Part shown: positions 1-64,000 of the stretch, piece after piece
Layout: each line of letters opens with the position of its first letter
Numbering within the stretch: position 1 is the first letter of the stretch
Virus record (IMG/VR): IMGVR_UViG_3300021057_000274
Coordinates: 124,001 to 188,000 of that record
Direction: 5' to 3' (one strand)
Source of the DNA: a virus
Length of the DNA stretch: 64,000 nucleotides
Made by a program: the position numbers and the translations under genes
The notes under the pieces: generated by a model
Database searches by the model: none
Told to the model about the DNA's origin: nothing
Seen by the model: the letters and a program-made list of their open reading frames with translations, nothing else

Positions 1-207
1 CTAGTTCGCAGCTCGCTCTCCGCTCACTGCTGCTTCGTCGGGACGGTCATCGACACCGATCGCCCGCACTTTCAAGATAACGCGAAGACGGTGCAGATGG
101 TCGTGAACGGCGAGCTGCTCTACGAGAGCATCTGCGAGGTTTTCGACGAGAGGGACGGCGAGAAGATCGTCCAAGCTCTCAACCTCCTCGAGAAGCTCAG
201 GTCGTGA
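1..207 (+). CDS. Hypothetical protein, C-terminal fragment cut by window edge
   Basis: The frame is open from the first base to a TGA at 205-207 and gives the last 68 residues of a protein ending LLEKLRS. The fragment has a Cys-Cys pair near its start and an acidic, helix-prone tail. Codon choice (GAG, AAG, CTC, GTC, ATC) matches the confident genes nearby. Its stop overlaps the GTG start of the next gene (GTGA), a translational-coupling arrangement used throughout this window. No family recognised. Confidence 0.6.
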   Translation, partial: LVRSSLSAHCCFVGTVIDTDRPHFQDNAKTVQMVVNGELLYESICEVFDERDGEKIVQALNLLEKLRS

Positions 208-518
208 GCGACGTCCTGATCCTCGCCGGGATGTGCTTTCTCGCGATGGTAGCCTACGGCTACTACCGCAAGGTCAAGTATGGTCCGGTGATCTTAAAGG
301 TTAGAGTGCTCGACTACGTCGACGCCCTCGAGATCCCCTCTCGAGAGGCTCGCAAGCCTGGAAAGCCCCACTACGCCTCTAAGTCCGAGATAAAGCGTTG
401 GTGCGACTCGAGCGTCGTCATGATCAACGGGCGGCCTCGCGGGTGGCGAGAGCAGGTGAAATTTCCTGTCAACAGCCTGGTCTTCTTCCCGAAGGGGAAG
501 CGGATCACGATCTTCTAA
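204..518 (+). CDS. Small membrane-anchored protein with S4-like tail
   Basis: 104 residues from a GTG that overlaps the upstream stop. Residues 3-20 form one hydrophobic segment (VLILAGMCFLAMVAYGYY), so the protein is probably anchored in the inner membrane with the rest in the cytoplasm. The C-terminal half (residues 60-104) has the look of a small S4-type RNA-binding fold: SKSEIKRWCDSS, then MINGR, then a basic strand near the end. The S4 similarity is my inference from pattern only. The stop TAA overlaps the next start (TAATG). Confidence 0.65.
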   Translation: MSDVLILAGMCFLAMVAYGYYRKVKYGPVILKVRVLDYVDALEIPSREARKPGKPHYASKSEIKRWCDSSVVMINGRPRGWREQVKFPVNSLVFFPKGKRITIF

Positions 519-715
519 TGCGCCCCGAGCCCAAGTTTGGCTTCGATTGGCTTGTCGAGGACACGACAGGCAAGCGCTACGTTGTGGTTGATCGCAACTG
601 GAGCGAGCAAGACGAGACCTGGTGGTACAGGCTCGTCCCGCAATGGTCTCTGCCGCCGGGGAGGTTTCACCGGCTGTACGGGCTCCCCGAAGATTCACTA
701 AAGGAGGTAACATGA
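518..715 (+). CDS. Hypothetical 65-aa protein
   Basis: The start is the ATG that overlaps the upstream TAA (TAATG). A start further upstream would run deep into the preceding gene, so the short form is preferred. The protein is rich in Trp, Arg and Asp and reads as a small soluble domain (FGFDWLVEDTTGKRYVVVD near its start). It may bind nucleic acid or another phage protein, but no family is recognised. Its end overlaps the macro-domain gene by four bases (ATGA). Confidence 0.55.
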   Translation: MRPEPKFGFDWLVEDTTGKRYVVVDRNWSEQDETWWYRLVPQWSLPPGRFHRLYGLPEDSLKEVT

Positions 716-1263
716 TCGAGCAACGAAACGGCGACGTCCTCAACGTCCCCGAGGGCATCATCGTTCACGGATGCAATTGCCTCGGGGTGATGGGCGCCGG
801 CGTCGCTCTCCAGGTAAAGAGCCGCTTTCCTGAGGCCTTCAAAGCTTACCGCAAGCAATTCGAGTCCTCCTACGTGTTCGGCGTCGACCCGTTCATGAAG
901 AAGTACCACGAGTACAACGGTCTCAACCTCGGCGACATCATCGCGGTTCAAGTAGGCGAGAAAAAGTGGATCATCAACGCGATGACGCAGGAGAAGTTCG
1001 GCACGGACAAGCGGCACGTCAACTACGAAGCCGTAGCTACCTGCTTCGAGAAGGTCAGTGAGTTCGCGCGATCGGTGCTCGCTGAATTTTATGGACGCGG
1101 AGATGGAACGCTCGACCTCCAGAGAGCGATCGATCACCCTCTCCAGATCTGCTTTCCAGCGATCGGAGCAGGTCTCGCTGGAGGAAACTGGAAGATCATC
1201 GCAAACATCATCGACAACACCGTTCCAGACACCTTCAAGAAGGTCCTCTATGTCTACACGTGA
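712..1263 (+). CDS. Macro-domain protein (ADP-ribose binding/processing)
   Basis: 183 residues that match a stand-alone macro domain. A GDV strand near residue 8 is followed by VHGCNCLGVMGAGVALQV (about 19-36), the ADP-ribose-binding segment with the conserved Asn. A late FPAIGAGLAGGNW segment forms the second phosphate loop. Macro domains of this Poa1-like kind bind or hydrolyse ADP-ribose 1''-phosphate or ADP-ribosyl groups. In a phage this could recycle NAD breakdown products or remove host ADP-ribosylation; the role here is inferred. The ATG is chosen because a perfect AAGGAGGT lies just upstream (701-708). A longer start upstream would lie inside the previous gene. Confidence 0.85.
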   Translation: MIEQRNGDVLNVPEGIIVHGCNCLGVMGAGVALQVKSRFPEAFKAYRKQFESSYVFGVDPFMKKYHEYNGLNLGDIIAVQVGEKKWIINAMTQEKFGTDKRHVNYEAVATCFEKVSEFARSVLAEFYGRGDGTLDLQRAIDHPLQICFPAIGAGLAGGNWKIIANIIDNTVPDTFKKVLYVYT

Positions 1264-1357
1264 ACGTTGCGCTGGTTGTCCGTACTTCGTCGTGCACTAC
1301 CCGGAGTACCGCGGGCACGGTGATCGCCCAGCAAAGCTGAAGCAGCCGCCTCGATAG
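1250..1357 (+). CDS. Small CxxC protein, 35 aa
   Basis: This reading frame begins with an ATG inside the end of the macro-domain gene (14-base overlap) and encodes MSTRERCAGCPYFVVHYPEY followed by a basic tail. One CxxC pair could bind a metal together with another chain or His residues. The frame ends inside the loop of the hairpin that follows, as expected for the last gene before a terminator. Function unknown. Confidence 0.45.
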   Translation: MSTRERCAGCPYFVVHYPEYRGHGDRPAKLKQPPR

Positions 1358-1370
1358 AAGGCGGCTATTT
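1344..1370 (+). terminator. Probable intrinsic terminator
   Basis: Inverted repeat AGCCGCCT ... AGGCGGCT, an 8-bp perfect stem with a 7-nt loop, followed by TATTT. The U-tract is short, so termination strength is uncertain. It separates the macro-domain unit from the next late-type promoter motif. Confidence 0.6.
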
Positions 1371-1407
1371 AGGCGGGCGACTCTGGAAAACACCGCCTCT
1401 TGAGCGT

Positions 1408-1416
1408 GATAAATAC
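1408..1416 (+). promoter_or_regulatory. T4-type late promoter motif (GATAAATAC)
   Basis: Matches the T4 late consensus TATAAATA at seven of eight positions. It lies 47 nt before the ATG of the candidate prohead core gene, leaving room for a leader with a Shine-Dalgarno (AGAGGA at 1449-1454). Confidence 0.65.
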
Positions 1417-1462
1417 CTGCAACGTCGGTGAGACGTTGCCAATCACCTCAGAGGAATACCAG

Positions 1463-1678
1463 ATGACGCCAGAAGAAGTCAGAGCCAAGCTTCGCGACAC
1501 GATCAACGCGCTCATTAAAGATGAGCCGGAGCAAGCCACCAAGTCCCTCCACGACGTGCTCGCCGCAAAGATGCGCGATCGCGTTAACCCACCCGAGCCG
1601 GTTGATCCCGCGGCTACCCCCGAGCCGGTTGATACAGACACGACTCCAGAGCCCAAGCCAGAGGCTGAGGTCGAGTAA
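1463..1678 (+). CDS. Candidate prohead core protein (T4 gp67-like)
   Basis: 71 residues: a short helical head (LRDTINALIKDEPEQATKSL, then DVLAAKM) and a Pro/Asp/Glu-rich acidic tail built from repeats of EPVD and TPEP. T4 gp67 (internal prohead core protein) has the same layout, a short helix around a DLVAARKLF-type segment followed by a very acidic tail. The preceding late promoter motif fits a capsid-assembly gene. The ATG at 1463 is preferred over earlier TTG/GTG codons because AGAGGA stands 8 nt upstream. The assignment rests on architecture and context, not on strong residue identity. Confidence 0.5.
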   Translation: MTPEEVRAKLRDTINALIKDEPEQATKSLHDVLAAKMRDRVNPPEPVDPAATPEPVDTDTTPEPKPEAEVE

Positions 1679-2184
1679 TGCTGGTAGTGCCCGTTCCCGG
1701 AGACAAGGTGAGGACGGTTGACGACAGCTCACCGCGCGTCGTCAGCTCCTTCACCAGTCTCAAGGATCAGCCTGCGGTTTACCTTGACCAGGAGACCTCC
1801 AAGGAGCGGTTCATCTACTTCTCTGACATCGTCGAGATCAACGGGGTCACCGTCGAGTACCAGTCTGACAGCAAGGTGTTCAGCGCGCTCGGGCCCCTCA
1901 AGCGCAAGTACAACATCCCGCAGCCGAAGGATGTCATCGTTGTACGGCTGCTCGAGAAGCCACACAACGACGAGAAGGAAGAAGTTGAGGTCACCAAGAT
2001 TCGCCTCCACAGCAAGAAGGAGGGCATCTCTCGCGGGTTGCTCGCTTGCGGGAAGGAGTCTTGCTTCACTCTAGCGGAGGTCCTTGACCTCCGCCGCAGC
2101 TCATGGTCCGAAAAGTTTGACGCTAGCCAGTTCCATCGCTACTACCGAGACTACCTACCGTTCGGCCTGAAGACCAAGGGTTAA
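1678..2184 (+). CDS. Hypothetical protein, probable head-assembly neighbour
   Basis: 168 residues, beta-rich and basic toward the C-terminus, starting at an ATG overlapping the previous stop (TAATG). It has no signal peptide or membrane segment. The middle contains FIYFSDIVEINGVTVEYQ and a KEEVEVTKIRLHSKK stretch. The C-terminal 60 residues hold two cysteines (LACGKESCF) and end in an aromatic YYRDYLPFG segment. In T4 the gene after gp67 is gp68, another core protein, but I cannot show similarity. It is probably a late protein because it is coupled to the gene behind the 1408 promoter motif. Confidence 0.65.
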   Translation: MLVVPVPGDKVRTVDDSSPRVVSSFTSLKDQPAVYLDQETSKERFIYFSDIVEINGVTVEYQSDSKVFSALGPLKRKYNIPQPKDVIVVRLLEKPHNDEKEEVEVTKIRLHSKKEGISRGLLACGKESCFTLAEVLDLRRSSWSEKFDASQFHRYYRDYLPFGLKTKG

Positions 2185-2194
2185 CCCTCCTCGG

Positions 2195-2203
2195 GATAAA
2201 TAG
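2195..2203 (+). promoter_or_regulatory. T4-type late promoter motif (GATAAATAG)
   Basis: Lies in the 43-base gap after the previous stop, 25 nt upstream of the ATG chosen for the next gene. It belongs to the leadered class: a GAGGAG Shine-Dalgarno separates motif and start. Confidence 0.65.
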
Positions 2204-2227
2204 CTCGTCAATCCCATGAGGAGTAGC

Positions 2228-2833
2228 ATGCCAGGCAATCTCAGGTTTTTCCTCCTCCGCGAAGCGCTCCGCCAGGATCATGCCAAGCACTTCATTCGCT
2301 ACTCAGAGCAATACCACAGCGAGGTCTTCGCTGACCTCAAGAAGACGATGTATGAGGATTGGAGCCGTCAGCTTAGCGCGATCGCCAAGCGTTACCCGCC
2401 GCGCGAGGAGCTGATCAAGTCGTCCAAGCTGCGGGATGACAGCTCACCGATCTCGTACGAGGTGACCGACGTGATCGAAAAGATCGCGACGACGCGCCAT
2501 CCGCAACCCATTTCGGTCTCTCCCTCGTTCAAGATCCCATTTGTGGTCGATCAGGACGAGCGCAGCGCGATCATCAAGGAGCTGATGGAGATCGCAGCTA
2601 CCAACTTCGAGGCGATGGCCAAGGGGTGGCGGGAGATCTTTCACTACGAGCACAAGGGGAGATTGACACCTAACTTCAGGGTGCTCTCGGAAAACCATGA
2701 AGTACGCTTTCAGCTAGCCATCGAGGAGGGTGGCCACAACTCTTATCGAACCCTCTACGCCGTGCGCGTCGAGTACGGAAAGAAGGGTGGAAAGAAGGCC
2801 TTCGACAGAGTTTACCTCGTCTCTCTGATCTGA
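2228..2833 (+). CDS. Hypothetical late protein, about 201 aa
   Basis: Soluble protein expressed from a late-type promoter motif. An in-frame ATG at 2216 exists, but the second ATG (MPGNLRFFLLREAL) has GAGGAG 5-6 nt before it and is the better start. The N-terminal third is helical and charged; the C-terminal third looks beta-rich (VRFQLAIEEGG, then LYAVRVEYGKKGGKK). No family recognised. Its position between the candidate core gene and the Ntn hydrolase suggests a head-related role. The stop overlaps the next start (TGATG). Confidence 0.7.
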   Translation: MPGNLRFFLLREALRQDHAKHFIRYSEQYHSEVFADLKKTMYEDWSRQLSAIAKRYPPREELIKSSKLRDDSSPISYEVTDVIEKIATTRHPQPISVSPSFKIPFVVDQDERSAIIKELMEIAATNFEAMAKGWREIFHYEHKGRLTPNFRVLSENHEVRFQLAIEEGGHNSYRTLYAVRVEYGKKGGKKAFDRVYLVSLI

Positions 2834-3309
2834 TGACTACCATCGTCGCCGACCAGAAGAGGAAGATCTTAGCGGCGGACTCACTGGTTACCACCTACGG
2901 AGAGGTACCCCACTACTCGACCATGAAGCTCTACCGGGCGAACGGGTCGATCTTCGGCGAGAGCGGCGACGTTGCGGCTGGGCTCCTCTTCAGGAGGTGG
3001 CAGGTCGAGGGTGGGTTGAAGCGCGAGCGCCCGAAGTTTGACTGCTCGGACGACTTCTGCATCCTCGAGATGTCGACCAAGGGCCTCTTCATCTGGGATT
3101 GGACGCTGTCGCGCGAGACCGTCGAGGACGAGATCTTCGCCGTCGGATCTGGGTCTAAGATCGCGATGTACTGCGCGAAGGTTCTCAACTACTCCGCCGA
3201 GCGGTGCATCGCTGAAGTCGCCAAGGTCGAGCTTCACACCGCTCCGCCCATCAAGTTGATAGAGCTAGAAGGTAGCGACGCTCCTCGCATCGTCGTGCCG
3301 ACGTGGTAG
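2833..3309 (+). CDS. Ntn-hydrolase, proteasome beta/HslV-like
   Basis: 158 residues with the signature of the proteasome/HslV fold. It starts MTTIVADQKRKILAADS, so removal of Met exposes an N-terminal Thr. An Asp at residue 16 and a Lys at residue 32 sit where the Thr1-Asp17-Lys33 triad is expected. Further on is AVGSGSKIAMYCA, the GSG helix start typical of HslV. Phage members of this family are usually annotated as Ntn-hydrolase or proteasome-like proteins. Substrate unknown; it could mature a virion protein or itself. No HslU-like ATPase is seen nearby. It is coupled to the upstream gene by TGATG. Confidence 0.75.
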   Translation: MTTIVADQKRKILAADSLVTTYGEVPHYSTMKLYRANGSIFGESGDVAAGLLFRRWQVEGGLKRERPKFDCSDDFCILEMSTKGLFIWDWTLSRETVEDEIFAVGSGSKIAMYCAKVLNYSAERCIAEVAKVELHTAPPIKLIELEGSDAPRIVVPTW

Positions 3310-3620
3310 AAATCATCCTGGTTTGTCTCGCGATCGGCTTGTTCTGGCTCGTCAAGGAAGTTGAGTTTCGCAAGATCTACACGAAGGTAGATCCAGCGAT
3401 CGTTCCGACGGAGGTGATCTTTGAGCGGTCTGACGAGGTCATCGGATCATACCGGGGGTTGAAGATCCATGAGCTTGTCTGGCTCTCAGATGACCGCCCG
3501 TTTGTGTTCGAGTCGGTTGCGATCGAGGCTGATGAGGGATTTTTCGTCGAGCACCCTGAGCTGCAGTACATCCTCGTGGATGGTTGCCTGCTCTATCGAG
3601 AGCTGGAGCCTACCGAGTAA
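3303..3620 (+). CDS. Small membrane protein, 105 aa
   Basis: GTG start overlapping the end of the Ntn hydrolase. Residues 3-18 (EIILVCLAIGLFWLVK) form a single N-terminal membrane anchor. The remainder is acidic and soluble, with several Tyr and a late CLLYRELEPTE end. It has the architecture of a phage-encoded inner-membrane accessory protein; function unknown. It is separated from phoH by 19 nt. Confidence 0.6.
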   Translation: MVEIILVCLAIGLFWLVKEVEFRKIYTKVDPAIVPTEVIFERSDEVIGSYRGLKIHELVWLSDDRPFVFESVAIEADEGFFVEHPELQYILVDGCLLYRELEPTE

Positions 3621-3639
3621 CTCTCACCTAGCAGGACAC

Positions 3640-4311
3640 ATGGCCAAGAGGCAACGTTACCAAAAGCAAGAAAACGGCATCAACCTCCGCTCCTTCCACC
3701 CCAAGAACGCGGACCAGGACTTCTACCTCAAGATGCTTCGTGAGGAGACGATCACCTTCTGCACCGGTCCTGCTGGTACGGGTAAGACGTTCATCACCGT
3801 CTACGCCGCCCTCGAAGCCCTCTTCACTCACCAGGTAAGCAAGATCATCTTGACGCGGCCGATCGTCGCGACCGAGGACATCGGTTACCTTCCCGGGGAC
3901 ATGCACGAGAAGATCCATCCCTACATCATGCCTCTCTTTGACGCGGTCGAGATGCACGTCGGTCCGACGAAGGCAAAGGATCTCTACGCCTACGGGGCGA
4001 TCGAGGTGATTCCGCTCGCGTACATGCGCGGGCGCTCTCTACCGCACGCGTTCTTGATCCTCGATGAGGCGCAGAACACCACCCGGGAGCAGATGAAGAT
4101 GTTTCTGACTCGCATGGGTGAGGGATCGCGAGTCGCGGTGAACGGTGACTCGTCACAGTCAGATCTTCCCAAGGGATCTGACAATGGCTTGTGCTGGGCC
4201 GTCGATCGTCTTCGCGGAGCTGAGTCAGGAATTAGCATCAATAATTTTACTTCGCGAAATATCGTGAGACACCCGTTGATCGAGAAGATTATCGGGCTTC
4301 TAGGTGACTAA
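3640..4311 (+). CDS. phoH: PhoH-like P-loop ATPase
   Basis: 223 residues, the size of phage PhoH proteins. Walker A is GPAGTGKT at 43-50 and Walker B is FLILDEAQ at about 138-145. The PhoH-type segment LTRPIVATEDIGYLPGD follows the first strand, and a sensor-like VNGDSSQSDLP comes late. PhoH is a superfamily 1-related ATPase linked to RNA metabolism and phosphate starvation; it is common in T4-like marine and soil phages, with unclear function. The ATG shown is preferred over an upstream in-frame codon that would lie inside the previous gene. Confidence 0.92.
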   Translation: MAKRQRYQKQENGINLRSFHPKNADQDFYLKMLREETITFCTGPAGTGKTFITVYAALEALFTHQVSKIILTRPIVATEDIGYLPGDMHEKIHPYIMPLFDAVEMHVGPTKAKDLYAYGAIEVIPLAYMRGRSLPHAFLILDEAQNTTREQMKMFLTRMGEGSRVAVNGDSSQSDLPKGSDNGLCWAVDRLRGAESGISINNFTSRNIVRHPLIEKIIGLLGD

Positions 4312-4487
4312 AGCTTTTAGAGCTCTCTCACTCTCCAGCTTTGACCGTTGTTTTTGAGTTTAAGAAGGAGCTCTAGAAGTTTACTTTGATTCTCTTATTT
4401 GTTAAGATCCTCTCGTGTAAGACGACGTTAGATCGTCTACACCGGTCGTCGAAGTTTTGTTCAACCAGCACCGGGATCTAAAAAGCA
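4312..4487 (+). other. 176-base intergenic region, AT-rich
   Basis: No open frame of interest. Base composition is clearly more AT-rich than the flanking genes, as expected of a regulatory gap. Besides the promoter listed separately there is GACGACGTTAGATCGTC near 4420-4437, a short imperfect inverted repeat that could be an operator or hairpin. No U-tract terminator was found after phoH. Confidence 0.4.
4380..4408 (+). promoter_or_regulatory. Possible host sigma70-type promoter
   Basis: TTTACT, 17-nt spacer, TAAGAT: four of six matches in each hexamer, in the AT-rich gap before the next operon. It would give a leader of about 70 nt. Prediction only. Confidence 0.35.
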
Positions 4488-4799
4488 ATGGAAATCAAGG
4501 CAACGTCACGAAACGGCACGTCCTTCAACCAGGAAAACATCAAGGAGCTCAGCGAAAAGTTCAGTCGCTTGATCAAGCAATTAGGCTCGAACAACAAGAA
4601 AGACTGGAAGAAGGGCACAGAATCCACGCGGTATCGGTTCGAGGTCGAGTTCGCCTACGCGATCAACGAGATCGCGATCTGCCCTGAGTACCTGCAAGGC
4701 AAGATGTTTGACGCCGCGTCTGGCGTCGTCAACAACCTGATCAACCACCTGAAGTCCCTCAAGGAGAAAGCGCCGGCGGCAGAAGCCGTTGCGGCCTAA
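4488..4799 (+). CDS. Hypothetical 103-aa protein, first gene of an early unit
   Basis: A soluble, mostly helical protein with a Lys-rich middle (NNKKDWKKGTE) and an Ala-rich tail (APAAEAVAA). The central aromatic stretch RYRFEVEFAYAINEIAICPEY could be a conserved core. It sits directly after a possible host promoter and before the GcrA-like regulator, so it is likely an early gene. I do not recognise a family. Confidence 0.6.
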   Translation: MEIKATSRNGTSFNQENIKELSEKFSRLIKQLGSNNKKDWKKGTESTRYRFEVEFAYAINEIAICPEYLQGKMFDAASGVVNNLINHLKSLKEKAPAAEAVAA

Positions 4800-4805
4800 C
4801 ATCGC

Positions 4806-5048
4806 ATGAAAACCGCTACTCGCAACCACGGAAAGGCCTGGACCTCTGACGAGGTCAAGGTGCTGACCAAGAAGTTCAAGCAGGGTACCGCCCCGAGCAC
4901 GATCGCCGTCTCGCTAGGCCGTACGACCGTCGCGATCGTCGCGAAGCTGAAGGCGCTCGGTTACGTCATCTACAACAAGGGAATTCTCTACAAGCCCTAC
5001 TTCAACATGTTCTCGGGACGGGCGGTCGGCCGCGAGCGCGGCTACTGA
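4806..5048 (+). CDS. GcrA/Myb-like small DNA-binding protein (copy 1)
   Basis: 80 residues. The N-terminal 50 form a three-helix HTH of the SANT/GcrA type: AWTSDEVKVLTKKFKQG, then TIAVSLGRTTVAIVAKL. The pattern W-T-x-E, a K/L-rich first helix, IA..LGRT, and V.AKLKALG parallels the N-terminal domain of the alphaproteobacterial regulator GcrA. The tail is Tyr-rich and basic. A second gene at 10974 shares the arrangement, so this is a paralogous pair. Likely roles are phage promoter control or hijacking of host GcrA-dependent promoters; this is inferred. Confidence 0.6.
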   Translation: MKTATRNHGKAWTSDEVKVLTKKFKQGTAPSTIAVSLGRTTVAIVAKLKALGYVIYNKGILYKPYFNMFSGRAVGRERGY

Positions 5049-5049
5049 G

Positions 5050-5652
5050 ATGTCGTACCTCGTCCACCCACCTAAGTTCGGTCTCGCGATCGACTGGGAG
5101 ACGTCTGGCTATACTCCGCCTCCTGGCGGGTACGCTGACCAACACCAGGGCTTGTCGTTCGCGGCCGTCATCTTTGACTTCCAAACCTTCGAACCTGTCG
5201 AGGAGCTGTACCGGGAGTTGAAGTTTGACGCGTCGAAGTATAAGTGGGAGGCCGGGGCGGCCAAGGTCCACGGGCTCACGCAAGAGCACCTCGCTCAGAA
5301 GGGCGTCGAACCCGTGGACGCTGCCGTTGATCTAGGCAGCTTAGTTTACAAATACATGCTGCAAGAGCCAACCATTCTCCTCGGGCACCGAGTTCACTTT
5401 GACGTCGCGTTCACCAAGCAGCTGATGGACACGATCGGCGTCGAGCTCAACCTCTACCCGACGCCAGTCGACTCATCGATCTTCGGGATGGTGCTGATGG
5501 AGACGCCGCGGTCGATCGTCATCTTCGAGACGATGGGCCTTCCGCCGCGGGGCACCCACAACGCGCTCGAGGACATCAAGCAAAACCTCGTCGCGTTCAA
5601 GCGAATGAAGGAGCTCTTCCTCAAGGGCGTCGCTGCGGAGCTCGCCGAATGA
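5050..5652 (+). CDS. DnaQ-like DEDDh 3'-5' exonuclease
   Basis: 200 residues with the DEDDh motifs in order: GLAIDWETSGY (Asp15, Glu17; motif I), LLGHRVHFDVAF in the middle (motif II region with Asp), and THNALEDIKQNL near the end (His and Asp of motif III). Enzymes of this family remove nucleotides from DNA or RNA 3' ends using two metal ions. The polymerase in this window has its own proofreading domain, so this enzyme is more likely a nucleic-acid turnover or RNase T/ExoX-type activity. It follows the GcrA-like gene by one base and overlaps the next gene by four. Confidence 0.8.
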   Translation: MSYLVHPPKFGLAIDWETSGYTPPPGGYADQHQGLSFAAVIFDFQTFEPVEELYRELKFDASKYKWEAGAAKVHGLTQEHLAQKGVEPVDAAVDLGSLVYKYMLQEPTILLGHRVHFDVAFTKQLMDTIGVELNLYPTPVDSSIFGMVLMETPRSIVIFETMGLPPRGTHNALEDIKQNLVAFKRMKELFLKGVAAELAE

Positions 5653-5867
5653 CCGTTCTCGCCACCATCTTCGGCGTTAGCTTGTTCCTTCTGCTGCTCG
5701 CGGTCGGAGGAACGCTCCTCTACAGGCCCTCACCATCCTCACCGTACGAGGGTGGCCTGATCGAGATCCTCGCGTCTGTCTTCGGGTTCTTCTTTCTGAT
5801 GGTCATCGGCCTCTGGGGTGCGGTGATCAGCGGAGTAGGCATGCTCTCTTGGTGGCTGTTCTCATGA
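5649..5867 (+). CDS. Two-span membrane protein, 72 aa
   Basis: The start ATG overlaps the exonuclease stop (ATGA). Two hydrophobic stretches, residues about 2-25 and 41-70, are separated by a short polar Ser/Pro loop, predicting a hairpin in the inner membrane. No charge-rich domain is present. This is the first of a run of tiny membrane proteins. A holin-type role is possible, but the lysis cassette is elsewhere on the minus strand. Confidence 0.6.
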   Translation: MTVLATIFGVSLFLLLLAVGGTLLYRPSPSSPYEGGLIEILASVFGFFFLMVIGLWGAVISGVGMLSWWLFS

Positions 5868-6028
5868 TCTACTGGCGCGGCGTTCTCGAGCTCTTCAAGT
5901 TTCTCATCCGCGGGTGCTGGGAGGAGATTATCAAGCCCAAGATCATCCTCTGGACCGTCATCGCCTTCGTCACGGCTAGCGTTCTGGCGCTCAGCGTCGG
6001 CTTCGCTCTAGGGGCTCTGTTCTTCTGA
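5864..6028 (+). CDS. Small membrane protein, 54 aa
   Basis: Begins at the ATG of an ATGA overlap and ends in a TGATG overlap, so it is embedded in a coupled chain. The N-terminal 25 residues are amphipathic and basic (MIYWRGVLELFKFLIRG), and residues 28-54 form one long hydrophobic span ending FALGALFF. Codon use matches neighbouring genes. Function unknown. Confidence 0.55.
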   Translation: MIYWRGVLELFKFLIRGCWEEIIKPKIILWTVIAFVTASVLALSVGFALGALFF

Positions 6029-6132
6029 TGGAGTCCTCTGGAGTCATCGAGATCGCGATCAAGGTAATCCTCGCCCTCGCCGCGACTGGATTGTTAGCGA
6101 TCATCTACGTCATCGGAAAGCTCATCCTTTGA
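6028..6132 (+). CDS. Membrane micropeptide, 34 aa
   Basis: Starts at the ATG overlapping the previous stop (TGATG). The encoded peptide, beginning MESSGVIEIAIKVILAL, is almost entirely one transmembrane helix with a single Lys near each end. The tight overlaps on both sides are the main support for it being translated. Function unknown. Confidence 0.45.
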   Translation: MESSGVIEIAIKVILALAATGLLAIIYVIGKLIL

Positions 6133-6365
6133 AGATCATTCCTGCAGGCACGATCAAGCGAATCCACGTCGATCGACGGATCATGGCTCAAAACCGCAAG
6201 CATGGCACAGACCTACCGGCCTACACGATCCAGACCTCAAGGGGTCCGATCAAGGCTCACCTGGTTGAGGTGGTCGGTCAGCTAGTCTTCGACCAGTCAA
6301 AGAAGCAGCTCTCGTGCGGCGCGCGCATGTACGGCGAGACGACGAGCGAGGTTCGCTATCGCTGA
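6129..6365 (+). CDS. Hypothetical 78-aa basic protein
   Basis: The start is a TTG overlapping the previous stop (TTGA). The protein is soluble and basic, beginning MKIIPAGTIKRIHVDRR and continuing with a beta-hairpin-like stretch (YTIQTSRGPIKAHLVEVVGQ). The size and charge would suit a small nucleic-acid or RNA-binding fold, but no family is evident. Confidence 0.55.
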   Translation: MKIIPAGTIKRIHVDRRIMAQNRKHGTDLPAYTIQTSRGPIKAHLVEVVGQLVFDQSKKQLSCGARMYGETTSEVRYR

Positions 6366-6774
6366 CAAGCTCTACGACCTCTTCGTTGAGCACGGCCTGA
6401 TCAGGCCTCCAGAGGAAGACCGACGTGATTCGAATCATAGCAGCAGCTTTATAGCTAAACACGACGATTTAGATTCTCTCTGGGGCGTGCTACGGTCGAT
6501 CGACCTAGGAAGTCGCACCACCTACGACATCTCATGGGGAACAACTAGACTCTCATGCGCAGGTAAGCTCGAGTCGACAAAGCTCAACGTCACCTTTCCT
6601 CTAAGCAGTCTAGAGCTTCTCGAGAAGTACTCCACGTGCAATGGATCCTTTATCGTGACCATATCGTGTTCAACGATCAAGCTGATGTTGGGAGGTTGTC
6701 AGATTCTCAAGTATGAAATTGATCACGACATGATTGACGCCGAGATCGAAGCGATCACCGCTCACAAGATCTGA
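6358..6774 (+). CDS. Hypothetical 138-aa protein with no standard start codon
   Basis: The frame is open from 6286 to 6774 but contains no ATG, GTG or TTG before a GTG at 6487. Coding signal clearly begins earlier: codons from 6361 read ADKLYDLFVEHGLIRPPEED in the phage's preferred usage. The best explanation I can see is an ATC start at 6358, with GAGG (6348-6351) six bases upstream and the previous gene's TGA just inside. An alternative is the GTG at 6487, giving 95 residues, or a sequencing error. The C-terminal part is rich in Ser, Leu and Cys; no family is recognised. Strand and frame are well supported; the start is not. Confidence 0.5.
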   Translation: MADKLYDLFVEHGLIRPPEEDRRDSNHSSSFIAKHDDLDSLWGVLRSIDLGSRTTYDISWGTTRLSCAGKLESTKLNVTFPLSSLELLEKYSTCNGSFIVTISCSTIKLMLGGCQILKYEIDHDMIDAEIEAITAHKI

Positions 6775-6775
6775 T

Positions 6776-6901
6776 ATGCCATTTTCTCCCAAGGATCGCT
6801 TCTTCTGGAGGATGATCATCCTCTCGCTCATTACTTTCTCCGTCGGTGCTACCTGTGTTATTATGCTCATCGTATGGATCTTAAAGCTCTTCTTCTCGTA
6901 G
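6776..6901 (+). CDS. Membrane micropeptide, 41 aa
   Basis: ATG one base after the previous stop; encodes MPFSPKDRFFWRMIILSLIT and continues as one long hydrophobic helix to ILKLFFS. Its 3' end overlaps the start of the exported nuclease gene by 28 bases in a different frame. The Arg/Lys-rich N-terminus predicts a cytoplasmic N-terminus. Function unknown. Confidence 0.5.
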   Translation: MPFSPKDRFFWRMIILSLITFSVGATCVIMLIVWILKLFFS

Positions 6902-7473
6902 GACTTCTCGCACTCACTCCCGCGGCTCTCGCGAGATCAACCGCCGCGGCCGCCGTCGGGGCGGGAGCCGCGATCGCGCTGTCAGATTCTCGCGGCTCCA
7001 CGAAGTTCGACAACGCGACCTGCTCGGTCACCTTCTCGCCGAAGCGGGGCGCGACGAAGGTCGTGATCGACACGATCAGTCAGGCCAAGAGGTCGATCCA
7101 CGTGCTGGCCTATAACTACACCTCGCTCCCGATCGGCGAGGCGATCCGCGCCAAGCTCAAGGACGGCGTCAAGGTTCGCATCATCGTTGACAAGGTCTCA
7201 CCCTACCAGAAGAACGCGCAGATCTGGAGGGACAAGGCCGCTGGCGCAGAGACGTACGTGGACAAGTCTCACCGAATCATGCACAACAAGGTGATCATCA
7301 TCGACGAGTTCACCTTCATCACGGGGAGCTTCAACTTCACCGCGAACGCCGAAACGGTCAACGCCGAGAACGTGATGATCTGTAACTCGACGGTCGGCGC
7401 CCAAGCGTACCTCAAGGAGTGGGCGCACCTCAAGACGAAGGCGCAACCCTTGCCAGATCGCGCCGCTAAGTGA
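6874..7473 (+). CDS. Exported phospholipase D-family nuclease (Nuc-like)
   Basis: 199 residues. An N-terminal signal peptide (MDLKALLLVGLLALTPAALA) predicts export to the periplasm. The mature part carries one HKD motif: His137-x-Lys139, Asp144 and GSFNFT at 151-156. This single-motif layout and size match the Nuc/BfiI endonucleases, which dimerise to build one active site and cut DNA without metal. A phage-encoded periplasmic nuclease could destroy incoming DNA of competing phages or scavenge nucleotides; both roles are inferred. It overlaps the next gene by four bases (GTGA). Confidence 0.85.
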   Translation: MDLKALLLVGLLALTPAALARSTAAAAVGAGAAIALSDSRGSTKFDNATCSVTFSPKRGATKVVIDTISQAKRSIHVLAYNYTSLPIGEAIRAKLKDGVKVRIIVDKVSPYQKNAQIWRDKAAGAETYVDKSHRIMHNKVIIIDEFTFITGSFNFTANAETVNAENVMICNSTVGAQAYLKEWAHLKTKAQPLPDRAAK

Positions 7474-7694
7474 GGGTTGAGATTCCCGGCGTCGATGAGC
7501 TAGACAAGGAGCTCAACTTGAGCTGGATGCTTCGTTGCTTTGCGCTAGTGGTGGCCAACAACTGGGGCGCCGGCGGGTCACGTCGTCTCGAGGCCGCGAG
7601 AATCATCCGTGAGATGATTCAAGGACAATCCGGAGAGGCGAGAGCGAGACTCTTGAAAGATCTCGAGGGCAGCTTGAGGGAGCTCGAGAGATGA
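7470..7694 (+). CDS. Hypothetical 74-aa helical protein
   Basis: GTG start coupled to the nuclease stop (GTGA). The protein is predicted largely helical, with a charged C-terminal half (ARARLLKDLEGSLRELER) that could form a short coiled coil, and a WMLRCFALVVANNWG stretch near the middle. It ends with an ATGA overlap into the next gene. No family recognised. Confidence 0.55.
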   Translation: MRVEIPGVDELDKELNLSWMLRCFALVVANNWGAGGSRRLEAARIIREMIQGQSGEARARLLKDLEGSLRELER

Positions 7695-7939
7695 CCGAGG
7701 TACGAGCTCGACGAATTTGGATCGAAGCGGAGATCGCTCGGTTAAACAGCGAGCTGAAAGAGCTCCAGGTAGCTTGCACGCATCCACCTAAGCGGATGTA
7801 CACCAAGGCGATCCATGAGCGAGACTCAAGCGCCCCGTCGAGCCTGGTCTGCGGCGACTGCCTCGTCAGCGTGCGACTCGTTTACGACGACGAGCTCTGC
7901 AGGGATTGCTTCAATCCTCCGGAAGCCTGCAGTTGCTAA
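7691..7939 (+). CDS. Small Cys-rich putative zinc-binding protein
   Basis: 82 residues: a basic helical N-terminus (ARRIWIEAEIARLNSELKEL) followed by a cysteine cluster (VACTHPP, then VCGDCL, then CRDCF and a final CSC). The order C-H ... CxxC ... CxxC suggests a zinc ribbon or treble-clef. The helical lead plus Zn-ribbon is common among small phage regulators that bind host enzymes. Function unknown. Confidence 0.55.
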   Translation: MTEVRARRIWIEAEIARLNSELKELQVACTHPPKRMYTKAIHERDSSAPSSLVCGDCLVSVRLVYDDELCRDCFNPPEACSC

Positions 7940-8130
7940 CCGATCTACTCTTCATCCTTATCGTGGTTTTAGCATGCAGTGCTCCAGCGATGATCATCGT
8001 CGTCATCTTAGACCATCTCGAGCGTCGCAAGAGGGCTCGTGAAGAGCGAGAGAGAAATTGGTTCTGGGAGGTCGACGGCGGCCCAGCCATGCTTTGGGAT
8101 GAGTTTCGTAGCCGAGGTCTTCACAAGTGA
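7933..8130 (+). CDS. Small membrane protein, 65 aa
   Basis: The TTG chosen overlaps the previous stop (TTGCTAA). An earlier in-frame TTG at 7906 would lengthen the overlap to 34 bases. One hydrophobic helix (residues 3-24, ending AMIIVVILDHLERR) is followed by a strongly charged cytoplasmic stretch with RRKRAREERERN and an aromatic tail. Confidence 0.5.
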   Translation: MLTDLLFILIVVLACSAPAMIIVVILDHLERRKRAREERERNWFWEVDGGPAMLWDEFRSRGLHK

Positions 8131-8369
8131 ACTACGTCGTCACGGGGTACCAGATCACCGCTTTCACGTTCTCCGTCGCGGCCTTCGTCGCGGTGGTCAC
8201 GATCGCCGCTAACTTCGCGATCGACTTTCTCCACCTCCCTGAGGTCCACGTCAACGCCAAGAACGAGTGCGTCAAGGTGGTGAACTACAAGAACGGAGAC
8301 GGCTACACGTGCCAAGACAAGGACGTTGTGCTCCGTCGTTATCGTGTCGTGAGAAGCAGCCATGCGTGA
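8127..8369 (+). CDS. Small membrane protein, 80 aa
   Basis: GTG start overlapping the previous stop (GTGA). The hydrophobic segment AFTFSVAAFVAVVTIAANFA near the N-terminus is likely membrane spanning. The soluble remainder has two Cys residues (NECVKVV and YTCQDKD) that could form a disulphide if periplasmic. No family recognised. Confidence 0.55.
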   Translation: MNYVVTGYQITAFTFSVAAFVAVVTIAANFAIDFLHLPEVHVNAKNECVKVVNYKNGDGYTCQDKDVVLRRYRVVRSSHA

Positions 8370-8838
8370 GTGGCTAGTGATCGAAGACAGCCGGAAGAAC
8401 AGCGTCTTTGCGCCAGAGGGCGCAAAGGTTCCAAGGGGTTACATCCCTCGTGACGTCGCCGAGCGAGCGCTCGGTCGTGACCTGGGCGGCACGCAGTGGT
8501 TTACCGCGGAGGAGGGAGATCTGATGCGCGCTCAGCCAGAGTGGGAGAGCAGCGAGCTATCATTGCCTCTCGCTCGCGAGCCGCGTCCTGAATTGACAGC
8601 GATCGCGACTCGAACCTCCTTCTGGGAGATCTTCGGAACGGTTCTGATGTACCCCGGGGCGCTCTTGCTAGCGCTTAACGACCCGCTCATGTCGAAGTAC
8701 GCCTACCCGCTGTTCTTCTTCGGCACCGGGATCAGCGCCATCGTCGTTTACAAGCTCAAGCGCCCCTGGCTTCTCAGCCAATACGTCGTCTTCACGCTGA
8801 TCAACGTTCTCGGTCTCTACAATTGGCTCTTGCGGTAA
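8362..8838 (+). CDS. Membrane protein with cytoplasmic N-terminal domain, 158 aa
   Basis: The ATG overlaps the previous gene by eight bases. About 90 soluble residues are followed by three closely spaced hydrophobic helices (about 92-110, 118-132 and 140-157). The stop TAA is also the first half of a late-promoter-like TAAATA. No family recognised. It ends the run of membrane proteins that began after the DnaQ-like gene. Confidence 0.6.
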   Translation: MREWLVIEDSRKNSVFAPEGAKVPRGYIPRDVAERALGRDLGGTQWFTAEEGDLMRAQPEWESSELSLPLAREPRPELTAIATRTSFWEIFGTVLMYPGALLLALNDPLMSKYAYPLFFFGTGISAIVVYKLKRPWLLSQYVVFTLINVLGLYNWLLR

Positions 8839-8842
8839 ATAG
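8834..8842 (+). promoter_or_regulatory. Late promoter-type motif (GGTAAATAG), leaderless geometry
   Basis: TAAATA is followed by a 6-nt gap and then the ATG of the structural gene, with no Shine-Dalgarno between. The TAA of the motif is the previous gene's stop codon. Confidence 0.55.
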
Positions 8843-8847
8843 CATGG

Positions 8848-10059
8848 ATGAGCGCCTCGGGCTATGTTCTCTTTCGTTGCGACACCTGTTCTCGTGAGAC
8901 AGAGATCACCCACGATCCTCGCCGCCCCGATCCGGTGAGGTGCAACATCACCGCGGCATGCCGCGGAAAGCTTCAGCGGCGGGGCGGAGTCAGGAGCACA
9001 AAGAGGTTTCTCGTCACCCCGCCAGTGGTCGGGCTTGAGGACTTCGTGCCCCGCGGTACGATCTTTCCGACAGGAGCACAAACAGCGGTCACTCCGACGG
9101 TCAATCTCTTCACGTCGTCGACGGGGATCATGGTCCTCGCGATGCTCAAGCGCGAGGTGTCAGGCCCGAGCGCTAACTTCTTCGTCACCGACACTAACAG
9201 CTTGAAGTTCATCCTTGAGACGCAATCATCGTCGGTCCCGCTCCCTCTGACTAGCAAGATCAAGGTTACCCTCTTCGAGCTGACTCCAGAGATCCTGATC
9301 TATCGCAAGTACACCTATCAACGCGTCGGAGCGGTTCAGATCGTCCAGGGCAGCGATGACACCCCCGAGGGCAAGAATCTTCGCTTCACGTCAACGAACA
9401 ACGTCAAGGTCCTCGTCAACGGGATCGAGCTCGACGGCTCAGACTATGATCGATCGATCAATGACCAGATCACCTTCTCTCAGACGATTCTGACCACGAA
9501 CAACGTCATCGAAATCTTCGTCTACGATGACATCGACACGGTCATCGACGGCGCTACGAAGGTCGAGCTAACCTTTGGCCCGCTTGAGGCTGACGACAAC
9601 GACGACAAGCAAGTGCTCGCAGAGACATGCTGGGGTGATCACGGACGGGTCGAGATCAACAACACGGTCTATAACCTGCTCTACTCGACAGACATCTCGT
9701 CTCTCGTGCCGAACAAGAGCTATGGGGTCTCGAAGGTGGAGGGGATCTCGAGCACCGACACCCGTGAGCTGCTGTCGACGGACATGTATCTGCTTCTAGG
9801 CCAGTCGCCCTTCTCGTTCGCCGACAAGGATCTCTACGCGTACATCACCGGAACGTCGCTCATCACCGATGACGCGATCTTGACCTACGAGACAGGCACC
9901 GCTTCTGGCGAGCTTGAGCTCCTCGTGCCCAAGACGTCGATCACCGAGATCTTTAACCCGCTCGAGCCAAGTCAAAAGCTTGACGTCACGTCGTCAGCAC
10001 CCTCGGTCGCGACCGTCTCTGAGACGGTCGAGCGCCGCTACATCATCGGACCTACATGA
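8848..10059 (+). CDS. Probable virion structural protein with N-terminal zinc motif
   Basis: 403 residues. The first 45 contain a possible zinc site: RCDTCSRE (CxxC), then RCNITAACRG. The remainder is rich in beta-strand-forming Val/Thr/Ser/Asp segments, typical of tail or baseplate proteins, and ends RRYIIGPT. The upstream TAAATAG motif supports late expression. The ATG four bases upstream (8844) is out of frame. I infer a structural role without recognising a family. The stop overlaps the next start (ATGA). Confidence 0.6.
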   Translation: MSASGYVLFRCDTCSRETEITHDPRRPDPVRCNITAACRGKLQRRGGVRSTKRFLVTPPVVGLEDFVPRGTIFPTGAQTAVTPTVNLFTSSTGIMVLAMLKREVSGPSANFFVTDTNSLKFILETQSSSVPLPLTSKIKVTLFELTPEILIYRKYTYQRVGAVQIVQGSDDTPEGKNLRFTSTNNVKVLVNGIELDGSDYDRSINDQITFSQTILTTNNVIEIFVYDDIDTVIDGATKVELTFGPLEADDNDDKQVLAETCWGDHGRVEINNTVYNLLYSTDISSLVPNKSYGVSKVEGISSTDTRELLSTDMYLLLGQSPFSFADKDLYAYITGTSLITDDAILTYETGTASGELELLVPKTSITEIFNPLEPSQKLDVTSSAPSVATVSETVERRYIIGPT

Positions 10060-10562
10060 GCCGAAACTACTACTACGTTCTCACCTACAACATCTCGAAC
10101 AAGGTCGTTCGAGCGATGCTCGACCGCTGCCACCTGTTAGAGTCACAGGTGACGATGGTCGACTTCAAGATTCGTTCACGATTCTTTCCGTCGTTCGCCG
10201 AGGCGACTAGCATCGCCAATGATGACTTCCTCAAGAAGCTTCGGCTGATCTATCCCGACCAGGCCTCCAAGGGAGCTCCAGAGGATCTCATCCGCAACGT
10301 CAAGTCGTTCTCGATCTACAACCCGAAGTTTCACGCGGGCGACGAGTCGGTGCAGCAGCTCCTCGAGCAGTTCAACGGGGACTTTGGCCCGTGGGATGAC
10401 GCGTGCGTCGGCTCTCTCTTCTTCTGTGAGATGCCCTCCGAGAACCAGCTGCCTGACACGTGGATGTTCAAGTACGAGATCTACGCCGTCGACCTCGCGA
10501 TCGAGAGCGCGATCAACGGGGAGCAGATCTTCCGCCCGACCGCGTCGTACGAGTTTCACTAA
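10056..10562 (+). CDS. Hypothetical 168-aa protein coupled to the structural gene
   Basis: Starts at the ATGA overlap, so it is translated with the preceding virion gene. It is aromatic-rich (MSRNYYYVLTYNISNK) and ends in a beta-like VDLAIESAINGEQIF stretch. No membrane segment or known motif was seen. Context suggests a late protein, either structural or an assembly factor for the upstream product. Confidence 0.65.
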   Translation: MSRNYYYVLTYNISNKVVRAMLDRCHLLESQVTMVDFKIRSRFFPSFAEATSIANDDFLKKLRLIYPDQASKGAPEDLIRNVKSFSIYNPKFHAGDESVQQLLEQFNGDFGPWDDACVGSLFFCEMPSENQLPDTWMFKYEIYAVDLAIESAINGEQIFRPTASYEFH

Positions 10563-10591
10563 AATTCTCGATTAGCTACACCGAGGATACA

Positions 10592-10693
10592 ATGTCCTCC
10601 TATCGCCGCCAAGCAAGGCAGCGTCTCAAGGACATCCATGAACGATCAGAAGAAGCCGTCGAAGGTCGAGTTTTCTCTCGAGACGATTCGTAA
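10592..10693 (+). CDS. Possible small basic peptide, 33 aa
   Basis: ATG preceded by CCGAGGA seven bases away; encodes MSSYRRQARQRLKDIHERSE and a short acidic end. It overlaps the DsbA-like gene by 56 bases in another frame, which weakens the case. The clear ribosome site and its position at the head of the unit argue for translation, perhaps as a leader peptide. Confidence 0.35.
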   Translation: MSSYRRQARQRLKDIHERSEEAVEGRVFSRDDS

Positions 10694-10949
10694 CAACTCC
10701 GTCACCCGGAAGCAGCTTGAGGGATTCGTCGACGAGGTCGTGCTCTGCATGCAGAAGATCAAGTCGGAGCAGGAAGCCATCAAGGACATTCGCACCGAGG
10801 CGAAGGAGCAGCTCGGGATCCCAGGCAAGGTTCTCGGCCGTCTCGTCCGAGAGCGGATGCAAGCAGGCTCGATCGAGGCCGAGATCGCCGAGCTCGAGGA
10901 AGCCCAAGCCCTCGCCGACGTGATTGAGGGCAGCAGCAATCAACCGTAA
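10638..10949 (+). CDS. dsbA: DsbA-like dsDNA-binding protein (T4 late transcription)
   Basis: 103 residues. The segment QEAIKDIRTEAKEQLGIPGK closely follows the core of T4 DsbA (ELIKDIRIRAKDELGVDGK), then a helical VLGRLVRERM and an acidic tail, as in the T4 protein. T4 DsbA binds double-stranded DNA and stimulates late transcription. Its presence fits the late-promoter-like motifs found throughout this window. It is separated from the previous confident gene by a short gap and followed by the second GcrA-like gene. Confidence 0.7.
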   Translation: MNDQKKPSKVEFSLETIRNNSVTRKQLEGFVDEVVLCMQKIKSEQEAIKDIRTEAKEQLGIPGKVLGRLVRERMQAGSIEAEIAELEEAQALADVIEGSSNQP

Positions 10950-10973
10950 CTCCTCAGGACAAAACTAAACTAC

Positions 10974-11234
10974 ATGAGATCAGACATCGCAGTCACCATC
11001 CCCCGCAATCACCGGAAGGGCTGGACAAACTACCAAGACCGCCGCCTTCTCGAGCTCTTCGAGAACGGAGAGCCAGCTAGCCGCATCGCCGATCGGCTGG
11101 GGCGCACCAAGATCGCCGTGCTCTCCCGCCTCTGCCGTCCGTTCGGCATGTTGTGGCGCGACCAGTACACCGGCGTCTACTACAACGGACGTACCGCGTA
11201 CTACGACCCCAACGTCGGCCGGATGGTGCGGTAA
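10974..11234 (+). CDS. GcrA/Myb-like small DNA-binding protein (copy 2)
   Basis: 86 residues with the same arrangement as the 4806 gene: GWTNYQDRRLLELFENGE, then SRIADRLGRTKIAVLSRLC. The shared core is W-T, an L/F-rich helix, IA..LGRTK.AV and a short third helix. The C-terminal half is Tyr-rich with a repeated Y-N-G-R/Y-Y-D-P-N pattern. The two copies differ enough that they probably recognise different sites. It is likely a transcription regulator, as inferred from the fold. Confidence 0.6.
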   Translation: MRSDIAVTIPRNHRKGWTNYQDRRLLELFENGEPASRIADRLGRTKIAVLSRLCRPFGMLWRDQYTGVYYNGRTAYYDPNVGRMVR

Positions 11235-11236
11235 GT

Positions 11237-11548
11237 TTGCTTCCGCAAGTTCCCCTCGAGTCGGTCAGGGTCATCGACGACGTTCAAGAGTCGCTTTTAT
11301 ACTGGAGAAGCCAAGAGCGCGCTAATTGCGTGCTTCGAGACTTCACCGCGGGTTACACGCGGTACTTCGGTTGCGGGCATCACCTGTACGTCTTCGTCGC
11401 TGGGTCTCATCGTTCTGACCAGATAATCGACATTCTGCGGCTTGATTGTTACCTTGAGGTGATGCACGGTCTTATCCAGCAACTCACCGAGGATGTAGCG
11501 GTCATGCTCGTTGACGCCGAGTTCGGCAGAATCAGCATCTGGCAATGA
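11237..11548 (+). CDS. Hypothetical 103-aa protein
   Basis: I chose the TTG three bases after the previous stop; no ATG or GTG is available in this frame between genes. It encodes a compact soluble protein with a Cys/His-rich middle (CVLRDF, then YFGCGHHLYVFVAG) and a C-terminal helix. It overlaps the DNA polymerase start by four bases (ATGA), so it is probably translated with it. Family not recognised. Confidence 0.55.
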   Translation: MLPQVPLESVRVIDDVQESLLYWRSQERANCVLRDFTAGYTRYFGCGHHLYVFVAGSHRSDQIIDILRLDCYLEVMHGLIQQLTEDVAVMLVDAEFGRISIWQ

Positions 11549-14271
11549 CCTTCATCGCGTCACACCATGACCGCCGGAACGATCGTGTTCTGGTCTGGGA
11601 GAAGACGGAATCAGGGAAACGCATCGTGCGAGAGTACGACGCGCCCTATTACTTTTTTGCTCCAGACAAGGACGGCACCTACGAGGCGATCACCGGGGAG
11701 AGGCTGAAGCGGGTCGATTGTCGCAACAAGCGCGACTTCGAGGAGGAGGTCCTTCGCTATCCTCGCCGCTTTGAGAGCGACCTTCATCCGCTCGAGAAGG
11801 TGATGATGGATAACTACTGCGGCAAGAAGGTGCCGCAGCTGACGATCGGCTTCGTCGACATCGAGGTAAACTATGACCCGAAGATCGGGTTCGCTAGCCC
11901 CGAGAACCCGTACGCTCCGATCAACGCTCTCACGCTCTACCGCAGCGACATCAATGACTACTTCACTCTAGCGGTCGCTCCGCCCGGCTTCACCGGTCGC
12001 CTCCCTGAGGAGATGGAGGCGACGCAATACTTCCTCCTCGACAGCGAGGCGACTCTGCTCAGCTACTTCCTGGACCTCCTCGAGGAGGTTGACGTCGTCT
12101 CGGGGTGGAACTCAGAGTTCTACGATCTCCCGTACATCGGGAAGCGGGTCGAGATGATCTTTGGGCCGAACGGCTTAAAGCGGATGGCCTTCGAGCGCGG
12201 GCAAACGCCGCGCTGGGGTGAGCGTGAACGTTTCAAGAACTCGTCGGCGAAGGACATCGTCCTCATCCTAGACAGCCGAGTCCACCTGGACTACATGCTT
12301 CTGTTTAAGAAGTTCAACCTGGAGGGGAGACCCTCCTTCGCTCTCGCGGCGATCGCCGAGGCCGAGCTCGAGATCGACAAGTTGAAATATGAGGGTACCC
12401 TCAGAGAGCTGTACCACGACAACTTCGTCAAGTTTCTCGAGTACAACCGCCGAGACACCGAGATCCTCGTCAAGCTCAACGAGAAGTTCAAGTACATCGA
12501 GTTAGCCAACGCGATGGTCCACGAGGCGACGGTCAACTTCAACGCGATCTTCGGCTCGGTGCAGCTGATCGACACGGCGATCATGAACTACGCCCACTCG
12601 AAGAAGAACAAGATCCTCTTCGATCGAAAGGGCGGTGAAAAGAAGCAGGTCGAGGGCGCGCTCGTGATGACGCCCAAGCCCGGGCTCAAGCGGTGGATCG
12701 GGATCTGTGACATCAACTCGCTCTACCCGAGTACCTACCGGTCACTCAACCTCTCGCCCGAGAAGATCGTCGCACAGCTGCTCGGCCAGGAGGAGGACTG
12801 GAAGCGCGTTCACCTCGCGCGCAAGTTTCCGAACAACGACATGTATAAGCTCCACCAAGTCAACATGCTCCTCGAGGGTGAGTCGGATCCGGTCAACGTG
12901 ACGGTCGGAGAGCTGATCGAGATGCTCGAGCGCGAGAAGCTGGCGATCTCGGCGCACGGCACGATCCTCGACCAGGGTCACGGCGAGGGCCTCCTCCCCG
13001 AGGTTCTCTCCTACTGGTTCCTGGGACGGAAGGAGATGCAGGCCAAGAAGAAGGAGTATCTCCGCCTAGCCGACGAGCTCGCTGAGAAGCACGGGGACAA
13101 GAACCATTCTGAGGTGATCGAGGCCAAGAAGCAGGCAGATTACTATGACATGCTCCAGGGCGTGCGCAAGGTGCTGCTCAACTCGGCCTACGGCGCGACC
13201 CTCAACCCGTACTGCCGATTTTATGACCAGCGGCTCGGATCATCAACGACCGACACCGGGCGTTACATCACCACCCACATGATCGAGACGATCGCTGAGA
13301 TTCTCCTCGGAGCCAATCACCCGAGAGTCAAGAAGATCGTTGAGATCAACAAGAAGACGGGTGAGGCCGAAAACAAGTACACGATCGAGTCCCCGGACGG
13401 CCTTGGTCCGTTCTACTCCGACACCGACTCGTGTCACTTCACCGTCGCCGACCTGGTCAATAATCTAGAGGAAGCGATCCCCGCGATCGACGCGATCGTC
13501 GACCAGGTCAACGCCAGCTTTCAACCGTTCATGATCGAAGCCTTCATGTGTCAGCCAGAGTTTTCTGACAAGATCAGAGCGGTGCGAGAGATGGTGAACG
13601 AGACCGGAATCTTTCGCGCCAAGAAGAAGTACCTCTACTTCGTCAAGGACAAGGAGGGGAGACTCATCGATCCGGATGACGAGAAGGCGCTCTACACCAA
13701 GGGCAGCGACATCGCCTTGTCGTCGACCCCAGCCGTCGTCAAAGAGTTTCTCAAGACCACGACGATGATGGTGTTGAAGTCTGAGCCAAAGACCAAGATC
13801 GACGAGCTGATCCTCGAGTTTCGCAAGAAGATCAAGAGCGACCCGAACTTCAACGTCCTTGACTTCGCGACGATCACGTCGGTCAAGTCCCTCGATGAAT
13901 ACGTGCTCAAGTGGGAGCGGATCGAAAAGCCCGGGCTAGGACGCGTCAACATGCCAGCCGCTCCGAGGGGCGTCATCAATCACAACACTTGCCTCGAGCT
14001 CTTCGACGACAAGCTGACCCTTCCGATCATGTCTGGGCAAAAGATCAAGATGGTTTGGCTCAAGGAGAACGCTTACGGGTACACCAACATGGCGTTCTCG
14101 TCAGATCTCGATCAGCTCCCCGAGTGGTTCTTCAAGAACTTCGAGATCGACGTCGAGGCGACCGAGACCAAGATGATCGACAACACCATCAAGAAGATCT
14201 TCGACCCGCTCGGGTGGCAGGTACCGACGCCGCAGTCGGTCGCGGTTCAGCGATTGCTGAGCTTCGATTGA
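11545..14271 (+). CDS. 43: Family B DNA polymerase (T4 gp43-like)
   Basis: 908 residues, close to T4 gp43 (898). Exonuclease motifs: Exo I FVDIEVNY (Asp105, Glu107), Exo II SGWNSEFYDLP (about 186-196), Exo III EYNRRDTEIL (Tyr300, Asp304). Polymerase motifs: A DINSLYPSTY (389-398), B KVLLNSAYG (542-550), C YSDTDS (624-629), and a KKKYLYF motif after that. The enzyme replicates the phage genome with proofreading. The C-terminus ends QRLLSFD, a plausible clamp-binding peptide in the place where gp43 binds gp45. The TGA overlaps the next ATG. Confidence 0.97.
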   Translation: MTFIASHHDRRNDRVLVWEKTESGKRIVREYDAPYYFFAPDKDGTYEAITGERLKRVDCRNKRDFEEEVLRYPRRFESDLHPLEKVMMDNYCGKKVPQLTIGFVDIEVNYDPKIGFASPENPYAPINALTLYRSDINDYFTLAVAPPGFTGRLPEEMEATQYFLLDSEATLLSYFLDLLEEVDVVSGWNSEFYDLPYIGKRVEMIFGPNGLKRMAFERGQTPRWGERERFKNSSAKDIVLILDSRVHLDYMLLFKKFNLEGRPSFALAAIAEAELEIDKLKYEGTLRELYHDNFVKFLEYNRRDTEILVKLNEKFKYIELANAMVHEATVNFNAIFGSVQLIDTAIMNYAHSKKNKILFDRKGGEKKQVEGALVMTPKPGLKRWIGICDINSLYPSTYRSLNLSPEKIVAQLLGQEEDWKRVHLARKFPNNDMYKLHQVNMLLEGESDPVNVTVGELIEMLEREKLAISAHGTILDQGHGEGLLPEVLSYWFLGRKEMQAKKKEYLRLADELAEKHGDKNHSEVIEAKKQADYYDMLQGVRKVLLNSAYGATLNPYCRFYDQRLGSSTTDTGRYITTHMIETIAEILLGANHPRVKKIVEINKKTGEAENKYTIESPDGLGPFYSDTDSCHFTVADLVNNLEEAIPAIDAIVDQVNASFQPFMIEAFMCQPEFSDKIRAVREMVNETGIFRAKKKYLYFVKDKEGRLIDPDDEKALYTKGSDIALSSTPAVVKEFLKTTTMMVLKSEPKTKIDELILEFRKKIKSDPNFNVLDFATITSVKSLDEYVLKWERIEKPGLGRVNMPAAPRGVINHNTCLELFDDKLTLPIMSGQKIKMVWLKENAYGYTNMAFSSDLDQLPEWFFKNFEIDVEATETKMIDNTIKKIFDPLGWQVPTPQSVAVQRLLSFD

Positions 14272-14480
14272 TGGCTAATCTCATGAGATCAGAAAAATCA
14301 AGCCAAGAGCTCTCCGAGGAGCTCTCCGAGATAACCCAGCGCGAGATCAGCAAGGAGCAGGCCTTCGAGATCATCTCTCGTGCCTTCTATCCTCGAATCA
14401 TCGATCTGGTGAGAATCTTCTACCCTAACTTGATCGCTCAGCAGATCGTCGGGTGCAGCCGATGGAGCTCATCCACCTGA
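14271..14480 (+). CDS. Hypothetical 69-aa helical protein
   Basis: ATG overlaps the polymerase stop (TGATG). The N-terminal half is a charged Ser/Glu-rich helix with an ELSEELSEITQ repeat, and the rest is Ile/Arg-rich (FEIISRAFYPRIIDLVRIFY), possibly amphipathic. No family recognised. Its position directly behind the polymerase suggests a replication-related accessory, but nothing in the sequence proves it. Confidence 0.5.
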   Translation: MANLMRSEKSSQELSEELSEITQREISKEQAFEIISRAFYPRIIDLVRIFYPNLIAQQIVGCSRWSSST

Positions 14481-14507
14481 AAATTCCGATTCTAGAAAAG
14501 ATCAACT

Positions 14508-14756
14508 ATGACTTGCCAGAGAAAAAAGTTGAAGAGACTCATCGAGAAGCTAGTAAGCCTAGCTCACCTCTCTTGGGTGACCGATTGCCGGGCTTTCTAC
14601 GGCCGACAGAAACCTATTCCACCACGCTACGCCCCGGGAGGGATGATCTCTCGCCTCTCTCAGGAAGAGCGAGACTTGCTGATGACGGCGACGCCTGAGG
14701 ACTTCTCTGGCTTGCGCCACGACTTCGTTCGTCCAGATCTAAGGAGAGCACGATGA
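14508..14756 (+). CDS. Hypothetical 82-aa basic protein
   Basis: Two frames are open here. This one is preferred because its protein (SWVTDCRAFYGRQ, then PPRYAPGGMISRLSQEERDL) looks folded and its stop couples to the next gene (ATGA). The competing frame (from 14453) is low-complexity Ser/Pro-rich after its first 30 residues. The N-terminus is Lys/Arg-rich. No family recognised. Confidence 0.5.
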   Translation: MTCQRKKLKRLIEKLVSLAHLSWVTDCRAFYGRQKPIPPRYAPGGMISRLSQEERDLLMTATPEDFSGLRHDFVRPDLRRAR

Positions 14757-14977
14757 AAAAGAAGGTGACATTCAAGTGCACGCCCGAGTTTCTCAGAGAC
14801 GTGCTCGGGCTGACGGGCTTTGAGTTTCTACCAGAGATCAGCGTAGACCCCCAGACTCACATGTTTCAGTTCACGCTCGCTACCGACGTCAACCTTGACT
14901 GTGAAGCGATCAAGCTCCAGTATGAGGGACCCTTCTGGCGAGATCGCCCTCTACCCAAGGTCATCCCGATCAAGTGA
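14753..14977 (+). CDS. Hypothetical 74-aa protein
   Basis: Starts at an ATGA overlap shortly after AAGGAG and ends in a GTGA overlap with the methyltransferase gene. The sequence alternates charged and hydrophobic residues (MKKKVTFKCTPEFLRDVLGL), consistent with a small alpha-beta fold. No family recognised. Confidence 0.6.
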   Translation: MKKKVTFKCTPEFLRDVLGLTGFEFLPEISVDPQTHMFQFTLATDVNLDCEAIKLQYEGPFWRDRPLPKVIPIK

Positions 14978-15615
14978 CCTTCAAGTACCGCCCGGAGTTC
15001 TTCGACCCGCGAGACATCGACGACGCCAAGAACATCATCCTCGGCTTCGACGACCTGGACCTGGCCAAGCGTTGGGAGCTTGAGACAGAGTGGCTCCGCG
15101 GGCTCTTCAAGGAGCTCAACACCTTTAGCCCTGACTCGAGAGTGCTCGACTTCGGCTGTGGGATCGGCCGGGTGACAAAGGTGCTGATCGAGGTCTTCGG
15201 TTGCAAGGTCTATGGGTATGACATCAGCCCACGGATGCTCGAGCACGCGGTGCCCTACGTCAACGACGCTCGCTTTCACCCGTCGTACGTCTCCCCCTTC
15301 TACCGCAAGAACGCGTTCACTCACGCGATCTCGATCTGGGCGCTCCAGCATAGCGTAAACAGCACGGCCGACATCATCATGATCTCGGAGTGCCTCAAGC
15401 CCGGCGGAGACCTGTTCGTCCTCGAGATGAACCGCAAGTGCGTGCCGATGCAGCCTCTTCCTAGCGGGCAGGCGTACTTTGATAACGGCGAGGACAACCG
15501 ACGCGAGCTCTTCAAGAGGTTCAACGTCGTACGCGAGGGAAAGCTTCCGCTCGGGGTTGCTCGTCAGGACATCGTTGACGCTAGCTGGTGGGCCCTCTTG
15601 AGAAAGAAGACATGA
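14974..15615 (+). CDS. Class I SAM-dependent methyltransferase
   Basis: 213 residues, GTG start. The SAM-binding motif I is VLDFGCGIGRVTKVL (about residues 56-70), followed by an acidic motif at GYDISPRMLEHA and a post-motif stretch around SECLKPGGDLFVLEMN, typical of small-molecule or protein methyltransferases of the Methyltransf_11/25 type. No DPPY/NPPY-type DNA amino-methyltransferase motif is visible, so it is probably not a DNA adenine or cytosine-N4 enzyme. Target unknown. It couples to the Nudix gene by ATGA. Confidence 0.8.
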   Translation: MTFKYRPEFFDPRDIDDAKNIILGFDDLDLAKRWELETEWLRGLFKELNTFSPDSRVLDFGCGIGRVTKVLIEVFGCKVYGYDISPRMLEHAVPYVNDARFHPSYVSPFYRKNAFTHAISIWALQHSVNSTADIIMISECLKPGGDLFVLEMNRKCVPMQPLPSGQAYFDNGEDNRRELFKRFNVVREGKLPLGVARQDIVDASWWALLRKKT

Positions 15616-16073
15616 AAAAGTTAGATCGCGATGACCTCTACGCGTCAGGTTACGTTCTCGGGTTCTACTTCTCTCCCAACGACGCCCGGCTAGTGATGAT
15701 CAAGAAGAAGCGACCCAAGCAACAGGCCAACAAGCTCAACGGTGTCGGAGGGAGAATCAAGGCTGGCGAGAGCCACCTCTCGGCCATGATCCGAGAGTTC
15801 GAGGAGGAGACCGGCGTCCGCGAGGAGACTTGGCGATACCACGGCGTCTACTCGCCTCTCCGCTCTAGGGACGTTTACATCCACGTCTTTTACGGCGTCG
15901 GAGACGTCACGAGATGCCGAACGATGACCGACGAGGAGGTCGTGATCATCGACCTCCAGAGAGAGCTAGGTGACGTCGTGCTAGTTTCCGGCGCTCCTGA
16001 GTGGATCTTCGAGTGCCGCTGTGAACTGGGAAAATATCCTCTCCGAAAGCCAGAAGTTAGAATCATCACCTAA
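15612..16073 (+). CDS. Nudix hydrolase
   Basis: 153 residues with a complete Nudix box: GRIKAGESHLSAMIREFEEE followed by TGV, matching Gx5Ex7REUxEExGU. The N-terminal part is the usual beta-strand lead (SGYVLGFYFSP). Nudix enzymes cleave nucleoside diphosphates linked to another group; phage members often act on dNTPs, ADP-ribose or capped RNA. A macro domain and this Nudix enzyme in one genome could work on ADP-ribose metabolites, which is inference. The ATG is the one coupled to the methyltransferase stop; an upstream GTG-type codon would lie inside it. Confidence 0.88.
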   Translation: MKKLDRDDLYASGYVLGFYFSPNDARLVMIKKKRPKQQANKLNGVGGRIKAGESHLSAMIREFEEETGVREETWRYHGVYSPLRSRDVYIHVFYGVGDVTRCRTMTDEEVVIIDLQRELGDVVLVSGAPEWIFECRCELGKYPLRKPEVRIIT

Positions 16074-16095
16074 CCGTAGACTCACAGGGAACATC

Positions 16096-16827
16096 TTGAA
16101 GCTCAATACGAATTCGATTTATCTGTTAGATCAGCTAGTGCAAACCGCGATGGTGGCAGGTCTCACTAAGCTGATCATCGAGAAGGACAAGATCCGTGGG
16201 ATCGACGCCAAGCAAACCGTCGCGTTAGTCTCGACGACGAACGTGCCAGATCTCGACGGAAAGCAAGCTGGCGTCACTCGTCTGAGCGAGCTCGCGGCGC
16301 GCATCTCCCTCGTCAAGTCTCAAGGTGACCTCTCGGTCGACGTCGTCGCCTCGACGGGAAATCCCAACGATGTCGCCGTCCTCGAGTTGAGCGCGGGCAA
16401 GACTCGAGCTCAGTACCGCTGCGCCGCGCTCGACGTAGTCAAGGCCGTGCCGAAGAACATCGCTGACACCCTCGTCTGGGAGATCAAGGTTGATTCCAAG
16501 CTGATCCAGGTGCTTGGTCAAGGAGTCTCGGCGATGGGAGCTGACTACGTCACGATCGCGTCCCCAGACGGCAACGTCGTCAAGGCGGAGTGCGTCGACG
16601 CTACCAAGGACGTCTTCTCGACTAACTTCGAAGATGCTCCAGTCTGGATCGGGGCAGGAGCGAAGGCATCCTCCTTCGTGCAGACCTATCCAGCGAAGAC
16701 GTTGCTCGCTCTCCTCAAGGAGACGAACAAGACCTCCAACCCGGTCTCGATGAAGTTGGGAGAGGGCGGCATCCTGTCGTTCAAGGTCAACGGATTCGAT
16801 CTCTTCGTCATCCCCAAGCAAGGGTAA
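16096..16827 (+). CDS. 45: Sliding clamp (T4 gp45-like)
   Basis: 243 residues from a TTG with AGGGA five bases before it. This start gives MKLNTNSIYLLDQLVQ, parallel to the T4 gp45 N-terminus MKLSKDTTALLKNF. An upstream GTG at 16021 would add 25 residues and overlap the Nudix gene. Length and alternating beta-strand pattern suit the gp45 trimeric clamp fold (T4 gp45 is 228 residues). The clamp tethers the polymerase and, in T4, is the activator of late transcription, consistent with the late promoter motifs here. The clamp-loader genes gp44/62 are not in this window. Confidence 0.8.
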   Translation: MKLNTNSIYLLDQLVQTAMVAGLTKLIIEKDKIRGIDAKQTVALVSTTNVPDLDGKQAGVTRLSELAARISLVKSQGDLSVDVVASTGNPNDVAVLELSAGKTRAQYRCAALDVVKAVPKNIADTLVWEIKVDSKLIQVLGQGVSAMGADYVTIASPDGNVVKAECVDATKDVFSTNFEDAPVWIGAGAKASSFVQTYPAKTLLALLKETNKTSNPVSMKLGEGGILSFKVNGFDLFVIPKQG

Positions 16828-16829
16828 CC

Positions 16830-17045
16830 ATGAAAAATCTCCAGAAGGGCGAAACCTCTAGCGGTGGCATCGGCGTTCTCGGACTCCTCGGAGTAGCTTT
16901 CGTCATTCTCAAGATCGTTGACGTCAAGCCGATCGGCGACTGGTCATGGTGGTGGGTAACCTCACCCTTCTGGGGCGGCTTTCTTCTCGCCGCGGTCATC
17001 ATCGGGATCCTCCTGGTAGCTTCTGCGATGACCGGGAGACGCTAG
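16830..17045 (+). CDS. Small two-span membrane protein (TMF-like)
   Basis: 71 residues. Two hydrophobic helices (about 14-29 and 46-66) flank an aromatic loop (GDWSWWWVTSPFW). Small proteins with this WSWWWVTSP loop are widespread in phages and bacteria and are often labelled transmembrane Fragile-X-F-like. Function unknown. The ATG stands two bases after the clamp stop; the TAG overlaps the next GTG. Confidence 0.65.
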   Translation: MKNLQKGETSSGGIGVLGLLGVAFVILKIVDVKPIGDWSWWWVTSPFWGGFLLAAVIIGILLVASAMTGRR

Positions 17046-17584
17046 TGGGCCTTCTCTCCAACCTCTGGCACAAATATCTCTGGGGCAAGGCTAAGCCCTG
17101 GGCCGACTTTCAGTATGACGCTCAGACCTCTAAGCTAGTCATCAAGAATTACAATGAAGCTTTCGTGCAAAAGCTCCGCAACGACCTAGGCACGGTCGCC
17201 GAGGGGAAGCCGGACGAGAAGGTAGTTCAGCTCTACGGCGACCGTGAGACGCTCGAGCACGAGGAGCCCAAGCTCGAGGTTCTTCACATGGGCGTCGACG
17301 AGAACGGCCACGTCAAGATGAAGCTCGACTGGAACAAGGCCTTCATCGATCACATCGCCAAGCATGGCTTTGCGTCTGAGAGCGAGGAGGAGTCAGTTCA
17401 AGCCTATCTCGCTAGCTTGACCATCGACGTCGCGGAAGAACAGGGTCTTCAAGCCCGCGCCCCGACGCTCGATGGTCTTCGTGAGGCCTTCCAGGAGATC
17501 GAGAAGACCGCCGCCGAGGAGCTGAGAGAGGCCGCGGACCAGGTCAAGAAGAGGCCGCGGCGGCGCGTTCAGAGGTCAGGGTGA
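17045..17584 (+). CDS. Hypothetical 179-aa protein
   Basis: GTG start overlapping the previous TAG. The N-terminus (MGLLSNLWHKYLWGKAKPWA) is Trp-rich and amphipathic. The middle is beta-like, and the C-terminal 60 residues form a charged helix ending with KKRPRRRVQRSG, a basic tail that could bind nucleic acid. Located between the clamp and the 5' nuclease and coupled to the latter (GTGA), so a replication role is possible but unproven. Confidence 0.6.
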   Translation: MGLLSNLWHKYLWGKAKPWADFQYDAQTSKLVIKNYNEAFVQKLRNDLGTVAEGKPDEKVVQLYGDRETLEHEEPKLEVLHMGVDENGHVKMKLDWNKAFIDHIAKHGFASESEEESVQAYLASLTIDVAEEQGLQARAPTLDGLREAFQEIEKTAAEELREAADQVKKRPRRRVQRSG

Positions 17585-18633
17585 GAGAGCCAAAGCGAGT
17601 CCTGATCTACGATGTCGCGAACGTCCTCTTCAGGGTAGCGGCGGTCCAGAAGTACTCTCCCTACGCGCGCGACGCGTCAGAGGAGGACATGGTCGGGCTG
17701 TGCATGCACATGGCTCTCTACTCGATCTACAAGTGGTTCGAGAAGTACCGCCCGGAGTTCGTCGTCTTCGCCTTCGAGGGCTCGAACAACTGGCGAAAGA
17801 AGTACACGGCCGAGACCTACGCTCGCAAGGCCTTTCAGTACAAGGGCAACCGGGTCATTGACCCGGCGATGAAGCACTACTACCAGCTGATTGACTCGTT
17901 CCGTGAGACGATCAAGGCTCACACGTCGATCTGCTGTTTACACATCGACACGATGGAGTGCGACGACGCGATCGCTGGCTATTGCCAGCTCAACGCTCAA
18001 GACGGCAAGGAGATCTTCATCGTCTCTGGAGATCGCGACTTCGTTCAGCTCCTCAAGCTCCCTGGAGTCAAGCTCGTCAACCCTGACGACGGCAAGCTTA
18101 GAAATCAGCCGGGTGACAAGCACTATCAACCCGACATCGACTACTGGCTCTTCGAGAAGTGCGTCCGCGGTGACATGGGTGACTATGTCCCCTCCGCCTA
18201 TCCGCGCGTCAGGGCGACCAAGATCAGGGAAGCCTACCAGAGCGAGTATGCTCGGATCAACTTCATGAACACGATCTGGACGGAGACCCTCGATGACGGC
18301 AAGACCGTCGCGCACCGGGTCGGTGACCTCTTCGAGCACAACGTGCTTCTCCTTGATCTCTACAAGCAACCAACTGAGGTACGGACAGCTCTGCTCCAAG
18401 CTGTGCAAGAGCAGTCCCAGACGCTAGGTCACTACTCTCACTTTCACTTTCTCCGCTTCCTCGACAAGCACCGCCTCGAGAAGGTGCGCGAGAACGCAGT
18501 CAGGTTCGTCGACATGTTTACCAACAACCAGCGCTTCCTCAAGGGCGAACAGATCCTCCAAACCACAAAGCCTCCAGTAAGAGAGGCGGAGGACTCGAAG
18601 CCCGCCCCGAGGGCCGGACTCTTGGAGTTTTGA
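17581..18633 (+). CDS. rnh: 5'-3' exonuclease / RNase H (T4 rnh, FEN family)
   Basis: 350 residues (T4 RNase H is 305). Acidic motifs of the PIN-like 5' nuclease fold are present: LIYDVANVLFR near the N-terminus, TMECDDAIAGYC at about 121-132, and FIVSGDRDFVQL soon after. The family removes RNA primers and flaps from Okazaki fragments using divalent metals. The protein ends PRAGLLEF; together with the polymerase's QRLLSFD this suggests a shared C-terminal clamp-binding peptide. GTG start by the GTGA overlap; the TGA overlaps the next ATG. Confidence 0.88.
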   Translation: MREPKRVLIYDVANVLFRVAAVQKYSPYARDASEEDMVGLCMHMALYSIYKWFEKYRPEFVVFAFEGSNNWRKKYTAETYARKAFQYKGNRVIDPAMKHYYQLIDSFRETIKAHTSICCLHIDTMECDDAIAGYCQLNAQDGKEIFIVSGDRDFVQLLKLPGVKLVNPDDGKLRNQPGDKHYQPDIDYWLFEKCVRGDMGDYVPSAYPRVRATKIREAYQSEYARINFMNTIWTETLDDGKTVAHRVGDLFEHNVLLLDLYKQPTEVRTALLQAVQEQSQTLGHYSHFHFLRFLDKHRLEKVRENAVRFVDMFTNNQRFLKGEQILQTTKPPVREAEDSKPAPRAGLLEF

Positions 18634-18803
18634 TGCTTCACCAACGTTACGCTCAAGCGATCTGTGACGCGCACGAGATCGACTCGTTGATGAGCGACTC
18701 AGAGGAGCGCGAGCTCCTCATCGCTAACAACCAGGATCTCTACTACGCGTACATCGCTCTTCTTCAAGTCGCGTACCCCGAAGATGAGAGATGGTACATT
18801 TGA
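18633..18803 (+). CDS. Hypothetical 56-aa protein
   Basis: Starts at the ATG overlapping the nuclease stop (TGATG). Acidic and helical with several tyrosines (LYYAYIALLQVAYPEDERWY). It is the last gene of the clamp-nuclease run. Codon usage agrees with neighbours. No family recognised. Confidence 0.5.
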   Translation: MLHQRYAQAICDAHEIDSLMSDSEERELLIANNQDLYYAYIALLQVAYPEDERWYI

Positions 18804-18854
18804 AAAAGCTCTTATTTATTCATCGTCTTCCTCTTGAGGTCAATCTATCTCCTC

Positions 18855-18863
18855 AATAAATAC
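18855..18863 (+). promoter_or_regulatory. T4-type late promoter motif (AATAAATAC), leadered
   Basis: Lies in the 107-base gap that follows the previous operon. It is 48 nt from the next ATG, and a strong CAGAGGAACT Shine-Dalgarno precedes that ATG. A TATTTA on the opposite strand at 18813-18818 has no gene to serve. Confidence 0.65.
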
Positions 18864-18910
18864 TCGCACAACAGCGGACCCCCGCTCAACATACGAGATC
18901 CAGAGGAACT

Positions 18911-19423
18911 ATGCCGAGAGGAGTTAAGAACCAACCTGCTGCCGAACAGCCGCAGCAACTAGCCGCTCCAGCTGCTCCACGTCGCTCGCCCGCCGACCTT
19001 GGTCGTCGCCTGCGTCCGACCAAGCTTCACCACGTCTTTCACTTCGACATCGCTGGAGACAACAAGTTCCGCGAGGTTGCGGTGGTCAAGATGGCCAAGA
19101 CCGCTGACGGCACGATCCAATCGGTGTACTACATCGACGTCGGGCTGTGCGACCAGGTCGACAAGGGACGCATGAAGACGATCGTCACGAGCGTACACGC
19201 CGACAAGTATGAGCTCTGGGACCTGCTCTCGCAGACCACGCTCAACAACGGCAAGAACGCTCTCGACTACTTTCACCAGCTCGTCAAGGTAGTGCACGGA
19301 CCCGGCGCGGTGACCTCAAGCCCGGCTAGTAGCCTCAGCCTGGTGCGCGCTGAGAGCGGCAACATGGTAGGATCTGAGTTCACGGATCCAGCCAGCGGCG
19401 CGGTCGACCCGACGCACAATTAA
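18911..19423 (+). CDS. Hypothetical late protein, 170 aa, monocistronic
   Basis: Soluble protein with a basic, Ala/Pro/Gln-rich N-terminus (PAAEQPQQLAAPAAPRRS) and a beta-rich core. It is flanked by a late promoter motif with a Shine-Dalgarno on one side and a strong intrinsic terminator on the other, so it is a stand-alone late transcript. Phage genes organised this way are often abundant virion components such as decoration proteins; that role is a guess. No family recognised. Confidence 0.7.
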   Translation: MPRGVKNQPAAEQPQQLAAPAAPRRSPADLGRRLRPTKLHHVFHFDIAGDNKFREVAVVKMAKTADGTIQSVYYIDVGLCDQVDKGRMKTIVTSVHADKYELWDLLSQTTLNNGKNALDYFHQLVKVVHGPGAVTSSPASSLSLVRAESGNMVGSEFTDPASGAVDPTHN

Positions 19424-19440
19424 GAAACATCATAAGCAGA

Positions 19441-19482
19441 GCGAGAGGCTCACTTCGGTGAGCCTCTCGCCTATTTGTCTTC
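19441..19482 (+). terminator. Strong intrinsic terminator with UUCG tetraloop
   Basis: A perfect 13-bp stem (GCGAGAGGCTCAC / GTGAGCCTCTCGC) closed by a TTCG loop and followed by CTATTTGTCTT. It ends the late gene at 18911. Confidence 0.9.
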
Positions 19483-19504
19483 CCTCTCCGTGATAAGATA
19501 CAAT
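19475..19504 (+). promoter_or_regulatory. Probable sigma70-type promoter, leaderless geometry
   Basis: TTGTCT, 18-nt spacer, TACAAT. The -10 hexamer ends 6 nt before the next ATG, so the start codon coincides with the expected +1. No Shine-Dalgarno is present. It overlaps the tail of the terminator. Confidence 0.5.
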
Positions 19505-19510
19505 CACAGC

Positions 19511-19831
19511 ATGTCTGACGCGCTCTACAAGGTCTTCAAGGAAGCTGGTCTCATCAGGGATCCTGAGAAGACAGCGGTCTCTCTAGATGAAGCGACCGAC
19601 GAGATGATTCGTCGCGCGATCGCTGAGGACCGAGTCAAAGATCTAGGCCACGACGCGCACGAGCTCATCAAAGACAGAATCAGAAAGAAGATCGACGAGG
19701 AACTCGCCAGGATCAAATATGAGAAGAAGATCTACGGCAACATCAAGAAAGCTAACGAAATCGATGATGAGGATGCCGGTGACTTCATCGACGAGGAAGA
19801 GTGGGAACTGGAGGACGAGAGACTAGACTAG
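19511..19831 (+). CDS. Acidic 106-aa protein
   Basis: Begins MSDALYKVFKEAGLIRDPEK and continues through a charged helical centre (IKDRIRKKIDEELARIKYE) to a very acidic C-terminus (FIDEEEWELEDERLD). Small acidic proteins that bind RNA polymerase, such as T4 gp33, share this general character, but I see no diagnostic match. The promoter immediately upstream suggests its own transcription by host polymerase, possibly as a leaderless mRNA. Function unknown. Confidence 0.65.
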   Translation: MSDALYKVFKEAGLIRDPEKTAVSLDEATDEMIRRAIAEDRVKDLGHDAHELIKDRIRKKIDEELARIKYEKKIYGNIKKANEIDDEDAGDFIDEEEWELEDERLD

Positions 19832-19922
19832 AGTACTAGCCCCGCTAGGGCAGATCATCATGACGATGATCTCACAAGCCATGGCTCAATCTACCGAGCC
19901 GCAACTCAAGGAGAAATCTTAC

Positions 19923-20633
19923 ATGAAACTGATCAGCAGCATGTGCTTCATCATCTCGATCATCATCACCGCCAGCGCCTTCACCTACTTGAAGGCTTAT
20001 CTAGTCCCAGAGAACGGCACGGCGGTCATCTACGTTCCAGGATCATCACACGGCGGACAACCAGTCACCGTGAAGCTCCCCGAGAACATGACCGCGAAGC
20101 AGCACGAGGTCTTGACCTTCGCGCTCAAGGTAGCTCAAGATGACGGGTACAAGAATCCTCGCTATCTCCAGGGAATCTTGATGCAAGAGTCTCACGCTTG
20201 CGCCGTCAAGGACTTTCGAGTGGCCGGCTTGACAAACAAGGTCGGAGACCGCTACTTCGGCTGCGGACAGATCAAGCTCGCCGCGGCGAGGGACGTGATG
20301 AGAGCGTACCCGACGATGTGGAGCTATCTCGACACGAGAACCGACGAGGAGCTCCAAGCTCGCCTGATCTTGGACAACGAGTTCAACATTCGGGTCGCGA
20401 GTAAATATGCTCTCCTGATGGGCATCAACCATGACCCCGCTCGAGCGATCACTCGCTACAACCTGGGTGAGGGCGGCGCGCAGAGCGTCAACCCACAGGA
20501 TCATCACTACACCTCTGGAGTGAAGAGACACGTCGATAGGCTTAATGTACCGGCCGAGCGGCGAAAGTTACAATCACATAATGCTTCTACTCCCGAAGTT
20601 TCTCTCCAGCTCGCACGAGCTGAGCGTCAATGA
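19923..20633 (+). CDS. Lytic transglycosylase-type endolysin with N-terminal anchor
   Basis: 236 residues. The hydrophobic segment at residues 3-22 (LISSMCFIISIIITASAFTY) is a signal anchor or signal-arrest-release sequence, so the enzyme can reach the periplasm. The catalytic domain resembles SLT-type lysozyme-fold enzymes: YLQGILMQESHACAVKDF with a likely catalytic Glu, then FGCGQIKLAAARDVM and AITRYNLGEGGA. It cleaves peptidoglycan. An ATG 63 bases upstream is in frame, but this ATG has AAGGAG nine bases before it. It is separate from the holin/spanin genes, which lie on the other strand. Confidence 0.75.
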   Translation: MKLISSMCFIISIIITASAFTYLKAYLVPENGTAVIYVPGSSHGGQPVTVKLPENMTAKQHEVLTFALKVAQDDGYKNPRYLQGILMQESHACAVKDFRVAGLTNKVGDRYFGCGQIKLAAARDVMRAYPTMWSYLDTRTDEELQARLILDNEFNIRVASKYALLMGINHDPARAITRYNLGEGGAQSVNPQDHHYTSGVKRHVDRLNVPAERRKLQSHNASTPEVSLQLARAERQ

Positions 20634-20651
20634 TCCTCGTCAGGTCTTCTC

Positions 20652-21668
20652 TTGATCCAGAGAGAAGACCTGGAACACCTCATCCGACGACATGTCGTTC
20701 TAGGAAAGAGGTCAGCTAAGGGGTACGAGAGCGTCAAGTGCGCCTCGTGCAACGATTACAAGTACAGAGGCGGATTCAAGTTTGAGGGCGGATCCGTCAT
20801 CTACAAGTGCTTCAACTGCGGAGTCAAGGGCGTCTACGACGGCGGCGAAGAGCTGTCTGCGAGGATGCGAGACATCCTCCTCGCCTTCGGCGTCCCTCGC
20901 GACGAGTTCGAAGCTAGCGTCAACGCTAAGTTCTACCAGGAGAAGCTGAGCGGCCTCTCTACCCCGATCAAGAAGAAGACCGGGATGCCGATCGTTGAGG
21001 TGCCGCTCCCGGAGCGCTCATTCGTCTGCACCGACATCAAGTCGCCTTGGTGCGACGTCGGGAGAGAGTATCTCCACCTGAGGGGGCTCTCATACATCGC
21101 AGATCACATGTTCGTCTCCGAGGACCCGAAGTACCTCGGAAGAATTATCATCCCGTGCTTCTTCCGGGATAGAATCATCTACTGGCAAGCTCGCGCCATG
21201 GACGACTCGGTGGGAGAGCGATACAAGAACCCGCTCGTCTCGACCGACAACGTCTTCTTCAACATGGACGAGCTCTATAGATATACAGATGAGCCCTTGT
21301 TTGTGACGGAGGGCTTCTTCGACGCCGCATCGATCGGAAGGTTAGCTGTCGCCCTCGCGGGAAGCAACCTCACCGAGTTTAAGCTCGACGAGCTGAAGAA
21401 AGCGGCCTCTCGACGGAAGGTGATCTTCGTCATCGACAAGGACTTGAACGGCTTCAATCTGGGGATGAGGGTCCTCGCGGCCGGGGTAAGCAACTTCTAC
21501 GTGGCTTGCTTCCCCGACAACATCGACGACGCCAACACCGCCCTCCAGAGGCTGGGCAAGCTTTGGATGCTCAACCACCTCGGCTCGACCGCGGTGAAGG
21601 GCTTCGAGGCAGAACTCTTGCTGCGCTTCAAGTATCAGCGAGAGCCTTCCTCGAAGCAGAGATCTTAG
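20652..21668 (+). CDS. 61: DNA primase (T4 gp61-like)
   Basis: 338 residues, close to T4 gp61 (342). An N-terminal zinc ribbon is formed by VKCASCNDYKY and YKCFNCGVKG. A toprim-like core follows, with PLFVTEGFFDAASIG (acidic metal site) and KVIFVIDKDLNG. The enzyme makes RNA primers for lagging-strand synthesis and works with the helicase encoded next. The start is a TTG with AGGT upstream; no ATG or GTG is better placed. The 3' end overlaps the antisense HNH gene by 41 bases. Confidence 0.87.
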   Translation: MIQREDLEHLIRRHVVLGKRSAKGYESVKCASCNDYKYRGGFKFEGGSVIYKCFNCGVKGVYDGGEELSARMRDILLAFGVPRDEFEASVNAKFYQEKLSGLSTPIKKKTGMPIVEVPLPERSFVCTDIKSPWCDVGREYLHLRGLSYIADHMFVSEDPKYLGRIIIPCFFRDRIIYWQARAMDDSVGERYKNPLVSTDNVFFNMDELYRYTDEPLFVTEGFFDAASIGRLAVALAGSNLTEFKLDELKKAASRRKVIFVIDKDLNGFNLGMRVLAAGVSNFYVACFPDNIDDANTALQRLGKLWMLNHLGSTAVKGFEAELLLRFKYQREPSSKQRS

Positions 21669-22287
21669 CTTTAGTTTCAGCAGACAATTTTCTCCCCTTA
21701 AGGTAGGAGTAGTCACGGCTTTTAGCTTTCATAGATATTTTAAGCTTGGCTTCTTCCGAATGTTTTGTGCCAAATCGTGGATTCGCTTCTCCGCGTTTAC
21801 CAAACATAGGGTGGTTTTCACCAGACATCTGAAGCTTTTGAGCTTTGGAGAGCTTTTTTCCGGTACGTGCTCCAGGCTTTCCAAAGAAAGGGTGATTTTC
21901 TCCAGACATCTTACGTCGATGCTCTTCGGACCATTTTCGCCCATGATGTAATTCTGAGAGAGCTTTGCTGAATTTTTGTCTTAAATTTTGATAGGTTCTA
22001 GAATTGATTTTCACTTCTCGTTGATGGATTCGATTTCGCCGCCTAGTCATACCAAAGGCCGCAAAGACCATCTTATTTTTGAACTTTCCTTCTACCATTT
22101 TTGTTAGCAAAATATGGCAGATGAAATGTTCTCTAGCAGTCAACTTGACAAGATTAGAAGAAGCATTTATTCCTCCAAGAGATTTTGGAAGGATGTGATG
22201 CTTTTCGGAATACCCGCTTGGAGAAAATTTCAATCGGTGATCAATGATCCGATAATACCACTTAGTATACTTGTTAAATAGAAACAT
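21628..22287 (-). CDS. HNH homing endonuclease with NUMOD3 repeats
   Basis: 219 residues on the strand opposite to primase and helicase. An HNH-type start is visible in YSEKHHILPKSLGG and LTAREHFICHILL. Downstream, repeated NUMOD3 DNA-binding motifs occur: MSGENHPFFGKPG, MSGENHPMFGKRG, a diverged NPRFGTKHSEEAK and GRKLSAETKAKIS. This is the layout of GIY-YIG/HNH homing enzymes of T4-like phages. The region is much more AT-rich than its flanks, a sign of recent arrival. The chosen ATG shares the CATG at 22285-22288 with the helicase start on the other strand. Confidence 0.88.
   Translation of the reverse strand: MFLFNKYTKWYYRIIDHRLKFSPSGYSEKHHILPKSLGGINASSNLVKLTAREHFICHILLTKMVEGKFKNKMVFAAFGMTRRRNRIHQREVKINSRTYQNLRQKFSKALSELHHGRKWSEEHRRKMSGENHPFFGKPGARTGKKLSKAQKLQMSGENHPMFGKRGEANPRFGTKHSEEAKLKISMKAKSRDYSYLKGRKLSAETKAKISASRKALADT
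22273..22281 (+). promoter_or_regulatory. TAAATAG motif before the helicase (GTTAAATAG)
   Basis: Five bases separate the motif from the helicase ATG, with no Shine-Dalgarno. It has the same geometry as the leaderless late class, although a helicase would be expected to be expressed early, so it may be fortuitous or a second, late promoter. It lies in the AT-rich edge of the HNH insertion. Confidence 0.4.
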
Positions 22288-23677
22288 GGAAACCTCGGTA
22301 GAAAAACAAAAACTTCTTCTTTCGTATTTAGTATCGTCACAAGACCTCTTCATCAAGACGTCACCCATCCTCAAGGCGGGGTACTTTGACCCGTCCTTGA
22401 AGAAGGCCGTGCAGTTCGTCCTCGGGTACTTTAACGAGTACAAGGCTCCGCCGTCGCTCGAGCAGATCAAGGCGGAGACCGGGCTCACCCTCTCAGGCAA
22501 GGAGCTGTCGAAGGCCGAGATCTCCTACGCTGAGAACCAGTTCGAGACGTTCTGTCGGAACTCGGCTTGCAAGGAAGCTGCCTTCATGCTCCCCTCCCTC
22601 CTCAAGGAGGCGAAGTACGGAGACATGCTGAAGGTTATGCAAGAGGCGATCCAGATCAGCCTCTCCAGAGACATCGGCATCAACTACTTCGATGACCCCG
22701 AGGCTCGCCTCAAGATCCTCACGCTGAACAACAACACCATCCCGACCCTCATCCACAAGCTAGATGAGAACCTGGGCGGAGGCATCACGCGAAAGGAGAT
22801 GATCATCTTCGCCGCGCCGTCTGGGGTCGGTAAGTCGATCACGATGTCGAACGTCGCCAAGAATCTGGCCAAGCAAGGACTTCACGGCGTCTACTTCACC
22901 CTCGAGCTGTCCGAGGAGATCGTCGCCAAGCGCTTCGACTCGATGTTCTCCGGAATAGCTCAACACGCGATCCTCTACAACATCACTCAAACCGCGATCG
23001 AGGTACGCAAGCAGTCAGAGAGCTCTGGGCGCTTGTTCATCAAGCGAATGCCTGAGTCCTCCACGAACGCGAACCACCTCAGAGCTTACTTGAAGGAGTT
23101 CGAGATCGTCAACGGGTTCGTCCCGGACTTCATCGTCGTTGATTACCTCGACCTGATGGCTTCGGTGCAATCGGTGTCCGTCGAGAACCAGTTCGTCAAG
23201 GATAAGTACGTTTCGGAGGAGTTGCGAGCGATCGCAAACGACTACAACGCCTTCATGATCACGGCGTCCCAGCTCAATCGCGGAGCTCAACAGCTCGAGA
23301 GCCTAGATGACTTGAGCCAAGCACACATCGCGGGCGGCATCTCGAAGGTCAACACCACCGACGTGCTCTGCGCGATCATCCAAACCGCTCAGATGAAAGC
23401 TCGTCAAGAGATGATGTTCAAGCTCCTCAAGACTAGAAACTCGAGCGGTGTAGGCAACTACTTCATGGTCAAGTTCAACCCGGCCAGCCTGCTTCTGGAG
23501 AACCTCGAGGAGGGGGAAACGCGCCCCGATCGCACCCTGTCCTCCGTGCTGCGCGGAAAGCTGGCGCGGGACCGCAAGCCTGACGATCCAGCAGCTCCAA
23601 CCGTCGTCGAACCTAACAAGCCGAGACCGACCGGTCCCGGCGGCATGGGCATCAATAACATCCCCTTTCAAGTGTGA
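22286..23677 (+). CDS. 41: Replicative DNA helicase (T4 gp41/DnaB-like)
   Basis: 463 residues (T4 gp41 is 475). Walker A is APSGVGKS at 177-184, a catalytic Glu lies in YFTLELSEE at about 203-211, and Walker B is FIVVDYLDL at 282-290. A RecA-like SQLNRGAQ segment follows, and the last 60 residues form a flexible Pro/Arg-rich tail. The N-terminal 150 residues would be the primase-binding domain. It unwinds DNA 5'-3' as a hexamer on the lagging strand. An in-frame TTG lies 15 bases upstream; the ATG is preferred. Confidence 0.93.
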   Translation: METSVEKQKLLLSYLVSSQDLFIKTSPILKAGYFDPSLKKAVQFVLGYFNEYKAPPSLEQIKAETGLTLSGKELSKAEISYAENQFETFCRNSACKEAAFMLPSLLKEAKYGDMLKVMQEAIQISLSRDIGINYFDDPEARLKILTLNNNTIPTLIHKLDENLGGGITRKEMIIFAAPSGVGKSITMSNVAKNLAKQGLHGVYFTLELSEEIVAKRFDSMFSGIAQHAILYNITQTAIEVRKQSESSGRLFIKRMPESSTNANHLRAYLKEFEIVNGFVPDFIVVDYLDLMASVQSVSVENQFVKDKYVSEELRAIANDYNAFMITASQLNRGAQQLESLDDLSQAHIAGGISKVNTTDVLCAIIQTAQMKARQEMMFKLLKTRNSSGVGNYFMVKFNPASLLLENLEEGETRPDRTLSSVLRGKLARDRKPDDPAAPTVVEPNKPRPTGPGGMGINNIPFQV

Positions 23678-23683
23678 GGAAAC

Positions 23684-23911
23684 ATGAGCGTCGTCTCTAT
23701 CGGCAACAAGATGTACCCGTTCGACAAGCTTCCCCAGCACGCGCAAAACCTCGTCAAGGTCTACCAGGGTTGGGAGGAAGAGCTGATCAAGGCCCAGATC
23801 GAGTGCCTCAAGCTTGAGGCGGCGATGCGTGCGGTCTCGCGAGAGGTGGAGGAGATCATCACTGGTCTCCCGCCGATTCAAGCCGTTCCAGACGAACCGA
23901 AAACTGAGTAA
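23684..23911 (+). CDS. Hypothetical 75-aa protein (DUF6447-like)
   Basis: ATG with GAGG about six bases upstream. The pattern MSVVSIGNKMYPFDKLPQHA, followed by a long helix with QAQIE-type heptads, resembles small phage proteins grouped as DUF6447, though I assign this from memory of the pattern. It is probably a coiled-coil dimer. Located right after the helicase; function unknown. Confidence 0.6.
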   Translation: MSVVSIGNKMYPFDKLPQHAQNLVKVYQGWEEELIKAQIECLKLEAAMRAVSREVEEIITGLPPIQAVPDEPKTE

Positions 23912-23964
23912 GGTGGTTACCTACCTCATCACATGGATGAGATAGCACCGGATAGCTCACCTTC

Positions 23965-24168
23965 ATGATCGCGGCTAGGCTACTTTCTTGTCTCTTACTG
24001 GCGGGATGCGCTGCTTCTGACTCGATGCAAATTCCGGAGTCATGCTTTCTCGCCCCGAGGGAGCAAGTGCTGACATCAGATCGCATCTTGTTCATGCACG
24101 TGATCATCTGTGACGAACCTCACGTTAAACCTGACTTCGGCTGGTCGATTCCCTTGGATCTCAGGTGA
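23965..24168 (+). CDS. Small putative lipoprotein, 67 aa
   Basis: The N-terminus MIAARLLSCLLLAGCAASDS has a lipobox (LLAGC), so Cys15 is the predicted lipid-modified residue and the mature protein would be about 53 residues. The mature part has two further Cys residues and no recognised domain. It could be an extra outer-membrane protein or exclusion factor. The ribosome site is weak. It couples to the DnaJ gene by GTGA. Confidence 0.6.
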   Translation: MIAARLLSCLLLAGCAASDSMQIPESCFLAPREQVLTSDRILFMHVIICDEPHVKPDFGWSIPLDLR

Positions 24169-24992
24169 ATCCCTTCACCGTTCTCGAGCTCCCCGACGGA
24201 GCCTCTAAGCGAGATGTCAAGCAAGCCTACCGCCGTCTCGCCGGAAAATACCATCCTGACAAGAACCCGAACCCCGGGGCGACCGAGAGGTTCAAGCTAG
24301 TCAAGGAGGCTTACGAGTTCTTGACGACCGGGCGATCGGCGTCAAAGATCTTCGGCCAGTCCCAGGTCAACCCAGTTAAGCCACCTCACTACCAGCCGCC
24401 GATGTACCGGCCGCCTGTCGAGCCTGAGGGCTTCGCGCCACCGATCGAGGTGAAGCTCTCGTTCGCTGACGTCTTCAGCGCCGGACGACAACGAGTGCCG
24501 TGGACAAATTACTACTTCAACCTCCCGGCCTACGTCAGAGACGGTCAGCTCTATAGAGCCAAAGCGTGGGATGACTCGATGGACTTCAGGTACTACAACC
24601 TTAAGTTCAAGCTCTTTGACCCGACTGACTTCTACAAGATCGAGAAGGGGAAGGTAGTTTGTAATGTTGACGTGACGATCGGCCAGGTTCTCGCTGGGGC
24701 TGACATCTTCATCAAGAACCTCAACCCCGACCTCCCTGACGTCTCGATCGGTCGAGAGGTGACTGACAAAGCGGTGACCCTCTTATGTGCTAACCACAAG
24801 AGGATCATGAGCGATGCAGATCGCCTCGCTCAAGTAGACGAGGCCGGGCTCTACGGGCCGCGGAAGCGTGACCCGATCTGGGTGCGAGTCAACCTCGTCT
24901 ACAAGTCGCTAGAGGGAGAGGATTATCACACGCTTCTCGAGCTGAAGAAGACGATCGACGGCATCTTAAGCAACTACGAACACATCCGCTAG
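24165..24992 (+). CDS. DnaJ-type co-chaperone
   Basis: 275 residues. J domain at 1-55 with YRRLAGKYHPDKNPNPG; the HPD tripeptide is at 30-32. A Pro/Tyr-rich linker follows (residues 65-90, PPHYQPPMYRPPVEPEGF), then a beta-rich C-terminal region of about 150 residues like the peptide-binding domains of class B DnaJ; no zinc-finger repeats are present. The HPD motif should stimulate host DnaK. T4-like phages use chaperones in head assembly and replication start; the target here is unknown. GTG start by the GTGA overlap. Confidence 0.87.
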   Translation: MNPFTVLELPDGASKRDVKQAYRRLAGKYHPDKNPNPGATERFKLVKEAYEFLTTGRSASKIFGQSQVNPVKPPHYQPPMYRPPVEPEGFAPPIEVKLSFADVFSAGRQRVPWTNYYFNLPAYVRDGQLYRAKAWDDSMDFRYYNLKFKLFDPTDFYKIEKGKVVCNVDVTIGQVLAGADIFIKNLNPDLPDVSIGREVTDKAVTLLCANHKRIMSDADRLAQVDEAGLYGPRKRDPIWVRVNLVYKSLEGEDYHTLLELKKTIDGILSNYEHIR

Positions 24993-25001
24993 GTCAGGAA
25001 T

Positions 25002-25010
25002 CATAAATAC
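25002..25010 (+). promoter_or_regulatory. Late promoter-type motif (CATAAATAC), leaderless geometry
   Basis: Seven bases before the GTG start of the ligase gene and no ribosome site between. It appears to drive the whole 25.0-32.15 kb unit, whose genes are coupled by overlaps. Confidence 0.6.
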
Positions 25011-25016
25011 CTGGCC

Positions 25017-26522
25017 GTGAAGACCTCATTCAAAACTCTCCTAGAGGGAGCTCCAGATTACCACGTCAAGCACGTCGAGGATCTCGACGTCGAGACGTTC
25101 ATCCGCGTCATCGAGCGCGTCCACGAGCTTGACGCCGTTCAAAAGCTAGACGGCGCGAACCTCCGGGGCGGCATCGATGAGGACGCTAAGCTGTACACCT
25201 CGCGAGAACAGAAGGGCGGCAAACGGTTCTACTCGCTCAAGGACTTTCCGAAGCGCTCTGCCTTCGACGGGTTCAGAGCTGCTCACGCCGTGCTCGAGCA
25301 GGTCGAGCACGTCATCAAGGACATCGTCGCGCCAGGTGAGGCCTTCAACATGGAGGTGATCTACGGCGAGCAGCCGAACACCGTGCTCTACGGCAAGGAT
25401 CGCTTGAACTACCTCGCCATCCTCGAGATGGTACCGGGAGATGATCCGACGATCGATCCCGACCAGCGCAAGACCAAGCAACTGATCGAAGCTCTCAATG
25501 ACCACGTCATCACGGTCGACACGCTGGCCCACGAGACGCATGACGGCTCGGTCATCGTGTCGGCTCCGAAGATCACCGACTGGAAGATCGTCGGCTCTGA
25601 CAAGATCTCGAAGCACGACCTCGAGGAGCTTGACTTTAGCGAGGAGCTAGGCAACCTCAAAAAGTTCCTCGAGACCGACAACGAGGTAGCGAGGAAGGAG
25701 GGAAAGATCCTCACCAACTTCGAGGTGCTCAAGGACAAGTCACCCAAGCTCAGCGAGGAGCGCAAGAAGGTCGACGAGAAGATCCGGAACGACTTCAAGC
25801 TTCCGATCAAGGAGAAGCTGATGCGGATCGTCAAGAAGCAGAAGCCGTCCCTGCGCGGTGAGACGACCGACTCGGGGCAGAACGCGGGAACCTACACCGG
25901 CATCGAGGGGATCATCTTCACCGACAAGAAGACGCGCGAGCGATTCAAGGTCGTCGATCGAGACGTCTTCACCAAGATCAATCAGTTCAACTACGAGGTC
26001 CGCAAGTCGATCAACTCGACGCTGAAGACCTCGAACACCGACCTACCCGTCGAGGAGCGCGGCGGCCTGGTCGGCGAGGCGCACATCCGCTCGGTGAGGC
26101 TGCTCGGTCTGCCCGGTGCCGAGATGCCAGCCCAGGTGAAGCGGGTCATCGAGAAGCTCAAGGGCGAATCTCGTGACGCGACGGTCAAGAACATCATCGA
26201 CTCGCTCCACCAGCTTAACTTTCAAGCGATCCGTCGAAAGATCCAAGCCGTTTACATCTCGACGATCGACGACGTCGACGACGCGCGCGACTCCTTCAAG
26301 CAAAACGCTGACACTTACTCGCTCAAGCTGAGCGACGACCAGGAGATCAAGTATACTCCGGAGATCAAGCGTCGGACGCTGATGGTCTTCGCCGAGGCGC
26401 GCAAGACGCTCGAGGAGATCCTGGTCAAGGTCAAAAAGACGCAAGACATGGAGGACTTGATCGAGCTCCTCTTCAAGAAGTACATCGACGAGCTACACGG
26501 AGGGGATGATGACGAGTTCTAA
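25017..26522 (+). CDS. ATP-dependent ligase-type nucleotidyltransferase
   Basis: 501 residues with motifs of the DNA/RNA ligase and capping superfamily: motif I QKLDGANLRGG (Lys43 as nucleotidyl acceptor), motif III FNMEVIYGEQP (about 110-120), motif IV GIEGIIFTDK (Glu297) and motif V RFKVVDRD (Lys311). A long acidic/basic helical insertion (residues 200-285) separates III and IV, and the C-terminal 180 residues are charged helices without an OB-fold signature that I can see. It could be an RNA ligase, a DNA ligase or a protein-modifying nucleotidyltransferase. The late motif suggests a late or virion-associated role rather than replication. Confidence 0.75.
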   Translation: MKTSFKTLLEGAPDYHVKHVEDLDVETFIRVIERVHELDAVQKLDGANLRGGIDEDAKLYTSREQKGGKRFYSLKDFPKRSAFDGFRAAHAVLEQVEHVIKDIVAPGEAFNMEVIYGEQPNTVLYGKDRLNYLAILEMVPGDDPTIDPDQRKTKQLIEALNDHVITVDTLAHETHDGSVIVSAPKITDWKIVGSDKISKHDLEELDFSEELGNLKKFLETDNEVARKEGKILTNFEVLKDKSPKLSEERKKVDEKIRNDFKLPIKEKLMRIVKKQKPSLRGETTDSGQNAGTYTGIEGIIFTDKKTRERFKVVDRDVFTKINQFNYEVRKSINSTLKTSNTDLPVEERGGLVGEAHIRSVRLLGLPGAEMPAQVKRVIEKLKGESRDATVKNIIDSLHQLNFQAIRRKIQAVYISTIDDVDDARDSFKQNADTYSLKLSDDQEIKYTPEIKRRTLMVFAEARKTLEEILVKVKKTQDMEDLIELLFKKYIDELHGGDDDEF

Positions 26523-27492
26523 CTTTCTGCTCGGGCTAGACGAGTCAGCTCACCTGAACCGGCTCCAGGGAAAGAGCATGGATGACGTCAAGAACGCGTT
26601 CATGGCTAACCTCCTCGCGACGTTGCTCATCCTCCGCACGCAAGATCTTGACGGGCTCGTGCTGGTCAATGACCGGTCTGACCACAAGATCAAGAGCTTC
26701 TCGCCACAGATGCGTGACCTGAAGTTCTGGGGACGCGCCCTCTTCCACCCAGAGGACAAGGAGGTGAAGAAGCGGATCCTTCCCGGCCACGCCGACCTGC
26801 TTCACCGCGAGTCAGGGCGGATCTTCAACTCTAGGATCGAGTGGCTGATGAAGTTGCCGAGCACCTCTCCAGAGAACATCAACTGGCATGAGGTTACCTC
26901 ATGCCTCTTGCTCCTCCGTCACCGCTACACGATGCGGAGCTCGTACATGGATCGCATCATCAGCGCGATCTACCTCTGGGACCGCATCAAGGACACTCAG
27001 AAGCGCAAGGCGATCAACGACGCGTTCATGTACCTCCTGCAGAGCGACCAGAAGTCAGCTCTCTTGACCAGGATGCGGGCGCTGTCGACACGATCGCTCC
27101 TCAGCGCAACCGTCGCCGCGATGGCTCAACGCGTGATCGGCTTCAAGCGCCTCCACGAGAACGAGAGCATCTCGGTCGGAGGGATCGCCTCAGGCGGCAA
27201 CGCGATCGTGGGCGCCAACTCGGGGGCCTCCGCGATCACTCAGCCCGAGATGGACCAAACCGTTTCTAACCTCTACGGCTTGTCGAAGCTCTCGCAGATC
27301 CAAGTGCAAAAGCGAGGTAAATACATGTTCCGGGACAACAAGATCGTCAAGAAGAAGCCGAAGAAGTTCAAGGCGATCAAGTTCAAGGCCCCGAAACACA
27401 TGAAGTTGGATCGAACTCCCAACAAGGGAAAGAAGAACAAGCTGGGCTACGGCGCGGCTGAACTAGACGGAGCAGACGGAGGTAGCGAGTGA
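26509..27492 (+). CDS. Hypothetical 327-aa protein of the late ligase unit
   Basis: GGAGG at 26499-26503 is best placed for the second of two tandem ATGs. The protein is helical in its first 200 residues (TRMRALSTRSLLSATVAA) and has a Gly/Ala/Ser-rich middle (SVGGIASGGNAIVGANSGAS). It ends with a very basic Lys-rich stretch (IVKKKPKKFKAIKFKAPKHM) that could bind DNA or RNA. No family recognised. It overlaps the ligase gene by 14 bases and couples to the next by GTGA. Confidence 0.7.
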   Translation: MTSSNFLLGLDESAHLNRLQGKSMDDVKNAFMANLLATLLILRTQDLDGLVLVNDRSDHKIKSFSPQMRDLKFWGRALFHPEDKEVKKRILPGHADLLHRESGRIFNSRIEWLMKLPSTSPENINWHEVTSCLLLLRHRYTMRSSYMDRIISAIYLWDRIKDTQKRKAINDAFMYLLQSDQKSALLTRMRALSTRSLLSATVAAMAQRVIGFKRLHENESISVGGIASGGNAIVGANSGASAITQPEMDQTVSNLYGLSKLSQIQVQKRGKYMFRDNKIVKKKPKKFKAIKFKAPKHMKLDRTPNKGKKNKLGYGAAELDGADGGSE

Positions 27493-28835
27493 GTGACGTC
27501 AGACTGAAGAAGTCGTTTCGCGACATGGCGCAAGAGTTTGGTGTCCTCGTTCAAGAGTTCACCGCGCCGACCACGACGCCTGCGCCGAACCCCGCGATCC
27601 AGGCTACCCAAGCCAAGCAGCAGTCCGGTAACTTGCAAGACATCGAGAAGCAGGTGCAGGGCAAGCTCGACCGTTCAGAGAAGCTTGACGAGATCGACAC
27701 GGTGACGTTCGGCCTCGAGACCGACGACAACAAGATCGTCAAGGTCTACGTCAAGGCCGAGCAGGCCGATGACTTCGAGAAAGAGCTAGCGGAGCAGCTG
27801 GGAGAGTCCGACAACATCGAGGACGTGCTCAATGAGCTCTCCAAGAAGTACGAGATCGTCGACGTCGAGTGGCCTGACGATGAGGATGACGAGACGACGA
27901 AGCCAGACGAGGAGGACGAGGACGCTGAGTCCGACGGCTCAGAAGCGCTAAACGACAAGGTCTACAACAAGGATGACCAGATGGCAAAGGAAGATCTCAA
28001 TTTCGGAGAGCGCGCAACTCTAACTCTCCTCGAGGGCAACGACTCTGGACCGATCGAGCAACGTCTCAACACTCCGGCGCAGCTCATGGTCTACAACGCG
28101 ATCATCGAGCTGGGAATTCCTGAGGTCGTCCTGAACAAGAGCCCGTACAAGCCCGCGATCATCCAGGGCATCCGCGCGAAGGGCCTTGAGCTGATGAGAA
28201 ACTCCTCGCTCAAGCAAGCGCTCAAGCTCTTCATCACCCGGTCGAACGACTATGAGAACCTCAACCATGACTCGTACGCTCGCAAGGATAAGAAAGACGC
28301 GAAGGCAGATCCGAAGGCGAAGGACGCGAAGCCTGGAGCAGCTAGGCCGACCGCCAAGCAATCGGTCAAGGAGAGCGTCGAGAGCGCTAAGACCGATTGG
28401 AAGTTCGAGCGAGAGGGAGAGACCTTCAACATCTCTTGTGACTCGTTCGAGATTCACCTCGACGACGAGCAGACCGAGAAGCTTCTCAAGAGCGTCTCGA
28501 ACAAGGACGCCGTCGCGGTCAAGGACGCCGAGGACAACTCGAGCTTCATCTTCTCACCCCGGGGGGTCAACCTCCTAGTGAAGAAGAAGGGCGAGCAGCT
28601 GACGAAGCTCATGACAGCCGCGCAGCTCGACCAGATGTTCACGTCGCTCGGTGACATGGCTGCCGAAGGGTTGACTGAGGCGCTTGACCCGCAGTGCCCG
28701 GTCGTCAAGACCTTCCTGGCGACGACGGTTGACCCGAAGGCCCCAGAGTCGAAGGAGGACGCCGAGTTTCGCAAGATGCACCCGACCAAGTGTGCGCGCT
28801 GCAAGATGTACTCCCGGCGCAAGCTGACCGCTTGA
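27489..28835 (+). CDS. Hypothetical acidic 448-aa protein
   Basis: GTG start by overlap. The first 150 residues are acidic with a Pro/Thr linker (TAPTTTPAPNPA) and a run of Asp/Glu around 135-155. The middle is helical. A Lys/Ala-rich linker lies around residues 255-285, and a beta-like domain follows. The C-terminus holds a CARCKMYSRRK zinc-type motif. The modular, linker-rich build suggests a scaffold or adaptor. No family recognised. Its stop overlaps the TTG start of the nuclease gene. Confidence 0.7.
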   Translation: MSDVRLKKSFRDMAQEFGVLVQEFTAPTTTPAPNPAIQATQAKQQSGNLQDIEKQVQGKLDRSEKLDEIDTVTFGLETDDNKIVKVYVKAEQADDFEKELAEQLGESDNIEDVLNELSKKYEIVDVEWPDDEDDETTKPDEEDEDAESDGSEALNDKVYNKDDQMAKEDLNFGERATLTLLEGNDSGPIEQRLNTPAQLMVYNAIIELGIPEVVLNKSPYKPAIIQGIRAKGLELMRNSSLKQALKLFITRSNDYENLNHDSYARKDKKDAKADPKAKDAKPGAARPTAKQSVKESVESAKTDWKFEREGETFNISCDSFEIHLDDEQTEKLLKSVSNKDAVAVKDAEDNSSFIFSPRGVNLLVKKKGEQLTKLMTAAQLDQMFTSLGDMAAEGLTEALDPQCPVVKTFLATTVDPKAPESKEDAEFRKMHPTKCARCKMYSRRKLTA

Positions 28836-29488
28836 CCTTCAACTATCAAGACTACGAGGCGCTCAACGTAGAGGGAAAGCGGATCTACCAGATCTCCGCT
28901 GAAAAGTACTATCCCTCGATCACGACGATCTTAGGGCAGACCCAAGAGCCTGAGAAGCGTAACGCGCTCGACGCGTGGCGCGCGCGGGTCGGGGTGCAGA
29001 AAGCGAACAAGATCACGAGCGACGCGGCGACTCGCGGGACAAACACCCACTTGATGCTCGAGCGCTTCCTCAACGGCGAGGATCCTCGTCTCGAGGAGTT
29101 TCCAGAGGCTCACTCTCGGATCTTCAAGAGCCTCAGGCTCCAGCTCCAGCGCATAAATAAGGTCTACGGGCAAGAGGTGGTCTTGTTCTCCGACATCCTC
29201 GGAGTTGCCGGTCGATGTGACCTCGTGGCTGAGTACGACGGCACGCTCTCGATCGTCGACTACAAGACCTCCTCGAGGGTAAAGTCAGCCGACGAGATCG
29301 GTGACTACTGGTTGCAGGCCGCGTTCTACGCGATCGCGCACAACGAGATGTTTGGAACCGAGATCAGCAAGCTAGTCATCATGATGGGCGTTGAAAATCA
29401 CCTTCCCCTGATCTTCCGCAAGCAGATCGATGACGAGCTGCTGCTCAAGCTGGCGACTCGCGTCAGCGAGTTCTACGCGAGGATCTGA
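28832..29488 (+). CDS. PD-(D/E)XK exonuclease (Cas4/RecB-like)
   Basis: 218 residues. The catalytic core is GRCDLVAEYDGTLSIVDYKT (Asp, then Asp-x-Lys), the PD-(D/E)XK signature. An upstream TRGTNTHLMLERFLNG helix supplies the His of motif I, as in RecB-type nucleases. No clustered Fe-S cysteines are visible, so it is not a typical Cas4. Start: TTG overlapping the previous stop; the alternative upstream start lies inside the previous gene. It is located in the late ligase unit, so it may process DNA ends together with the ligase-type enzyme. Confidence 0.82.
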   Translation: MTFNYQDYEALNVEGKRIYQISAEKYYPSITTILGQTQEPEKRNALDAWRARVGVQKANKITSDAATRGTNTHLMLERFLNGEDPRLEEFPEAHSRIFKSLRLQLQRINKVYGQEVVLFSDILGVAGRCDLVAEYDGTLSIVDYKTSSRVKSADEIGDYWLQAAFYAIAHNEMFGTEISKLVIMMGVENHLPLIFRKQIDDELLLKLATRVSEFYARI

Positions 29489-29489
29489 G

Positions 29490-30332
29490 ATGAAGCTAGA
29501 TTCTCTCGTTCTCGTTGAGCGCGAACAGCTTCCGCAATACAAGAAGGAGCTGACAGAGCACCGCTTCGTCGACTTGCTTAACTCGCACTGCAAGAACTCG
29601 CACAACGTCGCCAAGCGAATCCCGCTGTACGTGCGCATGACCGGGGCTGACTTCATCCAGATCGACCCGCTCCAACGCGAGGAGCGCTCCCCGTTTTGGA
29701 TCGATCGCCTGATCAAGGAGATGACGGCCTGGAAGATGTTCCCGAGCCGCAGCCGCTGCTTGAAGGTCTTCACCGACAAGGACGGCATCGGCGACGGTGA
29801 CCTCTACGTCGTCTTCCCGTATGACAAGGCCAGGATCGGCGTTTGCTCGGGCAGTACGTTCTACAAGAGCTTCACCCACCTCAAGAAAGCCGTCGACGTC
29901 TCTCGAGTCGACAACACGGCGCTCCACAACTGGATCAAGAAGCTCATCTCGGCGCTGAACAAGGTCGAGTCCAAGATCAGGATTAACGTCGAGGACGACC
30001 ACGGCACCTTCAGCGAGTTCAAGAAGCTGCTCGACAAGGTCACCAAGGAGGTCACCGAGCACGGCTTCCAGAAGCTTCACAAAGCGCTCGTCAAGAGCGA
30101 CTCCCCGACCGACGAGGAGATGAAGATCGCCAAGAACTTCCTCGATCGTCACCTATCGGCTGACCGGTACCTCGAGGTGATGCTAGATCCGGGAACTAAT
30201 GATTTTGTCACGATGAGGATCGAGAGCTTGCAGAAGCCCTACTCTGGTCGTGAGATGTGGGTGAGCGCTCCGTGCTTACTCATCAAGCGAGACAAGTACG
30301 TCGAGATGCACGAGAGAGGGGACATCAAGTGA
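29490..30332 (+). CDS. Hypothetical 280-aa protein of the late unit
   Basis: ATG two bases after the nuclease stop. The protein is Lys/Asp/Glu-rich, with a beta-like N-terminal third (PLYVRMTGADFIQIDPLQRE) and a middle helical region with KKLLDKVTKEVTEHGFQKLH. The C-terminal part ends with KPYSGREMWVSAPCLLIKRD. No catalytic motif was seen. It overlaps the following gene by four bases (GTGA). Confidence 0.65.
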   Translation: MKLDSLVLVEREQLPQYKKELTEHRFVDLLNSHCKNSHNVAKRIPLYVRMTGADFIQIDPLQREERSPFWIDRLIKEMTAWKMFPSRSRCLKVFTDKDGIGDGDLYVVFPYDKARIGVCSGSTFYKSFTHLKKAVDVSRVDNTALHNWIKKLISALNKVESKIRINVEDDHGTFSEFKKLLDKVTKEVTEHGFQKLHKALVKSDSPTDEEMKIAKNFLDRHLSADRYLEVMLDPGTNDFVTMRIESLQKPYSGREMWVSAPCLLIKRDKYVEMHERGDIK

Positions 30333-30616
30333 AGCTAAGCGACATCTACGAGAAGTCAGCATACATCGCCACGGGGAACTCTGAGGATCTGGACGATAAC
30401 CTCACGACCTTTGAGGTGATCGGCGAAAACGAAGAGGAAGCATACAGCGTCGTCATCACCAAGGACGGCAAGGTCGACAGCGTCAATCCTGAGCCAAATG
30501 CCGATCGCGAGGCGATCATCAAGCCTGCGCTCGATCTGTTCAAAAAGCGCGGACGCGGGTCATACACCGATCTGCCTGCTAGCCAAAACGTCGGCAACAT
30601 CAAGCCAGCCAAGTGA
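30329..30616 (+). CDS. Hypothetical 95-aa acidic protein
   Basis: GTG start, overlapping both neighbours by four bases. Reads MKLSDIYEKSAYIATGNSED, then an acidic EVIGENEEEAYSVVITKDGK and a basic KKRGRGSY patch. Small alpha-beta protein. Strict coupling to the RimK-like gene suggests it may act with it (as a partner or as a substrate with acidic character), but no family is recognised. Confidence 0.6.
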   Translation: MKLSDIYEKSAYIATGNSEDLDDNLTTFEVIGENEEEAYSVVITKDGKVDSVNPEPNADREAIIKPALDLFKKRGRGSYTDLPASQNVGNIKPAK

Positions 30617-32154
30617 AGCTCCTCATCTTCACCGCCGAACCGAAGAACTTCGTCCCTGTCAAGATCGCAGAGGCGGCGGAGAAGGCTGGGTTCGAGTCGG
30701 CGGAGATCATCGACGTCACCCGTCTCATCCTCCTCGACTGGGAGAACGCTGAGATCTTCCGCGTCGTTCACGCCGAGCAGAGAGAGGGCGAGGAACCTGT
30801 CGAGCCCCAGATCGAGACTCTCCAGATCGACGAGAGCACCGTCATCATCCCGAGGCTCAACGAGCACCACCTCGACGTCAAGCTGTCAATCCTCAAGCGC
30901 GCCCAGCTCAAGGGCGCGAAGATGGTCAACTCGCCCGAGAGCATGGAGCTCTGCAACGACAAGCTGATGTCACAGGTGCTGCTGTCGAGCAATGGGGTCA
31001 TGACGCCAATCACTTACACGATTCCAGGCTGCGAGAAGTCGCTCGAGCCAGCGGTGATGCACATCGAGAAGTCAGGCATGAAGTTCCCGATGATCCTGAA
31101 GACCCTCCGAGGCACCCACGGAATCGGAGTCATGCGCGTCGACTCAAAGGCGTCGCTGACCTCGGTCGCACAGACGCTCTGCAAGGAAGGACTAGACGTT
31201 CTCATCCAGCAATACATCGAGCACGAGCACTCGTTCCGTATGATCATGGTCGGTCAAGAGCTGCTCGCCGCAAACAAGCGGGGTCAACCCAAGGACAAGG
31301 GCGAGTTTAGAACGAACGCGCATCTCGGCTCTCAGACGGAGGCCTACGAGCCTACCCAAGCCGAGATCGACCTCGGCAAGAAGATTGTCGCTCTCTTCGG
31401 CTGTAACTTCTGCGCGATCGACTACATCATGCTAGACGACAAGATCATCGTTCTTGAGGTCAACGGCTCACCAGGGCTCGAGAACATCCAGTCGAACTAC
31501 CCCGACCGTGATCTCCCGGCAAAGGTCGCAGAGTACGCGTTGACCTTCGTGAACGGGATCGCCGATCTAAAGACTGATGCCAACAGCGCTCCACCGACCG
31601 AGGACGAGATGGCGGTGGACAATCAAGCTCTGGCCGAACCTCCTGCTCTAGCAACTGATCTGGCGCCAGTCGAGCCAGCCACTGAGCCTACCGCGCCGAC
31701 GACGGAGCCGACCAACGACCGCTCTCCCGGCCAGATCAGCGAGGTTGAGCAGGTGATCATTCACCAGATCATCGAGGAACCTGTTGAGGCTAGGGTTGAC
31801 ACTGGAGCTAAGACGTCGTCACTTCACGTCGACAAGCTCGAGTTTGATGATGACTGGGCGAAGTTCACTCGTAAGGATTCTACCTTCAAGGTTCCTGTCG
31901 CACGCATCATCAAGGTCAAGAACGTCCACGGCGGTGACAACAGCCGCCGACCGGTGGTCAAGCTCGACGTCACGATCAACGACAAGCGTTATAACCGAGT
32001 TGAGTTCTCGCTCAACAACCGTGAGCAGATGAAGTATCAGGTGATCGTCGGTCGCAACCTGATTGAACTAGTCGGACTTCCTGTGACCGTCAAGACCAAC
32101 TCTGAACAGGCCCAAGACGCTCCTGAGGCGAAGGTCGAGATCGAAGAAGAGTAG
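30613..32154 (+). CDS. RimK-type ATP-grasp ligase fused to RimB-type aspartic protease
   Basis: 513 residues in two modules. Residues 1-310 form a RimK-like ATP-grasp ligase: ILKTLRGTHGIGVMRV (about 161-176) is the ATP loop and IVLEVNGSPGLENIQ (279-293) the metal-binding end. After a Pro/Thr/Glu linker (about 325-372) comes a protease-like module with ARVDTGAKTSSLHV (Asp396-Thr-Gly) and a late VIVGRNLIELVGLPV, matching the RimB/retropepsin-like zinc-protease family found beside rimK. RimK adds Glu to ribosomal protein S6 and RimB removes it. A single chain with both activities could edit a tail of one protein. Target unknown. Confidence 0.8.
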   Translation: MKLLIFTAEPKNFVPVKIAEAAEKAGFESAEIIDVTRLILLDWENAEIFRVVHAEQREGEEPVEPQIETLQIDESTVIIPRLNEHHLDVKLSILKRAQLKGAKMVNSPESMELCNDKLMSQVLLSSNGVMTPITYTIPGCEKSLEPAVMHIEKSGMKFPMILKTLRGTHGIGVMRVDSKASLTSVAQTLCKEGLDVLIQQYIEHEHSFRMIMVGQELLAANKRGQPKDKGEFRTNAHLGSQTEAYEPTQAEIDLGKKIVALFGCNFCAIDYIMLDDKIIVLEVNGSPGLENIQSNYPDRDLPAKVAEYALTFVNGIADLKTDANSAPPTEDEMAVDNQALAEPPALATDLAPVEPATEPTAPTTEPTNDRSPGQISEVEQVIIHQIIEEPVEARVDTGAKTSSLHVDKLEFDDDWAKFTRKDSTFKVPVARIIKVKNVHGGDNSRRPVVKLDVTINDKRYNRVEFSLNNREQMKYQVIVGRNLIELVGLPVTVKTNSEQAQDAPEAKVEIEEE

Positions 32155-32158
32155 CAAG

Positions 32159-32167
32159 AGTAAATAG
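32159..32167 (+). promoter_or_regulatory. Late promoter-type motif (AGTAAATAG), leadered
   Basis: 20 nt before the ATG of the oxygenase-like gene. The ribosome site is weak (ACGGA). Confidence 0.55.
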
Positions 32168-32186
32168 AACAATAACATAGACGGAT

Positions 32187-32813
32187 ATGCAACCAAAATC
32201 TCCCTTCCTAGTGTTTCAAGACCTGCTTGACGGCCCGACCTGCGATCGCATCGCTGAGACCGTGCGTGTCGAGCCCTCCAAGGACGATGAAAATCGACCC
32301 TTAGCGATGGAGCGCTACCACGTTCCCTCTGAGGAGGTCGTCTTTGACGCGTTCAAGCAGCACATCCCAACCTTAGCGAAGCACTACGAGGGATTCGTTT
32401 ACCGAGGCACCGAGCATCTGGTCTTTCAGCAGTTTCCCGTCAACGGCAAGATCGCAGAGAAGCCGCACTGTGAGAACGCGGTCTTCAAGCGAAAGAAGTG
32501 GATCAAGATCAAGGACCGCGACCTGACAGGAGTGCTCTGGTTGAAAGACTTTCAGGACGTTCCGCCGTTCAACATCAAGACGCAGGTGCTCGGCGGCAAG
32601 CTCGAGTTTCCGGCCTACAACTTTGGCTTCCAGCCTCAGAAGGGGACGCTCGTAGTCTATCCAGCTTGCCCTCGCTTCATCAGCCTAGTCTCTCAGATCA
32701 TGGTGGGAGAGCTCCAGCAGATCCGATTTCACATCTGTGGAGAGGGGATATGGACCTATAACCCGGAGAGATACCCGGGAGATTTCCGCGACTGGTTCAA
32801 GGAAATAGTGTAG
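32187..32813 (+). CDS. 2OG-Fe(II) oxygenase-like protein
   Basis: 208 residues with the beta-rich pattern of phage 2-oxoglutarate/Fe(II) oxygenases. EKPHCENAVFK would supply the His-x-acid pair, GGKLEFPAYNFGFQPQKGTL resembles the jelly-roll centre, and QQIRFHICGEG could carry the 2OG-binding Arg. The usual distal His (normally HRV/HEV in the VYPA.. segment) is replaced: the segment reads YPACPRFISLV. It is therefore either a divergent or inactive member, or another jelly-roll protein. Such genes are common in T4-like phages; function unclear. Confidence 0.55.
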   Translation: MQPKSPFLVFQDLLDGPTCDRIAETVRVEPSKDDENRPLAMERYHVPSEEVVFDAFKQHIPTLAKHYEGFVYRGTEHLVFQQFPVNGKIAEKPHCENAVFKRKKWIKIKDRDLTGVLWLKDFQDVPPFNIKTQVLGGKLEFPAYNFGFQPQKGTLVVYPACPRFISLVSQIMVGELQQIRFHICGEGIWTYNPERYPGDFRDWFKEIV

Positions 32814-32822
32814 TCTTACCTG

Positions 32823-32850
32823 TTTACTTCCGCTTCGTCCGTGTTATAAT
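32823..32850 (+). promoter_or_regulatory. Probable sigma70-type promoter with perfect -10
   Basis: TTTACT, 16-nt spacer, TATAAT. It lies in the 67-base gap after the oxygenase-like gene, about 30 nt before the next ATG. This is the clearest host-type -10 noticed in the window. Confidence 0.55.
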
Positions 32851-32880
32851 GACTCCAGTGTCATTTTGCACGGGAACTGG

Positions 32881-33075
32881 ATGTCTCACGAGATTGAGGT
32901 AAATTACTCGATTCTGAACGGAAGCATCCGAGGGAAGCGGTCATTTCCGCTCATCTCGAAGAAGTCTGGCAAAGCTCTCAGGGCGGTCGCTGAAGCCAAG
33001 GCTCGTCTCATCGTTCAGAAGATGATCAAGTGCGATCCGCAGCAGATCATCATCAATCACCTGTCGATCGGTTAA
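32881..33075 (+). CDS. Hypothetical 64-aa protein
   Basis: ATG with GGGA about eight bases upstream. Basic, soluble: MSHEIEVNYSILNGSIRGKR and KKSGKALRAVAEAKARLIVQ. The stop TAA forms part of the TAAATAG motif before the release-factor gene. Probably expressed from the sigma70-type promoter. No family recognised. Confidence 0.6.
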   Translation: MSHEIEVNYSILNGSIRGKRSFPLISKKSGKALRAVAEAKARLIVQKMIKCDPQQIIINHLSIG

Positions 33076-33079
33076 ATAG
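33071..33079 (+). promoter_or_regulatory. Late promoter-type motif (GTTAAATAG), leaderless geometry
   Basis: Five bases before the ATG of the release factor, so that ATG would be +1 if T4-like spacing holds. Only a weak AGGGA overlaps the gap. Confidence 0.5.
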
Positions 33080-33083
33080 GGAC

Positions 33084-33758
33084 ATGAAGATCCTCATCGA
33101 GATCCGCCCCGGCGAGGGCGGGGACGACGCCAAGCTGCTCGTCCAAGACCAAGGCAAGATCTACCTCCGCTACGCGGAGCGCAACGGCCTGAGTGCGGAC
33201 GTCGATCTCGACAAGGGTTGACTGACGATCGAGCTGTCTGGAGAGGATAAGCTCGTCAAACCTCTCCTCCTCGAGGCCGGGGGACACCGTTGGCAGAGAA
33301 TTCCACCGACGGAGAAGCGAGGCCGAGTCCACACCAGCACCGTTACCGTCGCGGTCTTACAGCTCGGTGACGAGAGAACCTATCGTCTTCGTGATCAAGA
33401 CATCCAGGTCTTCACGAAGCGCGGAAGCGGCCCGGGTGGGCAGCATCGTAACAAGACCGAATCGGACGTCGTCATGCGCCACCTTCCGACAGGTCTAGAG
33501 GCGATCGCGACTAGCAAGTCACAGCACAACAACCGGAAGACCGCTCGAGCGATCCTAGAGGCTCGGGTTGCCGCGCTCTACGCCGAACGAGCTGCTGGAG
33601 CTAGAGACGCAGAGCGAGCGAAGCAAGTAGGAAGCGGAATGCGCGGCGACAAGATCAGAACCTACCGGGAGAGAGACGACGTCGTCACTGATCACCGAAC
33701 AGAGCGAAAGTGCCGACTTAGTGACGTGCAACGAGGGCTGCTTGAGCGACTTAGGTGA
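33084..33758 (+). CDS. RF1-like peptide chain release factor with in-frame UGA
   Basis: Read through, 224 residues; codon 46 (33219-33221) is TGA. The two halves are in the same frame. The upstream half gives EIRPGEGGDDAKLL, a domain 2 start. The downstream half gives GGHRWQRIPPTEKRGRVHTS, with a P-x-T stop-recognition motif (PPT at 74-76) as in RF1, and the peptidyl-hydrolysis motif GSGPGGQH (GGQ at 118-120). Domain 1 is absent, as in short release-factor-like proteins. The codon after TGA begins with C, a leaky context. Options are readthrough, a mutation or a sequencing error. It overlaps the first minus-strand gene by eight bases. Confidence 0.75.
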
Positions 33759-34086
33759 TCTTCCAGAACTCTGCGTGCACGATCGACGCAGCTTCTGAGA
33801 TCACTTGAATGTTCGTCTTGCCGTAACAGTTGAAGAACCGCGTTGTGCCAGCTGGAATCGGGATCGCACCAGTGCCATCTGTTGTGTCAGCCGAGACCGA
33901 CGGAGCCGTATTGAACTTAAAGAAGACGTGATCCTTGAGAGCGGTCAGGGCGACGACATGTCCGTCCGTCGGAATCACGATCGTTTCCGCCGAAGCCGCA
34001 CCTAACACTCGTACGTTGACCGTGTCGCTCGCGGTCAGGGCATAGTGGCCCTGATTCAGATCGCTGATAGATTCGAACTTGTTCAC
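33751..34086 (-). CDS. Hypothetical 111-aa virion-type protein
   Basis: The most downstream gene of the minus-strand late block. GTG start overlapping the o-spanin stop. Beta-rich: VNVRVLGAASAETIVIPTDG and ATT/Ser-rich loops (SADTTDGTGAIPIPAGTTRF). The composition suggests a capsid or tail decoration or spike domain, but no family is recognised. It converges with the release factor gene with no terminator visible between them. Confidence 0.6.
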   Translation of the reverse strand: MNKFESISDLNQGHYALTASDTVNVRVLGAASAETIVIPTDGHVVALTALKDHVFFKFNTAPSVSADTTDGTGAIPIPAGTTRFFNCYGKTNIQVISEAASIVHAEFWKIT

Positions 34087-34451
34087 TTGCTCTCGTACCT
34101 CTTGGTCTCTTCGGCCATCTTCTTCTGAGCATCCTCGTGCATCTTCTTGACCTGCTCATTCTTGACGGCGTTTTGAGACTTGTAGACCTGCAGGAGATTC
34201 TCAAGCTGGTCGGCGTAGGAGGTGAGTTGCTCAAGCGCAAGAGCGTTGAGACGTACGGTGATCTGTGAGATGACCTCATCCTTACGATCGGCCTCGGTGA
34301 TCACGACGAAGGCGGGACGCTGAGGAAGATCGGGGTTTGGGCACTCGATCGCGACCGGCTCTTTGACGAAGACCGGGATCTCCTTCTTCGGGAGGAAGCT
34401 GCAACCCCCCAAGAGGGCCAGTGCTGCTACCGCTACTATAACTGTTCTCAT
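34083..34451 (-). CDS. Outer-membrane spanin lipoprotein (o-spanin)
   Basis: 122 residues. The N-terminal signal MRTVIVAVAALALLGGCSFL contains a lipobox (LLGGC, Cys17), predicting an outer-membrane lipoprotein. The rest is charged, helical and without a known fold (SYADQLENLLQVYKSQN, AQKKMAEETKRYESK). It is coupled to the i-spanin-like gene upstream by ATGA, the usual order for two-component spanins. Spanins fuse inner and outer membranes at lysis of Gram-negative hosts. Confidence 0.7.
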   Translation of the reverse strand: MRTVIVAVAALALLGGCSFLPKKEIPVFVKEPVAIECPNPDLPQRPAFVVITEADRKDEVISQITVRLNALALEQLTSYADQLENLLQVYKSQNAVKNEQVKKMHEDAQKKMAEETKRYESK

Positions 34452-34873
34452 CTTCTTCTCCCCTTGTCGTTCCAGCGGGTGACGGTCTTGTTATACTCGT
34501 CGGCTAGCCATCGCATCGCGCCAGGGCAGTCTTGCGGCACCTTCGCTTGAACGATATGCTGCTGACGAACCATCGAGGCGGTCGCGATGGTTTGGTTGGT
34601 CATGACCGCCTTGTCGAGCAAGCTCTGGAGAGCGACGCCCTGGTTCTTCCAAGTGTCGATCGCCTCATTTTGATGCTGGATCGAGGTCTTGAGCTGGGCT
34701 TTCTCGACTTGAAGCTGTCCGATCTCCTCATTCTTCTTCTTGACGTCGCTCTCGAGGGAGGAGACTTGCACCTTCAGCAAGAGCACGAACGCGAGGAGCA
34801 CGACGACCGCGACGGCCGCGATCACCGTCGTTACCTTGCCTGCGAGGGGTAGAGCTGCGAAAAATGGCAACAT
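34448..34873 (-). CDS. Inner-membrane spanin (i-spanin, Rz-like)
   Basis: 141 residues with one N-terminal membrane helix (residues 12-34, VTTVIAAVAVVVLLAFVLLL) followed by a long coiled-coil (VSSLESDVKKKNEEIGQLQ). The C-terminal end has a Cys-containing PQDCPGAMRWLADEY and a basic tail, as in Rz proteins. It lies between the holin-like gene and the o-spanin, the classic lysis-cassette order. Confidence 0.72.
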   Translation of the reverse strand: MLPFFAALPLAGKVTTVIAAVAVVVLLAFVLLLKVQVSSLESDVKKKNEEIGQLQVEKAQLKTSIQHQNEAIDTWKNQGVALQSLLDKAVMTNQTIATASMVRQQHIVQAKVPQDCPGAMRWLADEYNKTVTRWNDKGRRR

Positions 34874-34876
34874 GAG

Positions 34877-35278
34877 TTACTCCGGCTTCTCTGGTTTGTC
34901 TTTCTTGTCTTCCTTCTTCGTCGGCTCTGGCGTCGGAAGAGTTTGCCCGCCCGTAAACTTCTTGTCAAGGAAGCCACGGAACCACTTTCCGAAGCCCTCG
35001 ACGCCTGCGATGAAGAGGAGCCAGAGACCGAAGAGCTCCCAGCCCAGACTCAACATGTAAGCGTACCAGCCGATGAAGAGCGTCGAGAAGACGATGCCGA
35101 CACAGATCCCGAGCTTGTTCGCGTCACCGTATTGCTTTCCGTCAGCTCCGCGACTTGAGAAGAAGTGCCACCACTCGATCGGGTTTTCGGGGTCGTTGAT
35201 GACTCGCACGAGCCCCCAGACAAAGACGAGGAGCAAGACTACTCCCATGATCGCTTCTAGTTCTAACGTCAGTTCCAT
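34877..35278 (-). CDS. Holin-like three-span membrane protein
   Basis: 133 residues with three hydrophobic helices (about 10-27, 55-75 and 81-98) and a charged Lys/Pro/Glu-rich cytoplasmic tail (PTPEPTKKEDKKDKPEKPE). Three spans and a polar tail match class I holins, which form the lesions that release or activate the endolysin. The position directly before the spanins supports the call. Its ATG overlaps the tail-fibre stop (TAATG). Confidence 0.6.
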   Translation of the reverse strand: MELTLELEAIMGVVLLLVFVWGLVRVINDPENPIEWWHFFSSRGADGKQYGDANKLGICVGIVFSTLFIGWYAYMLSLGWELFGLWLLFIAGVEGFGKWFRGFLDKKFTGGQTLPTPEPTKKEDKKDKPEKPE

Positions 35279-37287
35279 TATGCGTATCTGATCCAGATGT
35301 CGCCGTCGACTCCGCCTGAGGGGCCGCTGGTGGAGACCGTCTTAGCCGAGTTGCCCCAGAGGGTCGCGTTGTTCGCGTTCGTCGCTGTCGTTGCGTTGTT
35401 CGCGTTCGTCGCCGTGGTAGCCGTCGTCGCCGTGTCAGCGTTGCCTTGTAGCGCTCCGATGAAGGTGGTCGCAGTAACGTTACGGGCCGCAAAGTCGCCG
35501 TTGTTGTCACGGAGCACGATCTTATTAGCGGTGTTGGTGGAGACCGCCTCGATCGTCGCACTGTTTTGCTGGCCGGTGATGCTGCTTGCGGTGGTGGCCG
35601 TCGTCGCGGACGTAGCCGTCGTCGCGGACGTAGCCGTCGTCGCGTTGCCTTGCAACGCCCCGATGAAAGTCGTCGCTGTGACGATGCGAGCGGCGAAGTC
35701 GCCGTTGCTGTCACGGAGCACGATCTTGTTAGCGGTATTGGTAGAAACCGCCTCGATCGTCGCGCTGTTTTGCTGATTCGTGATCGTCGACGCGGTGGTC
35801 GCCGTCGTCGCGTTGCCCGTAACGTTGCCCGTGACGTTGCCGGTCAAGTTGCCGACGACGTTGCCCGTGACGTTGCCAGTGAGAGGCCCGAGGAACACGG
35901 TCGCGGTGATCTCACGAGCTGCGAAGTCTCCGTCGGCGTCACGAAGGACGATGCGATCGCCGATGTTATTTGCGGTCGCGGTGATCGTCGCGCTGTTGGC
36001 TTGGCCGACGATGCTCACCGCTGACATCGTCTGATCTGCCCAACCCACGCGAATCGCGGCGCCGTGTGAGGATGTAAAGTTCCAACGCGACCCGTCCCAC
36101 GCGATCGAGTTGGTGTAGGTGGACCCGTGCGACGTCGTGTACAAGTTGGTCGCGTTCGTCGCGGTAGTCGCGGTAGTCGCCGTGGTAGCAGTGGTCGCGG
36201 TGGTCGCGGTGGTCGCGGTGGTAGCTGTAGTCGCGGTAGTCGCCGTGGTAGCTGAGGTGGCGTTCCCCGTGAGCGCTCCGACGAACGTGGTCGCTGTAAC
36301 CACGTTCGCTGAAAAGTCACCGTTGCTGTCTCGCAGAACGATGCGGTTTGCGGTGTTGGTCGACGTCGCGACTATCGTCGCGCTGTTCGCTTGATTGGTG
36401 ATGGTACCAGCCGTAGTTGCGGTGGTCGCGGAAGTCGCCGTGGTAGCCGTCGTCGCGGTCGTTGCGGTGGTAGCGTTAGTCGCGTTAGTGGCATTAGTTG
36501 CGTTAGTCGCATTGGTAGCATTCGTCGCAAAGTTGACCCGGGTCGGGCCGATGGGACGCCACCTCAGAGTCGTGCCGTCGTATCGTACGGTGAACGACTC
36601 GGCGGCGGCGATCGCAAAGTCCTCAGAGCCGTTGAGAGCGAAGCGGTTAGCCGCGGTCGAGTTGGTGCTCTCGTTCTTGAGCACGATCGGGAACGAGCCG
36701 ATGTTGTGGATGATCAAGACCCGCTCAGGCGTCGTCGGCACGATGCCCGTGATGTCACGGCTGGCGTCAGTCGAGACGCGCAAGATGTTAGCTGTATCGA
36801 GGCCTGTAGGGTTGTAATTGTTTTGATTACCCGTGATCTGGGCCGGCGAGATGACCTCAGGGAGCGTGAAGAGGGCGACCTGAGACTCGACGGCTACCCA
36901 GTTTCCACCGTTGTCATAGACCTTGAGAACGTCATTGACCGTGTCATACCAGAGGTCGCCAGAGTAGTGGGTTCCAGTCGGCTCGGCTCCAGCGTCGATC
37001 CTGCGATACGCGAGGTCGTTCCACGCAGCTGTGTGGTAGACGTAGAGGCGCTTGTCGCTCGACTTGAACCAGAGCTGTCCGGTGGTCGGGGCGGCTGGAG
37101 CGTTCGCCGAGGCCGAGTGCTCGAGCATCCGGATCAAATTTTCCTGGAGCTTCTCGCCCCAGTTTGCTACGCCCTTTCCTGTGAGGGTCAGTGACGTCGA
37201 CGTAGTGTCGACGGTGCGGGCGGAGAGCACAAACGGGGGCTTGAGCCCGTCGTCTGACCAATTCAGGGTATAGTTGTTGGTGACCAC
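35278..37287 (-). CDS. Long tail fibre protein with NAT-type repeats (paralogue A)
   Basis: 669 residues. The start is the GTG placed 4 nt after a TAAATAC motif; a longer GTG reading is possible. The first 250 residues parallel the gene at 42354: TLNWSDDGLKPPF, TSLTLTGKGVANWGEK, LRVSTDASRDITG and a final RVNFATNATNAT. The centre is low-complexity NAT/TAT repeats separated by conserved blocks (ANRIVLRDSNGDF). The C-terminus ends GPSGGVDGDIWIRYA, also shared with the paralogue. It is likely a fibrous, trimeric host-contact protein. Confidence 0.8.
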   Translation of the reverse strand: MVTNNYTLNWSDDGLKPPFVLSARTVDTTSTSLTLTGKGVANWGEKLQENLIRMLEHSASANAPAAPTTGQLWFKSSDKRLYVYHTAAWNDLAYRRIDAGAEPTGTHYSGDLWYDTVNDVLKVYDNGGNWVAVESQVALFTLPEVISPAQITGNQNNYNPTGLDTANILRVSTDASRDITGIVPTTPERVLIIHNIGSFPIVLKNESTNSTAANRFALNGSEDFAIAAAESFTVRYDGTTLRWRPIGPTRVNFATNATNATNATNATNATNATTATTATTATTATSATTATTAGTITNQANSATIVATSTNTANRIVLRDSNGDFSANVVTATTFVGALTGNATSATTATTATTATTATTATTATTATTATTATTATNATNLYTTSHGSTYTNSIAWDGSRWNFTSSHGAAIRVGWADQTMSAVSIVGQANSATITATANNIGDRIVLRDADGDFAAREITATVFLGPLTGNVTGNVVGNLTGNVTGNVTGNATTATTASTITNQQNSATIEAVSTNTANKIVLRDSNGDFAARIVTATTFIGALQGNATTATSATTATSATTATTASSITGQQNSATIEAVSTNTANKIVLRDNNGDFAARNVTATTFIGALQGNADTATTATTATNANNATTATNANNATLWGNSAKTVSTSGPSGGVDGDIWIRYA
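36138..36262 (-). repeat. Short tandem repeats coding Ala-Thr-Thr/Asn-Ala-Thr
   Basis: Imperfect 9-nt units (GTCGCGGTG / GTAGTCGCC types on the plus strand) coding ATT and NAT triplets of the tail fibre. Similar runs lie around 35600 and 36411-36530. A run this repetitive can change length by slippage or recombination. Confidence 0.75.
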
Positions 37288-37290
37288 ACG

Positions 37291-37299
37291 GTATTTATC
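37291..37299 (-). promoter_or_regulatory. Late promoter-type motif (GATAAATAC), leaderless geometry
   Basis: Four bases before the GTG start of tail fibre A on the minus strand. A GGAG lies 11 bases upstream, too far for a normal Shine-Dalgarno. Confidence 0.55.
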
Positions 37300-37314
37300 T
37301 CCGTGAGGACTCAC

Positions 37315-38406
37315 CTACTCGATGTAGTATTTCCTCGTGAAAAAGTTAGGAGACGACTCAAGACCAGCTCTTAGGCACCTAGCGTATCCCTCTCTCAAGA
37401 TCTTGGTCCACCTAGTGATCACCTCTTCGTGTTGCTTTTTCGTGACCCAGCGATCCCAGTCTTGGAGATAACTAGTCCCCGTGAACTTTTCACATAACCC
37501 TCCGCGCACCGTCCACCCAGGATACAGCCACTCATCTAAGGAGCTGAACGAGACAGACGCGCCGTACTTTGAGCGAACGACCCACTTCGAGCTAGTGATA
37601 GACGGATCCACGAACCCAGAGTGAAATCGATCAAGATTTTCCCTTACGACGCTGCACTGCTTGATCAAGATCGGCGCCGCCTCGGGGTCCCAGTAAAACA
37701 AGACCTGATCGAAGGGGAGAGTTAGCTCGTTCCTCTTCGTGTAGAGATGGTTGTCTGAGAGGGCAAAGAAGTATCTCTTGTTAGAGGATTGAAGGATCGT
37801 CTTATCATGCCCCCAGATCACCGCAACTCTCCTGCCAGAGTCAGCGAGCTTTCGATATCTCTCGTCACAATAGAGCCAGTGGCCGCGCCTGAGCGGATGA
37901 CTAAACGTTGAGGGTGATGAGAAATAACCCTCTAGAGGATGCTTGACGTTTCGATAATAGTCGATCAGCACTTGCCGGCTATCGATCAAGGTATAGATCG
38001 TCGCTGGATGTTTAGCTTGATAAGCTTCTACGTCATGAGCAGCTGTTTCAAAGATCTCTCGGCTCAGCAGCGAGGAGCGATCATCGGTGAACCCGACGTC
38101 ATGATAGCTGACGATCTCATCGATCGGGAGATTCGCTTTGTCAAACGATCGTAAGACGTTCCAGCTGTCAGCGCCGCCAGAATAGCAGAGGATCAGATAG
38201 TCATACTTCTCTCTTAGCTGGCGTACGCGATCTTCATAGAGCGAAGTCAGAGGGAGAGGAGACGGCAGCTGCCAATTTTGGCTGAGCCAGAAGCTGTCGT
38301 TCCAGTGAAACGTAACTTGGTCTCTAAATTGCACTCGCTCAAGCGCTTCTAGCTTGTTAGAGTAGAACTTCTCGCCAGCTCGATAGAGACCGTAAGCGTC
38401 GTTCAT
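37315..38406 (-). CDS. PP-loop ATPase-like protein 1
   Basis: 363 residues, starting at the ATG coupled (ATGA) to the previous gene; a longer upstream reading would run into that gene. The PP-loop is LILCYSGGADSWNVLRSFD (SGGADS at 76-81), the ATP-pyrophosphate-binding motif of adenine-nucleotide alpha-hydrolases such as asparagine synthetase, NAD synthetase, QueC and PAPS reductase. A second conserved segment is EIVSYHDVGFT. The C-terminal 200 residues lack a domain I know. It resembles the neighbouring gene throughout. Likely function: amidation or adenylation-dependent modification of an unknown target. Confidence 0.75.
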   Translation of the reverse strand: MNDAYGLYRAGEKFYSNKLEALERVQFRDQVTFHWNDSFWLSQNWQLPSPLPLTSLYEDRVRQLREKYDYLILCYSGGADSWNVLRSFDKANLPIDEIVSYHDVGFTDDRSSLLSREIFETAAHDVEAYQAKHPATIYTLIDSRQVLIDYYRNVKHPLEGYFSSPSTFSHPLRRGHWLYCDERYRKLADSGRRVAVIWGHDKTILQSSNKRYFFALSDNHLYTKRNELTLPFDQVLFYWDPEAAPILIKQCSVVRENLDRFHSGFVDPSITSSKWVVRSKYGASVSFSSLDEWLYPGWTVRGGLCEKFTGTSYLQDWDRWVTKKQHEEVITRWTKILREGYARCLRAGLESSPNFFTRKYYIE

Positions 38407-39491
38407 TCGATGAAATAGGGTCGTGAGGAGAAGATCGGAGATGAGACGCCAGCCTTCTTGTAATAATTGGCGGCCATCTTGACCACGGTTGCCCACTTTT
38501 GTACCAGAGGATCGCTGAGGTGATCAAGAACCCAGAAATCTTGCTCAGAGAGAAAGGGAGAACCTCCGAACCGCCCCTCTGAAAAGGTTGCTGGATTCCA
38601 CCCGTAGAGCAGAGCGTTGATCGTCGTGAACGAAACCCGATGCCCTGTCTTAGACCGCTGAAAAGCTACCTTCTTCGCTTTAAGATTGATCGGATAAGGG
38701 TCTATGAATTTACCCGGCAAGCGATCTAAGAAGCTCTTGACCTGGTGACAACTCTTGATCAAGAGAGCAGGAAGGTCCGTAGAAAAGTAAAAGAACTCAT
38801 CGGTGACGGGAAGGTGGCTCTTGGCGTAAGCTTGTGAGATGTAGTCGATGAACTGAAAGCAATAGCGTCCGTCAGTGATCTTGAGATGTACCTTGTCAAA
38901 GCCCCAGAGCAAGCATACCCTCTTTCCAGACTCTAGCAGCTTCTGGTACCTATCTACGCCGTGCATGAAACACCCGCCCCTGATCGGTGACAAGGGACTG
39001 ACGGGAGAGACGTAGTATCCAGAAAGTAACTCTTCAGCGCTCGTTCGAGCCCAAACGTCTAGCAAGAGCGGCTTGGCGTCGATCAACGTAAAGCGGCTGT
39101 TGGGAACCCGCTTCACGTAATCTAGAGCTACCGGTTCGGCTACCGTGAAGATCTCTGAGCTAGCTTTTGAGAGACGATCACCTGTAAAGCCGTAGTCATG
39201 GTAGCTGACGATCTCATCAAGAAAGATGCCTGCGTCGTCAAAAGTTTTTAAGACGTTCCAGCTGTCAGCGCCGCCAGAGTAAGCTAAAATGATGTAGTCG
39301 TACTTGCTTCGAAGCTGTTCAGCTCTAGCGCGATAGAGCTCCCTGAGAGGAACGTCTGGGGGTGCTAGCCAATCTTGCTTGGCCCAGATCTCGTCTTGAA
39401 AGTAAAACTTCGGTGCAGTCCCCCTTGCGGCGTCGATCGCTTCAAACTTGTTTCGAAAGAGCTTCTCGCCGACGAGATAACCGCTGATCAC
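38403..39491 (-). CDS. PP-loop ATPase-like protein 2 (paralogue of protein 1)
   Basis: 362 residues, GTG start by the overlap with TctC. The PP-loop is YIILAYSGGADSWNVLKTFD (SGGADS at 72-77) and the following EIVSYHDYGFTGDRLSKASS matches protein 1. Both share N-terminal VGEKL/GEKFY-F-NK-EA, L-E-Y-I-E-type ends and a W-G-DK-like middle (VCLLWGFDKVHLK). The two genes therefore arose by duplication and are translated together. Similar size and no fused glutaminase domain are visible. Confidence 0.75.
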   Translation of the reverse strand: MISGYLVGEKLFRNKFEAIDAARGTAPKFYFQDEIWAKQDWLAPPDVPLRELYRARAEQLRSKYDYIILAYSGGADSWNVLKTFDDAGIFLDEIVSYHDYGFTGDRLSKASSEIFTVAEPVALDYVKRVPNSRFTLIDAKPLLLDVWARTSAEELLSGYYVSPVSPLSPIRGGCFMHGVDRYQKLLESGKRVCLLWGFDKVHLKITDGRYCFQFIDYISQAYAKSHLPVTDEFFYFSTDLPALLIKSCHQVKSFLDRLPGKFIDPYPINLKAKKVAFQRSKTGHRVSFTTINALLYGWNPATFSEGRFGGSPFLSEQDFWVLDHLSDPLVQKWATVVKMAANYYKKAGVSSPIFSSRPYFIE

Positions 39492-40426
39492 TCAGGTTGA
39501 ATGCCAGCGGCGGTGATCTGCTTTTGCCAAGTCGCTCTCTCCTCACTGAGGACCCGACGCGCGTGAGAGAGATCTCCGCCGCGATCAACGATTCCTAGAG
39601 CATCTAACCGGTTTGACACCGTAGCCATCATGTTGACGATCTGAGCGTCTCGATTCAACTTTCTAAGCTGATCTTCGGTCATCACCGCTGGAGCGGTGAT
39701 GACCATCCAACCTGCTCCGTGAAAGCCTGGAATGACCTCTGATAAAGCTTGCGTCGAGGGGTACTTTTCGATCCTCTTTCTAGTAGCAGCCGCGACTACC
39801 TTCATCTTTCCTGCTTCTACGTGAGCTCTCACGAACGCTTCTCCGTCGATGAACCCATCGATTCGACCAGCAACGACGTCTAGAATTCCGTTCGACGTGC
39901 TCTGCCCGGTGTAAGGGATGAAGTAGATCTCACCTCCCACGGTGCGCGCAAACGCGTTCAGCGCGATGTGTGGCAAGTTGTTCATGTTGCTGACGCCGAT
40001 CGAGAGCTTGTTCGGTTTCATTTTGATATAGCTGATCAGCTCTCTCAGGTCGTTGACAGGCACGTTCTGCCCGACCGCTACTACGTTCGTAAACCAGCCG
40101 ACGCTGAACACCGGCGTAAGCTCCGTGTCGGGGTCATAGGGAAGTTTCTTGTAAACTAACTTGTTGAGAACTAGCGAGGTCGATGACCCCAACAAGATCG
40201 TGTCGTCATCAGCTCTCGCCGCCGCAAGAGCTCCGGGAATTCCCGCCGCGCCTGGGCGATTGATGACGGCCACAGGTTTCTTGTAGAGATCACCCAGCCC
40301 TGCTGCATATACCCTCGCGATGACGTCGGTGACCGTGCCTGGAGCGCCCGGCACGATGATCTTTAGAGCTTGCGCGCTTGCAGCTTGCGTGATCACTAGG
40401 AGCAGAATTAAGAGAAGCTTGTTCAT
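39488..40426 (-). CDS. Bug/TctC-family periplasmic substrate-binding protein
   Basis: 312 residues with a signal peptide (MNKLLLILLLVITQAASAQA) and the typical Bug fold: LKIIVPGAPGTVTDVIARVY near the start, NRPGAAGIPGALAAARAD, IPYTGQSTSNGILDVVAGRI and a conserved late LSEVIPGF region. Family members capture tricarboxylates or other small organic acids for TctAB transporters in beta- and alphaproteobacteria. No TctA/TctB gene is in the window, so the phage copy would have to work with host transporters or serve another function. It is embedded in the fibre-gene cassette, coupled to both neighbours. Confidence 0.85.
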   Translation of the reverse strand: MNKLLLILLLVITQAASAQALKIIVPGAPGTVTDVIARVYAAGLGDLYKKPVAVINRPGAAGIPGALAAARADDDTILLGSSTSLVLNKLVYKKLPYDPDTELTPVFSVGWFTNVVAVGQNVPVNDLRELISYIKMKPNKLSIGVSNMNNLPHIALNAFARTVGGEIYFIPYTGQSTSNGILDVVAGRIDGFIDGEAFVRAHVEAGKMKVVAAATRKRIEKYPSTQALSEVIPGFHGAGWMVITAPAVMTEDQLRKLNRDAQIVNMMATVSNRLDALGIVDRGGDLSHARRVLSEERATWQKQITAAGIQPE

Positions 40427-40776
40427 TTCAACAACCCTTCGAGGGGATCAGCCATGGGTTCGGCTTGAGGCTGCATTACTTCGACCTTAAATGACTTTCC
40501 GACCGTCTCGGCGTAATCGCTCGGGATCGTCATCTCTCTTCGAAGCTCTTCACGAGCAAGCGCTTCAACGGGACAACTAACGTTGAGGAGTTCCTTCATC
40601 TTCTCCATGGAGACGAGCTTCCCCTCATAGTCGAGCGGGATGTCATACGACCACGGCCCCACCCACCACGTCGGCTGACCGGTTTCGTCGACCGCATCGG
40701 CGTAAAAATAGCGGGCTTCTAAGCGAAGCCTGGCGACATCAACATGAGTGATCTGGTACTTGATTTCTCTGGACAC
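40423..40776 (-). CDS. Hypothetical 117-aa protein
   Basis: GTG start that overlaps the upstream PP-loop gene by 38 bases; the ATG overlap with TctC (ATGA) is at its other end. Acidic with a Trp-rich patch (PTWWVGPWSYDIPLDYE) that could bind carbohydrate or form a hydrophobic core. No family recognised. Composition is AT-richer than the structural genes around it, as in the rest of the cassette. Confidence 0.5.
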   Translation of the reverse strand: MSREIKYQITHVDVARLRLEARYFYADAVDETGQPTWWVGPWSYDIPLDYEGKLVSMEKMKELLNVSCPVEALAREELRREMTIPSDYAETVGKSFKVEVMQPQAEPMADPLEGLLK

Positions 40777-41596
40777 GATCTTGAATCCACTTAGAGAGAG
40801 GAATCGAAAATTTTCGCTGGAACAGCTTATTTTGAGGCAATCTTATCATGGACCTGTTCCAATAGATCTTTTCACGTGGGGACAAACCAAACCGTTCTTG
40901 ATAAACGTGCTTCTTGGCCTCACCGAAATTTTTATATCTAAGCCAGATCGGGTCTAAGACCCACGAGTTAAAGAGCTCCGTAGACCAAAAGAAGAAGTGC
41001 GGTGTCCCCTCGATTCCGTAGTGCATCCTGAGCTTATACTCGCTGTAGAAGATCTCATACTCAACGAGGTACCACGCACGGTCGTATTCGAACTCTGGAA
41101 TTCCACCCATGATCAAAACTTTATCTCGATTCTCTAAGATAGATTTAAAGATAGGTAAAACTGACGCCGCTCCGCACTGAAACTGATCCATGAGCTTCAA
41201 CGCCGTCGTGCTTCTTGACCAATCTTCAAAGTCATACGACTCGATCTTGTAATCTAGAGAATTCTGATCAATGAACCGTCTGGCGTAACGAAGCTCCTCC
41301 CAGTTCACGCCCTTGGTGTCATGCAGAACGACAACCTTGAACGGAACATTAAGCTGTTGAAACGCCCACACTACGGCTTCAGAGTCAAGACCCCCGCTGT
41401 AGTAGACGTAGAGCTGCTCACCGTGGTAGCGCTCAGCGAGCTCACGAGCAGCATTTAGAGTTTCGGTCTTAAGGTCTAAGAGCTTGCGACGTACCGGCAG
41501 AGCGTCGAAGGTAAAGCGATCGTCGATCTTGGTGCTGTAGGTCCAGGGGCGATCGTTGTAACCGAAGACGACAGAGCCGTCACAAAATCTTACCAC
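40739..41596 (-). CDS. PP-loop ATPase-like protein 3 (PAPS reductase-like)
   Basis: 285 residues, GTG start overlapping the adhesin stop. The PP-loop is YVYYSGGLDSEAVVWAFQQL (SGGLDS at 67-72), followed by VVLHDTKGVNWEELRYARRF, a pattern closer to PAPS-reductase/DndC-type proteins than to proteins 1 and 2. The C-terminal Cys-rich CC-like signature of PAPS reductases is missing. The end of the gene overlaps the next by 38 bases. Confidence 0.7.
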   Translation of the reverse strand: MVRFCDGSVVFGYNDRPWTYSTKIDDRFTFDALPVRRKLLDLKTETLNAARELAERYHGEQLYVYYSGGLDSEAVVWAFQQLNVPFKVVVLHDTKGVNWEELRYARRFIDQNSLDYKIESYDFEDWSRSTTALKLMDQFQCGAASVLPIFKSILENRDKVLIMGGIPEFEYDRAWYLVEYEIFYSEYKLRMHYGIEGTPHFFFWSTELFNSWVLDPIWLRYKNFGEAKKHVYQERFGLSPREKIYWNRSMIRLPQNKLFQRKFSIPLSKWIQDRVQRNQVPDHSC

Positions 41597-42354
41597 GAGA
41601 GGATGACACGTCCGTTTCCGCCTGGTCCGCCAGATCCGCCATTCGAGGATCCTCCTGCACCCCCGCCACCTCCGCCGCCCGATCCGTCAGCGCCAGAGCT
41701 GCCAGGATTTCCCGGGTTTCCGCCGCCGGAGCCTCCCCCGCCGCCTCCTGCATAAAAGTTGCCGCCGCCGTCGCCGCCCTCGAACGCGCCGTCGGTGTTT
41801 CCAGCTTCACCGGCGTTGCCGTTGGGGGATCCGCCTGCTCCCCCAGCTCCAGGTAATACCGATTCCCCGCTAGGCCCAGGCGCGCCGCCTCCTGCACCTC
41901 CGGTAAACGTCAATCCTCCCAAAACGGTATTTCCACCTGCGTTGCCAGCGGTGCCTTGAGTAGTATTACCAGTGCCTGGGCCTCCAGAACCCCCTGTCCC
42001 GATCGTGATCGAGATCTGCTGCCCGGGAGTTACCGAGATGTTTCCTGAGCCAAAGCCACCCGAGCCCCCGCCGCCCGCGCCGACTCCGACCGACGGCGCA
42101 GCTGCTCCGCCGCCCCCTCCGCCCGCGCCAGACGCTGAGTACGCGATGCTATAGATTCCCGGGGGAACGGTGAAGGTATAGCCGCCTGGAGACTGATAGT
42201 TAGCGCTACCGGTGTCTGGAAATGACTGTTGCCAGGTCCCGCTCACCTTGTTCCACACCCCGGTGACCGCGCGCCACGTGCCTGAGACCTTGATGAAGAC
42301 CTCTTGGACTTGACGCCAGGTGCCGCTGACCTTGACGTAGAGCTCTCTAGGCAT
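41590..42354 (-). CDS. Glycine-rich tail fibre adhesin (gp38-like, polyglycine II type)
   Basis: 254 residues. The first 45 contain three near-repeats of KVSGTWR/Q. From about residue 55, a YTFTVPPGIYSIAYSASGAG segment leads into a low-complexity Gly-rich region with GGGGGGAAAP and GGAGG motifs, ending with a VILSW tail. T2/S16-type gp38 adhesins have this shape: a small N-terminal domain and a polyglycine II sandwich that bears receptor-specific loops. It is coupled to the long tail fibre gene upstream (TAATG), as gp38 follows gp37. Confidence 0.75.
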   Translation of the reverse strand: MPRELYVKVSGTWRQVQEVFIKVSGTWRAVTGVWNKVSGTWQQSFPDTGSANYQSPGGYTFTVPPGIYSIAYSASGAGGGGGGAAAPSVGVGAGGGGSGGFGSGNISVTPGQQISITIGTGGSGGPGTGNTTQGTAGNAGGNTVLGGLTFTGGAGGGAPGPSGESVLPGAGGAGGSPNGNAGEAGNTDGAFEGGDGGGNFYAGGGGGGSGGGNPGNPGSSGADGSGGGGGGGAGGSSNGGSGGPGGNGRVILSW

Positions 42355-44759
42355 TACGCGTACCTAAACCAGACGTCATTGTCAGAGCCGCCGGACGGAC
42401 CGCCCGTCGACACGAGACGTGCTCCGCCGGCCCACCTGGTCGAGTCAGCCGCGGAGCCAGTGATGTTGATGCCGTAGGTTCCGCCGTTATTGTAGACGCC
42501 GTTCGTCACCGTTCCAGCGTTTCCGGTGACGCTGATGCTCCAGGTGCCACTGTTGATGACGACAGACGTGCCCTGGACGTTCGGCGTCGCGCCGAAGGTG
42601 GCGACGTTGTTCTCGAGGTTGATCGCGAGCGGCCAGTAGCCACCCAGCGACTGTTCCGTGATCGAGTCAGCCCCGTTGGCTCGAAGCACGTAGAACGTAC
42701 CTCCGTCAACGCGAAGCATGCCAGATCTATGCTCGGTGTCGCGCAAGAAGACCGTCGGAGCGGCGTTTCTGATGTAGAGGTTATCAACCGCGTCGGTGGC
42801 GTTTTTCATGAGGCCGCTAGCATGAATTCCGTCGACCGTGTCAGCGTCTAGCCCGGATCCAGGGCCGTCATTTCCAGCTGACCAGATCGTGCCGCCGTTC
42901 GCTGTCCAGGTGCCGTTCTCGAGGAAGCCGCCTGTGTTGTTGCCTGAGTTCGCGCGCACGACCCAGTTGCCTAGGTTGTTCTGGAGACCGAACTCCTGGC
43001 TAGTGTTACCGAAGAGAGCCCCCGCGATCGTGCCTGATCCGCCCGCCGTGACGCGCACCCTGACGCCAGCGTTGCCCGCGTAGGCGACGTTCCAGTATCC
43101 CCCGTCAGAGAACCACGTGTTCGTGGTCGCGTCGTTCTTCAATCCCTCGCCGCTCGTGGTGTTCCTGAACCAGTTGGTTGCGATCACCTCGTCGAACGTC
43201 GGCGAGGACGTCGTCTTGACCGCCTGGTTGAGGTAATCGGTGAACTGCGCGCCGTCCCAGAGGTCAGCGTCGAGACCCGAGCTAGCTCCGTCGTTACCGT
43301 CATGCCAGAGCTGGCGCCAGGACTTGAGATCGGTCCCCCAGCCTGACCTGAAGTAGGGCCCGCTCTGGTTGACGTCTCCGCTTGACGCGTGGTGTGAGAC
43401 GTAGAGCTGGAAGCGTGAGTCAGTCGACGAGAGGTTGATTAAGCCGCCCCAAGCGTAGCCGACCGGGCCGTTGTTGTCACGCTGTGAGACGCCGTTGTAG
43501 GTGCCCGGCGTTTGAATCATCGTGTCGACCGCGGTTGCGTCGGCGCCCCGATTCTTCCGCATGAACACCGTCTCATTGAGACCGTCGAGCAAGTCAGCGT
43601 CGAGACCAGAGCCAGATCCGTCGTTCGAGGAGGTCCAGATGCCAGCGGCGCTCAACACGTGCGCGAGTGAGGCCTTGCGCACCTTGTTGTCAGTGCCGTT
43701 CGTCACCATGACCTGAGAGACGGTCGGGTTCTCGTTGTTCGCCGTTTCGGCGAACACCGCGTTGACGAAGATGTCCTTGTTCGCGTCGCGCAACACGATG
43801 CGGTTAGCGGTTGCGGTCGTCGTTGCTTCGATCGTCGCGCTGTTCTGTTGGCCAGAGATCGCGTTAGCTAGGGTCGCGTTGGTGGCGTTTGTAGCCGTCG
43901 TCGCGTTACCCGCGTTCGTCGCAAACGCGGCCGTCGTCGCGTTGGTGGCGTTCGTCGCGTTGGTGGCGTTCGTCGCGTTGGTGGCGTTCGTCGCGTTGGT
44001 GGCGTCGGTCGCGAAGTTGACGCGGTTCGGGCCCCAGAGACGCCACCTTGACGAGGCTCCGTCATAGCGCAGGGTGAGGGTCTCGCTCTGAGAGATCGTC
44101 ACGTCGGCGTTCAGCGCGAACCGGTTAGCCGCCGTCGAGCTCGCGTTCTCGTTCTTGAGCACGATCGGGTTCGTGCCCACGTTGTGAATCATCACGACGC
44201 GTCCCTGCACTCCTGACGCTAGACCCGTGATGTCGCGCGACGCGTTCGTAGACAAGCGAAGAACGTTGCTAGTGCTGAAGTTCGCCGGGTTGTAGTTGTT
44301 TTGATTCGCGGTGATCTGCGGAGGGGTAAGCTCCTCAGCGATCAAGAAGAGGTCAACGGCCTTCTCGAGAGGTACCCAGGTCGTCGCGTTCGTGTAAACC
44401 TTGAGGACGTCTGAAGCGGTGTCGTACCAGAGATCGCCCGGGTAGTTCGGCCCAGTCGGCGTCGTGCCAGAGTCGATGCGGCGATTCGCTAGCTCGTTCC
44501 AGGTATCGGTGTGATAGACGTAGAGCTTCTTGTCGGTCGACTTGAACCAGAGCTGGCCGAGGGTCGCGTGAGTCGGAGAGACGTCAGACGCGAAGTGCTC
44601 CAAGAGGCGAATCAGGTTTTCCTGGTGCTTCTCTCCCCAGTTAGACACTCCCCGCCCGGTCAGCGTCAACGACGTTGACGTCGAGTCAACGGTGTTTGGT
44701 GCTAGGGTAAACGGCGCCTTGAGGACGTCGTTCTGCCAGTTCAGGGTATAGGTGGTCAC
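42354..44759 (-). CDS. Long tail fibre protein (paralogue B)
   Basis: 801 residues from a GTG with AGGAGGT upstream. The N-terminal 250 residues match paralogue A (TLNWQNDVLKAPF, TLTGRGVSNWGEK, LRLSTNASRDITG, then RVNFATDATNAT). A run of NAT repeats follows, then two GSGLDADLLDGL-type modules and DGASSGLDADLWDG units characteristic of tail-fibre/collar proteins. The end, GPSGGSDNDVWFRYA, matches paralogue A. It is probably the fibre that carries the glycine-rich adhesin. Confidence 0.82.
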   Translation of the reverse strand: MTTYTLNWQNDVLKAPFTLAPNTVDSTSTSLTLTGRGVSNWGEKHQENLIRLLEHFASDVSPTHATLGQLWFKSTDKKLYVYHTDTWNELANRRIDSGTTPTGPNYPGDLWYDTASDVLKVYTNATTWVPLEKAVDLFLIAEELTPPQITANQNNYNPANFSTSNVLRLSTNASRDITGLASGVQGRVVMIHNVGTNPIVLKNENASSTAANRFALNADVTISQSETLTLRYDGASSRWRLWGPNRVNFATDATNATNATNATNATNATNATNATTAAFATNAGNATTATNATNATLANAISGQQNSATIEATTTATANRIVLRDANKDIFVNAVFAETANNENPTVSQVMVTNGTDNKVRKASLAHVLSAAGIWTSSNDGSGSGLDADLLDGLNETVFMRKNRGADATAVDTMIQTPGTYNGVSQRDNNGPVGYAWGGLINLSSTDSRFQLYVSHHASSGDVNQSGPYFRSGWGTDLKSWRQLWHDGNDGASSGLDADLWDGAQFTDYLNQAVKTTSSPTFDEVIATNWFRNTTSGEGLKNDATTNTWFSDGGYWNVAYAGNAGVRVRVTAGGSGTIAGALFGNTSQEFGLQNNLGNWVVRANSGNNTGGFLENGTWTANGGTIWSAGNDGPGSGLDADTVDGIHASGLMKNATDAVDNLYIRNAAPTVFLRDTEHRSGMLRVDGGTFYVLRANGADSITEQSLGGYWPLAINLENNVATFGATPNVQGTSVVINSGTWSISVTGNAGTVTNGVYNNGGTYGINITGSAADSTRWAGGARLVSTGGPSGGSDNDVWFRYA
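43936..44007 (-). repeat. 18-bp tandem repeat in tail fibre B
   Basis: Four head-to-tail copies of an 18-bp unit (plus strand GTCGCGTTGGTGGCGTTC), three exact and the fourth changed in its last bases. Each unit codes two Asn-Ala-Thr triplets. Period 18. Confidence 0.9.
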
Positions 44760-44762
44760 GCT

Positions 44763-44981
44763 TTACCTCCTCGCTGCGGTGGTCAACGCCTTGATCTCGT
44801 GGTTCAGAGCTCTAGGCTCAACTAGCGCTTGACCGAGGTCATACTCGTCGATCACGCCACCGGTGACGCCGCTGAAGACGAACGTGCCCTTGTTGCCGTT
44901 CTTCACGATCTCCACCAGGCGGAAGCTCTTCACCTTCAGGTACGCGGCTAACACGATGTCGGTCGTTTCGAAGTTTTTCAT
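44763..44981 (-). CDS. DUF5659-like small protein, 72 aa
   Basis: Short soluble protein beginning MKNFETTDIVLAAYLKVKSF, with a beta-hairpin NKGTFVFSGVTGG and a charged helical end. The start N-F-x-T-T-D-x-x-L-A-A-Y-L is the pattern of the DUF5659 family found in phages and bacteria, of unknown function. It sits beside the tail fibre and may be an assembly factor. The motif before it is the leaderless late type. Confidence 0.65.
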   Translation of the reverse strand: MKNFETTDIVLAAYLKVKSFRLVEIVKNGNKGTFVFSGVTGGVIDEYDLGQALVEPRALNHEIKALTTAARR

Positions 44982-44985
44982 GAAG

Positions 44986-44994
44986 CTATTTAGC
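44986..44994 (-). promoter_or_regulatory. Late promoter-type motif (GCTAAATAG), leaderless geometry
   Basis: Five bases before the ATG of the 72-aa gene; no Shine-Dalgarno. Confidence 0.55.
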
Positions 44995-45001
44995 TCTTAT
45001 T

Positions 45002-45571
45002 TCAGCTCGCCGAGATCGTTAGAGTGTAGGTGATGAGGAACGCTCGGTTTGCGGTCTTCTCGATCGGCGAGAAGATCAAGTGGGAGAGGAGAAGATCGTC
45101 CTCGGTCTTAAGCCCGATCTCGTCAAAGACGAAGATGCCCTCAGGATCCGTAGTGATGTTGTCAGCGACCTCCTGGCCTGGCGGCTCGTTCGAGTTGAGC
45201 TGCGCGATCACGGTAACGATCGTCGAGATCGAGGGGCTGGGCGCAGCGACGGAGACGACGGAGTTGGTGGCTGGGGTCGACGGATCCTGATCATCGACCT
45301 GTACCTCCCAGGTCTCGTTGTAAAGCGTCGCCGAGCCGATCGTGTTCGGGGACCTGAAGATCAAGGTCTGGCTAGAGTTGAAAAAGGTCCCCCCGTTACC
45401 GAAGGCCATCTTGAAGACAGGGCCGTTCGAGTCACGAGCCAGAGAGCGTCCGATCGCACGCCCCAAGTTTTGCGGGTGCACGGCGTTGCGCTTCTCCATG
45501 ATCAGCTCACCGGTAACTCGGTCAGTGATCCTGCAGTGACCGATGAACTTGAACCTTCCGTTGTCTCTCAT
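45002..45571 (-). CDS. Putative structural protein, 189 aa
   Basis: Begins MRDNGRFKFIGHCRITDRVT, a beta-rich opening, then a Pro/Ser-rich loop region (AAPSPSISTIVTVIAQLNSN) and a C-terminal beta stretch (AFLITYTLTISAS). It looks like a small virion protein of the tail or fibre attachment region. Family unknown. It is coupled to the gene before it (ATGA). Confidence 0.6.
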   Translation of the reverse strand: MRDNGRFKFIGHCRITDRVTGELIMEKRNAVHPQNLGRAIGRSLARDSNGPVFKMAFGNGGTFFNSSQTLIFRSPNTIGSATLYNETWEVQVDDQDPSTPATNSVVSVAAPSPSISTIVTVIAQLNSNEPPGQEVADNITTDPEGIFVFDEIGLKTEDDLLLSHLIFSPIEKTANRAFLITYTLTISAS

Positions 45572-45783
45572 GGCTTGAACTCTCCCGGATCCATCTCAGT
45601 GACGACTCCGTTGTCTACGATGCGAATCTTTTCCGGCGTCTGCGTCTCAACCGCTCGGATCTGCGCTTGCCCTTGCCGTTGGATCTTGGTGACCAGCTCA
45701 AACACCTCACCGAACGGACGGAACGACAGCGCGTGAATCAGGTAGTTGACTTCCTTCTCTTCCAGGTCTAGTTTGATCTTCAT
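45568..45783 (-). CDS. Hypothetical 71-aa protein
   Basis: Acidic helical protein, starting with an ATG and ending in the ATGA overlap. The pattern MKIKLDLEEKEVNYLIHALS and VFELVTKIQRQGQAQIR suggests a short coiled helix pair. No family recognised. Confidence 0.55.
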   Translation of the reverse strand: MKIKLDLEEKEVNYLIHALSFRPFGEVFELVTKIQRQGQAQIRAVETQTPEKIRIVDNGVVTEMDPGEFKP

Positions 45784-45798
45784 CTCAGCTCTCTATGG

Positions 45799-46488
45799 TT
45801 ATGGTCCAGCATCTCTCCACGAGCCGCCGCTGTAGAAATACAGCTTGTGGTTCGTCGAGTCGATCACGATCGGAAGGGTGCCGGTGTAGGCCGTCGGAGT
45901 GCCCGAGGGAGTGCCGGCGCAAGTCGGGACGTACGTGAAGCCTGTCGTCGCGTTGGTGGCTAGCGCGCTCCCTGAAGCGTTGAGGACGACGCTGCCGTTG
46001 CTCTTGATCGAGAAGCGATCGGTCAGGTTGCCTGCCGGGACACGAAGCGAGAAGACGAGCGATCCGCCCAAGCCGTTCAGCGCGTTCGTGATGGTGTCGG
46101 CCTTGACCGACATCGTGAAGTTGTTGACGTATCCACCGGTCGCCCCGACGTAGCCGAGAGCGTTGATCTGGAGAACGTTGTCGTCGTCGGTAATCGCCGT
46201 GTCGTCAAGGAGACCGCCGCGGGCCTTGAAGAAGTTGATGAGCGCCGCGTCTGCGTCCGTCGAGTACCTGATGAAGTTCATCCCGCGGTTCGCAGACGCG
46301 CTGATGAAGTTCATCTGGCGCGCCGAGAAGCCGATCTTGTTCGGAAGCGAGTCGTTTCCGACGTTCACCTGTTGAGTCGTCGTCAGGGTAACTCCGTCCC
46401 AATCAAACGCCTCAAAGACGAGGCTATCGACGTCGTTGAGCCAATCCTTGGTGGCGACGGTACCAGACTTAAAGTCGATCGTAGGCAT
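45799..46488 (-). CDS. Putative tail fibre/attachment protein, 229 aa
   Basis: Starts MPTIDFKSGTVATKDWLNDV, with many beta-forming segments and a final GGSWRDAGP, typical of fibre-associated proteins. A conserved-looking block DRFSIKSNGSVVLNASGSAL occurs near the end. Immediately preceded by a leaderless late-type motif. Function inferred from context and composition. Confidence 0.6.
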   Translation of the reverse strand: MPTIDFKSGTVATKDWLNDVDSLVFEAFDWDGVTLTTTQQVNVGNDSLPNKIGFSARQMNFISASANRGMNFIRYSTDADAALINFFKARGGLLDDTAITDDDNVLQINALGYVGATGGYVNNFTMSVKADTITNALNGLGGSLVFSLRVPAGNLTDRFSIKSNGSVVLNASGSALATNATTGFTYVPTCAGTPSGTPTAYTGTLPIVIDSTNHKLYFYSGGSWRDAGP

Positions 46489-46491
46489 GAA

Positions 46492-46500
46492 CTATTTACT
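46492..46500 (-). promoter_or_regulatory. Late promoter-type motif (AGTAAATAG), leaderless geometry
   Basis: Four bases before the ATG of the 229-aa gene; the TAA is the stop of the 1081-aa gene. Confidence 0.55.
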
Positions 46501-49500
46501 CTGTGGTGACTAGCGCGGGATCAACGTTGTCGACGATCGCGTAATCGGCTTGCATGTAATCGGCCTGCATCAGAGAGCCGGTTTGTACGAACTTCTCGCT
46601 CTCGTAGGCCCACTCACCGACGCGCTCCTGGATGATCTCAGCGGCCGGGCTTCCGCTCGTGTTGACCGTCCAAGTGGTTCCTGTCTTCTGAGAGACTCCA
46701 GAAGCAGCTCCCGGCCGCAGGTCAAGCGCGTTGAAGTTCGCTCCCCACCCGTCGCTCGGCGACGTCGACGCGTTAGTGAGAGAGCCGGTGATGAAAAAAT
46801 CGCCCTCGCGGCCGTGGTTGAGACGATAGTTGGCTGGCGCCTCGCCCTCATCGAGGTGGAGGTGAATCACTGGGGTGCTAAGGTCGGCGATGAGACCCTT
46901 CAGCTTGAACGGGCTGACCGGCTTACCGTCCTCGGTGATCACCTTTCGACGATTAGCCTCAATTCCCCAGTCGTAGTAGACGTTCGGCCAGAAGAGAAGC
47001 TCGCCGATCGCGCCGTTGAAGGTGTTTTGTCCGTCTGAGCGAGCTCCGATCACCCAGTCATTGACGGTGTAGTCGATCGTGTCGTCGGTATAGGTCGTGA
47101 TGAGCGAGAGCTCAGAGTCATCGCCAACGTAGAGCTTGCGCTTAGCGGTGTCGGAGAGGTCAAATGATCCCATGATGCACAGCCAGGCCGCGCCAGAGTT
47201 GTACGTCGCTGGCGTTGATACGTTGAGGATCACGGTGCCCGCGGTGTTAAAGGCTCGCACGGTCCATCTGCTTGACGCGTAAGACAACTGGAGTCCCTTC
47301 GGGGTTGAGCTACCCGGGGTGTCAGCCGCTGAGAAGACGTTCTGTTGAGTGCCAGGCCCGATGAGCGAACCGTCAAGTCTCACCCAAGCCACGAAGGTAC
47401 CGAGCTTAGAGTCGACCGATCCCGGGATCGGGTCGTTCGACTTCATGTACACGGTTCCGTCAAAGTCAGCACCATCCATCAGGTAGATCTCGTCCTCGTC
47501 GCTGATCGACCCTCTGACATCTACCTGGTAGACCTTCCCGGCAAGCTTGTCGGTGTTCACGTGAGAGACCCCGATCGCGACTCGAGCCGTGCTCTTGTAG
47601 ATGCTAGAGTTAATCGCGCCGAGCGTTGGGCTTCCGATCAGGTCCCAGAGTGACCCGTCCTCTGACTTGTAGAACTTGAGAGTTCCGCCCACTCCGCTCG
47701 CGTCGTTCTCTAGCGATACCCGCACCCAGTGAGTCGAGTTGTTGGCGAAGCTCAACAGATCGCTCGTGAACGAGTGCTCCGCGACGTTGTCTGGCGACCA
47801 CTTAAAGCCGATCCTGCCGGTAGTGGTGATGTACATCTTGTACGAGAGCTGGCCCGTCTCATACTTGCTGATGATCGTTTGATCGGTTCCAGGAGTCCAG
47901 TCATCTAGCTTCAAGTGAGCTGAGATTTGGATGTCACCCGTGACGTCGTGGCGACGACCAGTCGGTGACGTGACGTGGTTGCCGTCCGTGCCAGGAAGGA
48001 GCAGGTGGTGGAAGTTCTTGGTCGGGGAGTAGAGACCTTGAACTTCGATCTCCTCCTCAGCTTGCAAGATCTGCACGATGCTGAGAAAGTCGGTCGCCGT
48101 CACGCTGACGTGGGGATTGTACTGAGCGTTCTGCTCGATCCTCAGCTCGACGTACGTGTTCTTCTTCGGGATGTTGTCTAGGACGAAGGTGTAGTACTCT
48201 CCGTGCTCGTTGACCGCCTTCTTGATCTTCCCGAACTGGATCAGCTGCATCGGAGCGTGGTTGCTGGGCACCGGATCCGTCAAGACGCCGTGTTGGGTCT
48301 TCAGGTCGAGATTGACGAGAAAGTCAGAGACGTCGTGGGCCTGGCCGAGAAGACCAGCGTACGAGCCCGGGTCAGTCAGGAGGTAGTAAGGCGTCCAATC
48401 ACCGTCGATCGTGAACGCGATCTTGCCGTTGTCGAACGGAATCTTGAAGCTCGCGTAGTAGAGCGGGCCGAGAGCCGGCACGGTCTGCTGAACTTGAAAC
48501 TTCCAGGGACCGATCGCGGTCACCTCCCAGACGTCGCCGTCGGCCGAGGTGTTGTAGATGTTCCTGACCGTCAAGCTTCCCTTCCGCAGAGACGCGTCGG
48601 CGATCGAGTTGTAGAACGTCACCGTGCTCGTCTCGTCCGACGCGTCAACCACGGTGATCGTGAACCTGTCCGCGTCATCGGTGTCCGGGTTCTCGTCCTC
48701 GTTGTCGTACGAGAGATCGTCGTAGCCTCCCTCGTCGAAGTTTCTCGTGACGCCGAAGTCGAACGGTGAGAGAAAGCGCAAGAAGAGCCGATCGGCCTTG
48801 AAGAGATTGACGTCGATCTTCTTCGCGTCGTAGCCAGAGTTTCCGAGGATGCTGTTCGGGAGAAACTGGATGAACGAGCGCGAGCGATCGACCACGAAGT
48901 CGGTCTGAAACACCGCGGCCACGCCGTCGACGCGTACGCGGCACCCCTGGTGGTGAGGAACGCGATAGCGGCGTGTGTCTTGCCAATAGACCGAGACAGG
49001 CTGGAGCTGACGATAAGCGGCGAAGAGCGAGTAGAACGACGAGTCTAAGCCGCCCGGGACCATCGCGACCTCGTTGTTTGGGATCGTGTAAGTGCCCGTC
49101 AAGCCGTCAACGCTGAAGTTGCTGCCGAGCCTGGTGAACGTCAGGTACTCGGTCTCCCCGACGAAGACCTTGACCGCCGAGTCTTGAAAGCCGAACGCGA
49201 TCGCCTCGGCCGCGTCGATCGTGAAGTGAATCGAGTACTCGTACTCGTAGACCGTGCCGTTCAAGAAGGACTGGGTGATCTCGACGCGCAGGTCCGAGAC
49301 TCTGGCGGCGACCGCGATCTCGTCATCACCGTTGAAGTGAGAGGAGCTCTGGTCACCTGTCCACGTCTGCTCGCTGTCAGGGATGCCGTTCGTGTTCAAG
49401 TCAGTCAGGTCAGAGGTAGCCGGATCGTGGCCGTGCGGAGTCTGTCCGAAGTTGAGAGAGTCGTTGAGCGAGAAGCGAGGGAAGATCGCCCACGGGATGT

Positions 49501-49741
49501 TGAAGGTCAGGTCGCTCGCGTCGCCGGTCATGATCCGAACTAGGCTCTCGCCCCCTCGGTCAGCCGCGTCCCAGATTCCCTGCATCATCACCTCGGTGAA
49601 CTGCTTCTCCTGCACGTTGACGTGGATGAGCTCCTCGTTGAAGAAGAGCTCTGAGGTCAGGTCGTTCAGCTTCGAGTGGTAGGGCTTGACGTCGTTGAAG
49701 TACCCGACCAGCGACTGGAGCAGCTTAGTGTTGTCGGTCAC
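46496..49741 (-). CDS. Large baseplate/tail protein with lectin-like domains, 1081 aa
   Basis: Starts MTDNTKLLQSLVGYFNDVKP. The first 500 residues are beta-rich baseplate-like sequence. Around residues 590-780, HDVTGDIQISAHLKLDDWTP and HWVRVSLENDASGVGGTLKF look like a LamG/concanavalin-like jelly roll. A second such region (TFVAWVRLDGSLIGPGTQQN, then AWLCIMGSFDL) follows. Lectin-like domains may bind host surface polysaccharide. GTG start coupled to the giant gene (GTGA). The order suggests the gp8/gp10 position of T4, though homology is not shown. Confidence 0.65.
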   Translation of the reverse strand: MTDNTKLLQSLVGYFNDVKPYHSKLNDLTSELFFNEELIHVNVQEKQFTEVMMQGIWDAADRGGESLVRIMTGDASDLTFNIPWAIFPRFSLNDSLNFGQTPHGHDPATSDLTDLNTNGIPDSEQTWTGDQSSSHFNGDDEIAVAARVSDLRVEITQSFLNGTVYEYEYSIHFTIDAAEAIAFGFQDSAVKVFVGETEYLTFTRLGSNFSVDGLTGTYTIPNNEVAMVPGGLDSSFYSLFAAYRQLQPVSVYWQDTRRYRVPHHQGCRVRVDGVAAVFQTDFVVDRSRSFIQFLPNSILGNSGYDAKKIDVNLFKADRLFLRFLSPFDFGVTRNFDEGGYDDLSYDNEDENPDTDDADRFTITVVDASDETSTVTFYNSIADASLRKGSLTVRNIYNTSADGDVWEVTAIGPWKFQVQQTVPALGPLYYASFKIPFDNGKIAFTIDGDWTPYYLLTDPGSYAGLLGQAHDVSDFLVNLDLKTQHGVLTDPVPSNHAPMQLIQFGKIKKAVNEHGEYYTFVLDNIPKKNTYVELRIEQNAQYNPHVSVTATDFLSIVQILQAEEEIEVQGLYSPTKNFHHLLLPGTDGNHVTSPTGRRHDVTGDIQISAHLKLDDWTPGTDQTIISKYETGQLSYKMYITTTGRIGFKWSPDNVAEHSFTSDLLSFANNSTHWVRVSLENDASGVGGTLKFYKSEDGSLWDLIGSPTLGAINSSIYKSTARVAIGVSHVNTDKLAGKVYQVDVRGSISDEDEIYLMDGADFDGTVYMKSNDPIPGSVDSKLGTFVAWVRLDGSLIGPGTQQNVFSAADTPGSSTPKGLQLSYASSRWTVRAFNTAGTVILNVSTPATYNSGAAWLCIMGSFDLSDTAKRKLYVGDDSELSLITTYTDDTIDYTVNDWVIGARSDGQNTFNGAIGELLFWPNVYYDWGIEANRRKVITEDGKPVSPFKLKGLIADLSTPVIHLHLDEGEAPANYRLNHGREGDFFITGSLTNASTSPSDGWGANFNALDLRPGAASGVSQKTGTTWTVNTSGSPAAEIIQERVGEWAYESEKFVQTGSLMQADYMQADYAIVDNVDPALVTTE

Positions 49742-52700
49742 GAGACGATCCTGACGTCGTTGAGCGAGACGTACGACGTCTTGAAGAAGTCCTTGAGCTC
49801 GGGAGTCTTAGCGAGCGAGTCCTCGAGGACCTCAAAGAAGATCTCGCTCAGCTGCTTCGGGTTGGCGAAGCGCCAGAGGTCGGCCATGAGCTTCTTGATC
49901 TCCGCCGTCGTCGACAGATAAGTGTCGAGCTTGTTGATGTCGAACCCCTCGTATGAGATGTAGTGTGGAACCTTGGCTCCGTCGACGAGCCGGGTCACCT
50001 GTGTATTTAAGATCGTGTACTTGACGGTCTCCCTCGCGATCTTCGGGTCAACCATGATCTGCTCTCCGGACAAGCCGTAGCGGATCGATGACTCGTTGCG
50101 CTGGTCATAGATCTCGCGCACGCTGAACGGGAGCGGATCACCGACCTGCGACTCGCCGCAGAGGGAGTCAGTCAAGGTGTCCCAGAGCTTCTTTGGAATT
50201 CGAGTCGGTTGAAACTTCCGTAGCAAGATCCACTCGGTGTGGACGTTCTTGAGCTCAGCCGTCGGGTCGCTCCGCAGAGTTTGGTCAAGCGTCAAGCGGA
50301 GCTTGTACGAGTCGTTCTCCTTGACGTGCCGACGCAGTCCTTGAACCGACAGGATCGCGTATCGGTTCGGGCGGCCGTCAAGCTGGTTGTACCACTTGAG
50401 CCCCTGAGGCACCGCGTAGAGCCCATCGTGGTTGGTCAGCAGCGCCGCGATCTGATTTACCGCGAGCGCCTTGCCGCGCGCCGGGCTGCGCTTCTCCTTG
50501 ACCCAGAAGTAGTAGACGTTGACGCTCAATCCGCTCACCTCATCGCGGCGCAGCTCGCGCACGTGCGGGAAGTCATGCTTGTACTGCACTAGCTTGTACG
50601 GATCCGTGTCGGCGACGTCAGGGTCAAACTCGAGGTCCTCGGTCGTAACCTCAGCCGGAACTAGCTTGAAGGTGATCACGTCACCCTCTGAGGCGATCGC
50701 CTCATCGGTAACTTGTACAAAGGCGTCTACACCGTTCTGGGAAACCGTCCAGTCCGCGTGCCTGATCATCGTACCGTTTAGATATAGGTAACCCCGTTCC
50801 TTTACATCCGCCGCAAGCATGGAAGCGTACGTAAACTTGTCCTCGAGGAAATCGTTCAGCGTGTCGCTGCCGGTGACGAAGTACTTGGCCTCTCTGAAGT
50901 CGTCAACCACCTTCGTCCAGGTCGTCCAGGTGGAGCGATACGGGGTGTAATCGGCGCCTCCAAACCAGGTCCAAGGGTCGGCCATGTGGCTAGAGATGTC
51001 GCTCGCGAGGTCGATCAAGAAGTCGTCGACCTCCACCCACTCTCCCGCGACGGGAGAGTACGGGTTCAAGTTCTTGTTCGTAACCAGGTTCGGGTTTTCG
51101 ATCGGATCATTCCAAGCGATCCACCCGTTAGTGGTCAAGTCGGCGGTGGCGTCCAGGGTAGTGTAGGTTGTCACTCCGTCGACGAACGCGATCGGCGAGA
51201 AGACCGTGACCGTGCTGCGGAGGTAGATGTCGTGGGCCGCGTTGCCGATCGCGGTCGCCATCGTTGACTTCCGCTGCGCCTCGGACGGTACTCCGCCGAT
51301 CGGGGCTGGCCACGTGTCGGCGTGGCCGTACGTGACCGTGTAGAAGATCTTGATCCCGAGCTGGTCGAAGAAGTAAGAGTCCTTGGTGCCGGCCTGGACA
51401 GGCGTGTCATGCACCTCGATGATCTGGTTCTTTCCCGACGGAGCCTGGAGCTTGATGTAGTCGACCCCGCCGTCCGTGAAGTTAGACAGGTTGTAGTCAC
51501 CTAGCTCGCCGTTGAACGCGTAGGTCTGGTCATCGATCTCGAGCGTGAACGTGGTGACGAAGTTAGAGGACGCGAACGTGGGGCCACCCGTGTAGGCCGC
51601 GGCGGTTCCAACCGAGATCGTTGACGACTCCGAGGTGACCTCTGCCATCCCGAAGATGCGGGCGAGGTTCGCGTCGGTCTTCGTCGTCGAAGTGTAGATC
51701 GCGCCTGCGATCTTCGTCCCCCTCACGACGCCGTAATCCTCAAACTTGCCAGCGTTGACGACGAGGGTGCCGTGGCCGTTCGTCAAGAAGGTCTTAAGCT
51801 TGGCTGGCTGATACGCGAGAAACTTGATCACTCCGTCCGTCGGGTTCTTGACCTTCCAAGCGACGACGCGCTGCCACCAGACCCGATCTCTCGTGACCAG
51901 GTAGCTCTGCGCGACCTCACCCTCGGTCTCGCTCCCGTACTCCGCCGGCGGCACCTCAGACCTCACCCACTCGTAGACGTTTACCTTCGAGAAGTCAGCG
52001 AGAGCGCCCCAGTGACGAAGACGATCATTGACGTCCTCGAAGATCTTCGAGTCATGGTACGGCTTCCAGTCTAGGTCGGCGGTGTCCCACCACAGCTTGC
52101 CGACCTGCTTCTCTCCCCAGGTCCTGAGCGGATCGCTGTTTCGGCCCAAGCTCGTTTGGTTGTACTTCGCGGGATCCGCCGCCTGCTCGTAGCTGATCAG
52201 CGAGTGCGCCTCCGGGTGGTGGTGCCCGCGCGCGGGGTCCCACCAGATGATGTCGCTGCGCACGAGATCACCGGTCTTGTAGTTGTAGAGAGCGACGGGT
52301 GAGTATTGCTCGAAGTTCGGCCCGTAAGCAACGACCTTGATGATTCGATTGAGGAGAGCGACGTCGTTGATCTTGATCGTTGAGGCGTTGACGCGCTCGA
52401 ACTTCGCGGTCGAGTACTCAGCTGGATCTGTGGCGGCGACGTAGTCCCCGCGCTCTCGATAGACGCCGCTGCTCTCGGTCTCGTCAGCGAGCTCGACGTT
52501 GATCAGCTCGAAGCAATCAGCTCTCACCGGATTTCCGCTCTTGTCGGTGATCGAGTAGAGCTTGTCGAGAGAGTCGGGAACGATCGTCATCTCAGCGAGG
52601 ACCTTGAGCTGAAACGACGTGAGCGCCTTGAGGTCGTCGTACTTGTGCCACCGTGTCTCGTCGTCAGGGAAGACGATGATCATGTTGGTCGCGTCAAAGA

Positions 52701-55700
52701 GCTCGATCCCCTCGGCCGACGTCAGGTCATAGATCGTGCTGAAGTCGAACAGCGACTCGTCGTACTCCCCCTCGTCGAACCTCTTCATCGCGAACAGCGA
52801 CTCATCCTCCTCGAGGAAGAGGTAGCTCGTGCGCTCACCGGTGCAATCATCCGCCTCGACCCGCAGCTCAGGGAAGAGCCGCTTGCGGGCGTCGCCGTAC
52901 TCAGCGTAGCGGTACGCCCAGTACTCGTCGAGGTTCGCTGTCTCGAACTTGGAGGAGTTGATGAAGGCGTTGAGGGAGAGGTTCGTGCCCTTGTTAGCGA
53001 TCAACCCTTGCCAGAACTTGAACTCGGAGATCTCAGACGTCTCACGATCCTCAAAGTACCTCTTGCGATCGAAGCCGAGGATCGAGCGAGCGCGATCGAT
53101 CTCGGGGCTCGCTGCGACGTTAGGGTCGTAGAGCTTGCTCAACCCGTTGACCGAGCTCTCGATGTTCTTCTTGACCTCATCCCCGACGATGAAGTGACCG
53201 CCGAAGTCGAGCTTTCCGGTGAACGCGGCTTGCCGGCGACCGGAGAAGAGGACCTTCTTGGCCTGCTGCCCGAGGAACGGATCGTAGATCAGCGCCTTGC
53301 CGACCGTGTAGTTCTCGAGGAGGATGACGTGCTCGTACTCGCTCGTGAGCGCGTGGAGAGTGAAGACTGGCTCGTCGAAGACCAATTGCGTGACGTCATC
53401 CTGGCGGAAGACGCGCACCTGGTCGGGCCGGAGCTTCTTCTTGTGCTGAGTGAGGATCGAGCAAACGGTTTCTTGCTCGAGGCCGAGCGCCTCAAAGACG
53501 TTCGAGAGCATCCCGCGCGGCGTCATGAACCACGCCTTGCGGTAGAACGGGTTGAAGAGGAACGATGACCCGGCGTCGACGCCAGAGAACTGCTGCACGA
53601 TGAACTTCTCTGCCAGGAACTGGTAATCGATCGTGCGGTGCCACTGCGGGTCGATGATCGGGTTCTCGACGTCGGTGAATCTCCACCCCTCGTCGTGCAT
53701 CTTGTCGGCGTACCCGAAGATGAAGTTTAGGAAGTTCTGGATGCCGGTGACCAGAAACGGAGTGCGATAATTGACGACCGCTGAGGGGGTCTTGTAGCGC
53801 TTCCACGACATCGAGGCTTGGAGCCCGTCAAGCGCCGTGAAGGTGGTGTGCTCGCCGTTGAGATCGAACTGATACCAAGCGAGACCCGGGCGCTCGCTGT
53901 TGTACGCGTCAACTCGGAAGATCCAGTCCTCTCCGTAAGATCCGGTCGGCCCGATCGCCGGAACAGAGACGTTGTTCGAGAAGACCGTCGCGCCGCGATG
54001 CACCAGCTGAACGCGTAGCGCGTTGATCCACGAGCTAGTGTGAAACTTGTTCTCCTTCAGCCGCACCGCGTAGGCCGGCGTCTCGATCACCTCAGAGCCG
54101 ACGCGCATCTTGAGCGAGTCGGTGTTGATCAAGCCGGCGCAACGATAGCTAAGCTTCGGGGTCCAGCTCTTGAGAAGGGTCGAGTTGAGCGAGATCGCGA
54201 CGTCCTCACCGAAGTTGCGCGAGTACTGCACGTAGATCTGGTTGAGGCCCTCGGCCCTGAAGTACGTCTGTGGGACGACCTCCACGGTCAGCTCGGGCAC
54301 TTCAGCGTCGATCTTGACCTTAAACGTGTCACCCCAGAAGAAGCCGCGCTTCTTCTCCGTCAGCGTTACGTTGATGAACGCGTTAGAATACGTGAAGTTG
54401 GTGATGAATTGAGGAGTGATGATCCCCGTGCCTGTCACCTTGAAGATCCCGTCCTGTCGACTGACGCACGTGAGCACGTACTCCTGGTCGAAGCCCGGGA
54501 GCGAAGTCATCGTCGCCGTGATCCAGGTCGCGTCGATCAGTTCGGTGAGCGGCTCACCGTGGAGAGAGATGTCGACCGGCGCCTTCTTCTTGCCGACGTC
54601 GGCGTAGAACGTGTACTCGCCGAGCGTCTTTTGCTTCGTGCCCCACGTGTGGTAGACGTAGCTGAGAGGATCAAGCTTGAAGAAAACCTTCTGCTCGGAG
54701 TACAGGAAGTCGAGCGTCTTTCGCCAGAAGATCTCGATCGGCCCCATGTCGCCGAAGAAGTACTTGTCAGCGACGCCTGTCGGCGGAACGCTGAGGAGCG
54801 ACTCTGGGTCCGTCGAGTAGGGCGGGAGGAGCTCCGCGGTTGCGGTCTTGACGCTGAACTTTTGCGGCCGTCCCAGCAAGACCAAGCGAGCTCGCAAGAA
54901 GGTAAGCACCTCAAAGTCGGTCCAGAAGATCGGGAGCCACTCGGTAGTTCCGCCCGGGAGAGCACCTGCGCCGACCAGCGCAGCCATCAGCGTCGCCTCG
55001 TCGGCGTATCCCGCGAGGATCCAAGGCTCGAGGTCGGGGCGCGACGTCCCGTAGACGTCGAGGTAGACCTCTTGCCACGCGGCGTGCTGTGACGTCGTGC
55101 CGGGGATCGTTGCAGAGATGTAATTCCAGGTGAACGCGTTTGCCTGGTCGAAGATCGTGCTGTAGACGTCAGGAACGTTGTACTTTGCTCCGAACCTCTC
55201 AAACTCGAGCTTCATGAAGTCAAAGTAGTTTACCGAGGCCCTGAGCGGAGCCGGATCAAACGCTTGAGTCAACGTTGGGCAGTGATCGAAGAGCTCTTGC
55301 TCGATGACTAGCGTCAAGTTTTGCGCGAGGAGGTCGAGCTTGACGAGCGTCCACGGAGCCCCGACTTGAACGACGGAGGAGCCGATCTCGACCCAAGCGC
55401 CGTTGAACTGCCAGAGGACGTTGTTGAGACGATCGTAGGAGTAGTCGCCGTTCTCGGCGTCATCGGGGCGCTCTCCCTGGTCCGAGATGACCCGGTAGAT
55501 GAAGAGCTCCTTCGTCGACGTCTTGTACCAAAACTGCCCGCGGTAGGGACGAGCTGGAAACTCGGTGCCGATCACTCCGGGAGTCTCGTTACCGAAGGTG
55601 CGCTTGAAGCGCTTCGTCACGATCTTCTTGAGCACGTCGTCCGAGGTCGGCAACAGCTTCGACCGGTGGCCGTCGTGGTGGATGAGCATCTCGAGGTTGA

Positions 55701-58305
55701 GCTCAGGGTCGAGCACCTTTTGCGGAGCGACCTTAGGGACGAGTCCGAGGTACGGGAGCGTCGCGATCAGGTTGTAGATGCTCGAGGTCGAGTCGTAGAA
55801 GAGAGTGACGATGAACTCATCGAGGATCGACGGGCTCGCGGCGGTGACTGGAGAGCGAGACGCGAAAAACTCCTTGAACTCGACGACGAGATCAGGGTCG
55901 ATCGAGTCACCCGAGGAGGGCGGAGTGACGCGACCCTCGACCAGGAGATCAGGCACCTTGCTCTCGATGAACTCTCTGATCATGCTGAAGAGATGCTCGT
56001 AGCTCTGGCGCGCGAACTCGAGGAGAACGGGGATCGTGATCCCCTCCTGAATCATCACCGAGATGAACTTCGCGACCTCCTTGTCGTACTGCTTGATCGT
56101 GCCGCCGGCCCCCATCGCCTTGGAGACGAGGGATCTCCAGTTGTTCTTTCCAGACGCCGATCCGGTCAGCCCGTCCTGCGCCTCGATGATCGAGATGAAG
56201 TGAGTGTAGAGGTCACCCTGCTTGATGACGGTTCGCGTCTCGTTTTGCACGTTCCACTTGAGCTGCGGTGGGATCTCCCAGGTGCCGTCTCGGTCGGCTG
56301 GCGTCGCCTCGATGAGCAGGTCGGTGTCGGCCTCAGACAGGATCGCGGAGGGGGTCTCGAGGGTCCGATAGGTTCCGTCAACCTTGACGTAGAGCTTTCG
56401 GCTCTCGTAGACGTAGCTGCGGATCTCGAGGATGAACTTGTCACCTGCGACGAACGGCGTCGAGCCAGCGATCGGCGTGAAGGTCAAGCCTGACACCGTC
56501 GCGGGAGCACCGACCGGGACGTTAGCATGAGCTCCGCTGACCGTTCCAGTGACCGTGAACGAGTTGGTCGGTTGGAAATACTCGAGGGTGAGAAGCTCAG
56601 GAAGACACGTCACCGCGGTCTTCATGCTCGAGATCGTGCCGTTGCCCATGGCGTCCACCTCTACGATCCGCGCCGAATATCCGTACACCGCGCCGTCTCG
56701 TTCAGGCATGTAACGGCCTGTGGACAGACCCTGGATGTAGGCTTCCCCGTTGATCGTGACGCACTGGTTCAAGAGCTGAGGTGTCGTCTCGATCGCGGTT
56801 TTAGCGATCGGAAGATCCGCGACGCGCGCAAAGAGCTTGCGTTGGAGGTACGCGTCATTGAGGTTCGGGTCGGTGGCCTCTGGGAGAATCTTGAAAGTGT
56901 CGTCAGCGTTGTCGAGCAAGTAGTGCTTGAAGCGCGGTAGCTCACCGAGCTCGACCTTCGCGGCGATCAGCTCGCTCTCGAGCTTGACGTTGAACTCGAT
57001 GATCGGACGCGTCGCTTGAGAGTACAGCTGAAGCGAGTCACGGTTGAGGTTTGAGACGTGGGTCCAGTAGTTGTAGACCGACCACGCAGACGTGCCGCCG
57101 GTCTCGATCACGTAGTACTCCGGGTCACCGGTGACGTTGAACGCGGGAAGCTCGTTCGCCGGGCGGTCGATCCCGGTCCAGTAGTAGTTCCGGAAGTTCG
57201 TGATCTTGTCCTGGTTGATCAGGGTACCTGAGGTGTCGTACTTGACGTACCTCGGCCCTGCGTCAGCCCCTGCTCTCCAGATCGTGCGGAGCGTGCCGTT
57301 GACGTCGCTCGAGTTGTTATAATGCTTGTAGAAACGCACGCGACCAGAGTCATCGGCGAGCGCGTGCTCGAAGATGTAGTCGTTGCTGGCGTCGGTGACG
57401 ATGCGGCGCTCGATGACCGAGTCAACCGGATACGTCGGGTCCTCCTGGTAGTAAAAGATCGCGGAGGCGACGCCGAGGTGAGTCGAGTCAACGTCATAGA
57501 GATCGAACAGCGGGAGCTGGTTCTTTCGTTTCTTTGACTGTCCGAAGGTCGTGCCCGTCTCGCTCGGAGCCAAGCTTACGTCCTGAACGGTGCTCAAGCG
57601 AATCCCGCGCGAGTACTCGATGATCGGGCGTGTCGCCTGGATGAGGTCCTCAAACCCGATCAAGCCGCCGTGAGCGTCGATGAACTCCGAGACCTCCTCC
57701 CGGTGGATCCACATGTTGGTCATCGCCCAGTCGGACCAGGACGCGAGGTTGGGGGCCGGCGAGACCGGCGTCGTGCCGCTCAGCGCGCCGCGCTCGATGA
57801 CGTAGTACTCCGGCTTCTCGCCTGTCTCACCGTAGGTGTTGAAGACGGCCGCGGCCGTCGCGGCGGGCGGAAGGCCGAGCGTCTCAAACGGTAGCGACGG
57901 CGCCGACGTGACCCACTTGCCTACCCAGAAGTACTGGTTATGGTTGCAAAACTTGTCGAGATCGATCGGTGGAACAAAGTTATAGCTCTTGCTCGAGAAC
58001 CAGTCGCCGATCTTCTCATAGTTGCAGCCGAGGAGCACGAGCTTCTGAACGATGTCAGGCCACGAGTAGATGCGCTTCTCGGTCGCATGCTCGGCGTAGA
58101 TGAGCGGCGACAGCTGGTTGAGCTGCCGCTCGAGAGTCAGCTCCTTGAGGTGAACGTCACCAGCGTCAGGATCACCCAGATACCCGTAGACCCCAACCGA
58201 GTCCTCCTTCGAGAGGTGACGATTGAAGAGGTTCCTGAAGAGGGTGTCAACCGTCTTGTCACGGTACCTCTGAGGAAGAAGCTTTAGGAGATCGAGCGAC
58301 GGCAT
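49738..58305 (-). CDS. Giant baseplate wedge-type protein, 2855 aa
   Basis: Starts MPSLDLLKLLPQRYRDKTVD and runs without interruption. It contains repeated modules such as NQYFWVGKWV near the N-terminus, EYYVIERGALSGTTP and later NYYWTGIDRPANELPAF, then EYYVIETGG. Other segments (PARPYRGQFWYKTS, KLWWDTADLDWKPY) look like tail-fibre-type structural units. The position directly after gp6 matches gp7 of T4, but at nearly three times its length. The long helical region and repeats suggest an extended scaffold or tape-like element of the baseplate periphery. Confidence 0.68.
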   Translation of the reverse strand: MPSLDLLKLLPQRYRDKTVDTLFRNLFNRHLSKEDSVGVYGYLGDPDAGDVHLKELTLERQLNQLSPLIYAEHATEKRIYSWPDIVQKLVLLGCNYEKIGDWFSSKSYNFVPPIDLDKFCNHNQYFWVGKWVTSAPSLPFETLGLPPAATAAAVFNTYGETGEKPEYYVIERGALSGTTPVSPAPNLASWSDWAMTNMWIHREEVSEFIDAHGGLIGFEDLIQATRPIIEYSRGIRLSTVQDVSLAPSETGTTFGQSKKRKNQLPLFDLYDVDSTHLGVASAIFYYQEDPTYPVDSVIERRIVTDASNDYIFEHALADDSGRVRFYKHYNNSSDVNGTLRTIWRAGADAGPRYVKYDTSGTLINQDKITNFRNYYWTGIDRPANELPAFNVTGDPEYYVIETGGTSAWSVYNYWTHVSNLNRDSLQLYSQATRPIIEFNVKLESELIAAKVELGELPRFKHYLLDNADDTFKILPEATDPNLNDAYLQRKLFARVADLPIAKTAIETTPQLLNQCVTINGEAYIQGLSTGRYMPERDGAVYGYSARIVEVDAMGNGTISSMKTAVTCLPELLTLEYFQPTNSFTVTGTVSGAHANVPVGAPATVSGLTFTPIAGSTPFVAGDKFILEIRSYVYESRKLYVKVDGTYRTLETPSAILSEADTDLLIEATPADRDGTWEIPPQLKWNVQNETRTVIKQGDLYTHFISIIEAQDGLTGSASGKNNWRSLVSKAMGAGGTIKQYDKEVAKFISVMIQEGITIPVLLEFARQSYEHLFSMIREFIESKVPDLLVEGRVTPPSSGDSIDPDLVVEFKEFFASRSPVTAASPSILDEFIVTLFYDSTSSIYNLIATLPYLGLVPKVAPQKVLDPELNLEMLIHHDGHRSKLLPTSDDVLKKIVTKRFKRTFGNETPGVIGTEFPARPYRGQFWYKTSTKELFIYRVISDQGERPDDAENGDYSYDRLNNVLWQFNGAWVEIGSSVVQVGAPWTLVKLDLLAQNLTLVIEQELFDHCPTLTQAFDPAPLRASVNYFDFMKLEFERFGAKYNVPDVYSTIFDQANAFTWNYISATIPGTTSQHAAWQEVYLDVYGTSRPDLEPWILAGYADEATLMAALVGAGALPGGTTEWLPIFWTDFEVLTFLRARLVLLGRPQKFSVKTATAELLPPYSTDPESLLSVPPTGVADKYFFGDMGPIEIFWRKTLDFLYSEQKVFFKLDPLSYVYHTWGTKQKTLGEYTFYADVGKKKAPVDISLHGEPLTELIDATWITATMTSLPGFDQEYVLTCVSRQDGIFKVTGTGIITPQFITNFTYSNAFINVTLTEKKRGFFWGDTFKVKIDAEVPELTVEVVPQTYFRAEGLNQIYVQYSRNFGEDVAISLNSTLLKSWTPKLSYRCAGLINTDSLKMRVGSEVIETPAYAVRLKENKFHTSSWINALRVQLVHRGATVFSNNVSVPAIGPTGSYGEDWIFRVDAYNSERPGLAWYQFDLNGEHTTFTALDGLQASMSWKRYKTPSAVVNYRTPFLVTGIQNFLNFIFGYADKMHDEGWRFTDVENPIIDPQWHRTIDYQFLAEKFIVQQFSGVDAGSSFLFNPFYRKAWFMTPRGMLSNVFEALGLEQETVCSILTQHKKKLRPDQVRVFRQDDVTQLVFDEPVFTLHALTSEYEHVILLENYTVGKALIYDPFLGQQAKKVLFSGRRQAAFTGKLDFGGHFIVGDEVKKNIESSVNGLSKLYDPNVAASPEIDRARSILGFDRKRYFEDRETSEISEFKFWQGLIANKGTNLSLNAFINSSKFETANLDEYWAYRYAEYGDARKRLFPELRVEADDCTGERTSYLFLEEDESLFAMKRFDEGEYDESLFDFSTIYDLTSAEGIELFDATNMIIVFPDDETRWHKYDDLKALTSFQLKVLAEMTIVPDSLDKLYSITDKSGNPVRADCFELINVELADETESSGVYRERGDYVAATDPAEYSTAKFERVNASTIKINDVALLNRIIKVVAYGPNFEQYSPVALYNYKTGDLVRSDIIWWDPARGHHHPEAHSLISYEQAADPAKYNQTSLGRNSDPLRTWGEKQVGKLWWDTADLDWKPYHDSKIFEDVNDRLRHWGALADFSKVNVYEWVRSEVPPAEYGSETEGEVAQSYLVTRDRVWWQRVVAWKVKNPTDGVIKFLAYQPAKLKTFLTNGHGTLVVNAGKFEDYGVVRGTKIAGAIYTSTTKTDANLARIFGMAEVTSESSTISVGTAAAYTGGPTFASSNFVTTFTLEIDDQTYAFNGELGDYNLSNFTDGGVDYIKLQAPSGKNQIIEVHDTPVQAGTKDSYFFDQLGIKIFYTVTYGHADTWPAPIGGVPSEAQRKSTMATAIGNAAHDIYLRSTVTVFSPIAFVDGVTTYTTLDATADLTTNGWIAWNDPIENPNLVTNKNLNPYSPVAGEWVEVDDFLIDLASDISSHMADPWTWFGGADYTPYRSTWTTWTKVVDDFREAKYFVTGSDTLNDFLEDKFTYASMLAADVKERGYLYLNGTMIRHADWTVSQNGVDAFVQVTDEAIASEGDVITFKLVPAEVTTEDLEFDPDVADTDPYKLVQYKHDFPHVRELRRDEVSGLSVNVYYFWVKEKRSPARGKALAVNQIAALLTNHDGLYAVPQGLKWYNQLDGRPNRYAILSVQGLRRHVKENDSYKLRLTLDQTLRSDPTAELKNVHTEWILLRKFQPTRIPKKLWDTLTDSLCGESQVGDPLPFSVREIYDQRNESSIRYGLSGEQIMVDPKIARETVKYTILNTQVTRLVDGAKVPHYISYEGFDINKLDTYLSTTAEIKKLMADLWRFANPKQLSEIFFEVLEDSLAKTPELKDFFKTSYVSLNDVRIVS

Positions 58306-58312
58306 GGGTCAG

Positions 58313-58321
58313 GTATTTACA
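58313..58321 (-). promoter_or_regulatory. Late promoter-type motif (TGTAAATAC)
   Basis: Eight bases before the ATG of the 2855-aa gene; no Shine-Dalgarno within the gap. Confidence 0.5.
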
Positions 58322-58349
58322 ACACCTACCCAAGTGAGCCAGACCGTCT

Positions 58350-61300
58350 CTACGCCTTTTGCTTGAGCGTCGACTTGTCAATGCCCTCGATGATCTCGAT
58401 GTTCTCGAGACTAGCAGCCGAGACGAAGATCTCGTCGGCGGCGCTGCGGAGGTAGAAGAGGTCACCGAAGTAGTTCGTCGGGTAGGACGGCACAAGCACC
58501 GCCGACGAGATCTCGTTGCCGAGGTCCTTGTGGATCTGAGAGCAGAGATCAGTCGCGTAGAAGCTCTGCCCGAAGTTCCACTTCTCGATCGAGAAGTAGT
58601 CCTCGATGACGTCGAGAGCGCGCGCTCTGATCTGGTTGCCCGTCATCTTGGCCGCCGGACTGATGACGATCCTAAACCGTCCGCGAAGCTCTGGGCGCGC
58701 CGCGTCACCGAAGAGATACTTGATCTTTCCCGAGTGCATGATCACCGTGTCGGACATCATCTTGCTCAAGATCGTGTCCCGGTACGTGCTGCGCAGCTCG
58801 AGACTAGACGGCGGGAGCGGCTCGACGGCCTCGATCCCCTTGACGAAGTTTCTCACCCGGGAGTAGTACCCTCGCGTGAGGATGTACATGTCGATGATGT
58901 TTGTTGAGGTCGGGTCGAGAAGATGATCATGGCGCGCGAAGTGCTGCCACATGAAGTAGAGCCCGTCACGCCCGCGTCTGCGAACGTACTTTCCTGACAC
59001 GTCATCGGTGTAGGTCAGGGTCTCGATGAAGAGGGTGCGCTTGACTGGGGTTAGCTTTCCCGCGTCATCCTTGGTGAAGTAAACGTAGTCGCTCGAGCTG
59101 AACAGCTTGAGAAATTCAGGGTTTTGGATCGCTCCGTCACCCGAGAAGGTGAGCTGGGTCGGGTCAGCTGGAGTGACCGAGATCGCGTTGATGTTCGTGT
59201 CACCGTTAGTGTAGTTGACGTCACTGATCACCGAGTAGAGGTGGTCCTCACCGAGCGGCGCCGCGCGCGCCGCGTCAAGGTTCGACTTGAGCAAGCGAAC
59301 CGTGTCGAAGACGCGAGTCTTGGTCTCAGGATCGATGACCGGCTCGCTCCTCTCGAAGAAGAACTTGGTAGTCGGGCTCTCGGCGATCAGCTTGAAGTTG
59401 CGCTTCGTGATCGTCCAGTACAGGAGGTTGCCGTTGCTGTCGTCGGTTCGCTCAACGAGCATGACCCAGGAGGCCGGGAGAGAGTCGAGCGAGTAAGCCT
59501 CGGTCTCGGGCGTCGAGGAGAGCGCCGAGTCGTCGATCATCTTGAAGCGACCCTGGAGGTTGCGCTTGTGGAGAGTCGGGGTTAGGGTGCTGCCCACCGT
59601 CACTACGACGATGATGAAAGCGTCGCCGATCTGAATCTCACGATCAACGTCAGCCGTCGGGAAGTCGATGAGGAACGAGAGGATGCCGTTGTCATAGTTC
59701 TCGCCGATCTGTCCGTTGCCGGTGTCACCGGTGACCGAGCCGTAGACCGCGAAGTTGCCGTCAGCGTCGAGGATCTCGATCGTCCACGTCTCCTCCTTGC
59801 CCGCGCTCTGATCGATGCGCGCCGAGGTGAAGGCGTCGACCGTGATCGTCGTGGTGTCCTCTGGCACGATCTTGAGCGTCGACCCGAACGTGCGGATCGG
59901 GTCGAACGCGATCCCGAAGCGCTTCTGAGAACCAGTGATCTGGAGACCTGACACTGAACCAGGGTTCGAGACGAGGGTATACACTCCGGTCAGCGTGTTC
60001 TTCGTCACCATCTTTAAGTTGGCGTCGTAGATGCGCTTGTCGGTGTCACCGTTGACGACGCCGTACGCCGTCTTGGAGTTGCTCGAGGACTCTGAGAGGT
60101 TTGAGTCGAGAAGAACGGTTGAGTCAGGTTCACCGTACCAGTGACGGTCTAGCAACCCTTGGATCTCGGTCTTCTCCATCACCTGGAATCCGTCAGAGAG
60201 CACCAACCCCGAGTCCTCAACGAACCTCGTTCGCGGCCGCACGAGGGCCAGGTTAAAGGGCGACGCGCTGATCGAGAAGGCGTAGGTGATCAGGTTGTAG
60301 ATGCCGGGCTCCGAGAGAATCGGCTCGATCACCTCGTCGATCAAGCTCCGCGGAGAGATCTGGGAGACGGTCGTCTCAGCCGAGATCTCGTAGTACATCC
60401 GCAAGTCATTACCGAAGATCTTGACGTTGCGGTACTTGCCGGAGGCGTCGTTGACTAAAATCCCCTTCGACTCGCCGGCGTACGTGCGGTTGATCGACTT
60501 GAGACGGAGGATCGACGGGTCGCTGAGCGGAAAGCTGTTGTAGTCCTCACCGTTCACCATCCGGTTCTGAGTGAAGTAGACGCCCGGGGCGACCTTGCGG
60601 ATGTGCTCGATGTCCTCGCTCGGCGCCGAGTTTTGGAGCGGGGCAGTTAGCGAGTAGGTGAGAGTGCAACTCTCTTGCCGCCCGAGCTTGGAGGTGTAGA
60701 GAAACGTCGCGTTCTCGTTCGCGATCTCGTTCTTGGCGACCGTCGCGCTTCCGCTCTCAGATTGGCGAACCCAGATGTGAAAGACGCCGGTCGGGATGTC
60801 AGCGAAGTCACCGTCGCCGAAGATGAGCCTGATCTGATCGTTCTCGAGGGTCTCGACAGAGTACTTGGTGCGGGTGGCGACGTTGTTGAAGGCGAGGTTG
60901 CGACCGACGACGCTCGGTACGTTCTCCCAGTGCTCGAGGATCTCCCCCCGTGAGTCCACCTTCTGCACCCAGACGTCGACGTCGTTGATGTTGTTCAAGC
61001 CGATCTCGAGGACGCGGTCGAGGAGCTTGGTGTCGAAGACGTGGACGAGCTTCTGGAGAGTACCTTGCTTCGTGTACATCATGAAGCCGGTCGTGTCCGA
61101 CGAGTAGCCGTAGCCGTCGTCGAGGTAGAGGATCGAGAAGAAGTCATTCGGGTTTGGCGCCCGCTCAAAAGCCCCGCTCTCGTCAACGTCGGCAGGAACA
61201 AGCTCGAAGCTGAGGTCCTGGCCGTTGACAGGGGCCTTCAGCTTGAGGACGCCGTTGCGAAACGAGCTGCGATTGTTGTCGCTCTCGAGGATGTTCTTGA

Positions 61301-61841
61301 GTTGGTATTGCTGAAAGATCGTGTTGTCGACCTGAAACGACTTGAGCGGATGCCCGAACTGCTGGGTGAGCACCCGGTTCAAGACGATGAAGAACTGCTC
61401 ATGCCACAGCGGATTGTTCGCGTCGTTCCAGCGAATGACTCGGTTCGCGAGCGAGTTACCCTGTGAGTCCCGAATGTCCTCAGAGATCGAGATCGACGTG
61501 ATCTTGACCAGTCCCCGGAGCGGAATGTTTCTAGTCGCCGAGTACGAGATCATCTTCGCCATGCGGAGGATGCTCTGCTTTCGCTGGGCGTCCGTGATCG
61601 CGTTCTCGTGACCGATCAGATCGGTCCGGTACGCCATCAGCTCCGCGACGTAGGCGAACGTCGAGATGAGAGCCATCGTCTGGCTCGTCTCGATGTAGTC
61701 GTTGAAGTTCTCTGGGTAGTAGAACTTGAGGTAGTCGATCAACGATTGCTTGACCGCGTCATAGTCGTACGCGGTGAAGTTGATCTCCTCAAAAGCCTTA
61801 TAGACTTTTTCCCAGGACTCGGCCGCGGTGGAGAGATGCAT
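58350..61841 (-). CDS. 6: Baseplate wedge protein gp6-like
   Basis: 1163 residues. The N-terminal 140 residues carry the gp6 pattern: YDYDAVKQSLIDYLKFYYPE, NFNDYIETSQTMALISTFAY, ELMAYRTDLIGHENAITDAQ and RKQSILRMAKMISYSATRN. T4 gp6 is the central ring-forming wedge protein (660 residues), and marine and soil T4 relatives often have longer versions. The C-terminal half is beta-rich and long, so it may carry added domains. Directly upstream on this strand are a gp25-like gene and an inserted gene. Confidence 0.85.
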   Translation of the reverse strand: MHLSTAAESWEKVYKAFEEINFTAYDYDAVKQSLIDYLKFYYPENFNDYIETSQTMALISTFAYVAELMAYRTDLIGHENAITDAQRKQSILRMAKMISYSATRNIPLRGLVKITSISISEDIRDSQGNSLANRVIRWNDANNPLWHEQFFIVLNRVLTQQFGHPLKSFQVDNTIFQQYQLKNILESDNNRSSFRNGVLKLKAPVNGQDLSFELVPADVDESGAFERAPNPNDFFSILYLDDGYGYSSDTTGFMMYTKQGTLQKLVHVFDTKLLDRVLEIGLNNINDVDVWVQKVDSRGEILEHWENVPSVVGRNLAFNNVATRTKYSVETLENDQIRLIFGDGDFADIPTGVFHIWVRQSESGSATVAKNEIANENATFLYTSKLGRQESCTLTYSLTAPLQNSAPSEDIEHIRKVAPGVYFTQNRMVNGEDYNSFPLSDPSILRLKSINRTYAGESKGILVNDASGKYRNVKIFGNDLRMYYEISAETTVSQISPRSLIDEVIEPILSEPGIYNLITYAFSISASPFNLALVRPRTRFVEDSGLVLSDGFQVMEKTEIQGLLDRHWYGEPDSTVLLDSNLSESSSNSKTAYGVVNGDTDKRIYDANLKMVTKNTLTGVYTLVSNPGSVSGLQITGSQKRFGIAFDPIRTFGSTLKIVPEDTTTITVDAFTSARIDQSAGKEETWTIEILDADGNFAVYGSVTGDTGNGQIGENYDNGILSFLIDFPTADVDREIQIGDAFIIVVVTVGSTLTPTLHKRNLQGRFKMIDDSALSSTPETEAYSLDSLPASWVMLVERTDDSNGNLLYWTITKRNFKLIAESPTTKFFFERSEPVIDPETKTRVFDTVRLLKSNLDAARAAPLGEDHLYSVISDVNYTNGDTNINAISVTPADPTQLTFSGDGAIQNPEFLKLFSSSDYVYFTKDDAGKLTPVKRTLFIETLTYTDDVSGKYVRRRGRDGLYFMWQHFARHDHLLDPTSTNIIDMYILTRGYYSRVRNFVKGIEAVEPLPPSSLELRSTYRDTILSKMMSDTVIMHSGKIKYLFGDAARPELRGRFRIVISPAAKMTGNQIRARALDVIEDYFSIEKWNFGQSFYATDLCSQIHKDLGNEISSAVLVPSYPTNYFGDLFYLRSAADEIFVSAASLENIEIIEGIDKSTLKQKA

Positions 61842-61844
61842 GGG

Positions 61845-61853
61845 GTATTTACA
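61845..61853 (-). promoter_or_regulatory. Late promoter-type motif (TGTAAATAC), leaderless geometry
   Basis: Four bases before the gp6 ATG. Its TAA also closes the short reading frame left after the upstream gene. Confidence 0.55.
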
Positions 61854-61884
61854 TCATGTAGATCTTGCTAGCAGCGTCAAGAAT

Positions 61885-62769
61885 CTACATCACGTAGATC
61901 TTTCCCTTAGCTAAATGGAAGGCATTTTTCACTTCCTCCTCCGCGATTCTAGGTAATCTCGCCCAGAGTTGTAGCGCCTTCTTCCACTTTCGCTCATCCC
62001 TAGTGCGTGGATGATCGTCATGAAACTTCTCTGGAAGGGGATTCAGCTCGATTTGCCCCTTGAGAATGTACTGAGCGAACAACTCATAGATAAACTCAAA
62101 GTAAGTCACGAGGTTTTTCTTCCTCGCAGAGCGCATCGTCCCGAGATGATGCGCCAGGTGCTTGATGAGAGCGTTCATCGCGTCCTCCCAGACATGGTAA
62201 TTGTTTAAGTGACTAGGATGGCCCGGATCTGCTTCCTCAACGTCATATCCAGTCTTGATGATTTCTAATAAGGACTTTTCTAATCTCGTGATGAAGCCTG
62301 TGAGTGGACTGTGGCTCTTTGGCCCTCCAGTTAGAGCATGGGCAAACCGGTGAGCTAGCATCCAGGGTGTCAGGCTAACCAGCTTTTCGTCAGACAGATT
62401 GTTCGTGATGATGACAGAGATGTTGCTCGAGTTGCTAGTTTTGCTCGCCCACTCAGCCGCGTTCTTTCCTAAATGCTCCTTGATCCATGACACTGGCTTG
62501 CTTCCTACCTGAACGGGAGCAGATTCAATTCCATAATACATGATGGTACCCTTAGACGGTTTGCTACCGTCCGCTTTCCTTGAATCCGGGTCCCAAAAGT
62601 AAAAATTGACGTCTACGGGTACCTTCTTAAAGAATTCACGATACTTTTCTTGATGTTCAGAGCTAGGAATTCTCTTAGAATCAGAGCTAGCGTAACCCTT
62701 TCCTGAAAACCCATCAGCGACCTTAAGATCTGCGATGGGCGCTTCGACGAGAAGGTCCGTGAGTTTCAT
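61885..62769 (-). CDS. Hypothetical 294-aa protein, low-GC insert between gp25 and gp6
   Basis: Begins MKLTDLLVEAPIADLKVADG. The C-terminal half is rich in His: LAHRFAHALTGGPKSH at about residues 142-157 gives an H-x-x-x-H spacing, as in zincin motifs but lacking the usual Glu, and HHLGTMRSARKKN follows later. The gene is visibly more AT-rich than both neighbours. It overlaps the gp25-like stop (TGATG). After its TAG, 11 in-frame codons repeat the C-terminal KIY-M ending. No family is recognised; it is perhaps a recent acquisition. Confidence 0.65.
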   Translation of the reverse strand: MKLTDLLVEAPIADLKVADGFSGKGYASSDSKRIPSSEHQEKYREFFKKVPVDVNFYFWDPDSRKADGSKPSKGTIMYYGIESAPVQVGSKPVSWIKEHLGKNAAEWASKTSNSSNISVIITNNLSDEKLVSLTPWMLAHRFAHALTGGPKSHSPLTGFITRLEKSLLEIIKTGYDVEEADPGHPSHLNNYHVWEDAMNALIKHLAHHLGTMRSARKKNLVTYFEFIYELFAQYILKGQIELNPLPEKFHDDHPRTRDERKWKKALQLWARLPRIAEEEVKNAFHLAKGKIYVM

Positions 62770-64000
62770 CAGCTCGGGATCGTGATCTGGAGGTTCTTCG
62801 TCACGTTGAACTCGTGATAATTGAGCTTCGCTACGGCGATGATCGCGTGATCGTTGGGTGACGAAAAGACCTCCAAGCCGAGCACCGTAACGCGAGGATC
62901 TCGATCAAAGACTTGCTGCAGGTCTTCTCGAATCACTGCTAGAGTCTGAGCGTCGATCGGCTCAAACATGCTGCTTGGAATTCGTGTGCCGAAGCTGTCA
63001 ACCATGCGAAGCCTCTCACCGCGCATCGTGAGGATCTCGTTGAGCAGATCCTCCTCGACGCACTTGACGTTGTAGATCTCGAAGGTACCTCCCTGCTCCT
63101 CGTAGTTGCGAGTTGTATGGCCCTTGTAGAACTTCGTGAAGGTACCGATGTTTCGAGGTGCCGGAAGGACGGGCTGATTGATGACGGCCACGAGAGGATC
63201 CGTGGTCGTCCCGATCGGAGCAAATTGAGGAGTAGCTCCACCGCGAATGATCGAGCCGATGATGATTGGGGTGCATGCGACCGTGCCGCTTGAGGCCGCG
63301 AGAGCGTTCGAGACGCCGAGCACGCTCGAGGGATTCTCGACGAGCGAGAAGCCAGCCGTCGTCGCCGTCGCGGTGAGCTGACCGTTGACGATCGCCATGC
63401 TTGTGATCGTCGCTGGAGCACCCATGCGAGCGATCGCTTCGGCGACGCCAGCAGCTGAAACGGTGACCTCGGCGAGCGCGTTCGACGAGCTAGCGACCGT
63501 CGCCGCCGCTGAGGCAGCAGCTATGGCTCCAGCGAGAGCGGTCGACGTTGCGCCAGCGGAGGTAGCAGCTATGGCTCCAGCGAGAGCGGTCGACGTTGCG
63601 CCAGCGGTCGCCGTCGCGGTCATTCCTGCCAAGCCAGTTACGGATGCGACGGCGGTCGAGCTGCCTGTGAGGTGAGCCGTCGCGTTGAGAACACCGTTAA
63701 CTGAGGCGGCACCTGTAGACGTCGCCGTCGCGGCCATGAGAGCGTTGACTTGCGCTTGTCCGGCGGCGGTCGCTTGCGCTCCAGAGAGCGACCCGGCGGT
63801 CGCAACTCCTGCGGCGGTGAACGTGGATCCTGCTAGAGCGCTGACGGTCGCAGAGGCCGAGGTAGAGGCCGTCATTCCTGCGAGAGCCGACGCGACAGCA
63901 GATCCCGCGGCGAGGAACGTAGCGCCAGCTAGCGCTGAGGTTGTAGCTACACCGTTGCCGTTCGTGAGGAGAGCCCCAGCGAGGGCTTGGACGATCGCTG
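62769..64000 (-). CDS. 25: gp25-like baseplate protein with long Ala-rich N-terminus, 5'-truncated by window
   Basis: The frame stays open past 63875 to the window end, so the 5' end is missing. The last 130 residues resemble T4 gp25 (baseplate wedge, lysozyme-like fold): FTKFYKGHTTRNYEEQGGTF, VEEDLLNEILTMRGERLRMV, RIPSSMFEPIDAQTLAVIRE and IAVAKLNYHEFNVTKNLQIT. Before this lie at least 280 residues of Ala/Thr/Ser/Gly repeats with many ALAG units. T4 gp25 is only 132 residues, so this is a fusion to an extended low-complexity domain. Confidence 0.75.
   Translation of the reverse strand, partial: AIVQALAGALLTNGNGVATTSALAGATFLAAGSAVASALAGMTASTSASATVSALAGSTFTAAGVATAGSLSGAQATAAGQAQVNALMAATATSTGAASVNGVLNATAHLTGSSTAVASVTGLAGMTATATAGATSTALAGAIAATSAGATSTALAGAIAAASAAATVASSSNALAEVTVSAAGVAEAIARMGAPATITSMAIVNGQLTATATTAGFSLVENPSSVLGVSNALAASSGTVACTPIIIGSIIRGGATPQFAPIGTTTDPLVAVINQPVLPAPRNIGTFTKFYKGHTTRNYEEQGGTFEIYNVKCVEEDLLNEILTMRGERLRMVDSFGTRIPSSMFEPIDAQTLAVIREDLQQVFDRDPRVTVLGLEVFSSPNDHAIIAVAKLNYHEFNVTKNLQITIPS
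63516..63607 (-). repeat. 48-bp tandem duplication in the Ala-rich region
   Basis: A 44-base stretch beginning AGCAGCTATGGCTCCAGCGA (plus strand) occurs at 63516-63559 and again at 63564-63607, giving a period of 48 bases, or 16 residues. This shows recent expansion of the repeat region. Confidence 0.9.

What the first reader, a model, noticed from the sequence alone, without database searches (positions are those of the whole stretch)
30613..32154. RimK-type ATP-grasp ligase and RimB-type protease in one phage protein
In bacteria rimK (adds Glu to ribosomal protein S6) and the adjacent retropepsin-like rimB are separate genes. Here an ATP-grasp module with EVNGSPGLENI and a module with VDTGAKTSSLHV are joined through a Pro/Thr linker. 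A phage could use the pair to edit the host ribosome or to add and trim residues on a virion protein. The fused layout and its late promoter-type motif are unusual.
Basis: partly seen in the sequence, partly recalled or inferred. Interest (0 to 1): 0.7.

Follow-up and report, generated by a model that had tools for sequence, protein, structure and literature searches.

The report
Phage enzyme adds and trims glutamates
A giant phage carries one protein that joins an enzyme which adds glutamate tails to proteins to a protease which cuts such tails; that pairing in phages was already reported in 2008, but this branch of the family keeps its own three-glutamate end, which suggests that the enzyme may modify itself.

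Summary
Window 30613-32154 (+) encodes 513 aa: a RimK-type ATP-grasp ligase (residues 1-316; Pfam 6.6e-28; predicted fold matches RimK crystals, Z 31), a disordered Pro/Thr linker, then a RimB/retropepsin-type domain (376-489; Pfam 6.8e-18; intact DTG). The pairing is not new. Monier et al. 2008 reported phage RimK carrying this domain (DUF785) on its C-terminal side, and bacteria have a RimBK hybrid in the opposite order. I found the phage order in 11 distinct relatives from the same jumbo clade, about 70 marine T4-like contigs, and phages YerA41 and Mosig.

Two features appear undescribed. (1) In the jumbo clade the protein ends in -EEE (10 of 12; other ORFs of these contigs 1 of 166), although the 20 residues before it diverge. 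RimK extends C-terminal glutamates and five suffice for RimB to cut, so EEE may be a protected self-acceptor stub. (2) Marine relatives carry a T4-type capsid-targeting motif (72 of 72), and the YerA41 relative is annotated as a structural protein, so some copies are probably packaged and injected. The window protein lacks this motif.

Editing of host S6 is possible but untested. Neither single-function equivalog cut-off (S6 ligase, RimB) is met.

The parts
30613..32154 (+). RimK-RimB fusion gene (513 aa, GTG start overlapping the TGA of the small upstream ORF)
30613..31560 (+). Ligase module, residues 1-316: pre-ATP-grasp plus ATP-grasp. R81, K117, K163, R209, D270, E282, N284 are invariant across the phage relatives
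   Evidence: Pfam PF08443; Z 31.4 to 7qys, 31.1 to the RimK-RpsF complex 5zk6; invariants; residue roles by alignment to P. aeruginosa RimK
31561..31731 (+). Pro/Thr/Glu-rich disordered linker, residues 317-373
   Evidence: pLDDT <50 at 316-373; variable length in relatives
31738..32079 (+). RimB/RloA-type retropepsin module, residues 376-489
   Evidence: PF05618; RloA structures 9g58, 9g59 and Legionella 2pma; matches BFVD models of phage 'ATP-dependent zinc protease'
31798..31806 (+). Asp-Thr-Gly active-site motif (D396-G398)
   Evidence: invariant in all 14 aligned relatives
32080..32151 (+). Disordered C-terminal tail, residues 490-513
   Evidence: pLDDT <50 at 490-513; poorly alignable between relatives apart from its end
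32143..32151 (+). Terminal Glu-Glu-Glu stub (residues 511-513), conserved in the jumbo clade
   Evidence: 10 of 12 distinct proteins end in EEE against 1 of 166 other ORFs; synonymous codons and stop codons vary
25002..25009 (+). CATAAATA, T4-late-type promoter candidate at the head of the syntenic cassette
   Evidence: same element at the same place in L014 and L016
25017..26522 (+). Cassette gene 1 (501 aa, unknown)
   Evidence: syntenic in L010, L011, L012, L014, L016
26506..27492 (+). Cassette gene 2 (328 aa, unknown)
   Evidence: syntenic
27489..28835 (+). Cassette gene 3 (448 aa, unknown)
   Evidence: syntenic
28790..29488 (+). Cassette gene 4, PD-(D/E)XK exonuclease (phrog_298)
29430..30332 (+). 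Cassette gene 5 (phrog_12810, unknown; true start may lie inside the ORF)
30330..30616 (+). Small ORF (about 95 aa) directly upstream, GTG start, overlapping the fusion gene's start
   Evidence: read from the sequence
32161..32166 (+). TAAATA element between the fusion gene and the next gene; placed for the next gene
32187..32813 (+). Downstream gene (208 aa, weak 2OG-Fe(II) oxygenase similarity), the conserved neighbour

Best explanation
The protein is a two-headed C-terminal glutamylation enzyme. The N-terminal RimK-type ATP-grasp domain should activate a C-terminal carboxylate with ATP and ligate L-glutamate to it repeatedly. The C-terminal RimB-type retropepsin, which should act as a dimer, should cut poly-glutamate back. 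In this jumbo-phage clade the protein ends in its own three-glutamate stub. I propose that this stub is the built-in acceptor, in cis or between protomers: the ligase extends it and the protease trims it, but leaves a stub shorter than the roughly five glutamates that suffice for RimB. The enzyme would thereby carry a self-limited poly-glutamate tail and could also act on other C-termini. Shown: fold and family of both modules, intact active-site residues, the fusion, the conserved EEE end, the conserved gene order. Inferred: the chemistry, the self-acceptor role, the late timing.
For: Both modules pass Pfam cut-offs and the ligase model matches RimK at Z 31. RimK poly-Glu contacts R64, R189, N262 correspond to invariant R81, R209, N284. 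DTG is invariant. RimK extends C-terminal Glu, and the RpsF C-terminus is its known target (PMC7343187). RimB acts on added poly-Glu tails, five contiguous Glu suffice (PMC11957791), and it had no effect on unmodified RpsF. The EEE end was noticed on 7 distinct proteins (5 end in EEE, one in EE, one in K) and then checked on 5 further distinct proteins fetched afterwards, all of which end in EEE. Background is 1 of 166 other ORFs; codons and stops vary, so selection seems to act on the residues. In the whole 389 kb record only four ORFs over 100 aa end in EEE, this one included.
Against: No activity was measured. Poly-Glu contacts S7, R8, S14 of P. aeruginosa RimK are not conserved (T7, A8, V14 in P0001), so the acceptor pocket differs (my alignment). 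The bacterial RimBK hybrid cut poly-Glu but was not seen to glutamylate RpsF. Two of 12 jumbo-clade proteins do not end in EEE (EE in L010, K in L011), and the marine clade and YerA41 lack the tail altogether. The tail could serve binding or autoinhibition instead. The relatives are phylogenetically linked, so the counts are not independent events.
Confidence: 0.5

Rival explanations
1. Host ribosome editor: the enzyme glutamylates and deglutamylates host ribosomal protein S6 to favour phage translation (first reader; a ribosome role was also proposed for phage RimK by Monier et al. 2008).
For: RimK fold closest to S6-modifying RimK structures including the RimK-RpsF complex 5zk6. Mosig's copy sits beside a translational repressor gene. 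No S6 is encoded in the record, so the target would be the host's.
Against: Far below the S6-ligase equivalog cut-off (75.7 against 331 bits). The acceptor pocket differs. The bacterial RimBK hybrid was not seen to modify RpsF. Host and its S6 tail are unknown.
Confidence: 0.2
2. Packaged effector: the enzyme is loaded in the capsid and injected with the DNA to modify host proteins at once, as with T4 internal proteins and Alt.
For: 72 of 72 complete marine N-termini carry [FY]-x2-[FY]-[LI]-x-E, 67 of them followed by A, against 0 of 634 other ORFs. This resembles the T4 capsid-targeting sequence and its cleavage site (PMC9026906). The Mosig major capsid protein has FLSE-A in its N-terminal region. 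The YerA41 relative is annotated 'structural protein' in a phage whose virion proteome was done by LC-MS/MS. CATAAATA heads the cassette. The record encodes a gp21-type prohead protease.
Against: The window protein and its clade start directly at the ligase fold and have no targeting segment. The YerA41 peptide table was not readable here, so the annotation's basis is inferred. The motif was noticed before it was counted.
Confidence: 0.3
3. Pseudosubstrate tail: the EEE end sits in the ligase or protease active site as an autoinhibitory gate and is not itself extended.
For: Same tail conservation; the tail is disordered, so it could reach either domain.
Against: RimK accepts C-terminal Glu as a substrate, so a bound EEE with a free carboxylate would be expected to react.
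Confidence: 0.15
4. Small-molecule or other peptide ligase: the ATP-grasp head makes a metabolite or uses another amino acid, like LysX, ArgX or glutathione synthetase, and the retropepsin processes something else.
For: Second-best fold matches are ArgX and LysX (Z 24-28). The general subfamily model TIGR00768 scores 140.5 against a cut-off of 143.4.
Against: RimK proper is clearly the best match by sequence and fold, and the partner domain is of the RimB type.
Confidence: 0.15

Closest known systems
Phage RimK with C-terminal DUF785 (PF05618), Monier et al. 2008 (PMC2530865)
   Same: Same two domains in the same order in phage genomes; Mosig and the marine T4-like contigs are of this kind
   Different: The marine T4-like ones carry a capsid-targeting-like motif at the N-terminus; this jumbo clade lacks it and has an EEE C-terminus
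Bacterial RimBK hybrid, Desulfotalea psychrophila DP2392 (PMC11957791)
   Same: RimK and RimB domains in one chain; protease active on poly-Glu RpsF
   Different: RimB is N-terminal there; here it is C-terminal. The ligase domains of my fused B-K rows fall in a different part of the tree (DP2392 itself was not included)
RimK S6-glutamate ligase (E. coli 4iwx, P. syringae 7qys)
   Same: Fold, ATP-site and donor-end residues
   Different: About 22% identity; acceptor-side residues S7, R8, S14 not kept; below the equivalog cut-off
RimB / RloA retropepsins (9g58, 9g59, 2pma)
   Same: DTGA motif and domain length; best NCBIfam match RloA3
   Different: Below all equivalog cut-offs; fused to a ligase
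YerA41_066 (Yersinia phage YerA41)
   Same: K-then-B fusion, 29% identity
   Different: No EEE tail; annotated as a structural protein
T4 internal proteins and Alt (capsid-targeted, injected)
   Same: Marine relatives share the N-terminal targeting and cleavage pattern
   Different: The window protein has no such segment

Membership tests
RimK-like ATP-grasp (PF08443) | Pfam gathering score (21 bits) | tested here: met
   98 bits, E 6.6e-28
RimK-like ATP-grasp (PF08443) | RimK fold | tested here: met
   Z 31.4, rmsd 2.4 over 289 residues to 7qys
RimK-like ATP-grasp (PF08443) | Active-site Lys, Arg, Asp, Glu, Asn | tested here: met
   K117, K163, R209, D270, E282, N284 invariant
RimK family alpha-L-glutamate ligase (TIGR00768) | Curated cut-off 143.4 bits | tested here: not met
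   140.5 bits, just below
S6-L-glutamate ligase RimK (NF007764 equivalog) | Curated cut-off 331 bits | tested here: not met
   75.7 bits
S6-L-glutamate ligase RimK (NF007764 equivalog) | Poly-Glu acceptor contacts S7, R8, S14 (P. aeruginosa numbering) | tested here: inconclusive
   T7, A8, V14 in P0001, so apparently not kept, but the N-terminal RimK letters were recalled, not fetched; R64, R189, N262 are kept
S6-L-glutamate ligase RimK (NF007764 equivalog) | Glutamylation of S6 | not testable with these tools
   needs an assay
RimB / Zn_protease family (PF05618) | Pfam gathering score (27 bits) | tested here: met
   65.3 bits, E 6.8e-18
RimB / Zn_protease family (PF05618) | Retropepsin Asp-Thr/Ser-Gly | tested here: met
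   D396-T-G, invariant
RimB endopeptidase (NF052261 equivalog) | Curated cut-off 200 bits | tested here: not met
   33.5 bits; best is RloA3 at 62.7 against 210
Bacterial RimBK hybrid | RimB N-terminal to RimK | tested here: not met
   order is K then B; cellular fused rows are B then K but for L108
Phage RimK-DUF785 fusion (Monier 2008) | DUF785/PF05618 on the C-terminal side of a phage RimK | tested here: met
T4-type capsid-targeted internal protein | N-terminal targeting segment with [LI]-x-E cleavage site | tested here: not met
   absent in the jumbo clade; present in 72 of 72 marine relatives
T4-type capsid-targeted internal protein | Presence in the virion | not testable with these tools
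   only the YerA41 relative is annotated so

The most novel reading that the evidence does not exclude
A phage enzyme that builds and trims a poly-glutamate tail on its own C-terminus: ligase, protease and acceptor stub in one chain, with the encoded EEE held just below the protease's cutting threshold. Combined with packaging in relatives, some phages would inject a protein-glutamylation enzyme of this kind.
Probability: 0.3. Interest if true: 0.72.

Novelty: new variant of a known kind. Interest (0 to 1): 0.48.

Why it matters
The substrate of phage RimK enzymes has been open since 2008, and the bacterial hybrid showed protease but not ligase activity on S6. A conserved acceptor-like tail on the enzyme itself and a capsid-targeting motif on its relatives turn that into two simple tests: intact-mass measurement of the purified protein, and virion proteomics. 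If the self-acceptor reading is right, C-terminal glutamylation is not only a ribosome modification but also a self-regulated phage device.

Tried and rejected
Late promoter directly in front of the gene: no exact TATAAATA in the window; the nearby TAAATA lies after the gene. Phage-encoded S6 as target: none in the record. Second ligase or protease copy: none. Defence-system membership: no PADLOC match to the fusion protein or to five of the six conserved neighbour genes (the 28790 exonuclease was not submitted). Near-identical cultured phage: none by megablast. Single-sequence scan of viral contigs found nothing; alignment-based scans worked. K-then-B fusions among the 80 best cellular loci: only L108, with a very divergent ligase; the rest are ligase genes with or without a separate RimB gene nearby, or B-K fusions. 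The Haloarchaeal K-B fusions named by Monier were not fetched. Origin of the phage fusion by tree: phage K-B rows fall outside cellular RimK, but long branches meet and the tree is a quick one, so I draw no origin. Other EEE-ending proteins of the record as trans-substrates: an SbcD-like nuclease, a cytidyltransferase-like protein and a 116-aa ORF exist; no evidence links them. The PDB fold matches did not list the retropepsin fold because the ligase fills the list; its assignment rests on sequence profiles and BFVD matches. The amidoligase survey PMC3268129 was not held.

Full report
What is there. Window 30613-32154 (+) encodes a 513-residue protein. Residues 115-295 match PF08443 RimK (E 6.6e-28) and 378-486 match PF05618 Zn_protease, the family of RimB (E 6.8e-18). 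An AlphaFold model built on 14 sequences (pLDDT 71.7) places residues 1-316 on RimK crystal structures (7qys Z 31.4; RimK-RpsF complex 5zk6 Z 31.1). The protease module is supported by sequence matches to RloA structures 9g58 and 9g59 and to 2pma, and by BFVD matches to phage zinc-protease models. Linker (316-373) and tail (490-513) are disordered. It is the only copy in the 389,331-base virus record, which also encodes a gp23-type capsid protein and a gp21-type prohead protease; cassette neighbours have distant relatives in jumbo phages such as Munch, GAP32, XacN1 and Atu_ph07.

Active sites. Across jumbo and marine relatives the ATP-grasp residues K117, K163, R209, D270, E282, N284, the contact R81, and the protease D396-T-G are invariant. 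In P. aeruginosa RimK the bound poly-Glu contacts S7, R8, S14, R64, S68, R189 and N262 (PMC10092738). By alignment R64, R189 and N262 are kept, while the N-terminal S7, R8, S14 appear replaced by T, A and V in a conserved T-x-E-P segment (the N-terminal letters of bacterial RimK were recalled, not fetched). So the chemistry should be kept but the acceptor side has probably changed.

What is already known. Monier et al. 2008 (PMC2530865) reported phage RimK in marine metagenomes, several with DUF785 (PF05618) on the C-terminal side, and noted bacterial (N-terminal) and Halobacterial (C-terminal) fusions. Little et al. 2025 (PMC11957791) showed that the Desulfotalea RimBK hybrid cuts poly-Glu RpsF but saw no glutamylation of RpsF by it. 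Among 80 cellular loci I found rimK genes with rimB nearby, rimK alone, B-K fusions, and one divergent K-B fusion.

Relatives. The jumbo clade (L010-L017, L184-L190; 37-50% identity in the best tblastn segment) has the same architecture. L010-L017 keep the same gene order around it, as far as their contigs reach: three unknown genes, a PD-(D/E)XK exonuclease, a phrog_12810 protein, the fusion, and a weakly 2OG-like protein. The marine T4-like clade (L018-L089, Mosig) has a more diverged protease domain (PF05618 E 1e-6 to 1e-9 in the members tested; FDTGN). YerA41 has a further version (P0002), annotated 'structural protein'; 63 virion proteins of this phage were found by LC-MS/MS (PMC7354516), but the peptide table could not be read here. 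Melnitz phages and cyanophages have the ligase alone. On a quick tree the phage K-B rows lie outside cellular RimK and apart from B-K fusions, with long branches.

New point 1, the tail. Seven distinct jumbo-clade proteins were seen first: five end in EEE, one in EE, one in K. Five more distinct proteins fetched later all end in EEE. Of 166 other ORFs in these contigs one ends in EEE. The Glu codons and the stop codons vary, and the preceding 20 residues align poorly. RimK extends a C-terminal tail and RimB does not touch unmodified RpsF (PMC7343187); five contiguous Glu suffice for RimB. I infer that EEE is a self-acceptor stub below the protease's threshold. A pseudosubstrate role is the main alternative.

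New point 2, packaging in relatives. All 72 complete marine N-termini have [FY]-x2-[FY]-[LI]-x-E, followed by A in 67; none of 634 other ORFs of the same contigs has it. T4 internal proteins use a short N-terminal capsid-targeting sequence cleaved by gp21 (PMC9026906), and the Mosig capsid protein carries FLSE-A near its N-terminus. The inference is that marine versions are packaged and injected. The motif was noticed before being counted, and rows are related (25 distinct variants). The jumbo clade has no such segment, so this does not transfer to the window protein.

Timing. CATAAATA at 25002-25009 heads the cassette, as in L014 and L016; the TAAATA at 32161 belongs in front of the next gene, with counterparts in L011, L012, L014, L016 and L017. 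Late transcription is therefore plausible and untested.

Conclusion. A new clade of a known phage fusion, with an intact ligase and protease, an apparently altered acceptor site and a conserved C-terminal tri-glutamate for which I found no report. Substrate unknown; self-modification is the explanation I rank first, packaged effector and S6 editing next.

Noticed in passing
window 22275+, 25004+, 33073+, 44992-, 46498-, 58319-, 61851- and others: TAAATA occurs 20 times and 8 copies lie 2-12 nt before the ATG/GTG of an ORF of at least 80 aa; all other permutations of the hexamer together do so in 7 of 61. Looks like T4-type late promoters giving nearly leaderless mRNAs.
   Followed up: partly
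L113:4639-5127: A free-standing RimB of a gammaproteobacterial MAG, encoded after rimK, also ends in ...EEEDFPPDYEEE, a possible independent case of an acidic acceptor-like tail.
   Followed up: no
L108:3575-4951: A bacterial MAG gene with a very divergent ATP-grasp followed by an intact RimB-type domain (K then B), next to another divergent ATP-grasp and a canonical RimK.
   Followed up: no
L199:1504-2310 and L200:307-1509 (same virus record as the window): A cytidyltransferase-like protein and an SbcD-like nuclease of the same phage also end in EEE; possible trans-substrates.
   Followed up: partly
window 35278-37314 (-): A 678-aa tail-region protein with long runs of NAT/TAT repeats; related ORFs in L010, L013, L014 and L016.
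   Followed up: no
L092:3977-4855: In cyanophage S-RIM32 the ligase-only RimK gene sits shortly after the major capsid gene; in S-CAM8 it follows psbA/psbD.
   Followed up: no

Follow-up and report, generated by a model that had tools for sequence, protein, structure and literature searches.

A Conserved In-Frame UGA Probably Gates a Phage RF1-like Release Factor Gene Lacking Domain 1

The window, that is, the whole stretch of 64,000 nucleotides analysed here (positions 124,001 to 188,000 of the 389,331-base phage record IMGVR_UViG_3300021057_000274), carries on its plus strand at 33084–33758 a release factor (RF) gene called mini-RF1, which has RF1 domains 2–4 and is without domain 1. Its translation gives 45 codons, a TGA at codon 46 (33219–33221), 178 further codons in the same frame and a true terminal TGA, which makes 224 codons if the UGA is read through. 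The read-through protein matches the Pfam domains PCRF (8.5e-19) and RF-1 (1e-22), and in the PDB it aligns end to end with RF1 domains 2–4 (1.4e-43), the best solved relative being T. maritima RF1. The AlphaFold model, built on 22 family members (pLDDT 90, pTM 0.77), superposes on ribosome-bound RF1 with a TM of about 0.9. The P-P-T stop-recognition motif, of the RF1 P-x-T type, is located at 33303–33311 with the RF1-type Gln before it (QRIPPTE), and the GGQ motif of peptidyl-tRNA hydrolysis at 33435–33443. That is to say, both domains, the GGQ and the P-x-T with its preceding Gln that mark RF1 (the prfA equivalog) are all present, and the motif with its Gln suggests a specificity for UAA and UAG. 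However, the protein starts at domain 2 and scores 199 against the prfA NCBIfam cut-off of 400, so it falls short of the RF1 equivalog. The sequence-only reading had proposed an RF1-like factor beginning at domain 2, and the missing domain 1 agrees with it; domain 1 was absent from every family member examined.

A 69-aa ORF lies upstream on the same strand (32866–33075), stops 8 nt before the RF start and is a possible operon partner; it matches no Pfam family, and a separate domain 1 is therefore not seen there. No second gene with an RF-1 domain was found in the 389,331-base record, the searches for RF3 in the phage and for RtcB in its record were negative, and the methyltransferase search for a PrmC-like gene gave one partial match in the phage. 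Elsewhere in the window, 30613–32154 encodes a fusion of a RimK-like ATP-grasp domain with a putative ATP-dependent zinc protease domain. The minus-strand gene at 35278–37314 is probably a tail-fibre gene with long residue repeats (TATTATTATT), hence its long open antisense frames. Two adjacent minus-strand paralogues (37315–38496 and 38403–39491) have a PP-loop-like motif (YSGGADSWNVL), and the former has no Pfam match.

The sequence around codon 46 is GAC AAG GGT TGA CTG ACG. The Gly codon GGT (33216–33218) stands just before the UGA, GGY-UGA being the norm of the family, the +4 base is C (33222), and a candidate hairpin with a CGAGCU/AGCUCG core (33227–33257) begins 6 nt past the UGA, its synonymous-shuffle z of −0.63 not being significant alone. 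In the model, codon 46 falls in the turn between strands 37–43 and 46–52 of domain 2, and because it sits between these two strands, a fragment of 45 residues would probably not function as a release factor. The features of an RF2-type frameshift site (an SD-like sequence, CTT UGA C and a +1 continuation) are lacking in the window, where GGT TGA CTG is found and frame 0 continues; a simple +1 shift cannot serve here because the +1 frame closes one codon past the shift point (GAC TGA). Translation thus reproduced both the interruption of a one-frame gene at codon 46 and the earlier statement that no frameshift is needed, the gene after the UGA being in phase.

Searching viral contigs with the protein yielded 21 loci, and profile searches added the best 80 of 472 viral relatives, the best 80 loci of bacterial and archaeal genomes, and the best 80 of an extra search for the window clade, mostly repeats. 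About 110 distinct homologues were resolved, and those with a clear N-terminal part were sorted by frame-aware analysis into three classes, whose frequencies are biased because the confirming alignment scores a single frame best and in-frame genes are therefore over-represented in the best-80 lists. Class A has an in-frame GGN TGA (rarely another preceding codon) at the RF1 QGW/QGF column, except in L074, where the UGA comes two codons later; it comprises 60 tree rows and 12 later loci, none intact and none with a sense codon instead. Class B, that of the window, has its in-frame stop about ten codons beyond the class A site, in a column that is not a Trp column in RF1; the stop is TGA in the window, L002, L003, L004, L014, L025, L026, L206 and the Variovorax plasmids L203 and L204, and TAG in L005. 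Class C has CTT TGA followed by the +1 frame, usually preceded by CGGAGG, and the full set of RF2-type frameshift features occurs in L006, L007, L102 and others, while L016, L020, L107 and L109 have CTT TAG instead. In nearly all members the recoded stop is UGA; it is UAG in five (L005, L016, L020, L107 and L109) and UAA in no well-aligned member, and the uninterrupted members are few (L010, L031, L032, L067, L119 and L214). An apparent link of UAG-type sites to UAG-rich genomes, seen on 10-kb loci, was mostly gone on longer stretches.

Among cultured bacteria, in-frame carriers are Gemmobacter caeni (L110), Thalassospira xianhensis (L111), Bosea sp. RAC05 (L201) and Rhizobium leguminosarum TP16 (L202). 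Four Variovorax strains also carry the gene, and the two that were read (L203 and L204) each have it annotated as two CDSs. On the Bosea plasmid pBSY19_1 (L201), mini-RF1 is unannotated, an antisense ORF being annotated in its place, and it lies near genes for a RAMP CRISPR-associated protein, Cas6, a helicase and the HipA toxin. Pyxidicoccus fallax (L107) has an RF2-like CTT-TAG +1 frameshift site in an RF1-like gene, and actinobacterial isolates (Nostocoides, Actinoplanes, Ornithinimicrobium; L122, L123, L126 and L127) have more distant mini-RFs with CTT TGA +1 frameshift sites. In a megaphage clade (L040, L186, L188, L213 and L269), each RF gene has two in-frame stops, TGA and then TGA or TAG; in L040, the double-stop locus with long flanks, nothing points to a dense reassignment of TGA.

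In the tree of 115 rows, the 60 rows of class A group as a single clade (SH-aLRT 93), all with the in-frame UGA, and the stop has been lost in no member though UGG is one transition away and identity goes down to about 40%. Of the 10 rows of the window clade (SH-aLRT 97), seven carry UGA and one carries UAG as a readthrough stop, and two (L006 and L102) are of the frameshift type. A third, mostly frameshifting clade of 30 rows, cultured myxobacteria among them, has a single in-frame row, L029, and three in which the stop is UAG. From these mixed rows it follows that readthrough and frameshifting have taken each other's place, in the window clade and at L029 at the least, while the stop itself was kept. 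Alignment with relatives thus confirmed the UGA as conserved, an in-frame stop being retained in most viral relatives of the window clade and the UGA in all 60 class A rows. As for the picture of control drawn from the window, its recoded UGA stands, and it has to be amended in that the gene belongs to a large family whose members also shift to +1 in the manner of RF2, sometimes at UAG.

The gene is under purifying selection before the UGA (pN/pS 0.09) as well as after it (0.185); a conserved in-frame stop with such selection on each side is the pattern expected of programmed readthrough. Restart does not explain the gene, because the first ATG after the recoded stop is a median of 119 codons on. 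Rather than intact frames with no selection for UGA, nearly all relatives show a retained recoded stop within a constrained gene, and the largest clade adds a covarying 3′ stem. These results support the earlier claim that the full-length factor requires readthrough of the UGA.

The signals around the stop differ among the classes. T at +4 occurs in 0/72 in-frame and 0/27 frameshift UGAs, against 63/203 terminator TGAs of class A loci (p 4e-10), and GGC is the codon before the class A UGA in 44 of the 56 cases with Gly there, whereas elsewhere 38% of the Gly codons are GGC (p 4e-9), many class A rows being close kin, so that near-copies inflate all p-values given here and independence is overstated. 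Since T-first codons make up 12% of the coding background, for which the probability of 0/72 is 8e-5, the avoidance of U at +4 is partly due to coding. Compared with protein-preserving shuffles, class A RNA from the UGA to +78 has a mean z of −2.47 ± 0.19 (80% below −1.5), against −0.65 in its own control region and −0.13 ± 0.23 in the frameshift class (p 8e-9 and 2e-8, respectively). This excess stability is mainly due to a 17-pair stem that begins 8 nt after the UGA; 71% of its cells are paired, against 30–46% when it is slid, and 14 pairs show double changes, with 62 compensatory cells against 28.5 in shuffled alignments (0/500). The stem sequence and loop are not conserved, the divergent members L057, L108 and L111 form other hairpins at its position, and L044, L079 and L110 have no excess stability. 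The covarying 3′ stem is absent from the frameshift clade, and in the window clade the stability signal is weak (z −1.09 ± 0.40, n = 8) and does not differ from that of its own control (p 0.64).

RF2 is the release factor that reads UGA. A ribosome at codon 46 would either terminate and leave a useless 45-residue fragment, or insert an amino acid, likeliest Trp by means of the near-cognate tRNA-Trp(CCA), and complete the 224-residue factor, and because RF2 reads UGA, the yield of mini-RF1 should rise when termination at UGA is slow. The extra RF1-like factor could then take over UAA (and UAG), relieving RF2. Our preferred reading, to which a probability of roughly 0.72 is given, is that programmed UGA readthrough gates the synthesis of mini-RF1, with Trp probably inserted and output going up as termination by RF2 slows. 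Comparison within the family supports readthrough well; in the window clade, homology and the conservation of the stop point to it, and the case of the window copy rests on homology because its own 3′ stem is not significant. Trp is the likely residue, since the class A site is a Trp/Phe column in RF1 and the 48 tRNA genes of the phage include two for tRNA-Trp(CCA) and none with a UCA anticodon; near-cognate tRNA-Trp is a usual reader of UGA (PMC3521657). We infer that the UGA of mini-RF1 may sense RF2, of which depletion would be a plausible trigger. Simple self-regulation as in RF2 would not operate, because the RF1-like specificity (PPT, Gln), if right, excludes the reading of UGA. A wider proposal, put forward tentatively and at somewhat under even odds, is a cross-factor termination sensor, that is, mini-RF1 would be made only when RF2 fails at UGA, phages and mobile elements would rebalance RF1 and RF2 during infection, and one position of the gene would have acquired the arrangement more than once, in the form of either readthrough or frameshift.

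The main competing explanation is a constant throttle, in which a leaky UGA, with no sensing involved, limits the factor to a small constant share of translation because an excess of it would do harm; it is considered rather unlikely. UGA is the leakiest stop codon. The class A stem could set a fixed rate of readthrough, RF1-like specificity would leave a UGA feedback loop unclosed, and it has been reported that overproduced release factors cost fitness (PMC12421855). However, the same end could be reached more simply through a poor ribosome-binding site or start codon, and the swap between readthrough and an RF2-like shifty stop at one gene position suggests that competition with a release factor is the conserved trait.

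Less probable still is true autoregulation, in which mini-RF1 would read UGA in spite of its RF1-like motif and close the loop as RF2 does. The RF2 gene works by the same logic, the recoded stop of the family is nearly always UGA, with the few UAG cases and the lack of UAA described above, and PPT differs from the motifs of the three reference RF1s compared (PAT, PST and PET). In RF1 structures, the P-x-T and the Gln specify A at the second position of the stop codon. Both are retained in mini-RF1, and self-sensing through RF1 specificity would predict UAG more often, which speaks against such a loop.

It is very improbable that UGA simply codes for an amino acid (code 4 or a like code), or that a suppressor tRNA of the phage reads it, with nothing regulated, even though some code-4 phages carry RF1 together with a UGA-reading tRNA (PMC10746230) and a few relatives in megaphages contain a second in-frame stop. 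TGA ends 31/60 ORFs of the window (coverage 90%), consistent with the standard code, makes up 12–72% of stops in sampled stretches of 15 other carrier genomes, and terminates genes at the carrier loci of cultured bacteria; the 67 in-frame genes contain a single TGA each (67 in all) as against 135 TGG, so that UGA cannot be their general codon for Trp. Neither the window ORFs, nor the per-gene counts, nor the 15 other genomes thus fit UGA as sense genome-wide, and together with the lack of a UCA tRNA in the phage they bear out the earlier view that the code is unchanged. As far as the analysis reached, conserved genes of the phage likewise showed no in-frame TGA at Trp positions. TAG ends 9/60 window ORFs, and one phage tRNA, at about 123181–123255 of the record (L199:682–756), 0.75 kb before the window, has the anticodon CUA of the amber suppressor type; despite it, no clear case of TAG recoding was found in the window.

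Selenocysteine insertion is scarcely credible: a UGA with a stem-loop does resemble the layout of a bacterial SECIS, but no Rfam element was matched at the stem or at two other loci, the phage has no UCA-anticodon tRNA, the class A site is Trp/Phe rather than Cys in RF1, UAG replaces UGA in L005, and the stem sequence and loop are unconserved. A decaying gene, a sequencing error or a split RF of two polypeptides, the last of which is the form that the Variovorax annotation gives, is hardly tenable either, as the gene is conserved at about 110 loci under strong purifying selection on both sides of the stop, independent contigs at 38–64% identity share the stop at the same or an adjoining place (which rejects error and chance), no restart past the stop is conserved, and the stop would cut the beta-sheet of domain 2 in the model.

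With UGA readthrough as the preferred reading, the family offers a natural set in which frameshift and readthrough substitute for each other at one site, and the class A stem is a structured bacterial readthrough signal open to dissection. Recoded genes of this kind are split or missed by annotation. No prior description of phage-encoded, truncated or UGA-interrupted release factors was found in the open-access literature, so a report unseen by us is possible; the huge-phage paper lists RF1 and RF2 with recoding unmentioned, and the 2019 release-factor survey describes RF-H as lacking the N-terminal domain, with phages unmentioned.

Among known systems, full-length RF1 (prfA) shares with mini-RF1 the domains 2–4, GGQ, P-x-T and the ribosome-bound RF1 fold, whereas mini-RF1 has no domain 1, reaches 199/400 bits and contains a recoded stop. 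RF-H (prfH) is likewise a small class-I factor without domain 1, but mini-RF1 scores 65.3 against the prfH cut-off of 166.65 bits, keeps the standard RF1 recognition motif and has no RtcB in its phage record. The eRF1-like R726/mg280 of Mimivirus and Megavirus (PMC3521657) is a viral class-I release factor produced by UGA-C readthrough, with Trp proposed, so that, for the “new mode of control” suggested earlier, UGA readthrough of a viral release factor gene already has a precedent. R726/mg280 also needs a frameshift at CUU-UAG/UAA (PMC3521657), which the double in-frame stops of the megaphage clade recall; it differs in being a non-homologous eRF1 of eukaryotic/archaeal type, known from two viruses of amoebae as against a broad family of phages and bacteria. 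The closest parallel is the +1 frameshift of bacterial RF2 (prfB) (PMC5009743; PMC12421855), also a release factor gene with an early recoded stop and an output tied to termination there, and the third clade of the family even uses its CGGAGG-N3-CTT-UGA. Unlike RF2, mini-RF1 of the window stays in phase past the UGA, is RF1-like, lacks domain 1 and has its site within domain 2, and UAG takes the place of the stop in five family members, whereas Prince et al. (2025) found TAG in 0/8,164 prfB motifs and prfA without frameshift regulation (PMC12421855). Atkins et al. (2016) reviewed that an in-frame UGA had been expected for RF2 genes and seen in no bacterium, and that a UAG/RF1 counterpart was unknown, citing only the giant virus of amoebae, an eRF1 (PMC5009743). 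The mini-RF1 family provides close matches to both missing cases in an RF1-like factor of cultured bacteria and phages, namely an in-frame UGA and an in-frame UAG, with CTT-UAG frameshifts in addition, and if the cross-factor sensor is true, bacteria would realise the in-frame UGA circuit that had been suggested before the sequence of prfB was known.
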